From Planctomycetota bacterium (GTDB taxonomy: Bacteria; Planctomycetota; UBA1135; GCA-002686595): DNA of 64,000 bases. The notes beneath the pieces were generated by a model. That model was not told the origin of the DNA, ran no database searches, and saw only the letters and a program-made list of their open reading frames with translations. How positions within the stretch are numbered: position 1 is the stretch's first letter; each line of letters starts with the position of its first letter. Position numbers and translations under genes: made by a program. The stretch lies in NCBI GenBank assembly GCA_029248265.1, contig JAQWJQ010000224.1, positions 1-64,000 of the forward strand, given 5' to 3'. Below are positions 1-64,000 of the stretch, piece after piece.

Positions 1-983
<983 letters not shown>

Positions 984-1034
984 GGGGGTCCAGGCCTGAG
1001 GCTCCCCTAGGGAACCATATCGGCGCCTCTACAC

Positions 1035-1078
1035 ACCAGAAGAGGCCGACTCGCCTGGGCGAATCGGCCTCTTCTGGT
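1035..1078 (-). terminator. Long perfect hairpin downstream of rsfS
   Basis: ACCAGAAGAGGCCGA pairs perfectly with TCGGCCTCTTCTGGT (15 bp) across a 14-nt loop that can itself partly pair. It lies between the rsfS stop and the kinase start, both on the minus strand, so it most likely ends the hppA-rsfS transcript. There is no U-tract on either side. Confidence 0.6.
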
Positions 1079-1103
1079 CTCGAGAGGGCGCAGCCCTTGG
1101 CCG

Positions 1104-1490
1104 TCAGCTCTCCGAGTCTGCGAGGGCCCCGGTCTCGGTGACCGTGACGCTCTCCCAGTCGAGCTTGGGACAGTCGCCGTACAGGTCGTCGAGCCCGTAG
1201 TAGTCGCGAGCCTCATCCTGCTGGATGTGGACGACCACGTCAGAGTAGTCCACGAGGACCCACCAACCGAGGTCCGCGCCCTCTGCCCTGGAGTGGACCT
1301 CGCCCAGGCGCTTCAGCCGGTGATGGACGTCCTCATACATGGCTCGGACGTGGGGGCGGCTGGTGCCGGTCACGACCACGAAGTAGTCGGCGACCTTGAT
1401 GGCGTCGCTCACGTCGTAGACCACGAGGTCCACGCCCTTCTTCTCTTCCACGATCCGGGCGACCGTGGCGGCTAGTTTCTTGGTGTCGAT
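1104..1490 (-). CDS. rsfS: Ribosome silencing factor RsfS, probable AUC start
   Basis: RsfS binds ribosomal protein uL14 and blocks subunit joining in starvation. The body ([20 protein letters not shown], then [19 protein letters not shown]) is typical of the family. The ORF track starts at an internal GTG (1451), but the frame is open upstream and reads [18 protein letters not shown], the expected N-terminal helix of RsfS. No ATG, GTG or TTG precedes it in frame. The codon in the start position is ATC (1488-1490), with GGAGAA about 7 nt upstream. With that start the protein has 128 residues, normal for the family. It lies directly downstream of hppA on the same strand. The family call is secure; the start codon is inference. 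Confidence 0.85.
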
Positions 1491-1503
1491 GGCAGTTCTC
1501 CGG

Positions 1504-1526
1504 GGCCCCGCGCAGAGCGCGGGGCC
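1504..1526 (-). terminator. GC-rich hairpin between hppA and rsfS
   Basis: GGCCCCGCGC and GCGCGGGGCC form a perfect 10-bp stem with a 3-nt loop, 12 nt past the hppA stop and immediately before the GGAGAA ribosome-binding site of rsfS. It has no U-tract. It may attenuate transcription from hppA or limit rsfS translation. Confidence 0.45.
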
Positions 1527-1538
1527 ACCTTCACCGGA

Positions 1539-3608
<2,070 letters not shown>

Positions 3609-3714
3609 GTGCTCTTGGGGCGCGCCTGTGGACGCGCGATGGGGTTGGTGGGAAGGGGCGGTCGGTGCTGAAGGCTGGAAGGGAAGCGCCTTCAAGCGAG
3701 TTTCCAGCGTTAAT

Positions 3715-3742
3715 ACGATAGTGGCGGGCACGTTGGGGTCAA
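3715..3742 (-). promoter_or_regulatory. Sigma70-like promoter of hppA
   Basis: On the minus strand TTGACC (3737-3742) is followed after 16 nt by TATCGT (3715-3720). The predicted start site lies about 100 nt before the hppA ATG, leaving a leader of moderate length. Confidence 0.55.
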
Positions 3743-3788
3743 TCGGAAGTGCCCGCTCCGTTGCCTCAAGTGCCGATTCGAGCGGGTG

Positions 3789-4475
3789 TCAGGGGCGATC
3801 CCCGTCCGGGGGGGGGTCTGCACCCCTTGCGCGGGCGGTATCGGTAGAGCGACGCCCCTGGCCCTGCCCGCGCTTGGAGATCCAAAGGTGGCTCAGGAGC
3901 ATGGCCGCAAGGGCGAGGACGACGAAGCCCAGGATCTGGTGCAGGTCCTCGATCTTCGATTCGAGCTCGGACAGCCGCTCGCCGGACTCGCGGCCGAGCA
4001 GGATCAGCGTGGGCGTAAGGATGAGCGCGCCCAGCCCGTCAAAAGCGATGAACTTGGCATAGGGCATCCCGAGCGTGCCCGCAGTGAACCAGGTGGGGAG
4101 CCGCAGGCCGGGCAGAAAGCGGCAGATGAAGACCGCGAGGGCCCCTCGCCGCTCGAAGCGGCGCTCGATGGCCCGTAACCGCTCGGGGTGGACGACGCGC
4201 CGAATAGCCTTGAGCTGCAGGGCGCGGCGGCCGAAGCGGCGCCCGATGAAGAAGGGCACGGAGTCACCGAGGAGTGTGCCGGCGAGGCACACGGCGATGA
4301 TTGGCGCGGCGTCAACCTCGCCCTGGTAGAGGAGGAAGCCGGCCCCGAGCATGGTGATCTCCTCTGGCACGGGAAGCCCGAAGCCGCAGAGGACGAGCAC
4401 CACGAAGGGGGCCAGGTATCCGGGCTCCGAGAGGAGGCTGCCGAGCAACGGCTGAGTTTCGAGGATCCACGCCAC
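3789..4475 (-). CDS. DedA-family membrane protein
   Basis: 228 residues with several hydrophobic segments. The family marks are present: FGLPVPEE near residue 32, GDSVPFFIGRRFGRR in the middle, and FICRFLPGLRLP near residue 117 (the conserved F-x-x-R-[FY]-x-P-G motif). DedA/VTT proteins are inner-membrane proteins implicated in phospholipid (undecaprenyl phosphate or phosphatidylethanolamine) translocation. The C-terminal 30 residues are basic and polar, probably cytoplasmic. The GTG start has a TACCCT hexamer 7 nt upstream and no Shine-Dalgarno sequence. The exact substrate is unknown. Confidence 0.92.
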   Translation of the reverse strand: MAWILETQPLLGSLLSEPGYLAPFVVLVLCGFGLPVPEEITMLGAGFLLYQGEVDAAPIIAVCLAGTLLGDSVPFFIGRRFGRRALQLKAIRRVVHPERLRAIERRFERRGALAVFICRFLPGLRLPTWFTAGTLGMPYAKFIAFDGLGALILTPTLILLGRESGERLSELESKIEDLHQILGFVVLALAAMLLSHLWISKRGQGQGRRSTDTARARGADPPPDGDRP

Positions 4476-4482
4476 GCCGCGG

Positions 4483-4488
4483 AGGGTA
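4483..4488 (-). promoter_or_regulatory. TAnnnT -10-like element before the DedA gene
   Basis: TACCCT lies 7 nt upstream of the GTG start on the minus strand, the spacing expected for a leaderless transcript. Confidence 0.3.
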
Positions 4489-4571
4489 GCAGCGAATGGG
4501 GCCCGGGTGGTATCGGCGCGGGAGACTCGGTGCGGGTCGCGCCTCCTTGGTCCAGGCCGTCTCCACCCTCC

Positions 4572-5189
4572 TCAGCGGCCGTCGGCGGCGAGCTCGGCCT
4601 CGCGCTCCTCGATGAATGAGAGCGTGTCCTCGACGCCTGCAGCACCGTGCGACGCCGCCCGCTGGAGGTCGGCTCGGGCCTCGCTCAGGAGCGCCCGGGG
4701 CCCGCCGGGCCACCTCAGGCGCTCGTCCGGGAGGTCCGCCAGGAAGGCGCTCTTCAGGGTCGCGGCATATCGAGCGAGGATGCCCGGGGTCGTCGCGTGT
4801 TGCTCCCCGGACCGGAGGACGGCGAAGCCCTCACGGATCCACTGCCGTCGCACCTGAGGCGCTGGCTCCTCCAGGGGAGACGCGCGGATGAAGATGAAGT
4901 GATCGGCCAGCGTGAGCCAGCCCGCCGTGGCTCGGGAGTCCAATGAGAGCGCCCGGGCCGCGTGCCCATACGCCCTCGTGAGGTCCCCCTGATCGAGGGC
5001 GCTCATGTAACGGGCCCACTCCACGCTCGCTGCGGCAGAGGCGATCGGGCCCAGGAGGCGCTGGACAGCACCCATGCGCTGCCGCGCGTCACCGTCGGCT
5101 CGATCCCAGGGCCCCGCGGCGGCGAGGCTGAGGGCCAGGGCGGCGGTCGCTGCGAACAGCGCACGTTGGGCTCGCGCTCCGATCCTCAT
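4572..5189 (-). CDS. Exported protein of unknown function with TPR-like helices
   Basis: 205 residues, starting at MRIGARAQ, whose ATG overlaps the stop of the preceding membrane gene (ATGA). The longer track ORF (395 aa) runs antisense-like through that gene and is rejected. An N-terminal hydrophobic stretch (ALFAATAALALSLAAAG) is a likely signal peptide or anchor. The remainder is helical and Ala/Arg-rich, with tetratricopeptide-like pieces such as GDLTRAYGHAARALSLDSRA. It ends the three-gene ABC operon and is probably an accessory protein of that exporter. I do not recognise a named family. Confidence 0.8.
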   Translation of the reverse strand: MRIGARAQRALFAATAALALSLAAAGPWDRADGDARQRMGAVQRLLGPIASAAASVEWARYMSALDQGDLTRAYGHAARALSLDSRATAGWLTLADHFIFIRASPLEEPAPQVRRQWIREGFAVLRSGEQHATTPGILARYAATLKSAFLADLPDERLRWPGGPRALLSEARADLQRAASHGAAGVEDTLSFIEEREAELAADGR

Positions 5190-6289
5190 GAGCTCCGTCC
5201 CTCCCGGCCCCAGCTGTTGAGCGCAGCGCGCGCCAGCAGGAACCCGGCCAGGACCGCGCCGGCGGCGGCGCTCGCCAGGCCGGCGGAGAGGACCTGGGGA
5301 CTCCGGCCCTCGGCGACGGCCTCGATGGCGGTCACTAGGGAGGCGCCCCCGGGTAACGACTCGGCGGCGGCCGAGGAGGACAGGCCCATCCTGGCCCCGA
5401 GCCAGAGGGCAGCCGTCAAGGCGGCCGCGATGCCGGGTCCCATCCATGCGCCAAGGCCAAAGGCGATGGCGCCCAAGAACATGATGAACAGCGCGCCATG
5501 GCCGGCCAGCCGAAGGTGCCCGCCGGCGACGGCGTCGGACGGCCGCCACGCCTCCACTGGTCCTGGTCCGAGGACCGCGAGCGCGCCAGACCCGGTGTTG
5601 GTGACCGAGACCGTGTTCTCGGTCCGCGAGGCCTCCACCTCGAGCCAGGTGCGCCGCGCCACGGTCTCCTCTCGTGATGCGCCGTCGACCTCGATCCTCG
5701 CGCTCGTGGTGGGGCCGGCCGCGCCGAGGGTCGGGGTGACGCGGACTCGGACCTTGCACCCGGACTCCCGGGCGAGGGGGAGCTCCTGTTCGAACCGCTC
5801 GCCAGGCATGAGGACCAGGGAGCGGCTCGGGCCTGCGACCAGCGAGAGCTCCAGGAGCTGCGGGCGCGCCGCCTCACCCGCGGCTGGTCCTGTGCCAGCG
5901 CCGCTGAGCGATCCGATCATGGTCCCCAAGGTGGCCGAGAACATGGCGGAGCCCAGCAGGATGCCCGCCAGCGCCGTGCGGACGATCGAAGACCGCGACG
6001 TGCCGGTGCCTCCCAGCCAGTCCCCCTCGCCTCGGAACCACCGATCGGGGATCCGGGCTGCGAACACCACTGCGAGGCATGCCGCAGCGAGGAGCCCCGC
6101 GATCCAGGCGGTACTGGCGGCGAGCTTGTCGGCGCTCACGATGACCGCCTCGAACCTCGGTGAGACCTCGACGATCTCACCGCGGCCCGGTTGACCAGCG
6201 ATCGCAAGTGCCGAGATCGCCGCGACGGTCAGGAGCGCAGGCAGCGGCGCGGCACGCCTCGCCAGCAAGCGCATGAGCGGGAGGTTCAT
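5186..6289 (-). CDS. Membrane component of the ABC exporter (permease-like)
   Basis: 367 residues. Hydrophobic helices near residues 15-32, 60-80 and 105-130 are followed by an extracytoplasmic beta-rich domain (about 140-245), and more helices lie at about 255-290 and 325-350. Both ends overlap neighbouring genes by 4 nt (ATGA), with the ATPase gene upstream and the TPR-like gene downstream, so the three are translationally coupled. Position and topology make it the likely permease partner of the ATPase. The sequence itself does not match a standard ABC-2 permease closely enough for me to name it. Confidence 0.8.
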   Translation of the reverse strand: MNLPLMRLLARRAAPLPALLTVAAISALAIAGQPGRGEIVEVSPRFEAVIVSADKLAASTAWIAGLLAAACLAVVFAARIPDRWFRGEGDWLGGTGTSRSSIVRTALAGILLGSAMFSATLGTMIGSLSGAGTGPAAGEAARPQLLELSLVAGPSRSLVLMPGERFEQELPLARESGCKVRVRVTPTLGAAGPTTSARIEVDGASREETVARRTWLEVEASRTENTVSVTNTGSGALAVLGPGPVEAWRPSDAVAGGHLRLAGHGALFIMFLGAIAFGLGAWMGPGIAAALTAALWLGARMGLSSSAAAESLPGGASLVTAIEAVAEGRSPQVLSAGLASAAAGAVLAGFLLARAALNSWGREGRSS

Positions 6290-7224
6290 GGCTCGCCGTC
6301 TCCCTCCAGGCCGGGCGGATGGACGGGCGCCGGGGGAGGGCCGCCGGGTGGCAGCGGCTCGCCCGGGCGATAGAGGTCGAGCAGGGACCTGTGGGCGGGC
6401 CCAGCTTCAAGGAGCTCGGCGCCCCGGTCTTCGAGGCTTCGCGTGACGGCCTCGAGGCCTTCGGGGCGGAGCCCGCGGACCCGGAGCTGGAGGACCTCCT
6501 GATCGCCTAGGAGCTCGTCCGGGGTGCCGATCCTCTGGACCTCGCCGCTCACGAGGAGCGCGAGGCGATCGCAGTGCTCGATGAGGTCCGAGGCAACGTG
6601 CGAGGCGAGGACCGTGGTCGCGCCGCGCTGGCGCGCGGCGCCAAGGAGGTCTGCGAGGACTCCGAAGCCTGGCGCGTCCAGCCCCGCGGTCGGCTCGTCG
6701 AGGAGGATGACCTCCGGGTCCGTCAGGAAGGCCTGGGCCAGGCCGAAGCGGCGGTGCATTCCGCGGGAGAACGTTCGAATCGGAGCCTCGCCAGCATCGT
6801 CGAGGCCGACCCGGTCCAGCATTTCATGGATGCGGCGGCGGCGCTCCGAGCGGTGGAAGCCGTAGAGCGACGCGATCAAGTCGAGGACTCGACGGGCGGA
6901 CAGCTCGGGCGGGAAGGGCGATCCGTCAGGAAGGAAGGCGAGGCGCCGACGAACGGACCGGGCCGTGGGGGGGGCTCCGAGGACTTCAACCCATCCGGTG
7001 CTGGGGCGGTCCACCCCGGCGAGCAGGCGCAGGAGCGTGGACTTCCCGGAGCCGTTAGGCCCGACGATGCCCACGGTCTCGCCGCTCTCGATGTGGAGGC
7101 TGACGTCACGCAGCGCCAGCCGGCGCCGCCAGCCGAGGCCGCCACGGAAGGTCCGGCCGAGGCCGAGGGTCTCGACGGCGGCCGAGGGAGGATTCAGATG
7201 GGGCGGAGGACGGTGGGTGGTCAT
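6286..7224 (-). CDS. ABC transporter ATP-binding protein (ABC-2 / NatA-like)
   Basis: 312 residues from MTTHRPPPHL; the 709-aa track ORF adds an upstream stretch antisense to the FHA gene and is not used. Walker A is GPNGSGKST, the signature is FSRGMHRR (the SRGM variant common in NatA/CcmA-type exporters), Walker B is VILLDEPTAGLD and the H-loop histidine is in ASHVASDL. The C-terminal 80 residues carry a short regulatory-looking domain and a Pro-rich tail. It would energise the membrane protein encoded next. Substrate unknown; the SRGM subclass usually exports. Confidence 0.93.
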   Translation of the reverse strand: MTTHRPPPHLNPPSAAVETLGLGRTFRGGLGWRRRLALRDVSLHIESGETVGIVGPNGSGKSTLLRLLAGVDRPSTGWVEVLGAPPTARSVRRRLAFLPDGSPFPPELSARRVLDLIASLYGFHRSERRRRIHEMLDRVGLDDAGEAPIRTFSRGMHRRFGLAQAFLTDPEVILLDEPTAGLDAPGFGVLADLLGAARQRGATTVLASHVASDLIEHCDRLALLVSGEVQRIGTPDELLGDQEVLQLRVRGLRPEGLEAVTRSLEDRGAELLEAGPAHRSLLDLYRPGEPLPPGGPPPAPVHPPGLEGDGEP

Positions 7225-7256
7225 GGGTTCCTGCCCGAGGCCCGGGCGATAGGCGC

Positions 7257-7262
7257 TACGAT
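7257..7262 (+). promoter_or_regulatory. TAnnnT -10-like element before the FHA gene
   Basis: TACGAT stands 7 nt before the ATG at 7270. No Shine-Dalgarno sequence fits in the gap, so a leaderless message is likely. Confidence 0.4.
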
Positions 7263-7269
7263 ACGCGCA

Positions 7270-8040
7270 ATGGCACGTCTGTTCGTCCTCTCTGGCGCCT
7301 CGATCGGCGCGACCCACGACATCGAGGGCACCACCGTGCTCGGGCGCGGGGCTGACGCCGACGTCATGATCCCCGAGCCGTCCGTGAGCCGGCGGCACGC
7401 CCGGCTCATTCCTGAGCAGGAGCCGGGGGTCTGGAAGCTCCGAGACCTCAAGTCCAGCAACGGGGTCCACGTCGGGGGCCAGCGGGTCGAAGAGGCGCAG
7501 GTCCGCGACGGCGAGACCTTCACCCTCGGGGAGGTCGAGTTTCGGCTCCGGGATGAAGCCGGCGCCGCGGCCGAAGCTGAGCCCGCCCTCGAGTTGGAGT
7601 TCGAAGACGAGATCGAGCTCCCCGGGCGCACCGAGCGCGCGTCGACGGGGTCGGCGCCCCGTGGGCCTGGGGCCACAGGGCCCAAGGTCACCGGGTCCGC
7701 AGGAGCAGGCCCCGACCCCGGGGCGGGCGAGACGGCCGACAACGAACGACTCCGAGCAGCGCGCGCGAGAGCCGCCGAGGATCGGGCAGCGCGGCGGGCC
7801 GCGGCGCTCGAGGGGCCCGCGGGGTCGCCCGCAGGGAGACCCGCCGGCGACCGATCTCGAGGCGCCGGGCAGGTCTTGCAGTACGCACAGCATCAGCGCG
7901 GAGATGATCTCGCCCAGCTCTCGGGCTGGAGGCGCCTCTTGCTTGGGATCCTCGCGGTCGCGATCGCAGCGGGCGTGGCGTATGGCGCCTTTGAGCTCAC
8001 GCGGACGGCCCGCGAGCAAGCCGCCGAGATCGGCGATTGA
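7270..8040 (+). CDS. FHA-domain protein with C-terminal membrane anchor
   Basis: 256 residues. The forkhead-associated domain fills about residues 3-95, with LGRGADADVMIPEPSVSRRH and DLKSSNGVHVGG carrying the phosphothreonine-binding Arg, Ser-Arg-His and Ser-Asn residues. A disordered Ala/Gly/Pro-rich linker and a charged helix (AARARAAEDRAARRAAAL) follow. A single hydrophobic helix (LLLGILAVAIAAGVAYGAF) near the end would anchor it with the FHA domain in the cytoplasm. The start at 7270 replaces the much earlier track start, which lies antisense to the ABC gene. It is divergent from the ABC operon with 45 nt between starts. The kinase partner is not visible. Confidence 0.9.
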   Translation: MARLFVLSGASIGATHDIEGTTVLGRGADADVMIPEPSVSRRHARLIPEQEPGVWKLRDLKSSNGVHVGGQRVEEAQVRDGETFTLGEVEFRLRDEAGAAAEAEPALELEFEDEIELPGRTERASTGSAPRGPGATGPKVTGSAGAGPDPGAGETADNERLRAARARAAEDRAARRAAALEGPAGSPAGRPAGDRSRGAGQVLQYAQHQRGDDLAQLSGWRRLLLGILAVAIAAGVAYGAFELTRTAREQAAEIGD

Positions 8041-8456
8041 CCCGAAGGCGCTCGGTCCGGGAGGCGCCCCAAGCAGCTCCTGTGACCGAGGGAACCTCGG
8101 GTCGAGGACGCCTCCTCTGACCCAGCGGGTGACGAGTTCGGCCGCGGCAAGGAACGCGCCGTAGGGCTCCAGGGGTGCCCCAGAGGAGCGGCTCGATGGT
8201 CCGCGCGGACCGGGCCTCAGGGGTGGCGGGGAGGCACGTCGCCGCGGCGACCGAGATCCCCCTGCGCTGTCCCCCGCAGGGGGCGCCTTGGGCGCCCAGG
8301 GATGGGCGGGAGGGGACTTACCGGTAAGACTGAAATGAAACCACCGCGAACAGGGCGCCAAGGGCGGGTCTCGAATTCCCTCTTCGCGTGAAATACCGTG
8401 ACGCAGCGAGCGCATCTCATGCTCCGCCCCGCGCTGCCGCCTTTGCCCAGAACGAC
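8041..8456. other. Intergenic region without a supported gene
   Basis: 416 nt between the FHA gene and the large repeat protein. It holds a 7-bp GGGCGCC/GGCGCCC hairpin (8281-8297) and a perfect 12-bp palindrome CTTACCGGTAAG (8317-8328) that could be an operator for the downstream gene. The minus strand is open across it, with fairly GC-rich third positions around 8040-8200, but there is no stop to end such a gene and it would run antisense through the FHA gene, so I do not call it. Confidence 0.5.
8281..8297 (+). terminator. Short GC hairpin downstream of the FHA gene
   Basis: GGGCGCC TTG GGCGCCC is a perfect 7-bp stem with a 3-nt loop and no U-tract. Position fits a terminator for the FHA gene, but support is weak. 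Confidence 0.3.
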
Positions 8457-11400
8457 ATGACGTCCCTTCGAAACCTCCTCCTGCTCTCAGTTGCTCTCGT
8501 CGCGGCCCTCGCTGGCTACCTGCTGCTGGGCGACAGCCCGGAGGAAGTCGGGCGAGTCGTCAGCCGAGAGGTGGTGCGGAACGCACCTATGGAAGACACC
8601 GAGGCGGTGTCCCTGGCGAGCGCCGCGGCGGGTGCAGCGGACCTTGGACGTCAGGACGCCGTGGCCGCGCCGGCGGCGTCGGGTTCGACCATTGATCACC
8701 CCTGGGCCGCCCTGCTCTCTGGCGTGACCGGGAGGATCGTCGAGGAAGACGGCTCGCCGGTCGTCGCTCTCCGGGTGGAGCTCCTTGAGGGCGACATCAG
8801 CGCGCTCTTGGAGCCGCAATTCACTGCGATGGGGCACGCCGAATTGTCCGCTGGTGAGTCTCTCACGGACGCGGACGGGCGCTTCCTGATCGAGGGAGCG
8901 ATGTCGAACGGGCTGCATGCCTTCGCCATCGACAGCGGCGGTGGCCGCTCCACGCTGCGGGTGGTGGAGCATGGCCTTGAGCCCAGCAAGCTCACCGACG
9001 TCGGGGATATCGTGCTGCCGCGTTGCGGGACGGTGACGGGCACGGTCTTCGACGAGGACGGAGAGCCTGTGCCGGGGGCGCGGGTGCGGATCGCGCCGAT
9101 CCCCGAGATCGCCCTGCAGGGCACGGGGATCCTCGACCTGCGCGAGAAGTGCATGGTCGCTGGTGCTCAGGATGAAGATGCGCTCGGCGTGCAGCTGCCG
9201 GACTTCCTCATGGCGAACATGAAGCGCCTGCCCATCCCGACCACGACCACGGCCGAGGACGGGACGTTCCGGCTCGAGGGCGTGCCATTCGCGACGGTGT
9301 GTGGCGGCGTGGACAAGCCGGGCTACGTGGCCACGGTGATCTCCACCTTCACCATGCGCCAGGAGGAGCAGTCCGTGGGGGAGCTCGACCTCGAGATCGG
9401 GCGAGAGGTCACCGGGCGGGTGATCGATGAGCTCGGTGAGCCGGTCGCGGGCGCAGAGGTCTGCGCGGGCGTCACCAGCATGCTGGCCCCGATCGGCATC
9501 TTGCAGCCGGCCAACGTGACCGCCGAAGACGGCACCTTCACGGTGGTCGGGCTCAGCGAGATGGGGACCCCGATCGCCTCGGCGCGCCGCTCGGGGCGCG
9601 ATTCCTGGGTCACCAAGAAGGCCAGCGGCAGCAACGGGGGAGTCGAGATCGTCCTCAGCGCGGCGGCCCGCCTCGTGGTCCGGGTCGAAGACGAGGAGGG
9701 GGAGCCGGTGTCCGGCGCCAGCGTCAAGATGCGGGAGCAGGACGGAGGCAAGAGCGAGGCCATCCCCGCGCTGGCCCTGTCCATGCTGAACATCCGTACG
9801 ACGACGCCGCCGCCCCTGGTCAAGGAGCGGGAGCCGGGGCTGTATGTCGTCGATGCGCTCGGGCTCGGTGACTGGATCGTCCGGGTCGAGTCCGACCTCC
9901 ACGCCCCCGTGGAGTCGAAGGTCAAGCACGCATCGGAGGAGACCGAGTGCGTGATCACCTGCCGCCCGGCGCGCACGGTGACGGCCATCGTCATGGACGC
10001 GGCGACCGGGCTTCCGATCGAGAACGCTTATGTCCGGGTCGCCGGTCAGAGCGACCGCTTGCTCGGCGGCTTCGCGGCGCGGTTCTCTGACGTCGAGGGG
10101 CGCGCGGTCCTCGGCCCGCTCCCGCTCGTCGGCGACAAGGCCCTCGAGCAGACCATGGGCATGTGGACCCTCGAGCCGGTCATGACGGTGGAGCACCCGG
10201 CCTACGGTTCGGAGGGGCAGCTGCTGCCCAAGGACAGCGACCAGGTCGTCTTCGAGATGACGCCCGCCTGCACCCTCAACGGGCGGGTCACCTGGGCCGG
10301 CGCGGCGCCCCTGGAGATCTACATGGTGTCGCTCGTCCGGCGCCCCTCCGGCAACGGAGAGGGGATGCGGGGCGACTCGACGATGATGATGTCGATGATG
10401 ATGTCCTCGCCCCGGACCACCCTGACCGACCTGGCCGGGGAGTTCCGCTTCAGCGGGCTGGCCGCTGGGAGCTACGAGATGATCCTGTCCAGGCGCTTCC
10501 TCGATAGCGACCCGCTCGAGTTCATCATCAAGCAGCAGGAGCCGGAGGTCGTCCTGACGCAGCCGGTCGAGGTGACGTCAGGCAGTGACAATCTGACCGA
10601 GATCGAGCTCGAGCCCGACGGCGAGGCGCCGCGCGCCATCTTCACGGGACGGGTCGAGGTCAATGGAGAGGGCCTGGCTGGCGCGAAGGTCACCGTCACT
10701 CCGGGGAACCGCCGCAACAAGGAGCAGCCCGAGGAGATGGAGTTCCGGACCAACAGCAGCGGCGAGTTCCGGACGGACCCCCTTTCCACGAACGACTGGG
10801 TCAACATCGAGATCGTTGGGGACGTCCAGCTCCCCGGCGGCGCCGTGGAGGAGCGGGAGCTCTTCTCCGAGTGGAAGAAGCCCAACGTCGACGAGAACAA
10901 GAACCGCATCGAGGTGGTGCTCAACTTCGCCGAGGTCGTGATCGAGGTCCTCGATGCGGACACGGGTTCGCCCGTCGCTGGCGCGGAAGTGACCATCGGT
11001 GGACGGGGCGGCCGCTGGGGTGGTGGCTGGGGGGCGGGCGCCGCCGTGGCGACCGTGAGGGCGACGTTGGCCGAGCCTTCCGCCGAGGGAACCGACGCTG
11101 ACGGGTTGATCACGGTCCAGGTGGAGAAGGCCGGAACGCAGAACGCCTCGGCCTCGCACCCCGACTACGAGGACCTGCGGACCAAGGTCGATCTCGACCC
11201 CAACGGACCGGCCCCGCACGCGACCCTGCGCCTGAAGCGCTCGGTCCCTTGCAGCGGGCGGGCGGTCCTCCCCGAGAGCTTCATGGAGTCCGACTCCCGT
11301 GGCTTCAGCATCCGGCGTGAGGGACAACGGCGCGGCACCCAATACGTGTCGCTCGAGGAGGGTGAAGACTTCTCGGTCAGCGGGCTGAAGCCGGGGACCT

Positions 11401-11504
11401 ACACGGCCTCCGCGTGGGCCGGGCGTCGCCGCTCGAAGTCCTTGACCTTCGAGCTCGGCTCCCAGGGGAACTCGAACCTCGTCCTCGAATTCGAGGAGCG
11501 CTGA
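8457..11504 (+). CDS. Large exported protein of carboxypeptidase-regulatory-like repeats
   Basis: 1015 residues, starting at MTSLRNLLLLSVALVAALAG, whose hydrophobic stretch is a signal anchor. About eight to nine beta-sandwich repeats follow, each opening with a G-x-V-x-D-x-x-G-x-P-V-x-G-A-x-V pattern: TGTVFDEDGEPVPGARVRI, TGRVIDELGEPVAGAEV, VRVEDEEGEPVSGASVKM, IEVLDADTGSPVAGAEVTI. Many end in a DGTF/LxG step typical of CarboxypepD_reg folds. No peptidase domain is present. A short Gly/Trp-rich insert (RWGGGWGAGAA) lies in the last third. Its N-terminus resembles that of the 591-aa protein at 25283, so the two are probably paralogues. Role unknown; probably a surface or periplasmic structural or binding protein. 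Confidence 0.88.
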   Translation: MTSLRNLLLLSVALVAALAGYLLLGDSPEEVGRVVSREVVRNAPMEDTEAVSLASAAAGAADLGRQDAVAAPAASGSTIDHPWAALLSGVTGRIVEEDGSPVVALRVELLEGDISALLEPQFTAMGHAELSAGESLTDADGRFLIEGAMSNGLHAFAIDSGGGRSTLRVVEHGLEPSKLTDVGDIVLPRCGTVTGTVFDEDGEPVPGARVRIAPIPEIALQGTGILDLREKCMVAGAQDEDALGVQLPDFLMANMKRLPIPTTTTAEDGTFRLEGVPFATVCGGVDKPGYVATVISTFTMRQEEQSVGELDLEIGREVTGRVIDELGEPVAGAEVCAGVTSMLAPIGILQPANVTAEDGTFTVVGLSEMGTPIASARRSGRDSWVTKKASGSNGGVEIVLSAAARLVVRVEDEEGEPVSGASVKMREQDGGKSEAIPALALSMLNIRTTTPPPLVKEREPGLYVVDALGLGDWIVRVESDLHAPVESKVKHASEETECVITCRPARTVTAIVMDAATGLPIENAYVRVAGQSDRLLGGFAARFSDVEGRAVLGPLPLVGDKALEQTMGMWTLEPVMTVEHPAYGSEGQLLPKDSDQVVFEMTPACTLNGRVTWAGAAPLEIYMVSLVRRPSGNGEGMRGDSTMMMSMMMSSPRTTLTDLAGEFRFSGLAAGSYEMILSRRFLDSDPLEFIIKQQEPEVVLTQPVEVTSGSDNLTEIELEPDGEAPRAIFTGRVEVNGEGLAGAKVTVTPGNRRNKEQPEEMEFRTNSSGEFRTDPLSTNDWVNIEIVGDVQLPGGAVEERELFSEWKKPNVDENKNRIEVVLNFAEVVIEVLDADTGSPVAGAEVTIGGRGGRWGGGWGAGAAVATVRATLAEPSAEGTDADGLITVQVEKAGTQNASASHPDYEDLRTKVDLDPNGPAPHATLRLKRSVPCSGRAVLPESFMESDSRGFSIRREGQRRGTQYVSLEEGEDFSVSGLKPGTYTASAWAGRRRSKSLTFELGSQGNSNLVLEFEER

Positions 11505-11514
11505 CCGCACGAGT

Positions 11515-11551
11515 CGGGGCGCGCCGGGCCCCCTGCCGGCGCGGCGCCCCG
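11515..11551. terminator. GC-rich hairpin between convergent genes
   Basis: CGGGGCGC (11515-11522) pairs with GCGCCCCG (11544-11551), and an inner GCCGG/CCGGC adds 5 bp with a small bulge. It fills the gap between the repeat protein (plus) and the glycosyltransferase (minus) and could serve both. No U-tract. Confidence 0.5.
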
Positions 11552-11559
11552 ATGCAAGC

Positions 11560-12660
11560 TCACCGAGCCGCTGGCTCGGAGGACCGGAGCAGGGCCTCGT
11601 GCCAGCGCGCCGCGCACTCGTCCCAGAAGTGACCGGGGGCGTGAGGGGCGGGGGCGGTGCTGACGCCGACGCACTCCATGACTGCCCGGGCAAAGTCGTC
11701 GGGGCTGGACGGGGAGAAGAGAGCGGCGCCGCTCCCGCTGACCTCCAGGTGCGCAGGGATCGCGGAGGCCGCCACGGGGCACCCGGCGCGAAGCGCCTCC
11801 GCTGGCCCGATCCCGAAGCCTTCGATCACAGAGGGGAACACGGCGCACGCTGCCGTCGAGTAGAGGCGGGCGAGCGTCTCGTCGGAGACCGTGCCGAGCA
11901 GCTCGATCTTGGCGGAGAGTCCTCGATGTCCCGCAGCGGCGATGAGTCTGGGGATGGCGCCGCCCTTGCCTGCGCCGGCGAGCACGAGGCGTGGGAGCGC
12001 CGGGAAGCGGTCCATGGCCTCGATGATGAGGGAGAGGTTCTTGCGCGGCTCCACATGCCCGACATGGAGCATGAAGGGCGAGGCGCTCGGGGCTCGTGGC
12101 AGGCGCGTGAGGTGGTCCTCGCCGTTACCGATGAGGTCCAGCTTGGGGGTGGTCTCGGGGAACTCCTCGACGATCCGAGCCCGCATGGCCTCGCTCACGT
12201 ACAGGACGCGGCGCGCACGGGAGAACGCGTCGCGAAGCACCCGCCTCCCCAGGAACCGGCGGGCCAGGCTCACGCCGCCGAAGTCGAGGCTCCGGAGGTC
12301 ATGAACCGTGAGGGTGAAGGGGACAGGGAGGCGGCGGGGCGCGGGGAGGTGTCCGGTGTGAACGAGGTCAAAGGGGGCTCCACTTTGAACGGCCCGGGCC
12401 AGGCACCTCTTGAGCGCGCGGCTCTCCAGCGCAGCCCGATGGAGCACGGGCTGATAGGGGACGTCGCTCTGGACCCGGTCGATGGCGGACGGGAGGCTCC
12501 ACGCGACCGGTGTTCGGCCCTCCATGACCGTGAGTGAGCCGCCGCCCTCTCGCAGGAGGCGCTCGACTCTAGGCAGGAGCTCTGCGTTGTGTCGCCGGAC
12601 TCCGCCGGCCGGCTGGCCCAGGCATGTGCCCGAGACCAAGACTCGGGGCGCGCGGGTCAA
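11560..12660 (-). CDS. Glycosyltransferase, GT4 family
   Basis: 366 residues with a two-domain GT-B architecture. The N-terminal half has GGVRRHNAELLPRV and VHTGHLPAPRRLP. The C-terminal donor-binding half has FMLHVGHVEPRKNLSLII, followed by the PSVIEGFGIGPAEALRAGCPV element with the E-x(7)-E residues that contact the nucleotide-sugar. The start is TTG (12658-12660), overlapping the stop of the upstream glycosyltransferase as TTGA, so the two are coupled. Likely a retaining mannosyl- or glucosyltransferase in surface glycan synthesis; acceptor unknown. Confidence 0.92.
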   Translation of the reverse strand: MTRAPRVLVSGTCLGQPAGGVRRHNAELLPRVERLLREGGGSLTVMEGRTPVAWSLPSAIDRVQSDVPYQPVLHRAALESRALKRCLARAVQSGAPFDLVHTGHLPAPRRLPVPFTLTVHDLRSLDFGGVSLARRFLGRRVLRDAFSRARRVLYVSEAMRARIVEEFPETTPKLDLIGNGEDHLTRLPRAPSASPFMLHVGHVEPRKNLSLIIEAMDRFPALPRLVLAGAGKGGAIPRLIAAAGHRGLSAKIELLGTVSDETLARLYSTAACAVFPSVIEGFGIGPAEALRAGCPVAASAIPAHLEVSGSGAALFSPSSPDDFARAVMECVGVSTAPAPHAPGHFWDECAARWHEALLRSSEPAAR

Positions 12661-13643
12661 GTCAGCGATCTCCAGAGACGGACGAGGTCGTCCGCCGTTC
12701 GCTCCCAGGTGAAGTCCTCGGCCACCGCGCGGGTCATGAGCAGGTGCTGTGGGCTTGCGTGGATGGCCATGAGCAAGCCGCGGGAGACGGCGTCCGCGTC
12801 TCTCGCGTCGACCTCAATCGCGGTACCAATCGCCGTCTTGGCCTGGACCGTTCCTGCCGCCGTGACGACCGGCCGCCCCGAACGCATCGCCTCCAGGACC
12901 GGGAGCGCGAAGCCCTCGGACTTTGAGAGGACCGCGAGGCAGCCAGAGGCTCGTACGAGCGCGGGGATGAAGCGCTCGTCGACGTCCCCGAGGAGGGTGA
13001 GGTTGCTGGCCTTGGCGCGGATCGACTCGGCGAAGGGGGTGATCCTTCCGGTGGCCACCACGGGAAGGCGAGCCCGCTCAGCCCCCGCGCAGATCCTATC
13101 CAAGCGCTTCTTCTGACGGTTGCCGAGGGAGAGGACGAACGGGCCCTCGGGGAGGCCAGGGACCGCGTCGCGCAGCTGTCCATCAGTCTCGTCAGGGCTC
13201 GACGTGAAGCGGTCACTGACGCCCCAGGAGACGACCCGAAGGTTGGGGTGAGCGCCGAGGTCGTCCGCGACGCCGATCGACGGCACGCAGGTCGCTGCAG
13301 CCCAGCGCTTGCCCGCCGAGACCCAGAGCCGATGAACGGGTCCGGCGTTCTCCCGGGCTCCATGTTGCCAGGGCGCTTCGTGGACGGTCTGGACGACGGG
13401 AACGGCGCACCGCAGGGTGAAGGCGGAGGTGAAGGAGTGGAGCACGTCAGCCCGCACCGCTTCCGTCGTGCGGGGCAATGAGGTCTGCCGCCAGGCGATG
13501 AGGCGCCCACGCTCCGGCGGCGAGATCGGGACGACCTTGATGTCGTCTCGCGCCTCCAAGGCGCGGAGGGTCGCGCGGACCACGCGCGTCACCCCGGCGG
13601 GGAAGACCCGGGTGATGGGGGAAATATCAATCGCGACGCGCAT
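12657..13643 (-). CDS. Glycosyltransferase, GT4 family
   Basis: 328 residues from MRVAIDISPITRVFPAGVTR, which opens like the N-terminal Rossmann strand of GT4 enzymes; the 66-residue upstream extension in the track ORF is rejected because it overlaps the divergent lipoprotein gene. Key segments are VLSLGNRQKKRLDRI, then LLGDVDERFIPALVRASGC and SKSEGFALPVLEAMRSGRPVV, the nucleotide-sugar binding region with its two glutamates. First gene of a two-gene operon with the next GT4 enzyme, likely acting in sequence on the same glycan. Confidence 0.92.
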   Translation of the reverse strand: MRVAIDISPITRVFPAGVTRVVRATLRALEARDDIKVVPISPPERGRLIAWRQTSLPRTTEAVRADVLHSFTSAFTLRCAVPVVQTVHEAPWQHGARENAGPVHRLWVSAGKRWAAATCVPSIGVADDLGAHPNLRVVSWGVSDRFTSSPDETDGQLRDAVPGLPEGPFVLSLGNRQKKRLDRICAGAERARLPVVATGRITPFAESIRAKASNLTLLGDVDERFIPALVRASGCLAVLSKSEGFALPVLEAMRSGRPVVTAAGTVQAKTAIGTAIEVDARDADAVSRGLLMAIHASPQHLLMTRAVAEDFTWERTADDLVRLWRSLT

Positions 13644-13670
13644 CGGACGGAGGCTGGCTACGAACAACCC

Positions 13671-13676
13671 TACACT
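13671..13676 (+). promoter_or_regulatory. -10-like hexamer upstream of the lipoprotein pair
   Basis: TACACT lies 31 nt before the ATG at 13708 in the short divergent gap between the glycosyltransferases and the lipoprotein genes. No convincing -35. Confidence 0.3.
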
Positions 13677-13707
13677 GGCCACTCTCGTTCCTGACAGACC
13701 AACCACC

Positions 13708-14103
13708 ATGTCGACCCCCGCAGCACTCCATCTCCGCCGGCTCGCCCCGCTCCTGATGGCGATCAGCGTCCTCCCCGGCTGCTTCTTCAGCCGGTCCCGG
13801 ACCAATCCCGAGTTGAGCCCCGAGCTCGCCAGCCAGATCATCCCGAATCAGTCCACCGCCGGAGACGTGACCCGGGTCCTCGGGGCGCCGAACGAGGTCG
13901 TTCAGCTCGGCCTCCGGACGGCGTGGCGGTACGAGCACACCGTCGAGAAGCAGTCAGCGGCCTTCCTCGTCTTCCTCGGCCTCCGGGGCGTGGACACTCA
14001 GTCGGATCGGGTCTGGGTGTTCTTCGACACGGACGGCAACGTCACGAATGTCGGCACACAGTTCCAGGCTTCCGAAGCCGAGTACGACGTGCCCATCTTC
14101 TGA
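13708..14103 (+). CDS. BamE/SmpA-like lipoprotein
   Basis: 131 residues. A signal peptide ends in LPGC, making Cys25 the probable lipidated residue. The mature part contains IIPNQSTAGDVTRVLGAP, then RYEHTVEK and VWVFFDTDGNVTNVGTQF, the helix-turn-strand pattern of BamE-type small outer-membrane lipoproteins (G-x-T-x-x-[ED]-V-x-x-x-L-G-x-P). I start at MSTPAAL because the longer ORF lies antisense to the glycosyltransferase. It is followed 2 nt after its stop by a similar gene. Whether it belongs to the Bam complex is inference. Confidence 0.85.
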   Translation: MSTPAALHLRRLAPLLMAISVLPGCFFSRSRTNPELSPELASQIIPNQSTAGDVTRVLGAPNEVVQLGLRTAWRYEHTVEKQSAAFLVFLGLRGVDTQSDRVWVFFDTDGNVTNVGTQFQASEAEYDVPIF

Positions 14104-14105
14104 GC

Positions 14106-14552
14106 GTGGACAGCCAGCTCCCCCTCGTCCTCGCGCTCGTCGCGCCGCTGTTGGGCTCCTGCGTGACCGGGGACTACAACCAGACCCGGGTCTTTCAGCC
14201 GGTGCCAGCTGACGCCGTGGCCTCGCTCGAGGTGGGGCGGGCCGGTCTGGAGGACGCGCTCTCGGGCCTCGGTGCTCCGCTGCAGGTCATCGAACTCGGC
14301 GCCGGCGCCGCGCTTGCGTGGGGCTGGAAGGAGTCCGCTGACTGGAACATCACCGGGTCGGCCAACATCGGGAGCGTGCGCGGTCGGATCCAGTACGCGG
14401 ACGCGGCCCTCGAGTTCCCTGGGGTCGTGCTCTTCTTTGACCGCTCGTGGACACTGGTCGCCAAGGAGGAGGGCTTCCTCTCCGACCTCCTCTTGAAGCC
14501 CCAGCTGCCGCGCCTCGTCGAGGGCGCGAGCGGGCCCGCCGGGGACGCCTGA
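14106..14552 (+). CDS. Second small BamE-like lipoprotein
   Basis: 148 residues from a GTG start two bases after the preceding stop. The signal sequence LPLVLALVAPLLGSC gives a lipobox at Cys19. The mature domain has VGRAGLEDALSGLGAPLQV, then LAWGWKES and VVLFFDRSWTLVAKEEGF, parallel in layout to the upstream lipoprotein, so the two look like diverged tandem duplicates. The track ORF that starts at 13923 overlaps the first lipoprotein in another frame and is not used. Confidence 0.8.
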   Translation: MDSQLPLVLALVAPLLGSCVTGDYNQTRVFQPVPADAVASLEVGRAGLEDALSGLGAPLQVIELGAGAALAWGWKESADWNITGSANIGSVRGRIQYADAALEFPGVVLFFDRSWTLVAKEEGFLSDLLLKPQLPRLVEGASGPAGDA

Positions 14553-14564
14553 AGGAGCCGCAGA

Positions 14565-16607
14565 GTGCCCACCTCCCTGCACCGGACCGCCTGCCCGTTT
14601 GACTGCCCCGACACCTGCGGGATGATGGTCGAAGTCTCGGGGGGGAGCGACGTGCTCGGGGTCCGTGGCGATCGTGATCACCAATGGTCGCGGGGCTCCC
14701 TGTGCGGGAAGACCGCGAGCTACGCGGACCTGATCGACTCTCCGGACCGGCTGCAGGTGCCCCTGGTACGACGCGACGGGGAGCTGGAGGAGTCCACCTG
14801 GGAGGAGGCGCTGGCGGCGATCGTCGAGGGGCTCGAGGGCGTGAGTGGCGAGGACGTCCTGGCGCTCAACTACGCGGGGAACATGGGGCTTGTGCAGCGT
14901 CGCTTTCCGATGCGCCTGATGCATGCCTTGGGGGCCACCTCCCACGACTACGGCGTCTGTGACGCCGCCGCAGAGGCGGGCTTCAGGGCGGTCAACGGCC
15001 GCTCCGTCGGTCCCGACCTCGACGAGGAGACCGCCCCCGGGCGCTGTGATCTCTTTCTCCTCTGGGGCAGCGACGCCAAGCGCACCTCGCCCCATCTGCT
15101 GCCTCGACTGAAGGTGTTGGCTACGGCCGGGGTCCCGGTCTATGTCATCGACGTCTATCGCTCGGAGACCATGCGAGCGGTGGAGGGCTGGGGGGGCCAG
15201 GGGCTCATCGTGCACCCAGGTAGCGACGGGGCTCTCGCGCTCGGGCTGGTGATGAGGGCGTTTGATGAGCGAGCCGCGGACCTCTCCTTCCTCAAGGAGC
15301 GCTGCGTTGGCAGCGCCGAATTCCGTGCAGAGGTGTCTGGCGCATGGCCGCTGGAGCGCGTGGCGAGGGAGACAGGGCTGGAGGAGGCCGAGGTGAGAGG
15401 CCTCTCCGACGCGCTCCATCGGTCGAGCGCGCCGCTCATCAAGGCCGGTATTGGCTTCGCGCGCCGGCGGAACGGCGGGGAGAACATGCGCGCTGTCGCG
15501 AGCCTCGCGGCGGCGCTCGGCTGTTCCGACCGGATGTTCTTTCAAACCGGTGATCACTTCGGGCTCGACGACCGGGTGATCTCGCGGCCGGAGATCCGCG
15601 CAGGCGCCGCGCCCGAAGCGGTCAGCCAGGTTGGGCTTGGACGCACGCTCGCTGGCGGGCGCTTCCGCGCGGCCTTCGTCTGGGGGCACAACCCCGCTGC
15701 GACGCTTCCAGACTCTCACCGGGTGAGAGAGGGCCTCTCCCGCGACGACCTCTTCCTCGTCGTTCATGAGCTCTTCATGACGGAGACGGCGAAGCTCGCG
15801 GACGTCGTGCTTCCGGCGACCGCGGTCACCGAGCACTCAGACGTCTTCCGGAGCTACGGGCACCGCACTTTGCAGGTGGGGTGGAAGAGCAGCGCCCCGC
15901 CGGGCGAGCAGCGGAGCAACGTGGACTGCTTCGCCGCCATCGGTCGGGCCTTGGGCTTCACGGGGGCCGACGGCTTCCCTGCTGAGGGCCGGGGGCCAGC
16001 CTTCGAGGCCGACGAGGCGGTGTTGGTGGGCGAGTTGCTCGCGGCCAACCGTGGCCGCTTCACCGACGAGGAGTACCGGCGCGCCGTGGCGGGCGAGCCC
16101 GTGAAGCTCAGCCCGCGGGCCTTGGAGGGCACGGGGACGCCGTCGGGGAAGATCGAGCTCGTCTCTGCCTCTGTCGAGGCTTCAGGGGGCACACGCGTGG
16201 CCAGTTGGGCGCCGGATGACGGCGCCGGGATGACAGGGACCTTTCGCCTCCTCTCGACACCCTCAACGGCGAGTCATAATTCCACCTTCATGCACGTGGC
16301 GCGCCACCGTGCTCGTGTGGGGGAGCCGCGCGTACATGTGCACCCAGACGACCTGCGGTCCGTGGGGATCGGGGAGGGGGAGCTCGTCCGGATTCGAAGC
16401 GAGTTCGGAGCGGTGACCGTCAAGGCGTCTGGCGACGAGACGCTCCCCCGTAAGGTCGTTCGCGTGGACGGCTTCTTGAACGAGGACCTGGTCCCTGAGG
16501 GTGTTGGGATCAACGCGCTCGTGAGCCCTGAGACCTCGGATCACGGCGGCGGAAACGTGCTCTACAGCACCCGAGTGGAGCTCGAGCGACCGAAGGAGTC
16601 TTCATGA
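14565..16607 (+). CDS. Molybdopterin-dependent oxidoreductase with one N-terminal [4Fe-4S] cluster
   Basis: 680 residues, GTG start preceded by AAGGAG. The N-terminus TACPFDCPDTCGMM plus SRGSLCGK gives the four cysteines of the DMSO-reductase-family cluster (C-x3-C-x3-C...C). The central region has LNYAGNMGLVQRRFPMRLM and LFLLWGSDAKRTSPHLL, and the C-terminal dinucleotide-binding domain has NSTFMHVAR and VHVHPDDLRSVGIGEGELV. There is no Tat signal, so it is probably cytoplasmic. Its physiological substrate is unknown. It overlaps the following SDR gene by 4 nt (ATGA), suggesting a joint pathway. Confidence 0.92.
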   Translation: MPTSLHRTACPFDCPDTCGMMVEVSGGSDVLGVRGDRDHQWSRGSLCGKTASYADLIDSPDRLQVPLVRRDGELEESTWEEALAAIVEGLEGVSGEDVLALNYAGNMGLVQRRFPMRLMHALGATSHDYGVCDAAAEAGFRAVNGRSVGPDLDEETAPGRCDLFLLWGSDAKRTSPHLLPRLKVLATAGVPVYVIDVYRSETMRAVEGWGGQGLIVHPGSDGALALGLVMRAFDERAADLSFLKERCVGSAEFRAEVSGAWPLERVARETGLEEAEVRGLSDALHRSSAPLIKAGIGFARRRNGGENMRAVASLAAALGCSDRMFFQTGDHFGLDDRVISRPEIRAGAAPEAVSQVGLGRTLAGGRFRAAFVWGHNPAATLPDSHRVREGLSRDDLFLVVHELFMTETAKLADVVLPATAVTEHSDVFRSYGHRTLQVGWKSSAPPGEQRSNVDCFAAIGRALGFTGADGFPAEGRGPAFEADEAVLVGELLAANRGRFTDEEYRRAVAGEPVKLSPRALEGTGTPSGKIELVSASVEASGGTRVASWAPDDGAGMTGTFRLLSTPSTASHNSTFMHVARHRARVGEPRVHVHPDDLRSVGIGEGELVRIRSEFGAVTVKASGDETLPRKVVRVDGFLNEDLVPEGVGINALVSPETSDHGGGNVLYSTRVELERPKESS

Positions 16608-17467
16608 ACCTTGGACTCGAGGGTCGGGCTGTCTTCATCTCTGGTGCTTCTGGAGGGATCGGTCGCGCTGTGGCGAGCGTCCTGGCGGGGGAGGGCGCGC
16701 AGCTCATCCTCCACGGCAACCGGCAGGTCGACGGGCTCGCCAGCTGGCTGAGGGAGCAGCCTTGGCGCGGCCAGGCGTCGATCGCCCGCGCCGATGTTCG
16801 GGATCCAGAGGCCATGGAGCAGGTGATGGAGGTCGCGAGGGAACGGCACGGGCGCCTCCATGGGTGCGTCGTCAACGCAGGCATCTGGCCCCCGGAGGAT
16901 CAACCGCTCGTGGACCTCGAGCCGGAGCGTGTGGACGCCGTGCTCGGCGTCAACCTCAGCGGAGCGTTCTGGACAGCGCGCGGGTTCCTGAGGGCGCTGC
17001 GAGCTGGCGGCCCAGACCCCGGCGGTGCTGGCGCCTCGATCGTCTTCACGGGCTCCACTGCAGCGAAGTTCGGCGAGCGCGGGCACGCGGACTACGCCGC
17101 CTCGAAGTCCGGGCTCTACGGGCTGATGCGGTCCCTCAAGAACGAGATCGTGGCGCTCGACCCGTATGGTCGAGCGAACGTCATTGAACCCGGCTGGACG
17201 GTGACCGAGATGACGGCTCGGAATCTGGAAGAGCCGGGTGTCGTGGAGCGTGTCGTGCGGACGATGCCCGTCCAGCAGTTGGCGAGGACCGACGACATCG
17301 CGCGGACGATCGCCTGGGTCCTCTCGCCGACGGCAGCGCGCCACCTCACCGGAGAGTCCCTCACGGTGGCCGGTGGCATGGAGGGGCGGGTGCTCTGGGA
17401 AGAGTCGGATGTCGATGCGCTGAGCGTCAAGCGTCGGCTACAAGCCGACGGCGGGCCGCCTGACTGA
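16604..17467 (+). CDS. Short-chain dehydrogenase/reductase
   Basis: 287 residues. The Rossmann glycine motif is SGASGGIGRAV near residue 13, the cofactor-domain NAG motif is VVNAGIW, and the catalytic Ser-Tyr-Lys set lies in TGSTAAKFGERGHADYAASK. The Asn and Leu-Ser-Gly-Ala-Phe region (GVNLSGAFW) is classical. AAGGAG inside the upstream gene serves as ribosome-binding site, and the ATG overlaps its stop. Substrate unknown. Confidence 0.95.
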   Translation: MNLGLEGRAVFISGASGGIGRAVASVLAGEGAQLILHGNRQVDGLASWLREQPWRGQASIARADVRDPEAMEQVMEVARERHGRLHGCVVNAGIWPPEDQPLVDLEPERVDAVLGVNLSGAFWTARGFLRALRAGGPDPGGAGASIVFTGSTAAKFGERGHADYAASKSGLYGLMRSLKNEIVALDPYGRANVIEPGWTVTEMTARNLEEPGVVERVVRTMPVQQLARTDDIARTIAWVLSPTAARHLTGESLTVAGGMEGRVLWEESDVDALSVKRRLQADGGPPD

Positions 17468-17744
17468 CGGGCCTCGGCTCGCGCAGCGCTTGATCATCGA
17501 AGAGGGCCCTGCTCGAAGGACGTCACCAGGGCTTGTCGGGTTCTCACCTCTCACGTGGCGTGGGAGCCGGCCCCTCCCCGAGGTCGCCCGAGTGGGGCTG
17601 GGTGGCTTCGGGTGGTTCGGCGACAAGCCGCGGACCATCGAGGATGTGGCGCTTGAGTCGAGCGGACGCCTCGCCGCGGTGCACTCGGCCCATCGTGATA
17701 GCCCTCTGGGTGGCCCTCTGGGTGGCGGGGCGGTCGGCCCCAGC
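17468..17744. other. Intergenic region, one weak small ORF
   Basis: 277 nt between the SDR gene and the end of tonB. A minus-strand ORF of 49 codons (17544..17693, MGRVHRGEASARLKRHI) is possible but its third-position GC is lower than in the neighbours and I see no family. A direct repeat CCACCCAGAGGG occurs twice just upstream of it. No terminator with a U-tract. Confidence 0.3.
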
Positions 17745-18575
17745 TCAGGCGTCCCCGAAGCGAATCGGCTTGCGGACGGTCGCGGGCGCGGGGACGCCGG
17801 CGAGGATCGCTGGGGTAAAGCGCCACTCTTCGACCGCTCGGCGCGCAGCGAGGTCGAGGATCGCGTGCCCGCTCGAGGACTCGACGGTGGCTCGGGCGAC
17901 GGCCCCGTCCGACGAGACCTCGATCAGCAGGATCACGGTGCCTGTCCAGCCTCGGCGAGCGGCCATGTCCGGGTAGGCGGGGGGGACGCAGAGGCCCTCG
18001 AGCGGCTCGGGGGAGGAAGGCGCGGACTGAATGCCCGGCGGCTCCAACTCGGGTTCCTCCAGGGCCGGTGTCTCGGCGGGGACCGAGGGACGGTGGCCCT
18101 CGGCGTCCGTCTTGGGGCGCGACTCCTGGCGTCGCCCCACACGTGGGAACACCACCGACTCCAGGAGGTTGCTGGTGATGGGGGCAGTGGAGCGGGGTGG
18201 GTGCGCCTCGATGGGGAGGGCCGGCACCTCAGGGAGCACCAGCGGCTCCTCAGGGACCTCCTCGCTGGACGGCGTCGGAGCGATCGCCTCGGGGACCTCG
18301 GTGGGCTCCGGCTCGACCTCCGGCGCAGGGGAAGAGAACTGGGCAAGAAACTCGCGGCCCTCTTGCGCGTCGCTGGGGGCTGCCCAGGGGCGCAGGGAGA
18401 AGGCGAGGGTCGCGACCAGGGCTCCATGGACTGCGATGGACATGCCAAGGCTTGATCCGAGTCCGGTCCCGGTGCCTGCCGAACTACCCGCCGAACTGCC
18501 CACCGAAGTGGCCGCGCCCGGAGGCGGGGACGCCTCGGCAGGAGCGGAGTGGGGGGGGCGGCGGGGGAGAGTCAT
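17745..18575 (-). CDS. tonB: Energy transducer TonB
   Basis: 276 residues from MTLPRRPP. After a Ser/Gly-rich cytoplasmic start comes one membrane helix (MSIAVHGALVATLAFSL), then a long Pro/Glu-rich periplasmic spacer. The C-terminal TonB domain has PPAYPDMAARRGWTGTVILL, VSSDGAVARATVESSSGH and AARRAVEEWRFTPA, the standard beta-alpha-beta fold that contacts the TonB box. It is divergent from a TonB-dependent receptor gene 131 nt away, its probable partner. ExbB and ExbD are not in the window. Confidence 0.95.
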   Translation of the reverse strand: MTLPRRPPHSAPAEASPPPGAATSVGSSAGSSAGTGTGLGSSLGMSIAVHGALVATLAFSLRPWAAPSDAQEGREFLAQFSSPAPEVEPEPTEVPEAIAPTPSSEEVPEEPLVLPEVPALPIEAHPPRSTAPITSNLLESVVFPRVGRRQESRPKTDAEGHRPSVPAETPALEEPELEPPGIQSAPSSPEPLEGLCVPPAYPDMAARRGWTGTVILLIEVSSDGAVARATVESSSGHAILDLAARRAVEEWRFTPAILAGVPAPATVRKPIRFGDA

Positions 18576-18706
18576 GGTCCTGAGCCGGATTGAACGGGAA
18601 GCCCTGTTGGAGGCCCATGAATTCTGCGGCTTCTGTGAACTTCTGCCACCTGATCTCGTTCCTCGGAGGCTCGCAAGCACCTTCGTACGCCTCCGGCTTC
18701 CCAATA

Positions 18707-20884
18707 ATGCCCCTCCTCTGCCCCGCCTTCCTGGCACTCGCTCTCTCCGCCGTGGCCGCTCCCCAGGAGGAGGCTGGCCCTTCCTCGGAGAGCCCCCGTC
18801 CCGTGGACCCGGCGGGCCAAGCCCCCGACGAGCGTGCGGAGGGCGCCCGCGCTGGCGCGACCTTCGATCTGGACACGCTCGTGGTCACCCCATCCCGGCG
18901 CAAGCAGGCGATGCTCGATGTGCCTTACTCGGTGGACTTCGTCTCGAAGGAGCGCCTTGAGCAGGCCCGCTCCCTGCCTCAAGCGCTCCGTGACGTCCCG
19001 GGGGTGATGGTCCAGGAGACAGGGCCCGCCCAGGGCTCTCCCTACATCAGGGGCTTCACCGGGTTCCGGACCCTGACGCTCGTCGACGGGATCCGCCTGA
19101 ACAACTCGGTGTTCCGTGACGGTCCGAACCAGTACGCAGGGACGATCGACCCGTTCTCTCTCAGCGGGATCGAGGTGGTCAAGGGGCCGAGCTCGGTGCT
19201 CTACGGCTCGGATGCCATTGGCGGAACCATCAACGCGCTCACCAAGGACCCGGAGATCTGGGATCGCCCCATCGGCGGTGAGGTCTTCGTGCGCGCGGCG
19301 GATGCGGCCAACTACGTGATGAGCCGTGTGGAGTTGGGCGGGGCGGTCGGGGATCGGACCGCGTGGAGGCTGGGCGGAACGCTCAAGGATCTCGGCGACA
19401 TGACCGCGGGCGATCCCTCGGGCGAGCTCCCGAACACGGGCTACGACGAGTGGGACGGGGACTTCAAGGCCCAGCACCTCGTGGATGAGCTCACGACGTT
19501 GACGTTCGCTGCCCAGCACGTGGACATCGACGACGCGCCGCGCACGCACCGGACGGTCTTCGCGGTTCCCTTTGAGGGGAGCGCGGTGGGGTCCGACTTG
19601 CGGCGAGACCTCGACCAGGAGCGGACGTTGACCTACTTCCGTTACGACCGGGCCGCCGCGGCGGAGGGGGATTGGGAGCTGCAGTCGATCGTCAGCTACC
19701 ACCAGCAGGAGGAGCGGCGAGAGCGAGAGCGCACCGGTGACCGGTTCGATGTGCAGGGCTTCGACGTCGGCACGCTCGGGCTCCAGTTCAGTGGCAGCCG
19801 GGCGACCTCGTTCGGGACCGTCACGGCGGGGCTCGAGTGGTACCACGACGAGGTGGACTCCTTCCTGAACAAGTTCGCGGACCAGACGCCGGCGGACGAG
19901 ATTCAGGGGCCGGTGGGGGATGACTCCACCTACGACCTCGGGGGCCTCTTCGCTGAGGCCGCCTTCGACGTCCTCGACTCCACGACGGTGACGGCGGGCG
20001 CGCGTGCGACCTACGCCGCCGCCGACGCGAACGAGGTTCGAGATCCCGTCACCGACACGCAGATCGAGGTCGAGGACGACTGGGCTGCGCTCACCGGGTC
20101 CCTCCGCTTCGAGACGCGGATGGTGGATGACGGCGCGGCCACGGTCGCGCTCTTCGGGGGTATCTCGCAGGGCTTCCGGGCGCCGAACCTGAGTGACCTG
20201 ACGCGCTTTGATTCGGCCCGTTCGAACGAGTTCGAGGTGCCGAGCCCGGGGCTCGACCCCGAGCGCTTCATCAGCTACGAGCTCGGCGTCAAGCACGCCA
20301 CAGAGCAGCTCTCGCTCCAGCTGGCGGCCTTCCTCACCGACGGAGACGACGTCATCCAGCGCTTCCCCACCGGGGCCGTGAACGGCTCCGGGGAGGAGGA
20401 GATCACCAAGGCGAATGTCGGTGAGTCACGCATCGGTGGCGTCGAGCTCGGCGCGGCCTTCCGCCTCGCAAGCGACTGGACGGCCTTCGGGAATGTGTCC
20501 TGGCTTGACGGTCAGGAGGACTACATCCGCGGTCCCGGTGATCCCATCGAGCAGACCGTCCCGTCCCGCTTGATGCCCCTGATGGGCCAGCTCGGCCTGC
20601 GCTTCGCGCCCGAGGACCAGCCCTTCACCGCGGAGCTCCGCTGGATCCACTCCGAGGACGCGGACCGCCTGTCCCCGAGGGACGAGGGCGACACCACCCG
20701 GATCCCGCCGGGGGGCACGCCCGGCTACGACGTGTTCCACCTCACCGGGACCTATCGCTTCGCCGCTGGTGTCTCCGGGCAGCTCGCCCTCGAGAACATC
20801 ACGGACGAGGATTACCGGGTGCACGGGTCCGGGCAGAACCGGCCGGGACGCAACCTCCTCCTCGGCCTCCGCTGGTCCTTCTGA
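18707..20884 (+). CDS. TonB-dependent outer-membrane receptor
   Basis: 725 residues from MPLLCPAFLALALSAVAAPQ, a signal peptide. A TonB-box-like DTLVVTPS lies near residue 57, followed by the plug domain (LPQALRDVPGVMVQETG, SPYIRGFTGFRTLTLVDGI, VVKGPSSVLYGSDAIGG) and then a beta-barrel ending in the terminal aromatic GLRWSF. The conserved plug elements and NITDEDYRVHGSGQNRPGR near the end resemble the haemoglobin/transferrin/lactoferrin receptor branch, so iron or haem uptake is plausible but unproven. It stops 6 nt before the convergent DUF1080 gene. Confidence 0.95.
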   Translation: MPLLCPAFLALALSAVAAPQEEAGPSSESPRPVDPAGQAPDERAEGARAGATFDLDTLVVTPSRRKQAMLDVPYSVDFVSKERLEQARSLPQALRDVPGVMVQETGPAQGSPYIRGFTGFRTLTLVDGIRLNNSVFRDGPNQYAGTIDPFSLSGIEVVKGPSSVLYGSDAIGGTINALTKDPEIWDRPIGGEVFVRAADAANYVMSRVELGGAVGDRTAWRLGGTLKDLGDMTAGDPSGELPNTGYDEWDGDFKAQHLVDELTTLTFAAQHVDIDDAPRTHRTVFAVPFEGSAVGSDLRRDLDQERTLTYFRYDRAAAAEGDWELQSIVSYHQQEERRERERTGDRFDVQGFDVGTLGLQFSGSRATSFGTVTAGLEWYHDEVDSFLNKFADQTPADEIQGPVGDDSTYDLGGLFAEAAFDVLDSTTVTAGARATYAAADANEVRDPVTDTQIEVEDDWAALTGSLRFETRMVDDGAATVALFGGISQGFRAPNLSDLTRFDSARSNEFEVPSPGLDPERFISYELGVKHATEQLSLQLAAFLTDGDDVIQRFPTGAVNGSGEEEITKANVGESRIGGVELGAAFRLASDWTAFGNVSWLDGQEDYIRGPGDPIEQTVPSRLMPLMGQLGLRFAPEDQPFTAELRWIHSEDADRLSPRDEGDTTRIPPGGTPGYDVFHLTGTYRFAAGVSGQLALENITDEDYRVHGSGQNRPGRNLLLGLRWSF

Positions 20885-20890
20885 GGTCGA

Positions 20891-22051
20891 TCAGCGGGCG
20901 CCGCCGGGATCGCCAGCGCGGTCGCCGGTGGTCCCCTCTTCGTTGAGCCGTTCGTCCAGCCAGGGAGCTGCCGCGAAGGGTCCCCTCACCGCAGCCCGCT
21001 CCTTGGTCCCGGCCTTCCGCCACCAGCGGTCGGTGTGGACCTCCTCCTTGTGCCCGTCTTCGTACTCGAGCTCGAGGACGGCGGAGACCGTCGTCGGCCC
21101 GCCCCGACCCTCGCAGGTCGCGGTCAGGCGGTGGGGCTTGCCATCCCGGAGCTTCTGCAGGGCGGCGCCAGGGAGTTCAACCTCGAAGGGGTCGTTGCCG
21201 CTCGCGAACACCTCGCCATCCAGAGCGAACTCCACCGTGCCGCGCGCCGCAGCCTTCAGGCGAGCGCGCTTCAGCTTGGCGGTCGACTTGAGCCTGCGCT
21301 CCAGTTCAACGGCCCCGGGCCCGGACGCCTCCGCGGTCGAGATCCACTTGCGGTGGACGTCGCGCGAGGGGGGGAGGCGCAGCACGCGGATGTTGCGGTA
21401 GCGAACCGTCATGGGTGGCCCCTGGTGGAGCTGCAGGGCGAAGAGCCCCTCGAGCGCCGCCTGGTCCGTGCGGTCGTCGAGCTCGCAGGTCAGCGTCCCG
21501 TCCACCCAGAGCCGGATCCACCGGCCCTCGGCGCGGACGCGGTAGGTGTGCCAGCCCGGGCCGCGCCCGATCTCCTTCATCGCCTTCGGATCCGCCAGGA
21601 GGTCGTAGTCGCTGTTGGGGCCGTTGGCCATCAGGCTGACTGAGCGACGGGTCAGGACGCCGCGCCCCCCTTGCTCGTAGATCCCGCCGATCCAGTTCGG
21701 GCCGTCCTCGAGGTCCGCCTGGTAGCCCACGACGTTCCACTTCCCCTTCTCGGCGCTCCGGAACTGCACCCCGGAGTTGCCGCGCTCGACCATGTACTCC
21801 AGGGAGAGGTCGAAGTCAGCGAAGGTCCCCGTATGGACGAGGAAGGTGGAGCGCTTGCACGGGTTCTCGGGCGTGGACCTGCCGACGAGCATGTCCCCGT
21901 CCACTGACCAGAACTTGGGATCCCCGGACCACTGCTCCGGGGAGAGGGCCTCCACCTTCGGCTCGTCGTCCTGGCCCTCGACGGTGGGGGGAGCGGAGGC
22001 AGGCGCGTTGGGGAGCGGGCTCTGGAGCAGCAGCGTCAGGAGGATCAGCAT
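20891..22051 (-). CDS. DUF1080 (3-keto-disaccharide hydrolase-like) exported protein
   Basis: 386 residues. A short hydrophobic N-terminus (MLILLTLLLQSPLPNA) is a signal peptide. The DUF1080 beta-sandwich spans about residues 35-235, with FWSVDGDMLVGRST, the central NSGVQFRS, GYQADLEDG and a long VRAEGRWIRLWVDG segment near its end; NSGVQFR and the RGVL element are typical. A second beta-rich domain of unknown type fills the remaining 150 residues. A TAGACT hexamer sits 6 nt before the ATG. DUF1080 proteins are greatly expanded in Planctomycetes; substrate unknown. Confidence 0.92.
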   Translation of the reverse strand: MLILLTLLLQSPLPNAPASAPPTVEGQDDEPKVEALSPEQWSGDPKFWSVDGDMLVGRSTPENPCKRSTFLVHTGTFADFDLSLEYMVERGNSGVQFRSAEKGKWNVVGYQADLEDGPNWIGGIYEQGGRGVLTRRSVSLMANGPNSDYDLLADPKAMKEIGRGPGWHTYRVRAEGRWIRLWVDGTLTCELDDRTDQAALEGLFALQLHQGPPMTVRYRNIRVLRLPPSRDVHRKWISTAEASGPGAVELERRLKSTAKLKRARLKAAARGTVEFALDGEVFASGNDPFEVELPGAALQKLRDGKPHRLTATCEGRGGPTTVSAVLELEYEDGHKEEVHTDRWWRKAGTKERAAVRGPFAAAPWLDERLNEEGTTGDRAGDPGGAR

Positions 22052-22057
22052 GGCTCG

Positions 22058-22063
22058 AGTCTA
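22058..22063 (-). promoter_or_regulatory. TAGACT -10 element, leaderless spacing
   Basis: On the minus strand TAGACT is followed by CGAGCC and the ATG of the DUF1080 gene (6 nt). Confidence 0.45.
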
Positions 22064-22090
22064 GCGCACGGGAGCCCCCTGCCCCTCGGA

Positions 22091-23365
22091 TCATACGTCG
22101 CCGGTCGTTGCGGGCGCGCCCCTCGTCAGCACGGCGAACGCGAGCAGCGCCACGGTGACCTCCGTGAGCAGCGTCGCGATCGCAGCGCCGTCCATTCCGC
22201 GGCCGGGGACCAGCATGGCGTTGCCGGCGAGGTTCACCGCGAGCCCCGCGGAGGCGATGGCGAGGAGCGCCTGGGACCTGCCCGCGGCGACGACCGCGGT
22301 CATCAGCGGGGCGCCGATGTGCACGGCGAAGGCGGCGGCGAGGAGCCAGAGGAGGCTCGTTGAGGCGACCAGGAAGCCCTCACCGAACAGGCCGAGCACA
22401 GGCTCGCGAAGGGGGACGAGCCCGAGGACCACCGCCAGCCCGAGGGCAGCCGACGCGCCGGTGAGCCGCAGGGCCGCGGCCAACCCGCGGCCCTCGGCGT
22501 GGGCCCGCGCCAGCCAGGGGAGTGCGGCGGAGGACGCGAAGACCCCGCCCATGATGGCGAGGCTCATGACCCGCACCGCCACGTTGTAGTGGCCCACGGC
22601 CTCGTCCCCCTCGAGCGCGCGGACGAACAGGTTGTCCACGTGAAAGTAGAGCTGCTGGAACACGGCGGCGGCGCCCATGGGGATAGACGTCGCGAGGAAT
22701 GACCGCATGGGGGCGGGCTTGACGCCGCGCACCGAGGGCAGCCCACGGCGCCCCACCAAGTGCAGCGAGAGGTTGCCCAGGGTGCTGCCCGCGGCGATGG
22801 CCAGCAGGAACGGCATGGGGCGCTGCTCCCCGGTCTCCCGCAGGAGGAGGACGAAGAGGAGGCTCGCCAGCGCCGCGCTCGCCCGCACGAGGACCGGCGA
22901 GCGCCACGCGATCCGGCTCTTCCATCCGAGGGTCGAGAGCTCGAGCACGTGGCTGAAGTGGTAGAGGGCGGCGAGGGCGAGGTAGATCCCATCGCCCGCC
23001 TCGAAGCTCGCCGCCAAGCCCGCCACCGTCAGGGCCACCATCGAGGCCGAGAGCGTCCGGGCGCGCCTGGCCGTTCGCAGGTTGGGCGCCGCCTCGGCGG
23101 GGTCCGCGGCGGCCCTCTGGAGGGAGACCTGGCCCGCGCCAAAGTCCACCACGCCGTCCAGGACCAGGAACACCGAGACCCAGAACGTCAACCTGCCGAA
23201 GTCCGCGTCGGAGAGGTGCCCGGACAGGACCAGGAGGGTCAGGAGCGTGCAGCCGGAGCCGAACAGGCGGCCGCCGATGAGCCATGACGCGGACCCCCAC
23301 ACGCGCCGGGGCACGCGCAGCGGCGCCTGGGGCGGGTCCTGGGAGGGGGCCTCAACGATCGACAC
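22091..23365 (-). CDS. Polysaccharide flippase-like (MOP superfamily) membrane protein
   Basis: 424 residues from the GTG that reads VSIVEAPSQD; the 114 residues preceding this in the track ORF overlap the divergent gene and lack its composition. About 12 hydrophobic helices, starting with SASWLIGGRLFGSGCTLLTLLV and VLDGVVDFGAGQVSLQRAA (the D-x-G-x-x element common near the N-terminus of Wzx-type flippases), then FFHVDNLFVRALEGDEAVG-like segments (LYFHVDNLFVRAL) and AVRVMSLAIMG. Likely exports a lipid-linked glycan unit. No Wzy or Wzz is next to it. Confidence 0.85.
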   Translation of the reverse strand: MSIVEAPSQDPPQAPLRVPRRVWGSASWLIGGRLFGSGCTLLTLLVLSGHLSDADFGRLTFWVSVFLVLDGVVDFGAGQVSLQRAAADPAEAAPNLRTARRARTLSASMVALTVAGLAASFEAGDGIYLALAALYHFSHVLELSTLGWKSRIAWRSPVLVRASAALASLLFVLLLRETGEQRPMPFLLAIAAGSTLGNLSLHLVGRRGLPSVRGVKPAPMRSFLATSIPMGAAAVFQQLYFHVDNLFVRALEGDEAVGHYNVAVRVMSLAIMGGVFASSAALPWLARAHAEGRGLAAALRLTGASAALGLAVVLGLVPLREPVLGLFGEGFLVASTSLLWLLAAAFAVHIGAPLMTAVVAAGRSQALLAIASAGLAVNLAGNAMLVPGRGMDGAAIATLLTEVTVALLAFAVLTRGAPATTGDV

Positions 23366-23374
23366 GACGCGGTG

Positions 23375-23381
23375 TACGGTA
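23375..23381. promoter_or_regulatory. Overlapping divergent -10-like elements
   Basis: TACGGT (23375-23380, plus) lies 6 nt before the ATG at 23387, and TACCGT (23376-23381 on the minus strand) lies 10 nt before the GTG at 23365. The two share a near-palindrome GTACGGTAC in a gap of only 21 nt between divergent starts. Confidence 0.35.
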
Positions 23382-23386
23382 CAGGC

Positions 23387-24550
23387 ATGGCTCGACTCCT
23401 CCTCACCCTGGTCTCCGGCTTCATTCTCGTCTCCTTCGCGCCCACGTTGGCGCCGACCGTCATCCCACAGGAGGGCTGCCGCCGCTGCGACAAGCGCGGG
23501 GTGGTCCCTTGCAGCAAGCACTCCGAGGAGATCATCGCGGCCGAAGGGCGGGTGCACTTCTGCTCGGTGGTCGCGGGCTGCAAGGAGTGCGGCGGCGCCC
23601 TGGTGGTGGACTGCAAGCGCTGTGATGGAGGTCCCGAGAACGCGGCCATGGAAGCGCGCCGTACCGAGGTGGCGGAGTGGATGAAGCGGAACGAAATCGA
23701 GGCTCACTTCGGCCGGCCCGTCTCACGCTGTGAGACGGATCATTGCGAGCTGGTGGTGGACCTCAGCGGGTCCTTCAAGGTGGGCCGGTCGCGGGTGAAC
23801 GCCCACGAGTTGATGCACCTCGTCGCGGACGACACCAGCCATGTGAGCCAGCGGGTTGTGGAGCACTTTGGCGTCGAAGAAGACGACATCTTCGCGAAGA
23901 TGCGCATGTGGATCTGGACGTCCGCCGAGGATCACAAGTCCGCGGTGGAGACCTTCATGCACACCAGCGCCCGCGGGGACTTCAAGATGCTCGGCAAGGA
24001 CCCGGTGTTCTCGGTCTGGCAGGAGCCAGGGCTCTTCTCTTCGCCCGGCGCGATCCGGACGGTGTTCACGCACAACGTCGGGCACATGTTGATCTCGAAC
24101 CTCTTTCGGGAGCGGGATGTCGGGCCGATCGGAGGAGGGTGGTTCGACGCCGGAGCGGGGCACTGGTACGAGTACGACCGCTTCGACAGCAGCGTGCAGT
24201 ACTGCATTGAGGAGGCGACGGCGCTGTCGAGCTTCGCGGACGGCGTGTGGCGCGCGGCGATGCGCAAGCTAGTGTCTCGGGCTGACGAGCCGCTGCTGCC
24301 CCCCCTGCTTGACGTCCCGACGACCGCGATGAACGTGCAGCAGCAGGCGATTTGCTGGTCCTTCTACGACTGGGTGGTGGCCAATCACCAGGGCAAGATG
24401 CGGGCGGTCCTGCGTGACCTGAAGCAGAAGAAGCCGACGCGTGACGTGATGAAGGAGCACTTCGGGATGGGCGTGCTGCAGTCAGAGGAGGCCTGGAAGC
24501 AGTGGGTGCTGGACACCTACCCGACGCGCGAGAAGAAGAAGCGGCGATGA
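23387..24550 (+). CDS. Exported Cys-rich protein with degenerate zincin-like motifs
   Basis: 387 residues. A signal peptide (ARLLLTLVSGFILVSFAP) precedes a DnaJ-type zinc-ribbon-like region with CRRCDKRGVVPC and, near residues 65-85, CKECGGALVVDCKRC. Further on, HELMH (residue 140) fits HExxH by spelling. At residue 229, THNVGHMLISNLF followed by GGWFDAGAGHWYEY occupies the place of the T-H-E-x-x-H ... W-x-x-E-G-x-A gluzincin signature, but the catalytic Glu is Asn and the downstream Glu-Gly is Asp-Ala. It therefore looks like an inactive peptidase fold. Probably binds zinc and protein or peptidoglycan outside the cell. Overlaps the next gene by ATGA. Confidence 0.8.
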   Translation: MARLLLTLVSGFILVSFAPTLAPTVIPQEGCRRCDKRGVVPCSKHSEEIIAAEGRVHFCSVVAGCKECGGALVVDCKRCDGGPENAAMEARRTEVAEWMKRNEIEAHFGRPVSRCETDHCELVVDLSGSFKVGRSRVNAHELMHLVADDTSHVSQRVVEHFGVEEDDIFAKMRMWIWTSAEDHKSAVETFMHTSARGDFKMLGKDPVFSVWQEPGLFSSPGAIRTVFTHNVGHMLISNLFRERDVGPIGGGWFDAGAGHWYEYDRFDSSVQYCIEEATALSSFADGVWRAAMRKLVSRADEPLLPPLLDVPTTAMNVQQQAICWSFYDWVVANHQGKMRAVLRDLKQKKPTRDVMKEHFGMGVLQSEEAWKQWVLDTYPTREKKKRR

Positions 24551-25164
24551 CGGACACGCCCGAGCCCCCGGGGTCGCCTGGGGTCCCCTTGATCGCCCGG
24601 TGCGGGTCCACCGAGCTGCGACCGATCCGACGCGAGGACGCCGGCCTGCTCTTCCCGCAGATTCACGGGCAGCGGGGCGTGACGCACTGGCTCTCGTGGG
24701 AGGGGCCGGCGGTGATCCGGGAGCTCGAGGAACGTTACGGGGCCTGGCGCGCCGGACGAGCGGACGAGCCTGCTTACACGTTTGCAGTGGTCGACCTGGT
24801 CGGTGGCGCGGTGATCGGGGAGGCGAGCCTTCGTTTTGACGATCACCCAGGCATCGGTGAGCTCGGCTATTGGCTGGGGGAGGCGCACCAGGGGAAGGGC
24901 CACGGCCGCGCAACGGTCGAGCTCCTCACCCGGGTCGGGTTCGAGTGCCTGGGGGCCTTCGCGCTCACGGCGCGGGTCAAGGAGGGCAACGAGGCGTCCA
25001 TCGCTGTGCTCGCTGGCACGGGCTTTCGGGCGGTTCGGGCGCCCCGGGTCGAGGGGGACGACGAGGACCCGCCCATCGCCTGGATCTTCTCCGCGACCCG
25101 GCGCGGGGACGCCCGGAGGCCCGAGAAGCCCGAGGTAACGGTGCTGTCGGGCAACTCCCGCTGA
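24547..25164 (+). CDS. GNAT acetyltransferase, RimJ/RimL-like
   Basis: 205 residues, ATG overlapping the preceding stop. It opens with STELRPIRREDAGLLFPQI, the usual first strand and helix of RimJ/RimL enzymes, and contains IGELGYWLGEAHQGKGHGRA, the acetyl-CoA binding motif, then TARVKEGNEASIAVLAGTGF, the C-terminal N-x-x-S-x-x-[VL]-[LA]-x-x-x-G-F signature. Substrate could be a ribosomal protein N-terminus or a small molecule. Confidence 0.93.
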   Translation: MTDTPEPPGSPGVPLIARCGSTELRPIRREDAGLLFPQIHGQRGVTHWLSWEGPAVIRELEERYGAWRAGRADEPAYTFAVVDLVGGAVIGEASLRFDDHPGIGELGYWLGEAHQGKGHGRATVELLTRVGFECLGAFALTARVKEGNEASIAVLAGTGFRAVRAPRVEGDDEDPPIAWIFSATRRGDARRPEKPEVTVLSGNSR

Positions 25165-25282
25165 GCGCTCACTCCAGGCAGGTCTGCGCTGCGCCTACAC
25201 TTGGCCCCACACGCGGGTCCCGCGCGGGCTATTTTGTGGCCTCGCGCGGGAAGGTCATGTCGCCCCCGTCGTCGCCTCACCG

Positions 25283-27058
25283 ATGTCCGCCTCCAAGAAC
25301 CTCACCCTCCTCCTCGCTGCGGTCGCCGTGGCCGCGGCCGGATACGTCTTGAGTGGAGGCGCGGGGCACGGACCAGAGCTCCAGAGCCCCGGGGAGTGGG
25401 AGCAGGTGGTACGGGTGGGGGACCTGCCGCCGCCCGGCGACGGACTCTCCGGGCCGTCAGGAGGTGGGTCTTCGCGGGTCGTCCTCGCGCAGCCGGTCCG
25501 GGACGTCGAGACCCCGAAGGGCACAGAGCCGGGCTCTGGGACCACCGTGGTCTACCCGCTCGACGTGGAGCTGACCATGCTGCTCCCCGGCGCGCTGGAG
25601 GTCCCTGAAGACGTGATGTCCATCGGGGCCGACGCGACCGCAGGGCTGGAGGGGTCGTTGACCGGCGCCGGCGGGAAGCCGAGCCCGGGCGATGTGGAGT
25701 TCATCTACGGGCCGAACGTGGGTCGCAAGATTCAGTCCGATGCCCGGGGCCGCTTCGGCGCAAGCGACCTGCTCCAGGGCGCGTCGATCGTCAAGGTGAG
25801 CGTCCCGGGCGGGAAGGTCGCGGTGCGTGAGGTGGTGCTCGCGCAGCTCTCCACTGCGCAACTCCACCTCAGCTTCGCGAGCGTCGCAACGGTCTCCGGC
25901 ACGATCACCGATGGTGAAGGGGAGCCGCTGCCCTCCGCCGAGGTCCGCTCCGATGGTCGCGTCGCCTACACCGACGCCGACGGGGTCTTCCGGTTCGGGG
26001 CGGTGCCGGCAGGCAAGGTCTTGGTCACCGCGCGCAAGGCGGGCTACGCCACCACCAGGAGGGTCGTCGGCGTCGGGTTCCGGCAGCGGGTCCGCCCCAA
26101 CGACTTCAAGATCGCGCTGAACGAGGGGGCGGCGCTGGAGATCGGCCTGGCACGGTCCCTTGGCTCAACCTCACCGGGCTACGCGATCCTCATGCCGGCG
26201 GCGGGTGCGGGCGCCTCCGCGGTCCCAGGCGGGGGCTTTCCGTGGTACGAGGTCAACCCGGTCAAGATCCCCCGGGGGGGGCGCGCGGTGGTGGAGGGAC
26301 TTCCCCTTGGCGCCGTCGCGGTCCGGGTCTTCAAGGACGGCGCCCTCGCCGTGCCCCCCTCCAAGAACGTGCGGCTCGGGTCGGTCATCGAGGGCGAGGG
26401 GCCGGCGGTCGTGATGATCGACCTCCAGCCTGCACCGATGATCCGCGGCGTGGTGCTCGACGAGGGTGAGCCGGTCAAGAACGCCAGCGTCACCATCGAG
26501 GCGGCCGACAGGACCACGGTCTCGTCCAAGGTGCTCGGGCAGCGCAGCCCGCGGGCCTCACTCCAGATCGTGATGCCGTCCGTCCCCGCGGCCTTCCAGG
26601 AGCGGCGGACCGACGGGCGGGGGCAGTTCGAGTTCTCGTCCCACCCGGCCGCGCCCTCCGCCTACTACGTGACGGCGACCAGCAAGGACGGCACCCGCCG
26701 CGGCGTCAGCGTGGTCCCGCGGGATGGGAAGGAGGTCACAGTGCTCCTCAAGGACGCGGCGATGCAGACGGGGGAGGTCTCGGTCAAGCTTCCCGGACGC
26801 TTCCAGGCACTGCCGGTGGAGGTCCGCGTTCAGGGCGCACCCCAGGGGCCGCAGATGTTGGGGCCAGGCTCGGACCTCCTCCTGGAGGGGCTCGAGCAGG
26901 GGACCTGGCGGGTCAGCGCAAGCTGGCGCGGGGTTCAGGTCATCCCCGGCGCGGTGCTCGAGGTCGGTGAGGGGCGGGCCACGGTCCGCGGCAGCCTCCC
27001 CCCCGGCGCGATCCAGGGGCAGACCGCTGAAGAGCGCCGCCGCGTGCGGGGATCCTGA
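25283..27058 (+). CDS. Exported carboxypeptidase-regulatory-like repeat protein (paralogue)
   Basis: 591 residues. The N-terminus SASKNLTLLLAAVAVAAAGY matches the layout of the 1015-aa protein at 8457. Beta-sandwich repeats include VSGTITDGEGEPLPSAEVRS with FRFGAVPAGKVLVTARKAGY, and IRGVVLDEGEPVKNASVTI. A Pro/Gly-rich linker near residues 310-330 separates them. No catalytic domain. Candidate -10 hexamers TACACT (25196) and TATTTT (25230) lie 50-85 nt upstream. Likely a cell-surface or periplasmic protein; function unknown. Confidence 0.85.
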   Translation: MSASKNLTLLLAAVAVAAAGYVLSGGAGHGPELQSPGEWEQVVRVGDLPPPGDGLSGPSGGGSSRVVLAQPVRDVETPKGTEPGSGTTVVYPLDVELTMLLPGALEVPEDVMSIGADATAGLEGSLTGAGGKPSPGDVEFIYGPNVGRKIQSDARGRFGASDLLQGASIVKVSVPGGKVAVREVVLAQLSTAQLHLSFASVATVSGTITDGEGEPLPSAEVRSDGRVAYTDADGVFRFGAVPAGKVLVTARKAGYATTRRVVGVGFRQRVRPNDFKIALNEGAALEIGLARSLGSTSPGYAILMPAAGAGASAVPGGGFPWYEVNPVKIPRGGRAVVEGLPLGAVAVRVFKDGALAVPPSKNVRLGSVIEGEGPAVVMIDLQPAPMIRGVVLDEGEPVKNASVTIEAADRTTVSSKVLGQRSPRASLQIVMPSVPAAFQERRTDGRGQFEFSSHPAAPSAYYVTATSKDGTRRGVSVVPRDGKEVTVLLKDAAMQTGEVSVKLPGRFQALPVEVRVQGAPQGPQMLGPGSDLLLEGLEQGTWRVSASWRGVQVIPGAVLEVGEGRATVRGSLPPGAIQGQTAEERRRVRGS

Positions 27059-27101
27059 GGAACGGCGGCGCTGGACCAGCGCCTGAGCGGACTCATGAGG
27101 C

Positions 27102-27107
27102 TAAGAT
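27102..27107 (+). promoter_or_regulatory. TAAGAT -10-like element before hutH
   Basis: TAAGAT stands 8 nt before the hutH ATG, with no ribosome-binding site between. Confidence 0.35.
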
Positions 27108-27115
27108 CGCGCCCC

Positions 27116-28666
27116 ATGACCCCCGATGCGCAGACTCTCCTTCGCCTGGACGGCTCCTCTCTCTCCCTCGAGGCGCTGGAGCCGCTAGTCCACGGCGCAG
27201 ACCTGCGCATCGAAGTCGACCCGTCCTGTCACGAGGGCATCCTGGCGTCACGTGCAATGGTCGACGCCCACGTCGCCGCGGGCGACGTGGTCTATGGCCT
27301 GACGACGGGCTTCGGGCGCCTCAAGAACGTCGCGGTGGCGGCGGAGGACCTCGCGGAGCTGCAGCGGAATCTGATCCTCTCCCACTGCGTCGGCGTCGGA
27401 GACCCCATGCCGATCCGGGAAGTCCGGATCGCTCAGGTGCTTCGGCTCAACAGCCTGCTCCGCGGTGTCTCCGGTGTTCGGCTCGAGCTGGTCGACTACC
27501 TGGCAGAGGTCTTCAACGCAGGCTTCGTCCCGGTCGTTCCTCAGCAAGGGTCCGTCGGCGCCAGCGGAGACCTCGCGCCGCTCTCCCACATGGCGGGCGC
27601 GATGATGGGGTCCGGTGAAGCTTGGGTCGGCGGGCGCCGGATGGACGCCGCCGACGCGCTCGAGCAGGCAGGGCTCGCGCCCCTCACGCTCGAAGCCAAG
27701 GAGGGCCTCGCCCTCATCAACGGGACGGAGATCATGAAGGCCTCGGCGGTGGTCAGCGTCCTGCGCGCGAGCAATGTCTCACGGGCTGCGGACGCCATCG
27801 CCTCCCTCTCGATCGAGGCCCTGAAGGGGAGCGACCGCCCGTTCCAGGACCTCCTCGCGCAGCTCAAGAACAATGAAGGGCAGCGGCGTACGGCGAGCAA
27901 CGTGCGCGCCTGCCTGGGGGACTCCGAGGTCCTCGCCTCCCACGCGGACTGCGATCGTGTCCAGGACCCCTACTCGCTGCGTTGCGTGCCGCAGATTCAT
28001 GGCGCGGTCAAGACCGCGCTCGCCCACGTGACGGAGGTCCTCCGCGCGGAGCTGAACGCCGTCACGGATAACCCGCTCGTCGTGCCGGAGACCGGTGAGG
28101 TCTTCAGCGCCGGACTCTTCCACGGCCAGCCACTGTCGATGATCCTCGACTACCTCGGGCTGAGCGTCTGTACCCTCGCCAACGTCTCGGAGCGTCGCGT
28201 CGAGCAGCTCGTCAACCCCGACCTCTCAGGGCTGCCTGCGTTCCTCTCTCCCGACCCCGGCCTCCACTCCGGCTTGATGATCGCCCAGTACGCGGCGGCC
28301 GCGCTCGCCAGCGAGAACAAGGTCTACGCCCACCCGGCATCGGTGGACACGGTGCCCACGAGCGCGAACCAGGAGGACCACGTCTCCATGGGGGTCACGG
28401 CGGCGCGCAAGTGCCGGACGATCCTCGATAACGTCGAGGCGGTGCTCGGGATCGAGCTCGTCTGCGGCGCGCAGGCCCGGGAGTTCTCGCTGGAGCACCG
28501 TGCTGGGCTCGGGGCCCAGGCCGCGTACCTGGCGGCCCGCGCGGTCATCGAACCCCTCGAGGGGGACCGCTACCTCGAGCCAGACCTCAGGGCAGCGCGC
28601 GAGTGCATCGCCTCTGGCGCGCTCGTGGAGGCCGTCGAGGCGGCGGTGGGCCCGCTCCTTTCATGA
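27116..28666 (+). CDS. hutH: Histidine ammonia-lyase
   Basis: Deaminates histidine to urocanate and ammonia. 516 residues, the normal length; the ATG at 27116 is preferred over 27095 because the -10 element lies between them. The MIO prosthetic group forms from Ala-Ser-Gly at residues 149-151 in QGSVGASGDLAPLSHM. VYGLTTGFGRL carries the catalytic Tyr loop, and NLILSHCVGVGDPM has the Ser-His pair expected of histidine-specific enzymes rather than tyrosine lyases. PEDHVSMG-like NQEDHVSMGVTAARK closes the active site. No other hut gene is nearby. Its stop overlaps the DAHP synthase start (ATGA). Confidence 0.95.
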   Translation: MTPDAQTLLRLDGSSLSLEALEPLVHGADLRIEVDPSCHEGILASRAMVDAHVAAGDVVYGLTTGFGRLKNVAVAAEDLAELQRNLILSHCVGVGDPMPIREVRIAQVLRLNSLLRGVSGVRLELVDYLAEVFNAGFVPVVPQQGSVGASGDLAPLSHMAGAMMGSGEAWVGGRRMDAADALEQAGLAPLTLEAKEGLALINGTEIMKASAVVSVLRASNVSRAADAIASLSIEALKGSDRPFQDLLAQLKNNEGQRRTASNVRACLGDSEVLASHADCDRVQDPYSLRCVPQIHGAVKTALAHVTEVLRAELNAVTDNPLVVPETGEVFSAGLFHGQPLSMILDYLGLSVCTLANVSERRVEQLVNPDLSGLPAFLSPDPGLHSGLMIAQYAAAALASENKVYAHPASVDTVPTSANQEDHVSMGVTAARKCRTILDNVEAVLGIELVCGAQAREFSLEHRAGLGAQAAYLAARAVIEPLEGDRYLEPDLRAARECIASGALVEAVEAAVGPLLS

Positions 28667-29736
28667 GCGGCGACGCCCACCGTACGGACGACGTCCGCGT
28701 CTCTGATCTGCAGCCTCTGATCTCGCCGGCGATCCTCGCGGCCGAGATCCCTGTGACGGCCCGTGCCGCAGGCGTCGTGACCGCGGCGCGCCGAGAGATC
28801 GAACAGATCCTCTCCGGAGCCTCGGACCGCGTCCTCGCGGTGGTGGGGCCCTGCTCGATCCACGACCCAGAAGCCGCGCGTGAGTACGCGTCGCGGCTGC
28901 ACGGCGAGGCGGTCCGGTTACGCGACGATCTGCTGATCGTCATGCGCGTCTACTTCGAGAAGCCGCGCACTCGGGTCGGCTGGAAGGGGCTCATCAGCGA
29001 CCCTGACATCGACGGTAGCTTTCGCATCAACCGAGGGCTGCGCGTGGCGAGGGAGTTGCTCGCAGACCTGGCGGACCTGGGTTTGCCCGCCGGGAGTGAG
29101 TTCCTGGACACGATCTCGCCGCAGTTCTTCGCGGACCTGACCTCGTGGGGCGCCATTGGGGCCCGGACCGCCGAGAGCCAGGTGCACCGCGAGCTCGCTT
29201 CCGGGCTCTCGATGCCGGTGGGGTTCAAGAACAGTACCTCCGGCGACCTCGAGCCGGCGGTCCATGCGGTGGGCGCGGCGCAGCACCCACACCGCTTTCT
29301 ATCGGTCACGAAGCAGGGGATCTCGGCCATCGTGGCCACCCGGGGTAACCCCTCCTGCCACCTGATCTTGCGGGGGGCCCACGGTGGGCCGAATCACGAC
29401 GAGGCGTCCGTGCTCGGGGCCGCGGCGCGGCTGGAGGAGCACGGGCTCCGGACGCGGTTGATGGTGGACTGTAGCCACGGCAACAGTCGTAAGGATCACT
29501 CGAGACAGCCGGCGGTCGCGAGCGAGGTGGCGCGCCAGATCAGCGCGGGCTCCGGGGTCGTCTCCGGGGTCATGATCGAGAGCAACCTGGTGGAGGGGCG
29601 CCAGGCCCCGGAGGCCTCTCCGCGGGTCCACGGGGTGAGCATCACCGACGCCTGCCTCGGGTGGGACGACACGGTGCCGGTGCTCGATGAGCTCGCGGCC
29701 GCGGTCCGGGCCCGCCGGGACGCGGCGGTCAGCTGA
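28663..29736 (+). CDS. 3-deoxy-7-phosphoheptulonate (DAHP) synthase, class I
   Basis: First step of the shikimate pathway: erythrose 4-phosphate plus PEP. 357 residues, ATG overlapping hutH. Diagnostic segments are VVGPCSIHDPEAAREYA, MRVYFEKPRTRVGWKG, GARTAESQVHRELASGLSMP, VGFKN and DCSHGNSRKDH, which include the metal-binding Cys and His and the substrate-binding Arg and Lys residues of the AroF/G/H type. Which aromatic amino acid inhibits it cannot be read from sequence. Its last 8 nt overlap the convergent dus gene. Confidence 0.96.
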   Translation: MSGDAHRTDDVRVSDLQPLISPAILAAEIPVTARAAGVVTAARREIEQILSGASDRVLAVVGPCSIHDPEAAREYASRLHGEAVRLRDDLLIVMRVYFEKPRTRVGWKGLISDPDIDGSFRINRGLRVARELLADLADLGLPAGSEFLDTISPQFFADLTSWGAIGARTAESQVHRELASGLSMPVGFKNSTSGDLEPAVHAVGAAQHPHRFLSVTKQGISAIVATRGNPSCHLILRGAHGGPNHDEASVLGAAARLEEHGLRTRLMVDCSHGNSRKDHSRQPAVASEVARQISAGSGVVSGVMIESNLVEGRQAPEASPRVHGVSITDACLGWDDTVPVLDELAAAVRARRDAAVS

Positions 29737-30727
29737 CGTCCGCGGGGGCCAGGGACTCGAGGCGACCGAGGAAGCCCTCGGTGTCGCGATCCCGGAGCCA
29801 GCGCTCGCGACCCTCAGCGTCGCCCACGAGGCGCCCAGCCTCCCAGTACTTCAGCAGCTGCTTGACGCGACCGACGGCCGCCCGGCGGGGGGCGCCGAGG
29901 GACTGGAGGACGCACGCGTATTCATGGAGGAAGGCGGCGGCCTCGGTGAGCGGGACGTCCCGACCGGAGAAGATCCAGGGGTCGCGCAGGGCGCCGCGAC
30001 CGACCATGACAAAGGCGCACCCGGTCTCCTGCCGCATGCGCTCGAGGTCGGAGTGCAACCAGGCGCTGCCGTTCCCCGCGACAGGAATAGAGACCGCCTC
30101 CACGGCCCGGCGGATGCGGGACCAGTGGACCTCCTCCTGGTAGCCCTCTCGGCGAGTCCTGCAGTGGATGGTGAGCATCGACGCGCCCCCTGCCTCGGCG
30201 GCCCTCGCCAGCACCTCCACGTCTCGGTCATGGTCGAAGCCGGCGCGGATCTTGGCCGTGACCGGGGTGCGCCCGTCGACGCCCTCGACCGCCGCTCGGA
30301 CCGTGGCCTCCACACCGCTCGGGTTCTTGAGGGCGGCGGCACCGGCGCAGCCCTTGAGCGCGCCGCGGGCGGGGCAGCCGAAGTTGAGGTCGAGGACCGG
30401 GACGCCCAGCTCCGCGGCGTGGGCGGCGGAGCCCGTGAGGCATCCCAGGTCGCTCCCCATGAGCTGAATGCCCACGGGGATCGAGAACCTGCGGGGGCCC
30501 AGGTGCTTGTGCATCTCTCGCTTGGCGACGGGGCGGTCGATCACGCGCACGAACTCGGTGAAGGCGCCGCCCAGGTCTGTCGGGGCGTGGCGGGCGAGGA
30601 CGATGTCCCGGAACGACGGCGCCGTGACGCCCTCCATGGGCGCGAGCAGCCACCTAGAGGTGAAGGGCAGGCCCTCCACGACGGGGGCTGCGGGCGCGGG
30701 AGCGCCCTTGGTTGCGGCGGGGTTCAC
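29729..30727 (-). CDS. tRNA-dihydrouridine synthase
   Basis: Flavoenzyme that reduces uridines in the tRNA D- or other loops. 332 residues, GTG start. FMN-binding LLAPMEGVTAPSFRD, the catalytic cysteine in LDLNFGCPARGALKGCAG, TAKIRAGFDHD, and the His of LTIHCRTRREGYQ are all present, as is VMVGRGALRDPWIF. The C-terminal helix GRVKQLLKYW resembles the DusC branch, but I leave the subfamily open. TAAACT lies 7 nt upstream of the start. Confidence 0.94.
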   Translation of the reverse strand: MNPAATKGAPAPAAPVVEGLPFTSRWLLAPMEGVTAPSFRDIVLARHAPTDLGGAFTEFVRVIDRPVAKREMHKHLGPRRFSIPVGIQLMGSDLGCLTGSAAHAAELGVPVLDLNFGCPARGALKGCAGAAALKNPSGVEATVRAAVEGVDGRTPVTAKIRAGFDHDRDVEVLARAAEAGGASMLTIHCRTRREGYQEEVHWSRIRRAVEAVSIPVAGNGSAWLHSDLERMRQETGCAFVMVGRGALRDPWIFSGRDVPLTEAAAFLHEYACVLQSLGAPRRAAVGRVKQLLKYWEAGRLVGDAEGRERWLRDRDTEGFLGRLESLAPADVS

Positions 30728-30734
30728 GGGGCGG

Positions 30735-30740
30735 AGTTTA
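30735..30740 (-). promoter_or_regulatory. TAAACT -10-like element, leaderless spacing
   Basis: On the minus strand TAAACT, CCGCCCC (7 nt), then the GTG start of the dus gene. Confidence 0.4.
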
Positions 30741-30795
30741 GTGGCTGCGCGCTGTCGAGGGGGGAGAGTGAGGGCGTGAGCGACCGCCCGTCTCT

Positions 30796-30801
30796 TAGAC
30801 T
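30796..30801 (+). promoter_or_regulatory. TAGACT -10 element, leaderless spacing
   Basis: TAGACT, GGGTGC (6 nt), then the ATG at 30808. It has the same hexamer and spacing as the DUF1080 gene. Confidence 0.45.
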
Positions 30802-30807
30802 GGGTGC

Positions 30808-31860
30808 ATGTGGCTCAACGAGAACCTGCAGCCGGGCGACTGGCAGGGCACATTCCCCGACATCGACGTGGCGGCCGCGGCGGGACGTATCCGGGAGGTG
30901 CTGCTGCCGACGCCCCTGGTGTGTCTGCCCGGATCGGTCCCCGGCGCATTGGACCTGCGGGGCAAGCTCGAGAACCGGCAGCAGACCGGCTCATTCAAGG
31001 CCCGCGGGGCGCTGAACAACATGCTTCGGCTCACAGACGAGGAGCGCGCGCGCGGCGTCGTGGCCTCCAGCTCGGGCAACCATGGTCGGGCGCTGGCCTG
31101 GGCCGCTCGGAGGGTGGGGGTCCCGGCCACCGTGGTCATGCCGGAGGACGCCTACCCGAACAAGATCGAGGCCTGCCGCGAGGAGCAGGCCGAGGTGGTG
31201 CTGGCCGCCGATCGCTGGCAGGCGGACGTGGTGGCGGAGCAGCTCGCTGGCGAGGGCCGGCTCTGGGTGCACCCTTACGACCGACCGGGCACCGTCGAGG
31301 GGGCGGGGACCGTCGGGCTCGAGCTCGCGTCGGACTGGCCCGAGGTCGAGGTCGTGATCATGTGCATCGGCGGGGGCGGGCTGAGCGCGGGCTCCGCGCT
31401 GGCCCTGCGTCGGGAGCTGGGGGAGGAGGTCGTGCTGCTGGGCGCCGAGCCCACCGGCGCCGCGGCCATGGTGGCCGCGCAGCGAGAGGGGAAGAGCGTC
31501 CACCTGGACACCATCACCAGCCAGGTCCAGGGCCTCACGACCACCTACGCGGGCCACCTCAACGTGGACCTCTGCCGCGCGACCCTCGACGGGATCCTGA
31601 CGGTGGACGATGACGCGATCTACGCCGCTCAGCGGCGGCTCGTGAACGACGACGCCGGGTGCGGCTGGGTGGCGGAGGTCGTCGAGCCCGCGGGCGCGGC
31701 GGCCTACGCCGCGGCGCTCTCCACCGACTTCTGCGATCTGGTGAGCGCGGCGCGGACGCGCCGCGGGCTCTCCACCGAGCCGCGGGGAGCGATGCGGGTC
31801 GCGGTCACCATCTCGGGGGGCAACCCCGCCCCCGCGCAGCTCGCGGAGCAGCGAGCGTGA
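30808..31860 (+). CDS. PLP-dependent threonine/serine dehydratase-like enzyme
   Basis: 350 residues of the fold-type II family. The Schiff-base lysine is in QQTGSFKARGALNNM, the phosphate-site Asn in SSSGNHGRALAWAA, and the glycine loop is CIGGGGLSAG. VVMPEDAYPNKIEACREEQAEV follows the IlvA/TdcB/serine racemase pattern. There is no C-terminal ACT regulatory domain, so a catabolic rather than feedback-inhibited biosynthetic enzyme is more likely. It overlaps the following lipoprotein gene (GTGA). Confidence 0.92.
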   Translation: MWLNENLQPGDWQGTFPDIDVAAAAGRIREVLLPTPLVCLPGSVPGALDLRGKLENRQQTGSFKARGALNNMLRLTDEERARGVVASSSGNHGRALAWAARRVGVPATVVMPEDAYPNKIEACREEQAEVVLAADRWQADVVAEQLAGEGRLWVHPYDRPGTVEGAGTVGLELASDWPEVEVVIMCIGGGGLSAGSALALRRELGEEVVLLGAEPTGAAAMVAAQREGKSVHLDTITSQVQGLTTTYAGHLNVDLCRATLDGILTVDDDAIYAAQRRLVNDDAGCGWVAEVVEPAGAAAYAAALSTDFCDLVSAARTRRGLSTEPRGAMRVAVTISGGNPAPAQLAEQRA

Positions 31861-34034
31861 GGCTGCGCCTCGGACTCCTGTCGGTGGTGCTCGCCGCGAG
31901 CTGCGGCGGTGGGGGCGACGGCGAGGTGAAGCGGCCCCCGGCGAAGGCCTGGGGCCTGCCGGGCGGCGTGGCTGCGGCTGGACTGGATGAGGAGCTGCGG
32001 GCCTCGAGCGACTGCGTGCTGATGCTCGTGCTCGACGGCGTCTCCCGCGCGGACCTGGAGCGGGACGACCTCGAGCTCCCGAACCTCGAGTCTCTGGCCG
32101 CCGGCGCGGTCCGCTACCGGGACGCGGTCGCGGTCTCCACGGGCGGGAACTCCGGGCTCGCCTCCCTGCTCACCGGCCGGTACCCGCCCGAGCACGGCGT
32201 CGGCTCCATGCGCACGCCCATGTTCGCCCGGCTCTCGGAGGAGGAGCGCACCCTGGCCGAGGGCTTCCACGAACTGGGCTGGCGGACCGTGGCCTCCCTG
32301 GCCGAGGCGCGGCAGTCCCGCGGGATCTCCGGCTTCCAGCAGGGGTTCGACGGGTTCGATGCGCCGCGCCCTGGAGAGGCCGCACGCGACGCCCTCGGCG
32401 TCTCCATCGGCGCCCGTGACCTCCTGGCGGGGCCGCTCCTCGAGCCCGGCCTCGGGGTCTTCGGCCTGGTGGTCTTTGGGGCGCCGCTGGGGCCGGCCAA
32501 GGCGGACCCCGAACAGCTCATGGGCGCGGCGCCGCTGATCGGCGAGCGCCTCGCCTCCGTCGCGGCGGAGCGAGCGGAGGTGGCGCGGGAGCTGCAGCGG
32601 CTGGATGGGACGGCCGAGGCGGCCCGGGAGCTCGTCCGCATGCTCGGCCGGGCGCGGGGGAGCGACGCGTGGGAGCTGCTCGAGCGCGCCGTTCGGGACG
32701 CGCAACTGCTGGAGATCGATCGCGCGGTGGGGCGGCTGCTGGAGCAGGTGGAGGTCGCTGGCCGCGGCGAAGACTGCACCGTGGTCCTCTGCGCCACCCG
32801 CGGTCTCCTCCGCCGGCCGACGGAGCTCACCGTGGGTCGACGCTTCGCGACGGAGCTGCTCGATGTCCCGCTTTGGATCCGGTGGGCGCGGGGCCAGGGG
32901 AGCGAGGCGCCGGTGGTCGAGACCGCCTCGGTGCTCGAGTCCAGCCGCGCGCTGGATCGCGCCTTCGATCTGGGCTTGGAGCCCTCGTCCTACCCTTCGG
33001 TGGGGTCGGCCTACACCTCCTCCGCTGGCCTCGACGCCCACGCCTTCGTGGCGCCGGACCGACAGGAGGAGCGACTGGGGATTCAGTCCAAGGCGCAGGT
33101 CTTCGATCGCGCGGGAGGGGTGTCGACCCTGGAGCTTCGCCCCTTGCTCCACGACGACCCGTTCCGGGCTTACACCAGCCTCCCGGAGCTCGAGTTCTGG
33201 TGGACCGGCGGCGAGGAGCCTCCGGCCGTGCGCTGGGAGAGCGGCGCGCACCTCGCGCTCGACCTTCAGGCCGGCGGCGAAGCGCCGGCGCGAAAGGGCC
33301 GCCTGACGTTCGATCCCTCGGGCCGGGGGGCGGCGTGGGGGCGACTTCGACTCGGTGACCGCGGGGCCTCACTACGTGTCTCCCTTGAACCCCGGCGCCG
33401 CGGGGCCAAGGCGTCCGGCGCCCCCGTCCCGGACGCCGTGCTCCTGGGCGGAACCACGCTGGCGCAAGGGTCGACGCTCTATCTCCAGGGCGGGGGGGGC
33501 GAGGCCGTCGATCCGGAGGCGTCGCAGGGGCCTCGGCTTCGGCTCGAGAAGGAACGCAGCGTCTGGTGGCGGGCCCGGGTGGAGGGTGCGGGGCCCGCAG
33601 AGGTGCTGGTTGGATGCTGGCCGCCCCGGGATCTCTGGGACGGGCTGGAGGTCGAGGCCTCCGCGCCGGTCCGGCGTGTCGAGGTCCCCGGCCGCCCGGA
33701 CCTGGCGAAGCTGGTGGGCGATGCGCCGTTCGACTTCGCGGTCCGCAAGGAGGCCCGGGAGCGGTTCGCCCTCAGCTGCTCGGTGGGAGGGAGTGACCTG
33801 GCGCCCGACCGGATCTCGGTGGACGGCGAGGGCCTCGGGGGGCCCGACGGGTTCGCGTTCCGCCTGGACCACTGGAGGGTGCCGCCGAAGCGGCCTGGCC
33901 CCAACGTGGAGGACCTGGGGGACGGAGTGCTGTACATCAGGGAACGAGAGGGGCACCCCACGTCCCCGCGGGTGAGCGAGGGCTTCACCCTCGACCAGCT
34001 GCGCTTCCTACGCACGCTGCCCCTGGGCGAGTAG
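31857..34034 (+). CDS. Sulfatase-like lipoprotein lacking catalytic residues
   Basis: 725 residues from the GTG overlapping the preceding stop; the track start at 31659 lies inside the upstream gene. Signal peptide with lipobox Cys16 (VVLAASC). Residues about 48-130 align by eye with the sulfatase/alkaline phosphatase fold: LMLVLDGVSRADL, then SGLASLLTGRYPPEHGV, matching C-x-P-x-R-x-x-L-L-T-G-x-Y-P. The formylglycine Cys/Ser, Pro and Arg are replaced (Gly, Ser, Leu), the N-terminal Asp pair is reduced to one, and the later D-H motif reads CATRGLLRRP. It is thus a pseudo-enzyme by sequence. The C-terminal half is beta-rich and unassigned. Confidence 0.82.
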   Translation: MRLRLGLLSVVLAASCGGGGDGEVKRPPAKAWGLPGGVAAAGLDEELRASSDCVLMLVLDGVSRADLERDDLELPNLESLAAGAVRYRDAVAVSTGGNSGLASLLTGRYPPEHGVGSMRTPMFARLSEEERTLAEGFHELGWRTVASLAEARQSRGISGFQQGFDGFDAPRPGEAARDALGVSIGARDLLAGPLLEPGLGVFGLVVFGAPLGPAKADPEQLMGAAPLIGERLASVAAERAEVARELQRLDGTAEAARELVRMLGRARGSDAWELLERAVRDAQLLEIDRAVGRLLEQVEVAGRGEDCTVVLCATRGLLRRPTELTVGRRFATELLDVPLWIRWARGQGSEAPVVETASVLESSRALDRAFDLGLEPSSYPSVGSAYTSSAGLDAHAFVAPDRQEERLGIQSKAQVFDRAGGVSTLELRPLLHDDPFRAYTSLPELEFWWTGGEEPPAVRWESGAHLALDLQAGGEAPARKGRLTFDPSGRGAAWGRLRLGDRGASLRVSLEPRRRGAKASGAPVPDAVLLGGTTLAQGSTLYLQGGGGEAVDPEASQGPRLRLEKERSVWWRARVEGAGPAEVLVGCWPPRDLWDGLEVEASAPVRRVEVPGRPDLAKLVGDAPFDFAVRKEARERFALSCSVGGSDLAPDRISVDGEGLGGPDGFAFRLDHWRVPPKRPGPNVEDLGDGVLYIREREGHPTSPRVSEGFTLDQLRFLRTLPLGE

Positions 34035-34037
34035 TCT
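34032..34037 (+). promoter_or_regulatory. TAGTCT -10-like element before trmJ
   Basis: TAGTCT, starting with the stop codon of the upstream gene, lies 7 nt before the GTG start of trmJ. Confidence 0.3.
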
Positions 34038-34044
34038 CTGCCCC

Positions 34045-34848
34045 GTGAAGCGCATCATCCTCTGTCGACCCGCCGGCCCCCGCAATGTGGGCGCCGTCCT
34101 CCGCGCGGCCCTGAACTTTGGTCCGGCCGAGGTCGTGATCAAGGGGCTCGGCCGCCCGTCGCTGTTGGTCCACCCTGACTTCGACCTCATGTCCCACGGC
34201 GGCGAGGACGCCAGGTCCGCCATCAAGGTGGTCGAGACCATGGAGGAGGCCCTCGAGGGCTGCCACCACGCGGTGGCCTTCACCGCCCGCGCGAGGAAGA
34301 AGGAGCGGCGGGTGAACTGGCGCGAGCGCGCGCCGGAGCTCGCGCCCATGGGCGACGACGGGGAGCAGCGGCTGGCGCTGATCTTCGGCAGCGAGGAGAG
34401 CGGGTTGACCCGCGAGGAGGCGGCGGTGGCGCAGGAGCTGGCCCACCTCCGCACGGCCCCCGAGCACACTTCCCTCAACCTCGCCCAGGCGGTGACGGTG
34501 GTGCTGCACAGCCTGTTCACCGGGGACGAGGTGCACCAGCGAGAGCCCAAGCCCAAGCGCCTAGATCAGCGGGAGCGGACGTTCCTGAAGGAGCGGATGA
34601 CCGAGGTGCTCGCGGGGCAGGTGGCGTTCACGGAGTCAGCCGCGAAGGACATCACCGGCGCAATCGAGCGCATGGTCACCCGTGCGCCGCTCGAGCCGCG
34701 CGATGCCCGTGCGTGGCACATCATCCTCCGGTCCCTCGGCTCGTCCGCGACGCCGTCTGGATTCGGCCTCGCGGAGCAGCCCAAGGACGCAAGGCGCCGT
34801 GACGCGCTCGAACGAAACGAGCGGCGCCGCGGCGATAAGGACACCTGA
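34045..34848 (+). CDS. trmJ: TrmJ-like tRNA 2'-O-methyltransferase (SPOUT)
   Basis: 267 residues. Motif 1 of the SpoU/TrmH class is RPAGPRNVGAVLRAALNFG, motif 2 is LIFGSEESGLTREEAA, and motif 3 is TSLNLAQAVTVVLHSLF; these form the trefoil knot that binds S-adenosylmethionine. Length and the C-terminal helical extension with RERTFLKERMTEVL fit TrmJ, which methylates position 32 in the anticodon loop. GTG start, no ribosome-binding site. The closing residues are strongly basic. Confidence 0.9.
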   Translation: MKRIILCRPAGPRNVGAVLRAALNFGPAEVVIKGLGRPSLLVHPDFDLMSHGGEDARSAIKVVETMEEALEGCHHAVAFTARARKKERRVNWRERAPELAPMGDDGEQRLALIFGSEESGLTREEAAVAQELAHLRTAPEHTSLNLAQAVTVVLHSLFTGDEVHQREPKPKRLDQRERTFLKERMTEVLAGQVAFTESAAKDITGAIERMVTRAPLEPRDARAWHIILRSLGSSATPSGFGLAEQPKDARRRDALERNERRRGDKDT

Positions 34849-35021
34849 GGAGGCCGTGGCAGCGGCGCAGATTCGCCGGCGCGGGTGGTGCTTCGGGGCA
34901 GGGGCACCCGGCCGGGGCCGAGAAGGCAAGGAAGCGTCCGATCCTAAAGGCCCCAGGAGGCAGCGGCGACGGGCCCAGGCCACGGGCCTTGGCAGGGTCG
35001 TGCGAGATTGAGATCAGCACA

Positions 35022-35082
35022 TTTCGAATCGAAACGATGCGGACTCATTTGGGGGTGGAGGGCGGGCGCTGCGGCTTAGACT
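35022..35082 (+). promoter_or_regulatory. Palindrome and TAGACT -10 upstream of pduO
   Basis: TTTCG-AAT-CGAAA (35022-35034) is an interrupted palindrome suited to a dimeric regulator. TAGACT (35077-35082) lies 12 nt before the ATG. I looked for a cobalamin riboswitch in the 246-nt gap and saw no B12-box-like sequence. Confidence 0.35.
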
Positions 35083-35094
35083 CTCAGCCGAACG

Positions 35095-35661
35095 ATGGTC
35101 CACCTCAGCCGTATCTACACCAAGTCAGGCGACTCCGGCACGACCCAGTTGGGCGACGGGTCCACTCTCCCCAAGCACCACCTACGGGTGTCCGCCTACG
35201 GAAACATCGACGAGCTCAATAGCGTGATTGGGCTTATGTTGGTCCAAGGCGTCGAGGAGGCTGCCGCCGCCCGGCTCCGGCAGATTCAGAACGATCTGTT
35301 CGATGTTGGTTCGGATCTCTGCGTTCCTGGTGAGGCCGGGGAGAAGCTCCGGATCACGGCGGTCTACGCCGAGCGACTCGAGGCTTGGATCGATGAGGTG
35401 AACGAGACCCTCGAGCCGATCAATTCTTTCGTGCTCCCCGGCGGCTCCTCTGTCGCCGCGTGGCTCCACCTTGCTCGGACGGTCTGCCGGCGCACGGAGC
35501 GCTCCATTGTCGAGCTCTTTGCTCGGGAAGAGGGCGGGCGCGTCAACGGCGAGGTCCTGAAGTACGTGAACCGGCTCTCAGATCTCTTCTTCGTCCTCGC
35601 GCGCGAGGCCAACGATCAAGGGCGGGGCGACGTGCTCTGGGTCCCCGGACAGAACGGTTAA
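35095..35661 (+). CDS. pduO: Cob(I)alamin adenosyltransferase, PduO type
   Basis: Makes adenosylcobalamin from ATP and cob(I)alamin. 188 residues. The ATP-binding N-terminus IYTKSGDSGTTQLGDGS, then YGNIDELNSVIG, the ARTVCRRTERSIV helix with its catalytic Arg residues, and YVNRLSDLFFVLAREAN are the standard PduO marks. Implies the cell uses or salvages cobalamin; a radical SAM protein with a possible B12-type domain lies at 60579. Confidence 0.95.
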   Translation: MVHLSRIYTKSGDSGTTQLGDGSTLPKHHLRVSAYGNIDELNSVIGLMLVQGVEEAAAARLRQIQNDLFDVGSDLCVPGEAGEKLRITAVYAERLEAWIDEVNETLEPINSFVLPGGSSVAAWLHLARTVCRRTERSIVELFAREEGGRVNGEVLKYVNRLSDLFFVLAREANDQGRGDVLWVPGQNG

Positions 35662-35710
35662 CGGCCAGGCGCTCCCCTCCGGGCAGCGCGGTCGCCTGAA
35701 CCACCCTCTC

Positions 35711-36328
35711 ATGGGCTTTCCACTGGATCACCAGACCCCCGAAGGCTGGGTCGCCCTCGTGGAGCAGGAGCCTACGCGGCTACTGGAAGACCACGCGCAC
35801 TGCGAGCTGAAGGCGGCCTCCTCAGCTCACGCGCTCATCGCCAAGAACCCCGAGCGCACCGAGCTCGTCCAGGACCTCGCTGACATCGCGATCGAGGAGC
35901 TGGAGCACTTCAAGGTGGTCGTAGCAGAGCTTGAGGCTCGCGGCGGGCGCCTCGGGGAGCAGACCGAAAACCTCTACGCTGCAACCCTTCATCGCCGTTC
36001 AGCAAAGAGCCGCGAGAGCCTCGTGCTCGACCGGCTTGTGATTGCTCACCTGATCGAGGCCAGGAGCCTGGAGCGCTTTCATCTCTTGGCGGAACACTCC
36101 AGGGATGGTCGTCTGCGGGAGCTCTTCGCCGAACTTCTGCCCTCCGAGGCCGCGCACCAGGGCTTCTACGCGAAGGCCTCACGGAGCCTCTTCGGGCGCG
36201 CCCGTGCCGACGATCGCATCGCGTGCCTGCGGCAATTGGAGGGTGAGATCATGGCGTTCCTGCCCTTCTCGTACACGGTGCACTCCGGGATGGTTGGCGC
36301 GCCGGAGCTCGGTCAGGTAGAGCGTTGA
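35711..36328 (+). CDS. miaE: tRNA-(ms2io6A)-hydroxylase MiaE
   Basis: Di-iron mono-oxygenase that hydroxylates the isopentenyl group at tRNA position 37. 205 residues. The four-helix ferritin-like fold is marked by LLEDHAHCELKAASSAHALI, ADIAIEELEHFKVVV (E-x-x-H iron ligands), LVIAHLIEARSLERFHLLA and LPSEAAHQGFYAKA (second E-x-x-H). The presence of this O2-dependent enzyme suggests at least microaerobic growth. Overlaps the acylphosphatase ORF by TTGA. Confidence 0.94.
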   Translation: MGFPLDHQTPEGWVALVEQEPTRLLEDHAHCELKAASSAHALIAKNPERTELVQDLADIAIEELEHFKVVVAELEARGGRLGEQTENLYAATLHRRSAKSRESLVLDRLVIAHLIEARSLERFHLLAEHSRDGRLRELFAELLPSEAAHQGFYAKASRSLFGRARADDRIACLRQLEGEIMAFLPFSYTVHSGMVGAPELGQVER

Positions 36329-36606
36329 ACGAGCCTGGTATGGAGGCTCGCCTCGTTCGTCTGGGAGGCCGCGTGCAGGGCGTAGGTTTTCGCTGGCATG
36401 CTCGCCTGGAGGCGCGCGCGCTGCGGGTCGCCGGGTGGGTTCGGAATCTCGAGGACGGGGGGGTGGAGGCTCACTGCGAGGGGCACCCTGACCGGGTTGA
36501 GGAGTTCCTCGGATGGCTGGAGATGGGGCCCGCGGGCGCGCGAGTGGACTCCGTCGACGTTCGCCTGGCTGAAGTCCAGGGGCATGACGGCTTCGAGACT
36601 CGATGA
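36325..36606 (+). CDS. acyP: Acylphosphatase
   Basis: Hydrolyses acyl phosphates. Up to 93 residues. LGGRVQGVGFRWHARLEA carries the phosphate-binding loop and catalytic Arg, and VAGWVRNLEDGGVEAHCEG carries the catalytic Asn. The TTG start overlaps the miaE stop (TTGA) with AGGTAG upstream; ATG at 36340 (88 aa, MEARLVRLGG) is an equally good alternative. Confidence 0.92.
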   Translation: MNEPGMEARLVRLGGRVQGVGFRWHARLEARALRVAGWVRNLEDGGVEAHCEGHPDRVEEFLGWLEMGPAGARVDSVDVRLAEVQGHDGFETR

Positions 36607-36653
36607 GCCAGAGACGACCGCCTGCAGGTCGTGACCGGTGGCTCTTCGGGCTC

Positions 36654-36659
36654 TAGACT
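36654..36659 (+). promoter_or_regulatory. TAGACT -10 element before the selenoprotein gene
   Basis: TAGACT, CGGGGAC (7 nt), then the ATG at 36667. Suggests the Sec-containing gene has its own leaderless transcript despite following acyP closely. Confidence 0.45.
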
Positions 36660-36666
36660 CGGGGAC

Positions 36667-38211
36667 ATGAGACTCCGCGCCCCATGGTTGCTCCTCGTCG
36701 GGACCTTGCTCCAACTCGCCGCCACAGCGGCAGAGCCACAGGAGCTCAACTCCAAAAGCTGGAACACAGTGGGTGCGAGGCTCCCAGCAGTGGAACTCCC
36801 TCGGATCGACGGGCGCGGGAGCGTCGACCTCAGCACCTTACGCGGTCGGAAGCTGCTCCTGATCCACTTCGCCTCCTGGTGAGCGGGGTGCCGCAGAGAC
36901 GTGCCGGTCTGGTACGAGAGAGTGCGCCCTCTGGTCGAGGCTGGTGAGCTCCGGGTGGTTGGAATCGTGCAGGAACAGCACGCGGACCGCGCCCTGCTCT
37001 ACCAGCAGTGGCAGGAGTTGGACTTCCCGATCCTCTGGGACCCCTTCGGCGTCTGCGGGGTCACTGCGGTCCCCGATCTCACCGGCGTGGATGAGCACGG
37101 CGTCATCCGGATCGACCGGCCAGCGCCGAAGCAGTTCAAGGAGCAGTTTGTGGACGGGTTCGTGCGCCAGAGCTTCGAGGCTCCTGCAGAGGCGGCTCAT
37201 GACGCGACCGCCTTTCGGGTCAACGAGGTGGCGCGGCTCCGTGGTGGCCTCGCCCCAGCGCAGCGCGCCCTGCGAGCGGTGGCACGGCTGATGCTCGCGG
37301 GGCCAGGAGCTCGGACGATCGACGGAGAGGTCGAAGCCCTCACTTCTGCTGCCCGGTCCGGCACGGCGCAGGACCGATTTCGGGCGGGCGTAGGCCTTCG
37401 AATGCGCTTCGACGGTCCGCAGGCTCGGGCCGCTGACCTGCAGGGGTCCATCGATGCCTGGTTCTCAGCGCTCTTGGCTTCCCCGAACCAGTACATCTGG
37501 CGGCGCAGAATTCAGCAGTGGGGGCCGGCGCTGGACAAGCCGTACGCGTTCTACGACTGGGTCGAGCAAGCCCTCACCGAGGTGAGCGCCAGGGGGCAGG
37601 AGCCCGTCGAGTTACGGACCTCCCTTTCAGGAGCAGAGCGGGTCCTCGGCTCCCGGTCGATCCCTGTGCCGCGGCGTGGCCCCGTCGTCGAGCCAGATCC
37701 CGGAGCGCGCGTGGCCAGGGACCCAGGCACACTCGTCCGGTTGGAGCACGCGGTGGCGTTGAATACAGCATCGGCGGGTCCGAGGATCCGCATTCCGCGC
37801 GGGGCGCTGCGGCTTCACGTGGTGCTCCGCCCGCGGCCCGGCTCAAGTTGGCCCACGGATGCAGAGCCTCCGCGCCTCTGGCTGGAGCCGCAGGATGGCT
37901 GGATCGTATCGAGTCCGCTGGTGACCTTTGACGCACCCGGTCCCGGTGGAGAAGGGCGGCCTCTGATGGCCGACGTTGAGCTCTCCACGCCGCTCGTGAT
38001 CCCCGCACCACCTGACCCAGACGCCCCGCCTCCGTCGCCCACGGCGACCCTCCGTGGCTACGTCGTCTACTCCGTATGCGAGCCGGATGGGACCTGCGTG
38101 TTCCGCCGTCAAGAGTTGGAGGCCGTCGTGCGCTTTCCCGCTCCGCCGCCTCGCCACGGGGGCGAGCCTGACGGCGACGAGCCTGCGGGCACCGCGGACG
38201 AAGGCCGCTGA
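36667..38211 (+). CDS. Selenocysteine-containing TlpA/thioredoxin-like exported protein
   Basis: 514 residues with UGA (36880-36882) read as Sec72. ORF callers split it into 36631..36882 and 36901..38211, which are in the same frame. A signal peptide (LRAPWLLLVGTLLQLAATAA) is followed by a redoxin domain: VGARLPAVELPRIDGRG, LLLIHFASW-U-AGCRRDVPVW, VVGIVQEQHADRALLYQQW and FPILWDPFGVCGVTAVPDL. The UGA occupies the first Cys of the W-C-x-x-C motif of TlpA-like proteins, leaving Cys75 as resolving residue. After a helical middle, the last 150 residues contain PQDGWIVSSPLVTF and GYVVYSVCEPDGTC, suggestive of a DsbD-alpha-like domain. A bSECIS-like hairpin follows the UGA. Co-transcribed with DUF3187 (2-nt gap). 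The alternative, a nonsense mutation, is unlikely given the motif and hairpin. Confidence 0.9.
36900..36916 (+). promoter_or_regulatory. bSECIS-like hairpin
   Basis: CGUGCC (36900-36905) pairs with GGUACG (36911-36916), 6 bp including one G-U, with apical loop GGUCU. The stem begins 17 nt and the loop 23 nt after the UGA. The GGUCU loop matches the core of the E. coli fdhF SECIS loop and is identical to that of the SelW-like gene in this window. Confidence 0.8.
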
Positions 38212-38213
38212 GG

Positions 38214-39221
38214 ATGGGATCGGGGCGGGTGTTCTTCAGCCTGTGCACTGGCCTGATGGTGGGCTGCGCAGGGCCAACCCCCGACCCGGCCCTCCGGGTG
38301 CGAGGGCCGATCGCGGCGCGGGTCCTCCAACCAGTCGGCGTCATCTTCCCGGCGCCTCGTCCGTCGCGGGCCACCCTGCCTGAGACCGGAGAAGGGCGTT
38401 CGCTGGTCGACCTCCAGTACTCATCGATCTACGAGCGCAACTCCACCTTCACCGAGGCGGCCAGGTTCGACGGGGAGTTGGCCCGGTTGGCGGCCAACCT
38501 GCTGCTGGGGGTCGGGGACGGTGTCGCCTTCGCGATAGAGCCCAGTCTTGTCTTCGCTTCGAGCGGCTTTCTCGACGCCATGGTGGATGCCTTTCACGAG
38601 CTGACTGGACTGCCGGGTGGTGGGCGCGAGCGGTTCCCCCGGGACCAGTACTCGATGGACCTCTCGCGACGCGGAGCCACGGCGTGGTCCCTGGAGGAGG
38701 ATAGAGTGCTCTTCGGAGACCTCCCCATCACTGGGATGGCGACCGTCGTCGAGGAGGGGCCAGGCCGAGCAGGCGTCGCGGCACGGGTGACGGTCGAGCT
38801 CCCGACGGGTGACGTCTCTGGCGGCTCCGGGAGCGGTGGTTGGGACACCGCGGCGGGCGTCGTGGCCGAGAAGTCGTCTGGTCGATGGACCTTCACGGGT
38901 CATCTCGACGGCGTGTACGTGGACGCCCCGCGCGCGTTCCTCGAGGCAGGGGTCGACGTTGGCTTCCTGATGTTCGCTGGGGTCGGAGCCGAGTATCGCT
39001 GGTCCGACACCACCTCGTTGCTCCTCCAGCTGCAGTACCGCTCGTCGCTCACCGAAGACGTCGCCTTCGAGGAGATCGCGAGCGAGATCCTGGATGTGGG
39101 GGTGGGGGTGGCCCACGACCTGACCCGGGAGAGCTCCCTGGTTGTCTCGTTTCATGAGGACGCCATCGCCGCCGCGGGTCCGGACTTCACCCTCTACTTC
39201 GGGCTCTCCTTCGGGTTCTAG
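38214..39221 (+). CDS. DUF3187 outer-membrane lipoprotein
   Basis: 335 residues, 2 nt after the selenoprotein stop. Signal with a lipobox at Cys18 (GLMVGC). The DUF3187 core is recognised by SSGFLDAMVDAFHELTGLPG followed by GGRERFPRDQYSM. The rest is amphipathic beta strand (GATAWSLEEDRVLFGDLPIT, FTGHLDGVYVD, SLLLQLQYRSSL) ending in a terminal Phe (LYFGLSFGF), so it is probably a small beta-barrel. Function of the family is unknown. The tight spacing suggests a functional link to the Sec-containing redoxin. Confidence 0.85.
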   Translation: MGSGRVFFSLCTGLMVGCAGPTPDPALRVRGPIAARVLQPVGVIFPAPRPSRATLPETGEGRSLVDLQYSSIYERNSTFTEAARFDGELARLAANLLLGVGDGVAFAIEPSLVFASSGFLDAMVDAFHELTGLPGGGRERFPRDQYSMDLSRRGATAWSLEEDRVLFGDLPITGMATVVEEGPGRAGVAARVTVELPTGDVSGGSGSGGWDTAAGVVAEKSSGRWTFTGHLDGVYVDAPRAFLEAGVDVGFLMFAGVGAEYRWSDTTSLLLQLQYRSSLTEDVAFEEIASEILDVGVGVAHDLTRESSLVVSFHEDAIAAAGPDFTLYFGLSFGF

Positions 39222-39240
39222 CGGGCGGCCTTCGCGGCGG

Positions 39241-40407
39241 CTAGTCGTCCAGGAGCTCTGCGACGGCGTCCGCGTTGGCGGCGCCATCCTCCTCGCCGAC
39301 CTCCATGAGGCGGCGAATGTAGTCGCCCTGGAAGAGGATCGTGGAGAGTAACTCCTGCGACCTCGCGCGGCGCGTGCCCCAGCGGCGAGTCAGGAAGCGG
39401 AAGGTGCCAGGGAGCCTGGGCTCGAAGTCATTGGCGAGGCTCGCGATATCCCTTGAGGGTCGGATGACCAGGCACTTGATGGGGCGGAGGTGCTCCCGTT
39501 CATCCGGTGGGAGTCGCTCGACGAGGCGATTGATACGACCCAGGTGCATGGCGTCCTGGTCCAGCACGTCGAGGAAGGTGGCGCTCATGAGGTTGCCCAG
39601 GATCTGCGCGGCACGGGGGGGGCCCTTGAAGCGCGGCCTTCGAGCCTCCGCCTCTGAAGGACGGAAGCGAGTGGAGACGGCGAGGATCCGATCTGCGCCG
39701 AGGTGCACCGCCGGGGCGAGGGGCGCGGTCAGGCGGACGCCACCGTCCCCATACCACTCCCCGTCGACCTCGACAGGCGCGAAGAAGAGGGGCAGGGCGG
39801 CCGAGGCGAGGACGTGGTCGACCCGGAGGTCGGTCCGGACGCTGTGGCGGAGGGGGCGCTCCCAATCTCGGAACTCGCCGCCGGCCGTGAAGGAGACGGT
39901 CTGCCCCGTGGAGTACCGCAACGCGATCAGGGCGATGGCCTTGAGGCGACCGGTCTCCAGGTTGGTCTGGATCCCAGGTAGTCCCTGCCCGCCGAACGAG
40001 GCCTCGAGGAAGCGGCGCAGCGGCGAGCTGTCGACCATGCCGTCCAGCGGGCGGAGCGTCGGGGCCCACCCGGTGGCGAGGCGCATTCCGATGCAGGCCG
40101 CTCGGTGGAGCAGGGCGAGCCCGCGCGTCTCGAACACCGAGTCGACGTCGATGCCGCGCCAGAGGGCTTCGAGGTGCTGGGTGGCCTCCTCGAAGGTGGC
40201 CTCGCTGTTGCCGAGGTGCGCCGCGTTGATCGCTCCAGCGGAGATGCCGGTGAGGATGTCCGCCGAGAAGTCCGGGTGGGCTCGGCCGAGGCCCCTCAGG
40301 ACGCCGACCTGGTAGGCCGCTCGAGCCCCACCCCCAAAGAGGGTCAGGGCGAGTCCGTGGTCTTGCTCGCTTTGGCTGGGGCTGGGCATCGGACGACGCA
40401 TGTACAT
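39241..40407 (-). CDS. Patatin-like phospholipase
   Basis: 388 residues. Catalytic dyad family: oxyanion loop LFGGGARAAYQVGVL near residue 24, nucleophile Ser in LTGISAGAINAAHL, catalytic Asp in WYGDGGVRL. The C-terminal 150 residues (QDAMHLGRINRLVERLPPDE, FLTRRWGTR) are helical, as in bacterial patatin proteins acting on membrane lipids. No signal peptide. The start could also be the Met at MRRPMPSP or MPSPSQSE. Confidence 0.93.
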   Translation of the reverse strand: MYMRRPMPSPSQSEQDHGLALTLFGGGARAAYQVGVLRGLGRAHPDFSADILTGISAGAINAAHLGNSEATFEEATQHLEALWRGIDVDSVFETRGLALLHRAACIGMRLATGWAPTLRPLDGMVDSSPLRRFLEASFGGQGLPGIQTNLETGRLKAIALIALRYSTGQTVSFTAGGEFRDWERPLRHSVRTDLRVDHVLASAALPLFFAPVEVDGEWYGDGGVRLTAPLAPAVHLGADRILAVSTRFRPSEAEARRPRFKGPPRAAQILGNLMSATFLDVLDQDAMHLGRINRLVERLPPDEREHLRPIKCLVIRPSRDIASLANDFEPRLPGTFRFLTRRWGTRRARSQELLSTILFQGDYIRRLMEVGEEDGAANADAVAELLDD

Positions 40408-40504
40408 GCCCCCTGGGGGGCTCCGACACAGTCTGCGGCCCAGCGGGCCGCCTGCGGAGCCTTGAACGGTGCGAAAGGGCGGGCGGGTCCTCGCAGCGCG
40501 GGGC

Positions 40505-40846
40505 TCAGCGCTCGATCTTGACCTCGAGAGCGCCGCCGTCGTTCACCTCTCGGACGCCCGCGACGCCCACGCGTTGGCCCTGCGGCCCCTGGAGCCAGCG
40601 GGTCATCGCGGGTTTGAGCACACCGTTTCCACCCTTGCTGCCGAAGCCTCGACCGGTGATGACGTGGACGGGGCTCCGCCGGGCAGCACGGCAGCGGGTC
40701 AGCTCCTCGAGGAGCCGTCGCTCGGCCTGCTGCACCGTGCAGCCGTGCAGGTCCACCTCGTAGATCTCGGGGCCTTCCCCCCGGTCGCCCCGGCGGTCGA
40801 GGTCCGGATCGAACCGACGCCGGCGATTACGATTCCCAGATGCCAT
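40505..40846 (-). CDS. Smr-domain protein
   Basis: 113 residues with AGGAGAC 4 nt before the ATG. A basic N-terminus (NRNRRRRFDPDLDRRG) precedes a stand-alone Smr domain: EVDLHGCTVQQAERRLLEEL with the D-x-H motif and VHVITGRGFGSKGGNGVLKP with the T-G-x-G motif. Smr domains are DNA or RNA endonucleases, in bacteria linked to MutS2 and to ribosome rescue (SmrB). Divergent from the small lipoprotein gene. Confidence 0.92.
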   Translation of the reverse strand: MASGNRNRRRRFDPDLDRRGDRGEGPEIYEVDLHGCTVQQAERRLLEELTRCRAARRSPVHVITGRGFGSKGGNGVLKPAMTRWLQGPQGQRVGVAGVREVNDGGALEVKIER

Positions 40847-40944
40847 GTCTCCTATATCGGACAGGATGGGCCCAGAATATGCCCCCGCCCGGCGGAATCG
40901 CCGCCGGTGAGACCCGCAGACCCCTCCTGACCCCGCCCCCCGTG

Positions 40945-41160
40945 ATGGACCTCCTCCGCCTCAGCTCCGCCTTCCTGCTTCTTCCCTTGATCACCGCCAG
41001 CTGTGCCTCGACGGATGCCGAGGCGCCTGAGCCCATCGCAGGGGAGGCGAAGGCGAGCGTCGAGACCCAGGAGCTCGACCCGAACGATCCCAACGTCGAG
41101 CAGTGCCCGGTGACGGGCGCGCTGCAGCTGAAGTCGGACTCGGGCAAGAGCTCGCACTGA
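40945..41160 (+). CDS. Small lipoprotein of unknown function
   Basis: 71 residues from MDLLRLSSAFLLLPLITASC, a signal sequence with lipobox Cys20. The mature part is acidic and ends QCPVTGALQLKSDSGKSSH. No family recognised. The start at 40945 is chosen for the signal peptide; the track start at 40840 overlaps the smr start region. Confidence 0.65.
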   Translation: MDLLRLSSAFLLLPLITASCASTDAEAPEPIAGEAKASVETQELDPNDPNVEQCPVTGALQLKSDSGKSSH

Positions 41161-41177
41161 GCCTTCCTCGCCGGGCT

Positions 41178-41203
41178 CCCAGCGCCGGGCCCCCTGCGCT
41201 GGG
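41178..41203. terminator. Hairpin between convergent genes
   Basis: CCCAGCGC pairs with GCGCTGGG (8 bp, 10-nt loop) in the 113-nt gap between the small lipoprotein (plus) and pta (minus). No U-tract. Confidence 0.4.
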
Positions 41204-41273
41204 CCTCGGATGGGTCCGGCGGAGCGGGAGTTGAAGAGACCGGGCCCGTAGGCGAGCAGCGCGGCCTGGCCGG

Positions 41274-42224
41274 TCAGTTCGCGAGCGCGGCGGCGATGCA
41301 GGCGACGTCCACGATGTCATCGGCGCTGCACCCGCGCGAGAGGTCCATGAATGGACGCTCCAGGCCCTGGACGAGCGGGCCCAGCGCGGTCGCGCCGGCG
41401 AGGCGCTGGGTCAGCTTGTAGGCGATGTTACCGGCGTCGAGGTCCGGGAAGATCAGCACGTTGGCCTGGCCGCCGAGGGGCGATCGTGGCGCCTTGCGCT
41501 CGGCGACGGCCGGAACGATCGCCGCGTCGACCTGGAGCTCCCCGTCACTCGTGAGTCCCGGGGAGCGCTCCTTGAGCATGGCGGCAGCCGCGCGCACCTT
41601 GTCCACGTGGGGGTGCTCCGCGGAGCCCTTCGTCGAGAACGAGAGGAGGGCGACCTTGGGGGCCTCGCCCACCAGGCGCCTGTGGCTCTCCGCCGTGGCG
41701 ATGGCGATGTCGACCAGCTGCTCCGCGCTGGGGTCTGGAACGACGCCACAGTCGCCGTAGGTCAGGGCGCGGTCCGGGAAGACCATCAGGAAGCAGGACG
41801 ACAGCGTCTTCATGCCACGCTGCAGCCCGATCACCTGGAGGCCTGCGCGCAGGACGTCCGCGGTCGCCGCCTCGGATCCTGCGACCCCGCCCGCGCAGTC
41901 TCCCGACGCCACGAGCGCTGCGCCGAAGGTGAGCGGGTCGCGCATCCGTTCGGCGGCCTGTTCCGGTGTCATCCCCTTGGCCTTGCGGCGCTCCAGGAGG
42001 GCGGCCGCGAACCCCTCCGCCCGGCTGTCACGGAGGGGGTCGATGACCTCGACGCCGGAGGGGACGCTGCCCATTCCCCGAGACGCCACCAGGACTGGCT
42101 GGACCAGACCCTCGGACGCGAGCCGCGTGGCCGCCTGGACCACGCGCTCATCGGAGGCCTCAGGGAGGACGACGCGGGCGTCCGACCGGCGAGCCCGCTC
42201 GCGAAGCTCGAGGAGGAGATCCAC
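41274..42224 (-). CDS. pta: Phosphate acetyltransferase
   Basis: Interconverts acetyl-CoA and acetyl phosphate (or a related acyl pair). 316 residues, GTG start 2 nt after the AtuA-like stop. [16 protein letters not shown] at the start, [20 protein letters not shown] and [19 protein letters not shown] in the core, and [23 protein letters not shown] at the end define the Pta/Ptb family. No acetate kinase gene is adjacent. Linkage with AtuA suggests acyl-CoA catabolism. Confidence 0.95.
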
Positions 42225-42226
42225 GG

Positions 42227-42571
42227 TCAGCTCCCCACGCTCTTGAGGACCTCGTCTGGCACGTCAAGCTCCATCCGGAGGAGCGCCAGTCCGTGGGTCT
42301 TGCCCTGGGCGTCGGTCTTCAGGGACGCGGAGCCCCCGCCGCCGAGGCTGTCCTCGAGGAGGAAGTTCAGGACGCCCATGTTCGGGGCCTCGAACCGGCG
42401 GACCCCGCCGTGATTGATGCCCTTGAAGTGCTCACGGACGACCGCCTCTGTGAGGAAGGTCCGAAGGAACTCGTAGGCGGCTTCTGAGCGGGCGATGACC
42501 CCGACGTTGGAACCCTCGCCCTTGTCACCCGAGCGGGCGTAAGCGATCTGGCCTAGGTTGGCGTGAGTCAT
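42227..42571 (-). CDS. AtuA-like ferredoxin-fold protein
   Basis: 114 residues. [20 protein letters not shown] opens the domain that in many bacteria is fused to, or encoded after, AtuA (DUF1446), and [24 protein letters not shown] continues it. The ATG overlaps the AtuA gene's stop (ATGA), so the two are probably stoichiometric subunits. Confidence 0.88.
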
Positions 42572-43959
42572 GACGGCCCTCCGGGCTGCAACTCGTGAAC
42601 GGAGACGGTGGAGCGAACCTTGGTCTTGTCGAGCAAGGCTGGCCAGTAGCCGATGATCTCGGTGGCCTTCGGGCGTCCCCCGGCGAAGCCGGTGACCCCG
42701 GGCGGACCGCTGGTGACCAGGGGGACGAGCTCGGAGCCAAACCGGTTGACCTTCGCCCTGTCGGGTCCCTTGACGCCGAGCCGTAGGACGACCTCGGTCG
42801 GCTCCTCGCTGCCCGGAACCGCGACGCCCTCGTGGCAGACGTTGGCGCCGACGAACTCGACGAGCCGCTCATCCGCGGAGTACTCGAACCCGTCGTACTT
42901 GAGACGGTCCCAGACGATCTCACTGGCCAGGCGAGCCTTGGCAAGGGCGTCGGGGCCGGAGATGGTGAGCTGCCCGACCGACTTCCAGCCGTCCTGGAAG
43001 CTCATCGACACCTTGTAGGTCGGGGTAGCGGGCGCGCCCTTCACGCCGCTGATGCGGACTCGGTTGTTGCCCTGGTCGTGGAGCTGGAAGGACGTGAAGT
43101 CCGCCACGACATCCGGGGTGATGTAGTTGGCCGGGTCGCCCATCTCGTAGCTGAGTTGGTGCACGACCGTGTCCCTGGAGACTCGCCCGCCGGTCCCCTC
43201 ATGCTTGGTGACCGTGAAGGTCCCGTCGGGGCAGGCCTCGACGATCGGGTAGCCGATCATGGCCATGTTCTCGATCGACTTCCAGTCGGTGTAGTTGCCG
43301 CCGGTGCACTGAGCGCCGCACTCGAGGATGTGCCCCGCGACGGTGCCTGCTGCGAGCTGGTCGAGGTCCTCCTCGGTCCACCCGAACTCGTGGATCAATG
43401 GACCGATGACGAGCCCGGGGTCCGTGCCGCGGCCGGTGATGACGATGTCAGCGCCCTGGTTCAACGCCTCGGCGATGGGGAAGGCGCCGAGGTAGACGTT
43501 GGCGCTGGTGACCTGGTCGCGGACGGGTGCGAGCGGGGCGCCGGTGTCCATGTTGGTGAACGCTTCGCCGCCCTCCATCAGCCCGTCGAGCCCTCCGAGG
43601 ATGTCGTCGCCCTCAACGACGGCGACCTTGACCCCTTCCAGGCCGTGCTTGCGGACGACCTCGAGGACCGCGTCCTTGCAGGCCATCGGGTTCACGCCGC
43701 CGGCGTTGGCGACGATCTTGACGCCCCTCTCCATGGCCTTCGGCAGGACCCGGTCCAGCAGCGTGACGAAGTCGGTCGCGTAGCCCTTCGAGGGGTCGCG
43801 AGTCTTCAGCTTCTGCATGATGCTCATGGTCACCTCGGCGAGGTAGTCGAGCGTCAGGTAGTCGAGGGGGCCCTCCTCGATGAGTCGGACGGGGCCGAGG
43901 ATCGAGTCTCCCCAGAAGCCCTGGCCGTTGGCGATGAGGACCTTGTCCTTGGATTTCAT
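42568..43959 (-). CDS. AtuA family protein (DUF1446)
   Basis: 463 residues from MKSKDKVLIANGQGFWGDS. The family segments DYLTLDYLAEVTMSIMQKL, VANAGGVNPMACKDAVLEVV, VVEGDDILGGLDGLM, VITGRGTDPGLVIGPLIHEFGW and GHILECGAQCTGGNYTDW are clear. AtuA is needed for acyclic terpene (citronellol/geranol) use in Pseudomonas, but its reaction is undefined and the family occurs in many non-terpene settings. First gene of an operon with the AtuA-like gene and pta. Confidence 0.92.
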   Translation of the reverse strand: MKSKDKVLIANGQGFWGDSILGPVRLIEEGPLDYLTLDYLAEVTMSIMQKLKTRDPSKGYATDFVTLLDRVLPKAMERGVKIVANAGGVNPMACKDAVLEVVRKHGLEGVKVAVVEGDDILGGLDGLMEGGEAFTNMDTGAPLAPVRDQVTSANVYLGAFPIAEALNQGADIVITGRGTDPGLVIGPLIHEFGWTEEDLDQLAAGTVAGHILECGAQCTGGNYTDWKSIENMAMIGYPIVEACPDGTFTVTKHEGTGGRVSRDTVVHQLSYEMGDPANYITPDVVADFTSFQLHDQGNNRVRISGVKGAPATPTYKVSMSFQDGWKSVGQLTISGPDALAKARLASEIVWDRLKYDGFEYSADERLVEFVGANVCHEGVAVPGSEEPTEVVLRLGVKGPDRAKVNRFGSELVPLVTSGPPGVTGFAGGRPKATEIIGYWPALLDKTKVRSTVSVHELQPGGPS

Positions 43960-44057
43960 AGCGCGCAGTGGGTGTGGATCGGGCGGCATTACCGCGATCC
44001 GGGCCGGCGAGTCTACCCTCTAGGCGACCGTCGCTCCCCCTGGCCGGCCCCCCTCTC

Positions 44058-44651
44058 ATGCATACCCTCCTGCTCACGGGCTTTGAGCCCTTCCTGGACG
44101 TCCAGCTGAACCCGAGCGGGGAGGTCGCGCAGCGGCTCGACGGGGCGACGCTGGGAGCCTCCTCCGGTCGGGGCCTCGTGGTCTCCAGCCGTGTCCTCCC
44201 GGTGGCCTTTGGGCCGGCCCCACTTGAGCTGGAGGCCGCGCTGAGTGCGTTGGGGGGTGAGGTCGCCGCGGTCGTCTCCCTCGGGGTGCACCGCGGATCG
44301 GCCTTCCGGCTCGAAGGGCGAGCTCGGGCCACCTTCGAGAGTGACCAGCTCGACAACGACGGCCAGCGCGGTGCAGGGGTCCAGCTCGATGGCCCCGCCG
44401 AGCGCCGGACGACGCTGGACCTTTCTCGCTGCGAGCGCTGGCTGCTCGACGCTGGCGCTGCTGAGGTCACCCGCTCGGAGGACGCTGGAGGCTACCTGTG
44501 CGAGCGCATCTACCGAGCAGGTCTTGACGCTGGCGCTCGCCTCGGGCTCCCTGCCCTCTTCTTGCACGTGCCGCCGGTCGAGCTCGTCGGGGTGGAGGCG
44601 CAGGTGCGTGTCGTTCGCGGGTTCCTCGAGGCGCTGGCCGAAGACCTGTGA
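44058..44651 (+). CDS. pcp: Pyroglutamyl-peptidase I
   Basis: Removes N-terminal pyroglutamate from peptides; cytosolic cysteine peptidase of family C15. 197 residues from MHTLLLTGFEPFLDV. Catalytic Glu in SLGVHRGSAFRLEGRA, Cys in EDAGGYLCERIYRA, His in ALFLHVPPV. Start chosen at the strand before GFEPF. Confidence 0.93.
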   Translation: MHTLLLTGFEPFLDVQLNPSGEVAQRLDGATLGASSGRGLVVSSRVLPVAFGPAPLELEAALSALGGEVAAVVSLGVHRGSAFRLEGRARATFESDQLDNDGQRGAGVQLDGPAERRTTLDLSRCERWLLDAGAAEVTRSEDAGGYLCERIYRAGLDAGARLGLPALFLHVPPVELVGVEAQVRVVRGFLEALAEDL

Positions 44652-44670
44652 CTCGGTGGGGGGGCGCGCT

Positions 44671-44719
44671 CGCCGCGCAGAATAAGCGCGGCGCCCCCCG
44701 CCGGTGGGCGAGGGGCGCC
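44671..44719. terminator. Two overlapping GC hairpins between convergent genes
   Basis: CGCCGCGC/GCGCGGCG (44671-44678 with 44686-44693) and GGCGCCCC/GGGGCGCC (44690-44697 with 44712-44719) are mutually exclusive 8-bp stems in the gap between pcp and the Met-rich gene. Confidence 0.45.
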
Positions 44720-44788
44720 TGCAGGAAACCGGAGCGGGGAGCTCCGGTCGCGGGGCGGTTGGGCGGGGTCGTCAGCCGCCGGCCGGGA

Positions 44789-45856
44789 TCACTCCGTCTC
44801 GAGGCTGCTCTTGATCGACCCGGACATGGCCATCTCCATGCCGAGGTCCATGGACTGGCCGCCCATATCCATGCCCATCGCCATGTCCATGCCGATCTCC
44901 ATGTCGGCCTGGAGGGTCATGCTGTGCACGTGCCCCGCTGCGACGTTCCACAGGAGTTCACCCGTGCCCTCGAGGTTCATGGTGAGGTCCATGCGGTCGA
45001 CGCTCATCTCGGCGGGGAGCTCCTCGCCGCCCATGGCCTCGGCGGCCATGTCCGACATGTCAGCGGAGGCCGCGACCTCCATCTCGAGCTCGATCACGGC
45101 GACGCTGGTCCCGTCGACGTCGCGCATCTCGACGAACTTGCCGGTGGCTGAACCCTCGACGGCGTCTTCGAAGAACTGGCGGAAGTCCGACATCATCGCC
45201 GGGTCGGGGCCCATGCCTGCCTGGGCGCCGTCCACTTCCATGTCGATCTTGAGGTCGCCGCCGGGCGCCATCACGTCGACGAGGCCCATGAGGTCGATGT
45301 CGTAGGACTCACCCTCGGCGAGCTCTCCGTCGGGGAGCAGCGCGCGGAAGTCCATGTCCTCGGAGAGGTTCTCCAGGAGCTCGGCGTCACCCTCTTCGCC
45401 CTCGGGGAAGGAGAGCTCGTACTCCCCGTCCTCGTCGTTCCACGCGAAGATGACGGTGGCGCCTTCGAGCTCGGAGCTGCCCGAGCCGTTCGGCGACTGG
45501 CTCTCTTCCTCACCCATCATGTTGATGACGACGTCCATCTCCAACTCGGAGCCGATGGCGTCATAGGTGCGGGAGAGCTTCTTCGGCTGACCGGCGGCCA
45601 TGGCGACGTACTCGTCGGTGACCGTGGTGGTCGCGACCATCTCCATGCTCATCTCGATGTCCGGCATCATCGGGCTCGGCTCACCGTTCATCGTCATGGC
45701 CATGTCGTCCATTTCCATGGTCGTGGTCGAGACGAAGGTCTTCGTGAGGGACGAGCCGGCCTTGGGGGCGAATTCGATCTTCGCGGCTTCGGAGCCAGAG
45801 AACGCGAAGAGGGCGGGGACGGCCACCGCGGTGGCCAGGGCGAACGAGGTGCGCAT
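44789..45856 (-). CDS. Exported Met-rich acidic protein
   Basis: 355 residues from MRTSFALATAVAVPALFAFS, a signal peptide. The mature protein is extremely acidic and Met-rich, with clusters such as MEMDDMAMTMNGEPSPMM near the N-terminus and DMEIGMDMAMGMDMGGQSM near the C-terminus. The middle has strands and loops (TVIFAWNDEDGEYELSFPEG) and AEGESYDIDL. The overall pattern of periodic beta strands suggests a lipocalin- or DUF-type extracytoplasmic domain, but I do not recognise it. Met-x-Met clusters can bind Cu(I) or Ag(I); that is only inference here. Cysteine-free. Confidence 0.75.
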   Translation of the reverse strand: MRTSFALATAVAVPALFAFSGSEAAKIEFAPKAGSSLTKTFVSTTTMEMDDMAMTMNGEPSPMMPDIEMSMEMVATTTVTDEYVAMAAGQPKKLSRTYDAIGSELEMDVVINMMGEEESQSPNGSGSSELEGATVIFAWNDEDGEYELSFPEGEEGDAELLENLSEDMDFRALLPDGELAEGESYDIDLMGLVDVMAPGGDLKIDMEVDGAQAGMGPDPAMMSDFRQFFEDAVEGSATGKFVEMRDVDGTSVAVIELEMEVAASADMSDMAAEAMGGEELPAEMSVDRMDLTMNLEGTGELLWNVAAGHVHSMTLQADMEIGMDMAMGMDMGGQSMDLGMEMAMSGSIKSSLETE

Positions 45857-46201
45857 GGTTGAGACGTTCCGTTGGGGAAGAGAGGGGCGGCTGCGGCAGG
45901 GGCCGCGGCTGTTGAGGGGGGCAGTGATCTGACCCAGAAGGCGCTGTACGCACCTCCGAGGCTGGATATTCATGCGTTGAACCCGCATTCGGCGCCTCAT
46001 ATTTCCCGGGCAACTTGGGTCGGGCACTCTGCGCGGCGAGAGGAGCGTGGTGCACGGGGGGGGACCGATCGTCCGAGTCTTGTCCCAAGACTCGGCCCTG
46101 CCGCCCCAGACATCACCTGGAAATGGACGAAGGCCCCCCGCAGGCCATGGCGTGCGGGGGGCCTCCGTGGGGAGGGCGGGGGGCCGCCCTCTGGCGTGGC
46201 C
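45857..46201. other. Intergenic region upstream of the Met-rich gene
   Basis: 345 nt between two minus-strand genes. It holds the terminator hairpin of the peptidase gene (46131-46164). I see no gene, clear -10/-35 pair or riboswitch in the rest. Confidence 0.45.
46131..46164 (-). terminator. Strong hairpin downstream of the M36-type peptidase gene
   Basis: AGGCCCCCCGCA pairs perfectly with TGCGGGGGGCCT (12 bp) around a 10-nt loop. It lies 37 nt past the peptidase stop. No U-tract. Confidence 0.6.
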
Positions 46202-49200
46202 TCAGTCGCCGAAGGAGATCTGGAGCCCGTCGGAGGTGTTGGACGTCACCTGCCCCGCGACGGCGTCGCGGTGCCACATCTGGAAGTTCCACGTGCTGCC
46301 GCCAAGGATCTGGGCGCCATTGGTGGAGGGGTCAGTGAAGTCCAGCTGGTAGAAGGCGATCCCGAGGAGGAAGTCTGCCTGGACGGGCGGGAGACGGAAC
46401 TGGGTGCCGCCGACGCAGAGCACGCCTTGGCTGCCCCCGATGGGGTTCTGCGTCTGCTGATCCCCGAAGAAGAAGAGCCCGAACGAGCCGCCCGGCATGT
46501 TGCTGGCCGACAGGATGAAGTCATCATCCGAAACACGGACGCTGCCGCTGAAGTCAATGCGCGTCGCAAGGCCCGTGGAGTTCGGGTTCGCCGTGCAGTA
46601 ACGAACGGGGTCCGGGATCGAGCTGCCGAGCCCGACGATCTCGATATCGTCGATGGCGGCCTCCACGATGGATCCGTTCCCGAGGTCAGAGGCGATGAAC
46701 CGCAGCTGCATGGTGGACGAGGGCGTCACGATCGAGGCGAGCTCGAAGCTGGCCTGGATCCATCCGCCGTCGGTCCCGGCTCCGGTCGGACCCACGACCT
46801 CCACGTCGACCCAGCTCGCGCCGCCGTCGGCGCTGACCTCGACCTCGAAGATGTCCGCGCCCGGTGAGGCGCCGGCGGTGTTGGAGTACCAACGCCAGTA
46901 GCTGACCTCCACGGAGTTGAGCCCCGAGGCGTCGAAGGTCGGGCTCAAGAGGGTCGTGATACCACCGTCCACGTCGTTCTCGCCAACGCTTCCGCCGGGC
47001 GAGCCCTGTCCAGTAAACCAGCAGTTCACGCCCACGGTGGAGTGGTCATCCTCGGACTGAGCTGCGGTGCCGATGGGGTTGCCGAGGGTCCACTGACCGG
47101 TCGTCGCCGTATCGCCGGGGGCGCCACCGACGAAGCCGTCTGCACCCGCCTCGAACTCGGTCACGATGATCGGAGTGATGTTCCCGATCCTGAAGACGAG
47201 CGGTGCGTTCGCCCCGCCCTCAGGGAAGGAGTTGCTGGTGCCGCTGCTCTCGGAGGCGGACACGTAGTACTCGACCCGTGACGGGGAGGCCTGGCCAGGG
47301 ATGCCGGCGGCGAAGGTGTCTCCGCTGGCGTTCGTCATGGGGATGGCCGTGAAGCCGCCGGTGCCGTTGACTCGGTAGCGGAGCTCGACGCCCGTGAGAG
47401 ACCCGCCGAAGTTGGAGACGATGTCGGCCTCCACGGTGTAAGGACCGGCCTCGTTCGGCGTGTCACCGAGCGCGGTCACATCGCTGATCGAGATGAGCTG
47501 CAGCGCGACGCCGGGGAACCCCTGCTGCGTGAAGCCTTGGTCGATTTGAGCGTAGTTGGGCGTGCCGTTGTTGATGTTGCCGTCGTCGTCATCCAGCGTC
47601 AGCCACTGGGTCTCGATGAGCGAGTCGATCTGCGTCTGGTTGTAGCCGTTGAGCCAGCCGAGGAAGAGCGAGTTGGCCGCCATGTCACCCGCCGCGCCGC
47701 CGAGGCTGGCGTTCAGGTTCTCGCGGATCTTCCAGGCTGCGCCCATCCAGACCTCGCCGTTGGCGTGCACGCCGCCGTGGCAGCCGCCGTTGCCGTCGCC
47801 GCAGTACTGGCGATTGTTGGTGCCGGACCTGACGAAGCCGCCCCCAGTCGTGAAGAAGCGGCCGACTACGCTGTCGTCGTAGCAGTACATCGCGAAGACG
47901 TCGGCGTTGCCCTCACCCATGCCGTCACTCCCGTTACCGGTCCCGTAGCGCTGGTTCAGCCAGTGGCCCATCTCGTGGGCGACGACCGTGCTGAAGGCCG
48001 TGTTGTTGCAGCCGCCGCCAGCGGTGTAGAAGTTCACCGAGCTGCCGTTGTAGAACGCGTTGCAGGTGCTGCTCAGGTTCACGTTCGCCGTCGCCCGGAA
48101 GTCCGCGGTGGGGTCCGTGGGGAACGTGTCGCGGATGAAGTCGCGGAGCACGTTGATGTGCAGTTGAGCGTTGGCCTGTGAGGTGATCGTCTGGATGGGG
48201 CTCGGGTTCATCAGCAGGTCGTTCTGCTGGTTCGGCTGGACCCCTTGGAAGGTGACCGAGTAGTCGGCGCCGGTGTCATTGTTGACGTTGGTGAACTCCC
48301 CGAAGTAGTCGACGGTGAGGTCGATGGGGGTGTTGACTCCGGTGATCGAGAAGTTGCCGTCGCGATCGGTCTCAATGGTGCCCGCGCTGCTGGTGATCCG
48401 CGTGCGGGGCATGGCGATCGGCGTCGGGCTGTTGGCGTTGCGGTCGGCGGTCAGGCCGGGCGTCGCGTTGGACCGGACGGTGCCGAACACATCAAAGTTG
48501 TGGATCGTGTTCTCGCTCTTGAGGACGTCCCGGCCGGTCGCGTCAATCGCGTAGCGGCGACCGATGGGCTGGTCTTCGCCGTTGTCGAAGGTCGCCTCGA
48601 TCTCCCAGGCGAGGTCCCAGGTGCGCACCTCTCCGAGATCGGAGTGGGCGTGGACGAGCCGCGCGTCGCTCAGGCTGGTCGGCTGAGCGCCGAACTCGTC
48701 CTTGAAGGCGCGGGCTGCGACGAGCGCAGCGAAGCCGGCGCCCGTGGTGGGCTTGCCGCTCGGCTGGGTCAACGTCGGAGCGGCGGTCGAGTGCACGGAG
48801 AGGAGTCGGCCGCTCGTGTCGAAGAGGACGTTGATCGCACCGTCTTCCACCGGCACGCCGCCCACCACCTGGGCGAGGCGGACCGTGATCTTGTCGGTGG
48901 AGTTGATCTGACCGAGGGGCATGAAGCGGAAGCGCTCTTCCACGAGCTGATCCGATTCGACGCCGTGCATCTCAAAGGTCTGCTCAGCCCAGTAGCGGGC
49001 GAGGGTGAACCACGCGTCGGGCTCGGTCGTGCTGGGCTCGAACGGGGAGGGGGCGTTGCCGCCGAACAGCATCTCCACGGTCCCGGTGCGTCGGTTCGTC
49101 ACCAGTCGCCACGAGTCGCCGTGGTCGGCTCTCCATTCGGAGAGAAGTCGTTCGGGGCTGGCGGTGAACTCAGCCGGCTGGCCTGCCGCAGGGGCTTGGG

Positions 49201-49261
49201 CCGCCGCGGGGAGTGTGAGAAGAGCGGCAGCGACTGCAGCTGAGCGGATGGGGGAGATCAT
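46202..49261 (-). CDS. Secreted M36-like (fungalysin-type) metallopeptidase
   Basis: 1019 residues from MISPIRSAAVAAALLTLPAA, a signal peptide. The propeptide (about 40-260) includes an FTP/PepSY-like RLAQVVGGVPVEDGAINVLF. Zinc ligands are in FSTVVAHEMGHWLNQRYGTG with the third ligand in MGEGNADVFAMYCYDDS. GDGNGGCHGGVHANGEVWMG follows as in M36 enzymes. Behind the catalytic domain come an Ig-like segment, a jelly-roll-like segment (GPTGAGTDGGWIQASFEL) and a last 100 residues (YCTANPNSTGLATRIDFSG ... FGLFFFGDQQTQNPIGGSQG) that I recognise as a recurrent C-terminal domain of planctomycetal exported proteins. Probably degrades extracellular protein. Confidence 0.9.
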   Translation of the reverse strand: MISPIRSAAVAAALLTLPAAAQAPAAGQPAEFTASPERLLSEWRADHGDSWRLVTNRRTGTVEMLFGGNAPSPFEPSTTEPDAWFTLARYWAEQTFEMHGVESDQLVEERFRFMPLGQINSTDKITVRLAQVVGGVPVEDGAINVLFDTSGRLLSVHSTAAPTLTQPSGKPTTGAGFAALVAARAFKDEFGAQPTSLSDARLVHAHSDLGEVRTWDLAWEIEATFDNGEDQPIGRRYAIDATGRDVLKSENTIHNFDVFGTVRSNATPGLTADRNANSPTPIAMPRTRITSSAGTIETDRDGNFSITGVNTPIDLTVDYFGEFTNVNNDTGADYSVTFQGVQPNQQNDLLMNPSPIQTITSQANAQLHINVLRDFIRDTFPTDPTADFRATANVNLSSTCNAFYNGSSVNFYTAGGGCNNTAFSTVVAHEMGHWLNQRYGTGNGSDGMGEGNADVFAMYCYDDSVVGRFFTTGGGFVRSGTNNRQYCGDGNGGCHGGVHANGEVWMGAAWKIRENLNASLGGAAGDMAANSLFLGWLNGYNQTQIDSLIETQWLTLDDDDGNINNGTPNYAQIDQGFTQQGFPGVALQLISISDVTALGDTPNEAGPYTVEADIVSNFGGSLTGVELRYRVNGTGGFTAIPMTNASGDTFAAGIPGQASPSRVEYYVSASESSGTSNSFPEGGANAPLVFRIGNITPIIVTEFEAGADGFVGGAPGDTATTGQWTLGNPIGTAAQSEDDHSTVGVNCWFTGQGSPGGSVGENDVDGGITTLLSPTFDASGLNSVEVSYWRWYSNTAGASPGADIFEVEVSADGGASWVDVEVVGPTGAGTDGGWIQASFELASIVTPSSTMQLRFIASDLGNGSIVEAAIDDIEIVGLGSSIPDPVRYCTANPNSTGLATRIDFSGSVRVSDDDFILSASNMPGGSFGLFFFGDQQTQNPIGGSQGVLCVGGTQFRLPPVQADFLLGIAFYQLDFTDPSTNGAQILGGSTWNFQMWHRDAVAGQVTSNTSDGLQISFGD

Positions 49262-49659
49262 GCTGTGGGGGCAATTTGAGTCGGGAAGCGTCGCGGGGGT
49301 CCTGCGCAGCGCCTTTGGGGCGCTCGGGGCGTTTGGTGAGCGACGGGAGACCAGAACCAGAATGACGGTCGAACGCGGTCTTGGGTTCCAGAAACGACGA
49401 GGCTGTTCGTTTCGAGAGCCTGAGGCCTGAGGCCGGATGCGGGTAGATGTGGCGGAATGGCGCATCGTGGCGCCGGGTCCACCTGAAGTGTTGCCGTACT
49501 CCTGCGCCTGTGTCGTGGCCCTCACCCTGCATCTCTGCTTCAATCCCGGGTCGGGGCAGCAAAGGTCCACCTCTGGCCTCTCCTCGGCTCTGATTCATTC
49601 GCCCCTTGGGGTTTTCCCTTCGCGCAGGCTGCACCCAGCGCACAACGCACCAACGCCCA
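49262..49659. other. Divergent intergenic region
   Basis: 398 nt between the peptidase gene (minus) and the SelW-like gene (plus). The ORFs the track shows here (for example 49437..49727) are in the wrong frame for the selenoprotein and look non-coding. No clear TAnnnT element close to either start. Confidence 0.4.
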
Positions 49660-49890
49660 ATGAACGTCTCGATCGAATACTGCACCCAGTGAAACTACGC
49701 TCCCCAAGCGGCCGGTCTGGCCGCTGAACTCTCGAGCGCATTCAGCGGCGCGAACGTGACCCTTGTGGAGGGGAGCGGCGGCCGCTTCGAGGTGACGGTC
49801 GACGGGAACTTGGTCTTCTCCAAGGCCGCGCTCGACCGCTTTCCGGCTTACCAAGAGATCCCGAAGTTGATCTTCGAAGCCAACGCCTGA
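49660..49890 (+). CDS. SelW/Rdx-family selenoprotein
   Basis: 76 residues with UGA (49690-49692) as Sec11; absent from the ORF track because the stop codon splits it. It reads MNVSIEYCTQ-U-NYAPQ, then AAELSSAFSGANVTLVEGSG, GRFEVTVDGNLVFSKAALDR and FPAYQEIPKLIFEANA. The C-x-x-U motif after the first strand, the G-S-G-G-x-F-E-V hairpin and D-G-x-L-V-F-S-K strand are the signature of the small thioredoxin-like SelW/Rdx family. A perfect 7-bp bSECIS-like hairpin follows the UGA. Family members are redox proteins of unclear partner, linked to glutathione or 14-3-3 in animals. It precedes pyk by 91 nt. Confidence 0.92.
49707..49725 (+). promoter_or_regulatory. bSECIS-like hairpin
   Basis: AGCGGCC (49707-49713) pairs perfectly with GGCCGCU (49719-49725) around loop GGUCU. 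The stem starts 14 nt and the loop 21 nt after the UGA. Loop identical to that at 36906-36910. Confidence 0.85.
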
Positions 49891-49981
49891 CCGCCGAACT
49901 TGGAGCGGGACCGCTATGGTCTCGCGCCGACCCCTTGGCTCCGCCGCTGCGGGCTCCTGGGGAACACTAGCCATTCGACCC

Positions 49982-51472
49982 ATGCAGACAGCTCAATCGC
50001 CGCGCCGGCGGCGACTCCCCGCCCGCTTCTTCACCTCCTCCCAGCGGGTGGAGCCGCCCCGCTTCACCAAGGTGGTGGCCACGATCGGGCCGGCCTCCGA
50101 GGACCTCCTCGTTGAACTCATCGAGGCCGGGATGTCCGTCGCCAGGCTGAACTTCAGCCACGGAACAGCGGATGAACACCGGCGGCGTATGGCGAAGATC
50201 AGGGAAGCCTCCACCGCGCTGATGACCCCGGTCGCGGTCCTCGCTGACCTCCCGGGGCCGAAGATGCGGACCGGGAAGTTCCCCAACGATGCCATCTACC
50301 TGAACGAAGGCGACGTCGTTCAGGTCAAGCCGGGCCAGGGCATGGCCGGCGAGGGCGAGGTCTTCGTGGGCGTGGACGACCTGCTGACCGCGGTCCAGTC
50401 GGGCCACCGGATCGTTCTGGCTGATGGTCAGGTGCTCCTGGAGGCGTTGAGCGTCGGGGCCGACTCCGTCGAGGCGCGAGTGCTCCGCGCGGGGCCCGTC
50501 GGCAACCGCAAGGGCGTTCACCTGCCGGACTCGGACGTACGGTACGACCTTCCCACGGACGAGGACCGCGAGCTGATCAAGCTCGCGTGCGAGCTCGGCG
50601 TCGACATGCTCGGCATCAGCTTCGTGGGCAACGCCAGCGAGCTCGAGGAGATCCGTGGCCTCGCGCCAGGTATCCAGCTGGTCTCCAAGATCGAGCGCAA
50701 GGCCGCCCTCAAGAACCTCGACTCGATCCTCGAGGCGACCGATGGGCTCATGGTGGCCCGCGGTGATCTCGGGGTGGAGTTGGACCTGGAGCAACTGCCC
50801 CTCGTCCAGAAGGAGATCCTGCGCAGGTCGGTTCTCGCGGGGGTCTACTCGATCACCGCGACTGAGATGCTGGAGTCGATGATCGAGGCCGGACGGCCCA
50901 CTCGAGCCGAGGTCACGGACGTGGCGAACGCCGTCCTCGATGGGACGGACGCCGTGATGCTCTCGGCGGAGACGGCGGTGGGTAAGCACCCCCGGGAGGC
51001 GGTGGCGACCATGGCCCGAATCGCCAGGGTTGCCGAGCAGTCCGGGATCTACGCCCGGCGTCCGAGGCTGTCGGCTGCGCCGGAGAAGAGTTACTTCTCC
51101 AGGGCCACCGCGATGGCGGCGGTGCACGTGGCCAATCAGGTCGACGTGGATCGCATCGTCTGCTTCTCAGAGACCGGAAATACGGTTCGGCTGCTCTCCA
51201 GGTTCAGGCCAGACGCCGAGATCGTGGCCCTGAGCCCCCGTCCGGACACGGTCCGCCAGATGGCGGTCCTGGCGCACGTCCGCCCGATGCTCTTCCGCCA
51301 GGAGCCGACGCTTGAGGCCATGATTGACACGGCGGCCGACCTCCTTCTGGCGCGCCAGATCGTCAAGATGGGGGACCGAGTGGTGTTCGTGGGGGGCGTC
51401 CCTGTAGGCTTCGCACGCAGCACGAACGTGCTCAAGCTCCATCGGATTGGCGAAGACTCGCGCTTCGCCTGA
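49982..51472 (+). CDS. pyk: Pyruvate kinase
   Basis: Converts PEP and ADP to pyruvate and ATP. 496 residues from MQTAQSPRRRR; the upstream 22 residues of the track ORF lack family character. FTKVVATIGPASEDLLVELI, SVARLNFSHGTADEH, ADLPGPKMRTG, VSKIERKAALKNLDSIL, LMVARGDLGVELDLEQLPLV and the signature TATEMLESMIEAGRPTRAEV with DGTDAVMLSAETAVG are all intact, and the C-terminal allosteric domain is present. The N-terminus is unusually basic. Confidence 0.96.
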   Translation: MQTAQSPRRRRLPARFFTSSQRVEPPRFTKVVATIGPASEDLLVELIEAGMSVARLNFSHGTADEHRRRMAKIREASTALMTPVAVLADLPGPKMRTGKFPNDAIYLNEGDVVQVKPGQGMAGEGEVFVGVDDLLTAVQSGHRIVLADGQVLLEALSVGADSVEARVLRAGPVGNRKGVHLPDSDVRYDLPTDEDRELIKLACELGVDMLGISFVGNASELEEIRGLAPGIQLVSKIERKAALKNLDSILEATDGLMVARGDLGVELDLEQLPLVQKEILRRSVLAGVYSITATEMLESMIEAGRPTRAEVTDVANAVLDGTDAVMLSAETAVGKHPREAVATMARIARVAEQSGIYARRPRLSAAPEKSYFSRATAMAAVHVANQVDVDRIVCFSETGNTVRLLSRFRPDAEIVALSPRPDTVRQMAVLAHVRPMLFRQEPTLEAMIDTAADLLLARQIVKMGDRVVFVGGVPVGFARSTNVLKLHRIGEDSRFA

Positions 51473-51583
51473 CTTTTCATCCGCCCCGCAGGCGTTTCTG
51501 CGGACCCTCTCGAGTCGACGCGCCGCCTTCCGGGCCGTCGATCCCGGACCCTCTCCAGTCCGGTTTATTGCTCGCACTCCTTC

Positions 51584-52951
51584 ATGCTCAATCGCTTCCA
51601 GTTCTCCCGACTGCTTGCATTCCGGCGCGGCAAGAGGCGCTCCGGCGCCGCTGACGAGGCGCGCAAGACGGACGAGGTGAACGGCGCGGAGGCCCCGACC
51701 CAAGAGGCTCCCAGGGCCGACCGTGAGGGGGCTCGCGGGCGGACAGAGGGCGCCGGTCGAGCGTCCAACGGCGCGGCGACCAACGGCGCCGAGCGGTCGA
51801 GGGTGGAGATCTCCGAGGGGTGGTCGGGGGACGATCGGATCGAAGGCTTGCTGCGGCGACATCAGGAGCAGCGGGGTCTCTCCACGCCCGAGACCATGGC
51901 CAGCCACGCCGGCGTGGCAAGTGAGCCGGCAGACTCTGCTGAGGGCGCCGCCGGGACGAAGGTCGAGCCCGCGAAGCCTGTCGAGCCCGCCGAACCGCCG
52001 GCCGCTCCGGCGACCGAGGAGTCGTCGCGAACCCGGACCATCGGAGCGCTCGATCCTGCGCCCGCCGCTGCGCCCGCCGCTGCGCCCGCCGCTGGGTCCG
52101 CCGCTGGGTCCGCCGCTGGGCCCAAGCGCGTCCGGCTGGTCGAGAGCATCGAGGCCACGTCCACGGCTCGAGTGGTCTGCATCGCGAGCGGGAAGGGGGG
52201 GACAGGCAAGAGCGTCATCGCCTCCAACCTCGCGCTGCTCCGGGCGAGGCAGGGGGAGCGAGTGCTCCTGATCGACTTCGATGCTGGGCTCGCGAACGCG
52301 CACCTGCTGCTCGGCCTGGCGCCGCCCCACGATGTCGGCCATGTGATGGAGGGCACCGTCTCGGCCCGCGAGGCTCTCATTGAGGGGCCCCATGGTCTGA
52401 AGCTGCTGGCGGGCGGCGTCGGGCGGCAATCGCTCATCGACCCGACACGCCGAGAGCTCGATCGTCTCTTCAAGGCCTTGCGCCCGCTCGAGGACGAATT
52501 CGACCTCATCGTGATCGACCATGGCGCTGGGCTCAGCTACAGCACCGTGGCGCACCTGGCGGCGTCCAGCACCCTCGTCCTGGTGACCAACCACGAGGTG
52601 ACGGCCCTCTCGGACGGGTACGCGCTCTACAAGCGGGCGAAGCTGGTCAACCCTGAGATCCGTGTCGGGCTGGTCGTGAACCGGGCCCCCGACGAGCGCC
52701 TTGCCATGGACGCCTGGAATCGCTTCCGGGGCGCCTCGCACAAGTTCCTCGGGCACGCGCCGGAGTTGATCGGATGGGTGCCCGCCGACCCCGTGATCTC
52801 CCAGGCGGTCCAACTGCGCAAGCCAGCGGTGCTCTCGTTCCCGGAGAGCGCGGCCGCGAGAGCGATCACGAAGGTGGCCGCGTGGGGGCCCCTGGACCAC
52901 GCCAGAACGCCCACGCCCTTCTATGTGAAGGCACGTCGGGCGCTCCGCTAG
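51584..52951 (+). CDS. MinD/FlhG-like ParA ATPase with long disordered N-terminus
   Basis: 455 residues. The first 185 are low complexity (Ala, Glu, Pro, Gly), with a conserved-looking basic start MLNRFQFSRLLAFRRGKR. The deviant Walker A is CIASGKGGTGKSVIASN near residue 202, switch I/Walker A' is LLIDFDAGLANAHLLLGL (the FlhG/FleN form), and Walker B is FDLIVIDHGAGLSY. FlhG proteins set flagellar number and place; no flagellar gene is present in the window, so it may position another structure. It precedes a second ParA ATPase and the helix-hairpin-helix protein in the same direction. Confidence 0.88.
   Translation: MLNRFQFSRLLAFRRGKRRSGAADEARKTDEVNGAEAPTQEAPRADREGARGRTEGAGRASNGAATNGAERSRVEISEGWSGDDRIEGLLRRHQEQRGLSTPETMASHAGVASEPADSAEGAAGTKVEPAKPVEPAEPPAAPATEESSRTRTIGALDPAPAAAPAAAPAAGSAAGSAAGPKRVRLVESIEATSTARVVCIASGKGGTGKSVIASNLALLRARQGERVLLIDFDAGLANAHLLLGLAPPHDVGHVMEGTVSAREALIEGPHGLKLLAGGVGRQSLIDPTRRELDRLFKALRPLEDEFDLIVIDHGAGLSYSTVAHLAASSTLVLVTNHEVTALSDGYALYKRAKLVNPEIRVGLVVNRAPDERLAMDAWNRFRGASHKFLGHAPELIGWVPADPVISQAVQLRKPAVLSFPESAAARAITKVAAWGPLDHARTPTPFYVKARRALR
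52056..52115 (+). repeat. 12-nt tandem repeat inside the FlhG-like gene
   Basis: Five copies: CTGCGCCCGCCG three times, then CTGGGTCCGCCG twice, encoding PAAA and SAAG units of the disordered linker. In-frame length changes would be tolerated. Confidence 0.85.
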
Positions 52952-53084
52952 GGGTAGCGAGGGGAACCCACTTGGGGCATCCTTCGGCGGGGCCGCGGGC
53001 GTTCCCGGTCCCTGGCTGCCACTCATTTCGAGGACCGTGCGATTCTCCCGATGAAATCGCACGCCATCGCCGGCCGCTCCTCGG

Positions 53085-53990
53085 ATGATGAAGCCGCCCA
53101 TGGAGGAAAGTTACGCAGTCAGGTTCCCCGTTTACGCCTTCGTGAATCAGAAGGGAGGATGCGGAAAGACCACCACCGCCGTTCACCTGGCGGGTGCGCT
53201 GGCCGCGCGCGGCCAGCGCGTGCTGCTCGTGGACATGGATCCGCAGGCGCACGCGACCATGGGGCTGGGCTGCTCGCCGGACCGCCCAACGGTGGCGGAT
53301 GTGCTTCTTGGTGAGGCGACCCTCTCCGAAGCCGTGACCCCGGCGCCTGGCGGAATCACGCTCCTCCCCGCCGAGCCTCGGCTGGCGGAGTTCGAGGAGG
53401 TGAGCGGGCGTCTGCTTCACCCCGAGCGGCGCCTCGCAGCGGCGCTGGAGGAGGCCTACCGCGGAGGAGTCCGCTTCGATCATGTGCTCCTCGACTGCTC
53501 CCCGCGAGCGGACGGCGTGCTGTGCGCGAACGCGCTCTTTGCGAGCAGTCACACCTTGCTGATCGTCGAGACCGGGGCCTTCGCGCTCCAGGGCGCAATC
53601 CAGGCGCTCAAGGTCCTCGAGGAGGTCGCAGAGAACCAGGGCCGCGCGCCGGCCCTGCGCGTCGTCGGTACGATGTTTGATCGTCGAACCCGCTTCGCTC
53701 GGGAGCTGCTCGTCGCCTTGCACTCACGCTTTGGAGAGGCCCTCTTCGACACCGTCATCCGGACGAGCGTCCGCCTCCGCGAGGCGCCAGCTCTGGGTCT
53801 CCCCGTCCAAGAGCTGGATCCGACCTGCCGCGCCGCCGCCGACTTCGCGGCGCTGGCCGATGAGATCATGGCGCTCGACTTCGAGCGCCCCTGCTCCACA
53901 GTCCTCAACGAGTACGAGCTTCGCCCGCCGCTGCGGGAACCGTCGTCCGCCGTGACGTCGCCGGACCGCTCGTCCGCCCTTCCTTCCTGA
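53085..53990 (+). CDS. ParA-family ATPase
   Basis: 301 residues. Walker A is VNQKGGCGKTTTAVHLAGAL, Walker A' LLVDMDPQAHATMGLG, Walker B DHVLLDCSPRADG. It is the Soj/ParA type that dimerises on ATP and binds DNA non-specifically; no parB or parS is seen nearby, so it may serve cargo placement rather than chromosome segregation. The last 40 residues (ELRPPLREPSSAVTSPDRSS) are polar. Met choices 53085, 53088 or 53100 are all possible; no ribosome-binding site decides. Confidence 0.92.
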   Translation: MMKPPMEESYAVRFPVYAFVNQKGGCGKTTTAVHLAGALAARGQRVLLVDMDPQAHATMGLGCSPDRPTVADVLLGEATLSEAVTPAPGGITLLPAEPRLAEFEEVSGRLLHPERRLAAALEEAYRGGVRFDHVLLDCSPRADGVLCANALFASSHTLLIVETGAFALQGAIQALKVLEEVAENQGRAPALRVVGTMFDRRTRFARELLVALHSRFGEALFDTVIRTSVRLREAPALGLPVQELDPTCRAAADFAALADEIMALDFERPCSTVLNEYELRPPLREPSSAVTSPDRSSALPS

Positions 53991-54009
53991 CCTGCCGCAC
54001 GTCGAACTG

Positions 54010-56115
54010 ATGGACGCCCTCGCCCTCCTCTGCACCCTCCACGCGGACGGCCCTAGCTCCCTGAAGCGCCTGCGCTCCAGGGGTTGTGGCGACCTCTCTA
54101 CGTTGCTGGCGAGGACCCCGGATGCCGTCGCAGAAGATCTCGCGATCGAGCGCCCGGCCGCGCGGCGACTGATTCGCGAGGCGCGCCTGCTCGCGGACCG
54201 TGTTGGAATCACGGCGTTGGAAGTTGAGGAGGCGCCGCCCGCCGCCGAGCCGGCGCCCCCGGCCCGAAGCCTGGTCCAGGAGAGCCCCCGTGGCGCCGCT
54301 CCGGAGGCCTCCGCGCCCAACGGCCTCGACCATGTGGATCGCGCCCTCGTGGAGCGCATCACACGGCCCGCGCCGACGCGTCCCGAGCCCTCGAGCCCGG
54401 ACGGCCCGAACTCGGAGAGCCCGAGGCCCGAGACGGAGACCCCCGCCGCGAGCGAGGAGCACGTCGAGGAGAGCCCGGCGGTGCCGATCGGTAAGGCCGG
54501 TCAAGGACTCCCTGGGTGGCTGGACGGCCCCGCGGTCCCTCACGCGGACGACCCCTTCAGCGTTCCCGGGGCGGACTTTGGCCCGGAGGCGGCTGCGCCA
54601 GAGGGCGGGCCGGACGCGGCGGAGGGTGTGCCTGCGGAGTGTGTCGCCAATCCGTTGCCGGAGCTCGAGCCCGTGAACCAGCCGGAGCCGGCCACGGCGG
54701 AGGAGGTGGGTGCCTCGGCGCCGCCGCCTGCGGACGTGACCGCTGAGGCCGCCGTCCGTGATCTTCAGGAGCCCTCGGACTCCCCTGAGCCCGAGGCGCA
54801 GCCCCTGGCGCCCCTCGCCTTCGGCGCTGCGGTGTTTGGTGACGAGACGCCCGAGATGGAGGCGGCTGGGGACGAGCCCGCGGCGGAGAGCCTGGGTGTG
54901 GCGCCGATGGCAGCGCGCGACACGGATCGGGGCACGCCGCCGGCGGAGCCCTCGGCCGTGCCTGAGCCCTCGGCAGCCTCTGAGTCCTTGGCCACGCCTG
55001 AGCCCGCGGAGGTCCATGAGGCGGCCTCAGTCCCCGAGCCGTCGCCATCGTCCGAGCCCACGGTGGAGCCCACGGCGGAACCCGCGGGTGAGGTTGGCCC
55101 CGCGCCTATTCCTGCCATCGCAACGGAGGTTGCAGCCGCTTCCTCTGCCGCCTTGGTGGGCATGGACGAGGCGCTCGTCGAGGACCTCGAACGCCTCGGA
55201 GTGACCTCCTTCGCTGAGCTCTGCACCGCGGAGAGCCTCGCGCTGACCCGGGGCCTTGGCATCACCTTCGGCCAGGCGAGAAGGCTTCGTTTCCTCGCAC
55301 GGCGCGCGGAGGCCGAGGGCTCGTCCTGGCCTTCGCCCTCCCGGTCCGAGAGCCCTGCTGCCGAGAGCCCTGCTGCCGAGAGCCCTGCCGCCGAGAGCCC
55401 TGCCGCCGAGAGCCCTGCCGCCGAGAGCCCTGCTGCCGACGGCCTGGGGGCCCAGCCGGCCCCCAGCGCCTCCGAGAAGATGGAAGTCGCCGAGCCCCTG
55501 GCCCCGCTTGCGTTCGCCGCCGAGGTCTTCGGTGGCGAGCCGGCGGAAGAGGGCTCGCTGGAGGAAGCGCCCGCGACGGACGCCCCGGCCCCTGGCGCGA
55601 TGGGAGGCGGAACGGCGGCGCGAGAGCCCCTCCCCTTCGCCGCGGCGATCGATCCTGAGTGGGAAGAGCCCTCCCAGATCGAGACGGAATCAGCGCCAGC
55701 GGAGTCGTCGGCCGAATCCGCGCCTGAGAGGCCCGCTGAACTCGCCGCCCCGGCCACGGCCGGCGCGGACCTCGAGTCCCTTGGCGAGGCTGGTACGGGG
55801 CCCCTCGACGAGCCCGAGCCGGTGAAGGCGATGGAGCTGGAGCCCCAGGGCGTGCGAGTCGACCCCTCCGAGGTGAAGGCGAGGCCACGCTTTGGAGACC
55901 AGTTCGCGATCGCCGCCCAGCAGAGGCGTACGGCCTCTCAGCCGGGGCGGACCGTCCTGGGCTGGAACTTCGAGATCCCTCGGCCCGAGCCAGAGGCCTT
56001 GCCGCTGGCTTCGCTCTCGGCCACTCCGATGGGCGAAGACGAGGGGGCCGGGACGGACGCGGACGGATCGGTGGTGGCGAAGGACGATCCCGGCGGTCCC
56101 TTCGCGGGCGCCTGA
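54010..56115 (+). CDS. Large acidic low-complexity protein with two helix-hairpin-helix-like domains
   Basis: 701 residues, starting 19 nt after the ParA stop. Residues 1-66 (LKRLRSRGCGDLSTLLARTP, RPAARRLIREARLLAD) and about 383-432 (DEALVEDLERLGVTSFAELC, RGLGITFGQARRLRFLARRA) each resemble helix-hairpin-helix domains like those in DisA or DUF4332 proteins. The rest is Pro/Ala/Glu/Ser-rich. A linear motif occurs twice: QPLAPLAFGAAVFGDETPE near 262 and EPLAPLAFAAEVFGGEPAE near 494, with a weaker form EPLPFAAAIDPEW. Six SPAAE units lie at 446-476. No family recognised. Probably a DNA- or protein-tethering scaffold for the neighbouring ATPases; that is inference from context. Confidence 0.75.
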   Translation: MDALALLCTLHADGPSSLKRLRSRGCGDLSTLLARTPDAVAEDLAIERPAARRLIREARLLADRVGITALEVEEAPPAAEPAPPARSLVQESPRGAAPEASAPNGLDHVDRALVERITRPAPTRPEPSSPDGPNSESPRPETETPAASEEHVEESPAVPIGKAGQGLPGWLDGPAVPHADDPFSVPGADFGPEAAAPEGGPDAAEGVPAECVANPLPELEPVNQPEPATAEEVGASAPPPADVTAEAAVRDLQEPSDSPEPEAQPLAPLAFGAAVFGDETPEMEAAGDEPAAESLGVAPMAARDTDRGTPPAEPSAVPEPSAASESLATPEPAEVHEAASVPEPSPSSEPTVEPTAEPAGEVGPAPIPAIATEVAAASSAALVGMDEALVEDLERLGVTSFAELCTAESLALTRGLGITFGQARRLRFLARRAEAEGSSWPSPSRSESPAAESPAAESPAAESPAAESPAAESPAADGLGAQPAPSASEKMEVAEPLAPLAFAAEVFGGEPAEEGSLEEAPATDAPAPGAMGGGTAAREPLPFAAAIDPEWEEPSQIETESAPAESSAESAPERPAELAAPATAGADLESLGEAGTGPLDEPEPVKAMELEPQGVRVDPSEVKARPRFGDQFAIAAQQRRTASQPGRTVLGWNFEIPRPEPEALPLASLSATPMGEDEGAGTDADGSVVAKDDPGGPFAGA
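55348..55437 (+). repeat. 15-nt tandem repeat (six copies) in the scaffold gene
   Basis: GAGAGCCCTGCYGCC repeated six times without interruption, encoding ESPAA. Copies differ only at one synonymous site, pointing to recent slippage or unequal exchange. Confidence 0.92.
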
Positions 56116-56132
56116 GCCCGCTCGCGAGCGCG

Positions 56133-56138
56133 TATACT
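56133..56138 (+). promoter_or_regulatory. TATACT -10 element upstream of the aminotransferase
   Basis: TATACT lies 41 nt before the ATG at 56179; an AGGAGGAG Shine-Dalgarno sequence lies 9 nt before that ATG. No clear -35. Confidence 0.4.
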
Positions 56139-56178
56139 CCCGGACCTCCTCGGCCCTGATCTGCAGGAGGAGCCCTAG

Positions 56179-57423
56179 ATGAACAGCCTCATCAGCGAAT
56201 CCCGCGGTCGACCTGGTGACGACCCTATCTTCACCATCAACGCCGCCGCGAACGCTCGTCGGGCCCTCGGTGAGCCTGTCATCAACGCGAGCCTCGGCGC
56301 GCTCCTTGACGACGACGGCGGACTCTCGGTCATGCCGACGGTCTTTGCGGCCTTCCAGGGCGTTCCGGCGCAGCAAGCCGCCGCCTACGCGCCCATCGCT
56401 GGCGACCCTCCGTTCCTGGAGGCGGTGCGCCGAGATGCCTTCGGCAGCGGAGAGATGTTCGAGAACTCGGTGGGGGCCGCGACCCCGGGGGGGACCGGCG
56501 CGTTGCTCAATGCGATGATGAACTTCCTCGAGCCGGGGCAGTCGATCTTCACGTCGAGCTACTACTGGAGCCCGTATCGGATCATCGCCGGGCACAACCG
56601 CCGGGGCGTCGAGACGTTCCCGATGTTCGACGAGGCCGGGGTCTTCCACCTCCAGGCCTTTGAAGACGGCCTGGTCGCTCAGCTCAAGCGACAGGGACGA
56701 GCGCTGGTGATCCTCAACTTTCCGTGTCACAACCCGACGGGGTACACCCTCGACGAAGCGGAGTGGCGAGGGGTCGCTGAGGCGCTGGGACGAGCATCGG
56801 AGCATGGCGCCGTGGCGCTCGTCGTCGACCTGGCCTACGCGGCGTTCGGAACCCAGTCGCCCTCTGTCTGGGTCGACGCCATGGCCACCGTGAGTGACCG
56901 GGTCGCCGTGCTCGCAGCGTGGACGGCCTCCAAGTCCTTCGCCCAGTACGGGGCGCGCGTGGGAGCCTTGCTCGCCTCGATCCCGGACGCGGCCCACCGG
57001 GCCGACGTGGAGAACGCCATCTCGTACACCTGCCGAGGTTCATGGTCGAACTGCAACCACCTTGGATTGCTGGCTGTGAGCGATCTCCTGCGCAACGATG
57101 AGCTCCGCGCGGGGGTCGCCGAGGAGCGGCGCGCGCTCGTCAGCTTGCTCTCGGATCGAGTGGACGCCTTCAATGCCGAGGCGATGAGCCGCGGCCTGGT
57201 CTATCCGCGTTACGAGGGCGGATTCTTCGTCTCGGTCTTCACCCCTGACGCCGCGGAGACGGCCAGGGTCGCGGCGGCGGACGGGGTCTACGTGGTCCCG
57301 ATGGACGGCGCTGTCCGACTCGCGCTTTGCGCGGTCGCTCGCGCGGATGTCCCGCGCCTCGTGGACGCGGTCGCGCGCGGAGTCGCGGCGGCCCATCAAG
57401 CCAAGGACGGAGCCCATGCCTGA
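56179..57423 (+). CDS. Class I/II aminotransferase (aspartate/aromatic type)
   Basis: 414 residues, strong Shine-Dalgarno. PLP-binding elements are TPGGTGALLNAMMNFLEPGQ, the Asn/Pro motif NFPCHNPTGYTLDEAE, DLAYAAFG and the Schiff-base lysine in WTASKSFAQYGARVGAL. The IV-N-A-S-L-G start (VINASLGALLDDDGGL) is typical of the aspartate/aromatic aminotransferases. Substrate is not fixed by sequence. It overlaps upp by 8 nt. Confidence 0.93.
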   Translation: MNSLISESRGRPGDDPIFTINAAANARRALGEPVINASLGALLDDDGGLSVMPTVFAAFQGVPAQQAAAYAPIAGDPPFLEAVRRDAFGSGEMFENSVGAATPGGTGALLNAMMNFLEPGQSIFTSSYYWSPYRIIAGHNRRGVETFPMFDEAGVFHLQAFEDGLVAQLKRQGRALVILNFPCHNPTGYTLDEAEWRGVAEALGRASEHGAVALVVDLAYAAFGTQSPSVWVDAMATVSDRVAVLAAWTASKSFAQYGARVGALLASIPDAAHRADVENAISYTCRGSWSNCNHLGLLAVSDLLRNDELRAGVAEERRALVSLLSDRVDAFNAEAMSRGLVYPRYEGGFFVSVFTPDAAETARVAAADGVYVVPMDGAVRLALCAVARADVPRLVDAVARGVAAAHQAKDGAHA

Positions 57424-58249
57424 CATTGCCACTGCTGCCGCGCAGGGAGAGAGCCTCCCTTCGAATGAAGGGGTCGGGCGTGCACACGGGTACGGTCCCC
57501 GTGTCCACATCCTCGAGGACGCGTGGTCGGCCGCGGCCACGGCGAAGCTCAGCTCCCCGGAGTGCACACATACCGAACTCGTTCAGGTGGTTCGGGCGCT
57601 GACGACGAGGTTGGCGACCACGGCCTTCGGGCGCGAACTCCCCGTGATGGAGCGGGCGGTGACCACCCGCATGGCCGAGAAGCACGGGGCGCTTGGGACC
57701 TGGCGGGGAGGGGCCGTGGACCCCGCCGCGCAGGTGGTCGTCCTCGACGTCATTCGGGGCGGCATCATCCCATCTCAGACCTGCTTCGAACTGCTGAGCC
57801 TCGTCCACCCGATCGAGCACCTGCGGCTGGATCACCTGAACATGCAGCGGGTCGCCGGGGCGGACGGGCACGTGGACCGGGTCGAACTGACGGGGAGCAA
57901 GGTGGGTGGATCGATCGAGGGGGCCACGATGGTCATCCCGGACCCCATGGGGGCGACGGGCGGGACGATCCTCCTGGCGATGGATCACCTGAAGGCCTCC
58001 CATGGGGTGCCATCGAGACTCATTCTCATTCCGCTCATCTGCACCCCTGAGTTCCTCAAGGCCGTCCAGGAACTGGACGTCGAGCTGTCCGTCTACACGG
58101 CCCGAGTCGATCGAGGCATGTCGTCTCCAGAGGTCCTCGCGACGCCCCTGGGGGCCCGCTGGTCGGAAGAACGTGGTCTGGATGACGAGGACTACATCGT
58201 TCCCGGCGCCGGCGGCGTCGGGGAAGTCCTGAACCACTCCTGGGCCTGA
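57416..58249 (+). CDS. upp: Uracil phosphoribosyltransferase
   Basis: Salvages uracil with PRPP to UMP. 277 residues, about 65 longer at the N-terminus than the common form. VTTRMAEKHGALGTWRG, VLDVIRGGIIPSQTCFELL and the PRPP loop VIPDPMGATGGTILLAM are clear, and the C-terminus IVPGAGGVGEVLNHSW resembles the uracil-binding PGxGDxGDR loop with changes. Start at MPDIATAAAQ inside the aminotransferase end. Confidence 0.9.
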   Translation: MPDIATAAAQGESLPSNEGVGRAHGYGPRVHILEDAWSAAATAKLSSPECTHTELVQVVRALTTRLATTAFGRELPVMERAVTTRMAEKHGALGTWRGGAVDPAAQVVVLDVIRGGIIPSQTCFELLSLVHPIEHLRLDHLNMQRVAGADGHVDRVELTGSKVGGSIEGATMVIPDPMGATGGTILLAMDHLKASHGVPSRLILIPLICTPEFLKAVQELDVELSVYTARVDRGMSSPEVLATPLGARWSEERGLDDEDYIVPGAGGVGEVLNHSWA

Positions 58250-58359
58250 GATCTGGGCCTTCTCACAACCGCCTCGTCTCGCTAGGCTTCCCGCGTCCAA
58301 CGGGATCCGCGGAACGAAAACGCTCCCGAACCACCCGAACCAGCTAACAGGAGAGACCA

Positions 58360-58692
58360 ATGGCTTACGTCGTCGCCGAACCGTGCGTGAAGTGCAAGTA
58401 CACCGACTGTGTCGACGTGTGCCCCGTCGACTGCTTCACCGAGGGCGAGAACTTCCTCGCGATCAACCCGGATGAGTGCATCGATTGTGGCGCGTGCGTG
58501 CCCGAGTGCCCCACAGAGGCGATCTTCGAGGAGACCGAGGTCCCCGAGAAGTGGGCCGAGTACGTGGACCTGAACGCCAAGCTCGCGGGCTCCTGGCCCT
58601 CGATTACGGAGAAGAAGGACGCGCTCCCCGAGGCCGATGAGTTCAAGGACGTCGAGGAGAAGCGCGAGCTTCTCTCCGAGGCTTCCGCCTGA
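58360..58692 (+). CDS. fdxA: 7Fe-8S ferredoxin
   Basis: Electron carrier of 110 residues with GGAGAG before the [23 protein letters not shown] supplies the first set of cysteines, as in the [3Fe-4S] site of FdxA, and [17 protein letters not shown] the [4Fe-4S] set. The C-terminal 50 residues ([20 protein letters not shown]) are the usual FdxA tail. A TAGGCT hexamer at 58284 with TTCTCA 17 nt earlier may be its promoter. Confidence 0.96.
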
Positions 58693-58767
58693 GCGAGGTC
58701 CCGCGGGCAGCGGCGCCGCTGCGCTTGCGCGGCGGTCATCCCCTGTGACAGCGGGCGCCCTGATATG

Positions 58768-58810
58768 AAGATCGACGGCTCATCCCTGGATGAGCCGTCG
58801 ATCTTTTCTT
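58768..58810. terminator. Rho-independent terminator between convergent genes
   Basis: AAGATCGACGGCTCATC pairs perfectly with GATGAGCCGTCGATCTT (17 bp, 4-nt loop) followed by TTCTT. The plus-strand version, closing fdxA, has the U-rich tail; on the minus strand the stem is followed by CATATC. It is the only hairpin in the window with a real U-tract. Confidence 0.88.
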
Positions 58811-58827
58811 GGCCCGCGCCTCGACCC

Positions 58828-60567
58828 TCAGGAGGCAGCGCCAGGCTCTCCCCATAGCGCCGTCAGGGTGGCCCCGGACCGCTCAGCGACCCCGCGGACG
58901 ATCTCCGGGTCAAAGGGGTCGCCGAGACCGGCTTCCTGAACGAGCGTACGGAAGCTCTTCGAGCCGCCGGCATCGCACAGGCGCTGGTAGGAGGCCCAGG
59001 CCGCCGCGGGGTCGCGCAGCGACAGCTCCATGAGCTGCAGAGCGACGAGCTCGGCCAGGACGTAGTCGATGTAGTAGAACGGGTACTGGTAGACGTGCAG
59101 CTGGGCTTGCCAGGCCGCGCCGTCCTTCCCGTGGGGGATGTCCCCCCAGTCGCGCCATGGGAGGTAGCGCTGCTCGACCTCGCTCCACATCGTGTGGCGC
59201 CCCGCAGGGGTCGCGTCCGGAGCGGCGTACACCAGGTGCTGGAAGTGGTCGATCGCGCAGCCGTAGGGGAGGAAGGCGATCTGTTGAGCGAGGTGCTCGG
59301 CCCTGAAGCGCGGCGCTGCGTCCCCGAAGAACAGCTCCATCCATGGCCAGGAGAGGAACTCCAGGGACATGGAGTGGATCTCCGCGGTCTCTGAGGTGCA
59401 CCGGCGCTGGTCCCCGAGCTCCAGAACCGCGTGACTGCTGAATCCCTGGTAGGCGTGCCCCATCTCATGGGTGAAGACCCGGGCGTCCCCGGCGGTCCCG
59501 TTGAAGTTCGCGAAGATGAAGGGCACCCCAAGCGACGGGAGGAAGGAGCAGAAGCCGCCGGCTCCCTTGCCTTCACGGGCGGCGAGGTCGAGGAGCCCTT
59601 CCTCCCGCATGCGGTCGAATAGCTCGCCGAGGCGGGTGCCCGCGGTCTGGTCGACGTCACGGAACATCTCGGAGGCGCGGTCCTCCATCCACGGGGCGTC
59701 GCCGCCGGGCGTCGGGGACTGACCGGGGCCCTGGACGCCCTCGTCAAAGATGGAGAGGCCATCGAGCCCGAGCGCCGTCGCCTGCCGGGCGCGGATCCTC
59801 TCGACCAGGGGGACCACGTGCTCCTCGATCGCGGCCCGGAACTGTGCGACGTCCGCCGCGCCGTAGTCCGTCCGGCGCATCCGGTCGTAGGCCAGCTCGG
59901 TGAAGGAGGGCCGCCCGAGCTCCGCGGCGATGCTCGCGCGCACCTTGACGAGGTCATCGAACTGGCGATCCAGCGTCTCGCGGTGCTCCGCAAACCAGCC
60001 CCAACGGGCGGCCGCGGCTTCCCGGCGGGTCTCGCGGTCAGGGCTGGTGAGGGAGGCGGCCACCGCGGGGAGCGTCAGGGATGCGCCGCGAAAGTCCACC
60101 CGGGCACCACCGGTGAGCGCCATGGCCTCACTCTGCAGCCGCTGCTCCTCGGCGAGCTTCTCCCCGATGGCGGGGTTGAAGCTCCGCAGCTCGCAGGCCC
60201 AGCGGTCGAGGACCGCCTGGCCGAAGCGGTCGGCGAGCGCAGCCCGCAGGGGCGGCTGGACGGTGGCCAGGGTCGCCAGGAAGACCCGCCTGGTCTCTGC
60301 CAGCGCGGCGGCGGAGGCATCGAGGCGGGCCTTGGCGGCCCGCGCTTTCTCGTCGCCGGTGTCCTGCCGGAAGCGGATGGATTGCGACGCGCTCCAGGTC
60401 TGCTGATCGGCCATGGCTCCGTCCCAGTCGAGGACGGCTCGCACGGCGGCTTCCGCGGTGGTGGCCTCGCGCAGGCGGAGGGAGGCTTCCTGCGCCAGCC
60501 GCAGGGACTCCTCGAGGTCAAAGGGAGCCCCGGCGACAGGGAGCGTTGATTCGGGGGCAGGGGTCAT
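58828..60567 (-). CDS. M3-family oligoendopeptidase F-like
   Basis: 579 residues, close to PepF. Zinc site in ARVFTHEMGHAYQGFSSHAV (H-E-x-x-H) with the third ligand in CTSETAEIHSMSLEFLSWPW. Substrate-side His/Tyr elements QYPFYYIDYVLAELVAL are present. Cytoplasmic; trims oligopeptides. It lies 11 nt downstream of the radical-SAM-like gene on the same strand, so the two may be co-transcribed. Confidence 0.94.
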   Translation of the reverse strand: MTPAPESTLPVAGAPFDLEESLRLAQEASLRLREATTAEAAVRAVLDWDGAMADQQTWSASQSIRFRQDTGDEKARAAKARLDASAAALAETRRVFLATLATVQPPLRAALADRFGQAVLDRWACELRSFNPAIGEKLAEEQRLQSEAMALTGGARVDFRGASLTLPAVAASLTSPDRETRREAAAARWGWFAEHRETLDRQFDDLVKVRASIAAELGRPSFTELAYDRMRRTDYGAADVAQFRAAIEEHVVPLVERIRARQATALGLDGLSIFDEGVQGPGQSPTPGGDAPWMEDRASEMFRDVDQTAGTRLGELFDRMREEGLLDLAAREGKGAGGFCSFLPSLGVPFIFANFNGTAGDARVFTHEMGHAYQGFSSHAVLELGDQRRCTSETAEIHSMSLEFLSWPWMELFFGDAAPRFRAEHLAQQIAFLPYGCAIDHFQHLVYAAPDATPAGRHTMWSEVEQRYLPWRDWGDIPHGKDGAAWQAQLHVYQYPFYYIDYVLAELVALQLMELSLRDPAAAWASYQRLCDAGGSKSFRTLVQEAGLGDPFDPEIVRGVAERSGATLTALWGEPGAAS

Positions 60568-60578
60568 GAGCGCGCGGG

Positions 60579-62060
60579 TCAGGTGAGGCCACGGACGAGG
60601 CGAGCGAGCGGCGGGCGTGCCCCTGCCACGAGGTCCGGGATCAGGCGGGGGAGGGATCGAGAGAGCCTGGCTGCGCGCCGTGGCCTCCCGTAGAAGGAGA
60701 GGAGTGCCCGCCGCCTGAGGGCGGGGAAGTCATCAAAGTCATCCTCCGCGGTCGCGGTCCAAGCGGGGCCCAGGTCCACGTCCTTTCCAGGGAGGAACGT
60801 CGCCGTGTGTGCCGTCGACTCCTGGGCCCAGCGGATGGTCGCTGCGGCCTCACCCGCGGTCTCGGTCGGCAGGCCAAGCCGGAGCTCGAGGTGAGTCAGG
60901 GCTGAGCCCGAGGAGACGACCCGTTCGATCCCCGCCGCTGCAGCGTTCAGGTTGATGTTGGACTTCAGGAGGCGCTGGAGGCGCCGGGATGCCGTGACCA
61001 CCTGAAGCGGGAAGCGGCGGACGCCCGCGGCGAGGAAGGCCTCGACAACCTCGTGGGTCAGGCCGTCTCCGCGGAGTCCGCTCGGGAACTCCATCGTGAG
61101 GTCCGCGCGCCCCGGCGCGGAGCGGAGCTTCGCGACGGCTCGAGCGATCTTGGCCGCGCGGTCGGGGCGTCCGTCGAAGCCGTGGTCCGCGATGAGGATC
61201 CGGCGCACTCCTCGGCGGTGGACCAGGTCGCGGACCTCGGCCACGACGTCTCGGACGGTCCGTTCACGGGCGGAGGTGCCGAAGGACTGGTGGCACGTGC
61301 GGCACCCCGGTGCGCAGGTCCGCGAGGTCTGAATGGTGGCGGAGCGGGGGGCGCGGCGGCGGGACCATGTGGCCTGAAGCGTGCCCGGCTCGGTTCGCTT
61401 GGCGGCGTACCGATCGAGGTCCACCAGGTCCCAGGCGGGGGCCCCTGGGAACCTGGGGGGCCGTTGCGTGGCGCCAAAGCGCAGGGTGCCCTCCGCGTCG
61501 CGCCAGAGGGCACCAGGGATCGCCTCCCAGACGCCGTCGGATCCGCGCATCCCGGGCCGGGCGGTGTCTCTGAGGGTCGCTTCGAGGGTCATCGGGAGGC
61601 TCTCATCCGCCTCACCGACGAGCACGACATCCGCAGCATCTGCCTGGAGGACGGCCTCGGCTTCCTCGCGCCGGTCGTTCACCAAGGCGACGCGGACCGG
61701 GTCGCCGTCGGACCTCAGGCGGCGCCCGACCCCGACCAGGTCATCGAGACCTCCCTCGCCGGTCCGCCCGCCAGCGAGCACGACGGCAGCAGCGCCGGTG
61801 GCCCGGATCCGATCGGCGGTCGCCGCCTCACCGAGGCGCTCGAGGCCTCGGTCGAGGACGCCGAAGCGGTCGACGCCGAGGGCTCGGAGTCTGTGATGCG
61901 CGCGGACAGCGCCGGCCGCACCGAGCAGCCCGGTCGGAGCGAGCGTATCGCCGCCCCGGGCCTCACGTTCGGTGGCCGCGTCCGTGAGGACGAAGGTGAT
62001 CCTGCGGCGCTTCACCGGCTCTTCGCCGGCGCCCTCGAACCCTGTGTACGCTCCGCCCAT
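60579..62060 (-). CDS. Radical SAM protein with B12-binding-like N-terminus
   Basis: 493 residues. An N-terminal Rossmann-like region (ALGVDRFGVLDRGLERLG, GAAAVVLAGGRTGEGGLDD, AADVVLVGEADESLPMTLEA) follows the layout of B12-binding domains in radical SAM enzymes, but without the D-x-H-x-x-G cobalamin motif. The cluster motif C-x3-C-x2-C is in TCAPGCRTCHQSFG near residue 255, with Ala-Pro-Gly where most members have aromatic residues at the end. RILIADHGFDGRPDRAAKIA fits the next strand and helix. Substrate unknown. Met1 is supported by TAAGCT 6 nt upstream; a GTG at 62015 is an alternative. Confidence 0.75.
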   Translation of the reverse strand: MGGAYTGFEGAGEEPVKRRRITFVLTDAATEREARGGDTLAPTGLLGAAGAVRAHHRLRALGVDRFGVLDRGLERLGEAATADRIRATGAAAVVLAGGRTGEGGLDDLVGVGRRLRSDGDPVRVALVNDRREEAEAVLQADAADVVLVGEADESLPMTLEATLRDTARPGMRGSDGVWEAIPGALWRDAEGTLRFGATQRPPRFPGAPAWDLVDLDRYAAKRTEPGTLQATWSRRRAPRSATIQTSRTCAPGCRTCHQSFGTSARERTVRDVVAEVRDLVHRRGVRRILIADHGFDGRPDRAAKIARAVAKLRSAPGRADLTMEFPSGLRGDGLTHEVVEAFLAAGVRRFPLQVVTASRRLQRLLKSNINLNAAAAGIERVVSSGSALTHLELRLGLPTETAGEAAATIRWAQESTAHTATFLPGKDVDLGPAWTATAEDDFDDFPALRRRALLSFYGRPRRAARLSRSLPRLIPDLVAGARPPLARLVRGLT

Positions 62061-62066
62061 GCGCGG

Positions 62067-62072
62067 AGCTTA
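62067..62072 (-). promoter_or_regulatory. TAAGCT -10-like element, leaderless spacing
   Basis: On the minus strand TAAGCT, CCGCGC (6 nt), then the ATG of the radical-SAM-like gene. Confidence 0.35.
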
Positions 62073-62123
62073 GAACTCCGGTGGGGGTGGAAACCAGCAC
62101 AGAGGCGGACGACTGCGGCAGGA

Positions 62124-63992
62124 TCAGAGCCCGGAGTATTTGATCGCCTCGACCGCGCTGCGGAGACCGCTGAGTTCGAAGGAGGCGCCGAAGACCTCGC
62201 CGTCTCCGTCGATGGCATTCCAGACGGTGATTTGGGCCGGGTCATCCTCAGCTTGGCGGCGGAGCTCACGGATGGAGACCGGCGGCGCGTCGTTGATATG
62301 GATCGAGCGGAGGCTCGCGATATCGGCGATGAGCTGGATCGCATCGGAGTAGTGGACTTGAGCTCCCTCGTGGTCCTCGACGAGCCTCGCGGCCTCGGCG
62401 ATGCGGCTGTCCACCGGAGACTCCCCGTCAAAGTCGCGGATCCTCTTTGTGGTCCCGAGGGTGTCGCCACCGAGCAAGAGGAGGACGTGGTCACCTGAGG
62501 TCGCGACCTTCAGGTGGAGCTTGGAGTCACCCAGATACGTCTTGAAGGCCTCGCGCATGGCCGCTCGACCGTCGAAGTCAATTCGACGTGTGTCGAACCG
62601 GACGCTGTAGTCCTCGACGAGGGTCCCCTCGACGATACTGCGGACCGGTAGCGCCATCTCGAAGCCCCAGGACTCGAGGTCGCACTTGGCGAGCATCAGT
62701 GAGATGGCCTCACGGGTGCGGGCCGGGTCAGCCGAGAGGAGGTAGACGGCGGCGTAGGCGTCACCGGGCTCCAGCCCGAAGGAGACGGCGGCGGCGTCCT
62801 CGAAGCTGCAGAGCATCTCGAGGATGGACGCCTGCATCGCGCCTCTGGTTGTGGAGTCGACCGAGAACACGGCGGGGGATCGCGAGCCGCTACGGGAGCC
62901 TCGTCCGTGGATCACCTGGGAGCCAGAAATCACGTCCCAGGCGTCCTCGAGGCGGTCCAGGACCTCCTCTGGCTCGAAGGCGACGACCCGGGTGAAGGCG
63001 TCCGAACCGTAGACGTGCCGGCTCAGTGCTCGGAGGACTCGCGTTGGGACCTTGGGCCGCGGCGCCTGGCGGTCGGCGTCTGTCCCGAGGCTCTCGAGGC
63101 GCGCGTGGACGACGACCCGGTCGGCGTCGAGGTCGAGACCGAAGGCCACCTGGTCGGCGCCCTCGAGTGACTCGAGGAGGTCGCCGGCGTTGATCTGGTT
63201 GATCTCGCTGCCGCCGAGGTACGGGCGGGCGATCCGGTACTGCTCGTTGATCTGATCCGCGGCGGAGTTGAGGTAGGGTCCGAGCACCTCAACGAGGTCA
63301 CCCGTGTTCATGCGCCCACGGATGAAACCCGGGGGCAACTGCTCGGTGACCTCGGCCGCTCCGTAGGCATCAGGCCTGGCGTCGAGGTCCTCGTGCTGGA
63401 TGACGATGTAGTCGCCTTCGCGGCGCGTGGCCGTGAGCTGCTCGGCGGTCATCGCTGCGATAGAGCGCACCAGCGGCGTCTCGTCCACGGCGGGGAGGAT
63501 CAGGACGGTCGTCTGCTCGCCGGTCCTTGGGAGCGGCGCGATGGCGAGGGCGAAGGGGTGCTCCGTGCTCATCTTCTGAACGTCGACGCCGGCGCCGATG
63601 AAGGGAGCGAGCATGTCCATGGGCTCCCACTCGACCAGGCCGTCCATGCCACCCTCGGACCGGAACCGCCGCACCGAATCCTCGAGCGCCTCAAGGGACT
63701 CGAACTCCACGAACGTCGTGGCCGTGTTCGGCACGTAGTCACTCAGGTTGATGTCCGTCCGCTCGCTCGCGGCTGCGGCGCGCACCGGGTCGGCGGGGAG
63801 AGCCACGGGCGCACCGACCTCGGCGTGGACCGGCTGGTTCACGGGCGCGGCCGCGCTGGTCGCCGGGGGCTCGACCTCACCCGTGCCTCCGCAGCCGCTC
63901 AGGAGAGCGAGGGCGAGGGTCAGGGCGCCGGTGGTGGAGGGAGGAACCGTCGGCAGGGCGCCGAGCACGAAGCTTGAGATGGGATTGGACAT
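62124..63992 (-). CDS. Large lipoprotein of unknown function
   Basis: 622 residues. A signal region ending ALALLSGC gives lipidated Cys34. After an Ala/Pro-rich linker, TDINLSDYVPNTATTFVEFE starts a domain with the rhythm of DUF3352-type planctomycetal proteins (D-x-V-P-x-x-T-x-x-x-V-x-V/F-x-S), with LPPGFIRGRMNTGDLVEVLGPY and LEGADQVAFGLDLDADRVVV in the middle and KLHLKVATSGDHVLLLLGG near the end. No catalytic motif. Function unknown. The start lies 9 nt from the window edge. Confidence 0.82.
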   Translation of the reverse strand: MSNPISSFVLGALPTVPPSTTGALTLALALLSGCGGTGEVEPPATSAAAPVNQPVHAEVGAPVALPADPVRAAAASERTDINLSDYVPNTATTFVEFESLEALEDSVRRFRSEGGMDGLVEWEPMDMLAPFIGAGVDVQKMSTEHPFALAIAPLPRTGEQTTVLILPAVDETPLVRSIAAMTAEQLTATRREGDYIVIQHEDLDARPDAYGAAEVTEQLPPGFIRGRMNTGDLVEVLGPYLNSAADQINEQYRIARPYLGGSEINQINAGDLLESLEGADQVAFGLDLDADRVVVHARLESLGTDADRQAPRPKVPTRVLRALSRHVYGSDAFTRVVAFEPEEVLDRLEDAWDVISGSQVIHGRGSRSGSRSPAVFSVDSTTRGAMQASILEMLCSFEDAAAVSFGLEPGDAYAAVYLLSADPARTREAISLMLAKCDLESWGFEMALPVRSIVEGTLVEDYSVRFDTRRIDFDGRAAMREAFKTYLGDSKLHLKVATSGDHVLLLLGGDTLGTTKRIRDFDGESPVDSRIAEAARLVEDHEGAQVHYSDAIQLIADIASLRSIHINDAPPVSIRELRRQAEDDPAQITVWNAIDGDGEVFGASFELSGLRSAVEAIKYSGL

Positions 63993-64000
63993 GGGAGCTA

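Follow-up and report, generated by a model that had tools for sequence, protein, structure and literature searches.

Few bacterial genes are known to retain a near-cognate start codon. The standard example is infC, the gene for IF3, and Escherichia coli pcnB also starts with AUU. In E. coli and Streptomyces, the AUU or AUC start of infC is autoregulated through initiation fidelity (PMC5472188), IF3 destabilising initiation complexes unless they sit on AUG, GUG or UUG (PMC5472188, PMC10158994). Streptomyces sigR has a GTC start and is repressed by IF3 (PMC5472188). Finally, rsfS (ybeB) of E. coli, which encodes the ribosome silencing factor, has a weak UUG start (PMC10917681). RsfS blocks the joining of the subunits and has uL14 on the 50S subunit as its binding site, as is known for the Staphylococcus aureus protein (PMC7125091).

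The rsfS gene described here lies in a window of 64,000 nucleotides, the whole stretch of DNA that was analysed, from an uncultured planctomycete whose genus also includes strain Poly30. We take Poly30 to be Saltatorellus ferox. The rsfS frame (1538-1104, minus strand) opens after TGA 1541-1539 and closes at TGA 1106-1104. Reading of the frame bore out an earlier, sequence-only reading of this DNA, according to which ATG, GTG and TTG are absent from the upstream stop to GTG 1451-1449. On the alignments presented below, the gene almost certainly starts at AUC 1490-1488. The features concerned are the following.

1104..1490, minus strand: rsfS reading frame from AUC onward, 128 amino acids plus TGA; PF02410 and TIGR00090 matches, collinear with RsfS chains of the PDB from residue 3.
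1488..1490, minus strand: probable ATC (AUC) start codon of rsfS; only start-like codons at this column, SD 7 nt away, position of Met1.
1498..1501, minus strand: putative Shine-Dalgarno (SD) core GGAG, 5' of AUC; from the sequence and the family-wide excess of SD cores.
1449..1451, minus strand: GTG, the sole nearby conventional start (codon +13), rejected; not conserved, without SD, inside the first helix.
1504..1526, minus strand: GC hairpin with a 10-bp stem and a 3-nt TCT loop, located 3' of the hppA stop and 5' of the SD; from folding.
1539..3608, minus strand: hppA (membrane pyrophosphatase-like), the 5' neighbour, whose stop lies 48 nt before AUC; an open reading frame with a probable ATG start at about 3608, named from its sequence.

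The sequence-only reading had described ATC as properly spaced from GGAGAA and just 3' of a GC hairpin. Both descriptions hold, since GGAG 1501-1498 ends 7 nt short of ATC and the stem 1526-1504 ends 2 nt before GGAG. The fold (MFE -31.5, z -2.4) does not sequester the SD. When checked as a terminator, the hairpin showed no T-run and was not scored as one. It is present in L020-L023 and absent in L024-L027. Confined to the five closest genomes and leaving the SD exposed, it was rejected as part of the start mechanism. On the 5' side, an hppA C-terminus PWF(I/V) precedes rsfS in many relatives. On the 3' side of the rsfS stop, a long and perfect inverted repeat at about 1077-1036 (minus strand; ACCAGAAGAGGCCGA...TCGGCCTCTTCTGGT) likely forms an intergenic hairpin and has no flanking T-run. 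Further 3', a sensor histidine kinase gene (ORFs 255-1028 and 3-254) is split by an in-frame TAG (257-255, minus strand) that directly precedes a 12-residue motif; the frame is open at this place in L002, L003 and L004 of the same genus. The split gene is likely a pseudogene, an error or a recent mutation.

By its profile matches, the rsfS frame is a member of the RsfS/iojap/YbeB family. It matches PF02410 with E 9e-28 (96.9 bits, curated cut-off 21.6) and TIGR00090 with E 3e-27 (94.5 bits, curated cut-off 56.9). The TIGR00090 alignment begins at residue 7 counted from ATC and GTG 1451 is residue 14, in agreement with the earlier claim that the conserved helix is encoded upstream of this GTG. 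Ungapped alignments to proteins of known structure, which take in the N-terminal helix, relate residues 3-113 of the ATC-started protein to residues 3-113 of S. aureus RsfS (6sj6), 6-116 to 6-116 of 2o5a, and 8-106 to 8-106 of 2id1. Because the numbering matches solved RsfS proteins residue for residue, ATC occupies the place expected for Met1, as had been proposed. Same-genus relatives are 86-97% identical to the window's RsfS along the entire protein, residue 1 included.

The start column was then followed in 42 rsfS loci of the same family (f1), the window and 41 further loci from whole genomes; loci from named records were also aligned. Such an alignment of related starts had been suggested by the sequence-only reading, and it shows an AUC/AUA start that is conserved and linked to an SD. 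The column holds ATC in 29 loci, ATA in 7, ATG in 4, and CTG and TTG in one each, so that every codon is ATG or one base away from it. ATC is found in all nine genomes of the window's genus, including the complete chromosome CP036434 (Planctomycetes bacterium Poly30). ATA accounts for 7 of the 36 Ile codons at the column vs. 4.2% in neighbouring coding sequences (p = 7e-4, uncorrected for relatedness and with two tandem rsfS copies of one genome among the seven). These two copies (L048 and L079, G016:C432) are about 50% identical to the query, and both have ATA with an SD. An SD core, defined as at least 4 nt placed 4-12 nt before the codon, is found ahead of 36 of the 37 non-standard codons, the exception being L037, which has AUC. 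At background positions the figure is 21%, and before standard codons of the family only 1 of 5 (Fisher p = 2e-4). Codons upstream of the column are not conserved and in-frame stops are close by, the frame being closed within 1-9 codons in many loci (five codons in L036, eight in L026) and stops standing at a distance of 5-17 codons in many relatives. The next conventional codon after the column varies from +8 to +78 among relatives.

The sequence-only reading had also named ATG in relatives, together with reads showing ATG, as evidence against an AUC start. ATG is indeed present in 4 of the 42 loci, but these are without SD and one genus looks leaderless. In this genus (g54, L154-L156), ATG stands at exactly the start column but has no SD, and a -10-like box (TAGAAT) ends 7 nt upstream of it. 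In other family loci, -10-like boxes, where found, are at least 24 nt upstream of the rsfS start. Given the position of TAGAAT and the missing SD, the g54 rsfS mRNA is apparently leaderless. Leaderless initiation is known to rely strongly on AUG. Thus, from the comparison of g54 with the rest of the family, start codon and SD appear to change together.

Beyond the family, 160 rsfS loci from 59 planctomycete families were surveyed. From the in-frame stop upstream to the RsfS domain, 53 loci of 13 families have no standard start, and 35 of these 53 have none up to codon +15 either. A standard start is near the column in 38 loci; in the other 69, a standard codon exists only further upstream and may serve as the start. 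Ordinary ATG or GTG starts are found in families such as f7, f34 and f52. ATC starts occur in f4, f76, f81 and one genus of f32, ATA starts in f11, f18 and f24, and ATT starts in f66 and f69. The frame can be very short ahead of the domain, opening just two codons before it in L114 (TGA-CCC-ATA). In f49, f78 and f96, ACG immediately precedes the first conserved RsfS residue, with an AGGAGG-like SD at 5-8 nt in most; two f96 genomes have ACA in its place, with TTG as the next codon. Family f49 and its neighbours, in which ACG is conserved, are probably anammox planctomycetes. In genus g105 of f32 (L120 and L203-L206, mostly complete genomes; maybe a cultured genus), a conserved in-frame ATC follows CTAAAGGTCAC, some 14-16 codons ahead of the domain. 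A standard start is absent in 2 of these 5 genomes, and the ATC is a candidate for an AUC start that would give RsfS an N-terminal extension.

On a tree of the 160 RsfS proteins, the near-cognate start is clustered, yet it has been repeatedly gained or lost. Well-supported branches force at least 15 changes, the best tree has 26 and shuffles have 53; the 'non' labels of L087 and L152 are artefacts, caused by limiting the search to 25 codons. Having too few alignment columns, the tree cannot separate one origin from several. Outside the phylum, 12 of 13 rsfS genes (copies in plasmid-collection records) start with ATG, and that of E. coli with TTG. Taken across Planctomycetota, the maintenance of similarly weak rsfS starts (AUC, AUA, AUU, ACG) suggests a deliberate throttling at the first step of translation.

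Two other genes, taken from the same genomes or their relatives, served as controls, and both have standard starts throughout (frr in 57 of 57 cases, hpf in 30 of 30). As judged by these two genes, the near-cognate start is gene-specific and no general habit of the genome. The parallel with infC, which the sequence-only reading had thought suggestive, is strengthened by these standard controls and by AUU, AUC and ACG starts of infC in the same phylum. Indeed, many other families of the phylum have infC genes that start with AUU, AUC, ACG or CTG. In the window's family (L160-L189), almost all infC genes start with GTG or TTG behind a strong SD, and rsfS has AUC or AUA; hence, autocontrol of IF3 there would not be of the classic kind. 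ACG is rarely among the start codons listed for infC. The infC genes of L261 and L264 (f18) and of L267 (f76) are apparently ACG-started. This supports ACG as a working start in these two families.

How such a start might act can be proposed from the two factors concerned. The selectivity of IF3 and the block of 50S joining by RsfS together imply that a near-cognate start should keep RsfS low in a manner dependent on IF3 and on joining. The initiator tRNA would pair with the near-cognate codon through a mismatch, IF3 would discriminate against the resulting complex, and RsfS synthesis would be slow and would follow the condition of the initiation machinery. Drop-off and reinitiation (PMC10158994) would further predict a minor RsfS form without Met. 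Since RsfS blocks subunit joining, a weak start would at least hold its dose low. In addition, a loop is conceivable, in which more RsfS would slow down 50S joining, near-cognate 30S complexes would be hurt most, and RsfS would limit itself. The opposite sign is also conceivable: during starvation, free 30S subunits would accumulate and titrate IF3, near-cognate starts would improve and RsfS would rise. As a whole explanation, an AUC start whose weak, IF3-discriminated initiation keeps RsfS scarce appears very probable. That initiation on rsfS is inefficient and sensitive to IF3 in the cell is likely. We give real feedback or stress regulation beyond low dosage nearly an even chance. Somewhat more tentatively, rsfS in Planctomycetota may be a second phylum-wide gene of the infC type, whose near-cognate start would make its synthesis read out initiation fidelity and subunit joining, RsfS thereby sensing and limiting what it does to the ribosome pool.

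Pure dosage has to be taken seriously as a rival to regulation. It would mean selection for low RsfS by means of a weak codon, with neither feedback nor sensing of conditions, and we hold this to be somewhat less probable than an even chance. Weak standard starts do likewise elsewhere, as in E. coli rsfS with UUG (PMC10917681). Within the family, the codon drifts among AUC, AUA, CTG and TTG, as expected if weakness alone matters, and one genus has shifted to AUG with an apparently leaderless message. However, non-standard codons (37 of the 42 family loci) prevail over GUG and UUG, even though infC there uses GTG or TTG. Near-cognate rsfS beside such an infC hints that sensitivity, beyond weakness, has been selected.

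The other alternatives to an IF3-discriminated AUC start concern the position or the reality of this codon. Translation could begin at the conventional GTG 1451, yielding a shorter RsfS, the conservation upstream of it then reflecting some other coding or regulatory content. This GTG is the first ATG, GTG or TTG in frame in the window genome, but starting there would cost the protein its 13 N-terminal residues, for which solved RsfS proteins have aligned counterparts, and cut the conserved first helix. In addition, the GTG column reads GTT or CTG in 3 of the 9 same-genus genomes and has no SD. Not conserved within the genus and lacking an SD, GTG 1451 was ruled out as the start, an outcome that we consider very safe. 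An upstream start, by stop readthrough, frameshift or coupling to hppA, with ATC an ordinary Ile codon, is slightly less probable still. Although hppA ends in the rsfS frame in several relatives, it is in another frame or absent in others. The in-frame upstream codons are unconserved with stops nearby in many relatives, and the choice among ATC, ATA, CTG, TTG and ATG together with the SD spacing fits a start. With neither frame nor neighbour conserved, this reading was also ruled out. Finally, an ATG hidden by RNA editing or by sequencing or assembly error has a negligible probability: the window genome is fragmented (313 contigs), but eight other genomes of the genus, the complete chromosome among them, have the same ATC, an agreement of nine genomes that refutes a hidden ATG at the DNA level, and since most of the family shares a near-cognate codon (ATC or ATA at 36 of 42 loci), ATC is neither chance nor assembly error.

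The AUC start with weak initiation therefore remains our reading of the locus, and it has some consequences. A second translation-related gene with a near-cognate start across much of a phylum, where control genes have none, suggests that a weak start can be used repeatedly to control factors that act on the subunits of the ribosome. The rsfS annotations of many planctomycetes, anammox bacteria included, are probably truncated or missing. Moreover, rsfS offers a clean natural series (AUC, AUA, AUU, ACG, and AUG with an apparently leaderless mRNA) for the study of how initiation fidelity evolves. No published report of a near-cognate rsfS start beyond the E. coli UUG, or of the planctomycete pattern, was found in the open-access full-text journal literature. 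If real, the ACG starts would to our knowledge be the first deeply conserved ones in bacteria.

Near-cognate starts as such are already known from infC, sigR and pcnB, and what is unusual here is the phylum-wide spread and the ACG series. Like infC, planctomycete rsfS combines a near-cognate AUN start with an SD, is deeply conserved in this respect and encodes a factor acting on ribosomal subunits; unlike IF3, RsfS does not discriminate between start codons, so that any feedback would be indirect. Like sigR, it is a gene unrelated to IF3 that would be held down by a non-standard start and that start-codon rules misannotate. However, gene, codon and phylum differ, and the case of sigR was shown experimentally, that of rsfS being built on sequence comparison. 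Like pcnB, it would be a single gene whose output is held low by a near-cognate codon; the functions of the two are unrelated. Finally, E. coli rsfS is the same gene, also with an inefficient start codon, but UUG is a standard bacterial start, whereas AUC, AUA, AUU and ACG are not.

Follow-up and report, generated by a model that had tools for sequence, protein, structure and literature searches.

A predicted exported TlpA-like selenoprotein of Planctomycetota with an invariant cysteine pair in a C-terminal Ig-like domain

Main finding

A gene in the window, the whole 64,000-nucleotide stretch of DNA analysed here, is predicted to encode an exported thiol-disulfide reductase of the TlpA-like class that depends on selenocysteine (Sec) for catalysis; leaving any electron relay within the chain out of the claim, we place the probability of this reading at roughly 0.85. 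Its reading frame extends from the ATG at 36667 to a terminal TGA at 38209-38211, with residue 72 in the context FASW-U-AGC-R. The features of the locus are as follows.

36667..38211, + strand: TlpA-like selenoprotein gene, 514 residues, with TGA 36880-36882 predicted to be read through as Sec, as in the orthologues.
36667..36732, + strand: probable signal peptide, about residues 1-22 (MRLRAPWLLLVGTLLQLAATAA), recognised by eye, with a predicted N-terminal helix at residues 5-19 and hydrophobic N-termini in the homologues.
36769..37164, + strand: TlpA/ResA/DsbE-like thioredoxin domain, residues 35-166, from Pfam, Foldseek and a model with pLDDT mostly >90.
36880..36882, + strand: in-frame TGA, predicted Sec72, at the first Cys position of the active site W-U-x-x-C; TGA in 84 of 84 distinct homologues.
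36889..36891, + strand: Cys75, putative resolving Cys of the UxxC motif, invariant in 84 of 84 homologues.
36900..36916, + strand: predicted bSECIS hairpin CGUGCC-GGUCU-GGUACG, stem 36900-36905/36911-36916 and apical loop 36906-36910, from comparative pairing statistics.
37219..37596, + strand: helical, TPR-like region, residues 185-310, from the sequence profile and predicted structure.
37492-37560, + strand: nearly invariant stretch QYIWRRRIQQ.GP.LDKPY.FY.W within the helical region.
37693..38136, + strand: Ig-like beta-sandwich domain, residues 343-490 (AlphaFold2 pLDDT 91 when folded alone; Foldseek matches to Ig-like folds).
38077..38097, + strand: Cys pair C471-x5-C477, located in a beta-hairpin and a putative second redox centre; both Cys are invariant in 84 of 84 homologues.
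38214..39221, + strand: DUF3187 gene (PF11383), starting 2 nt past the selenoprotein stop, a conserved neighbour in the genus and in one further locus (L064).

The initial annotation had proposed that a UGA divides a single gene at the first Cys position of a W-C-x-x-C motif and that standard gene calling breaks it into two truncated ORFs. The coordinates, frame and length all proved exact, and the two ORFs are those at 36631-36882 and 36901-38211.

Conservation of the in-frame TGA

The source genome is a Planctomycetota MAG from the genus of strain Poly30 (4.21 Mb, 313 contigs, 83% complete). Across the 151 related genomes searched, homologues with identities of up to 73% run through the TGA, and the motif W-U-[AQ]-[GS]-C-R is present in all 30 fetched loci, that of the window included; additional stops in these loci lie at or near ORF ends, and none of them is a second Sec codon. 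Scanning named genomes gave 175 relatives, and TGA is present in all 80 that were kept, the 95 weaker ones standing outside this count. A phylum-wide search of Planctomycetota, in which the identity of the residue was not assumed, added 31 loci with a recognisable motif, each with TGA. Both searches used a profile (A2) that returned TGA forms only; since it begins past the Sec residue, the query itself did not select for U.

In total, 107 distinct homologues, the most distant at about 32% identity, have TGA at this codon, and no Cys form was found among them. Their genome titles name nine phyla, namely Planctomycetota, Verrucomicrobiota, Gemmatimonadota, Acidobacteriota, Armatimonadota, Chloroflexota, Actinomycetota, Poribacteria and Neomarinimicrobiota/Fidelibacterota; these names come from MAG titles and are reliable only as far as the binning. 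The tree of the family does not separate vertical descent from transfer. In one genome (G024), which retains SelA, the gene survives as a degenerate remnant (L158, G024:C1:816300-820300) that reads IASG-U-AGCRRSVPVWHS and then runs into stops, apparently a recent loss. Distant paralogues whose thioredoxin domain is about 25% identical, in open frames near 415 aa, also carry an in-frame TGA (G074:C58:136560-136946, G076:C2:11095-11544 and G063:C115:28924-29367) and are perhaps further selenoproteins.

Comparative evidence for a bSECIS hairpin

A hairpin of 6 bp with the 5-nt loop GGUCU, placed by the initial annotation at bSECIS distance from the UGA, was found where claimed, 20-36 nt downstream, with a loop that begins 23 nt after the UGA. 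Folding of this single sequence recovers it, but with a stability no greater than that of shuffled sequences (z-score +0.49); its energy of -7.2 kcal/mol over 17 nt, or -8.3 kcal/mol over 22 nt, is borderline for a bSECIS, and the 17-nt hairpin reaches -7.5 or lower in 71 of 107 homologues. As the stability of this one sequence is ordinary, the case for the hairpin rests on comparison.

Under a null model that keeps the amino acids and draws the codons afresh according to the usage of each gene, 384 +- 6.5 Watson-Crick stem pairs are expected across 84 distinct sequences, against 462 observed. Codon 79 in these sequences is GTG in 79, GTA in four and ATA in one, and never GTC or GTT, although the latter two make up 52% of Val codons elsewhere in the same genes. 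When the set is widened to 107 distinct sequences, the wobble base of V79 and base 1 of codon 83 form a pair in 101 of 101 cases, where 44 would be expected: mostly as G-C with His, as G-U or A-U with Tyr, as C-G with Asp (L139) and as U-A with Asn (L153). Four sequences have Leu CTG at codon 79; their codon 83 is CAG, and the pair two positions away thereby flips from G-C to C-G. Because the V79/codon 83 pairing is kept across codon changes, synonymous choice in the stem obeys a base-pairing rule, and this covariation beyond amino-acid demand is overwhelming evidence, as judged by sequence comparison, for selection of the hairpin at the RNA level. The loops are GGUCU, CGGGU, CGUGU, AGGUU and rare variants; every one of them has a G at its first or second position. 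The hairpin agrees with the published bSECIS model in its constraints on the loop G and on the distance of the loop from the UGA (PMC13188914). A search of the genome with Rfam SECIS_1 (RF00031), which is not a bacterial model, gave no match there, nor any in the controls, and therefore carries no weight.

Sec machinery and decoding of the UGA

The genome encodes a complete set of Sec machinery, comprising tRNA-Sec (70.5 bits, anticodon TCA), SelB (327 bits), SelA (455 bits) and SelD (327 bits). SelD is itself a selenoprotein, with an in-frame TGA in its N-terminal loop (TDYAACAG-U-AAK; L018, G000:C60), and selA lies about 1.4 kb upstream of selD on the same contig. In two Phycisphaerales loci (L081, L087) a selD-selB-selA cluster precedes the selenoprotein gene on the same strand; selA is upstream of it in L116 and selB in L088, and in L112 sel genes are close by on the opposite strand. 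In a sample of 392 Planctomycetota genomes SelA was detected in 39 of the 43 with the gene versus 207 of the 349 without it (Fisher p = 2e-5, with relatedness ignored). The four gene-positive genomes in which SelA went undetected (G229, G293, G397, G411) are all fragmented MAGs, and the TGA is still there. The DUF3187 protein encoded immediately downstream is a possible operon partner.

Two other accounts of the UGA need to be weighed. It could have arisen by nonsense mutation or be a misreading of TGC/TGT, as might be suspected of a single codon that divides two called ORFs in a fragmented MAG. However, a sequencing error is ruled out, since independent assemblies, among them the complete Poly30 chromosome, show TGA at this very codon in 107 distinct sequences, and the strong conservation on either side of it, along with a hairpin under selection, leaves a pseudogene or error with a negligible chance. 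A reassigned code, or plain readthrough with Trp or Cys, would likewise keep the frame open. Yet this gene and many of its neighbours terminate at TGA, the in-frame TGA is confined to the catalytic Cys position, and the full Sec machinery, the linkage to sel genes and the bSECIS-type hairpin all point elsewhere; we consider insertion of another amino acid very improbable. It is thus nearly certain, on comparative sequence grounds, that Sec is inserted at UGA 36880. The core of the initial annotation, an exported TlpA-like protein with Sec, was to be abandoned if sel genes were lacking, if homologues ended at the UGA or if the codon was an assembly error. Each of these was looked for and the opposite was found: the sel genes are present, homologues continue through the UGA, and position 72 is U in every homologue read and Cys in none.

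Domain architecture

An AlphaFold2 model built with 27 homologues (mean pLDDT 87.6, pTM 0.88) displays the three regions listed above. The thioredoxin domain has its best Pfam matches in AhpC-TSA (31.9 bits, above the cut-off) and Redoxin, and in Foldseek searches its predicted structure belongs to the TlpA/ResA/DsbE subclass of the thioredoxin fold, with a TM-score (target) of 0.80 to the DsbE structure 3gl3 and of about 0.75-0.81 to ResA. W71, U72 and C75 are invariant, and in the putative V-P cis-proline loop V135 is conserved in 98% and P136 in 94%. In the predicted structure strands 459-471 and 477-489 make up the beta-hairpin that C471 and C477 cap; these two Cys and the U72/C75 pair are the only invariant redox residues of the family. 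Based on the N-terminal sequence, a location in the cell envelope is very likely. A search of PDB sequences with the C-terminal domain gave no match. The long C-terminal region, which had been singled out as unusual, is indeed present, but the whole family conserves it, its own invariant Cys pair included, and it is not a peculiarity of one genome.

Relationship to catalogued families

With TlpA, ResA and DsbE (CcmG) the protein shares its fold, the position of its active site and an apparent export signal; it differs from them in that Sec replaces the first Cys and the chain is longer by about 340 residues, which hold two additional conserved regions. None of the NCBIfam models (June 2026) matches it above the cut-off. 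The model NF041054 (ResA-like WAxxUGC motif-containing protein, WAxxUGC_long) likewise describes a long chain with a ResA-like thioredoxin domain and Sec in the motif, and all 27 family members scanned match it (E = 8.6e-16 for the window protein, 2.2e-23 at best). However, the match covers the thioredoxin domain only (profile positions 81-206 of 354), leaving the helical and Ig-like regions unmatched. Membership in NF041054 is ruled out by a score of 58.2 bits against a cut-off of 300, and by the motif, which is U-A-G-C here and UGC there.

The catalogue of prokaryotic selenoprotein families runs to more than 110, and several of these have UxxC in a redoxin or TlpA-like domain (PMC13188914). 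Table 1 of that study has three such entries, a Redoxin family protein (PF08534), a Prx-like thiol:disulfide oxidoreductase (PF00578) and a thiol-disulfide isomerase-like protein (cd02966), which share the domain class and the U-x-x-C motif with the present family and whose architecture is not described there. Compared by description only, a member of the family may already be catalogued there as a generic 'Redoxin family protein' (HEU0032618.1, PMC13188914; the other UxxC entry under this name is MBA3499694.1). Unknown_3 (PMC2398784) also fuses a UxxC redoxin-type domain to another Cys-containing domain; it has three conserved Cys including a CxxC, whereas our protein has C471-x5-C477 and no CxxC. 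Literature searches on the motif or on the Planctomycetota selenoproteome returned nothing relevant. Since selenoproteins with a UxxC TlpA/redoxin domain are, as such, a kind already known and NCBIfam has no model above the cut-off, novelty is limited to the Sec-only family and its architecture, both of which appear uncatalogued.

The Ig-like domain and the DsbD homologue

The Ig-like domain is reminiscent of the N-terminal (alpha) domain of DsbD (nDsbD), whose Cys pair has an established redox role. Its predicted fold class and Cys placement fit those of nDsbD, an Ig-like beta-sandwich with C-x5-C on a beta-hairpin, and the spacing of C471 and C477 equals that of C103-x5-C109 in E. coli nDsbD, the sequence of which was checked. 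The two differ in that the domain is C-terminal in the selenoprotein, which is without the DsbD transmembrane domain. Foldseek retrieved nDsbD/ScsB structures at E of about 0.01-0.02 and TM-scores of about 0.25-0.4, along with many unrelated Ig-like folds. The Pfam profile DsbD_N (PF11412) scores 12.9 bits on the selenoprotein, below the gathering cut-off of 25, and reaches E <= 0.1 in three of 58 family members; in a genome-wide search its sole signal, a weak one of 12.1 bits, falls on the Ig-like domain. Profile comparisons with E. coli nDsbD, with the N-terminal domain of the genome's own DsbD and with profiles that relatives supplied for the two N-terminal domains of that DsbD align the Cys loop alone at best, at probabilities of about 0.3-2%. 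As profile methods give no support for homology, which is not established, we say that the domain may work like nDsbD rather than that it is one.

A single DsbD-type transmembrane protein is encoded in the genome, and it too is a predicted selenoprotein. In its thioredoxin domain an in-frame TGA takes the place of the first Cys (FTGHT-U-VVC-RKME; L172, G000:C244, locus positions 1054-1056, - strand) and is followed by a stable hairpin containing GGUCU; at this position the DsbD loci of relatives have Sec in 21 cases and Cys in four. Its N-terminal half contains two domains with C-x4-C.

Proposed function and alternatives

We propose that SelB and Sec-tRNA-Sec would decode UGA 36880 as Sec, directed by the hairpin at 36900-36916, and that the exported protein would reduce disulfides or oxidised thiols in the cell envelope with Sec72 as the nucleophile. 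It would cycle through a Sec72-Cys75 selenenylsulfide resolved by Cys75, an established chemistry of the thioredoxin fold. A Sec-dependent peroxidase of the peroxiredoxin type is a minor contender: the best Pfam matches are AhpC-TSA and Redoxin, and Sec peroxidases exist (PMC13188914), but a W-U-x-x-C active site that includes a resolving Cys is the arrangement of TlpA/ResA, whereas Prx has TxxC/U, and the closest structural matches are DsbE, ResA and TlpA.

Given such a reductase, the role of C471 and C477 may be read in two ways. They may hand electrons to the Sec72-Cys75 pair of the same chain, forming a second, DsbD-alpha-like redox centre, a suggestion drawn by analogy that we hold at somewhat below even odds. 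Slightly favoured over this, though itself short of an even chance, is a stand-alone reductase in which the two form a structural disulfide and the Ig-like and helical regions bind a substrate or partner; this is consistent with the lack of profile support for DsbD-alpha homology and with the breadth of the Foldseek matches. Against a purely structural disulfide stand the invariance of the pair, which together with the UxxC pair makes up the whole invariant redox set, its nDsbD-like spacing and position on a beta-hairpin, and the fall of the genome's sole DsbD_N signal, however weak, on this very domain. For the proposed reductase, the source of reducing power may, as a tentative guess, be the Sec-containing DsbD homologue of the same genome. 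The conjunction of all these elements, that is a widespread, strictly Sec-dependent family hidden from gene callers, in which a Sec-thioredoxin and a DsbD-alpha-like Cys pair would form an intramolecular relay fed in Planctomycetota by Sec-DsbD, is unlikely as a whole.

Implications

Standard calling splits the gene at the stop codon, and it is likely to be absent or truncated in many MAG proteomes of Planctomycetota, Verrucomicrobiota, Gemmatimonadota and Acidobacteriota, a situation that a curated family model would correct. The covarying hairpin provides a clean comparative data set on bSECIS structure in little-studied phyla. For the majority of selenoprotein families Cys homologues exist, but none was found among 107 distinct homologues of this one, while DsbD occurs with either residue among the organism's relatives; the family is thereby a natural system in which to ask what Sec can do and Cys cannot. 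If the proposed link to DsbD is true, these bacteria would possess an electron path in the cell envelope that uses selenium at two successive steps.
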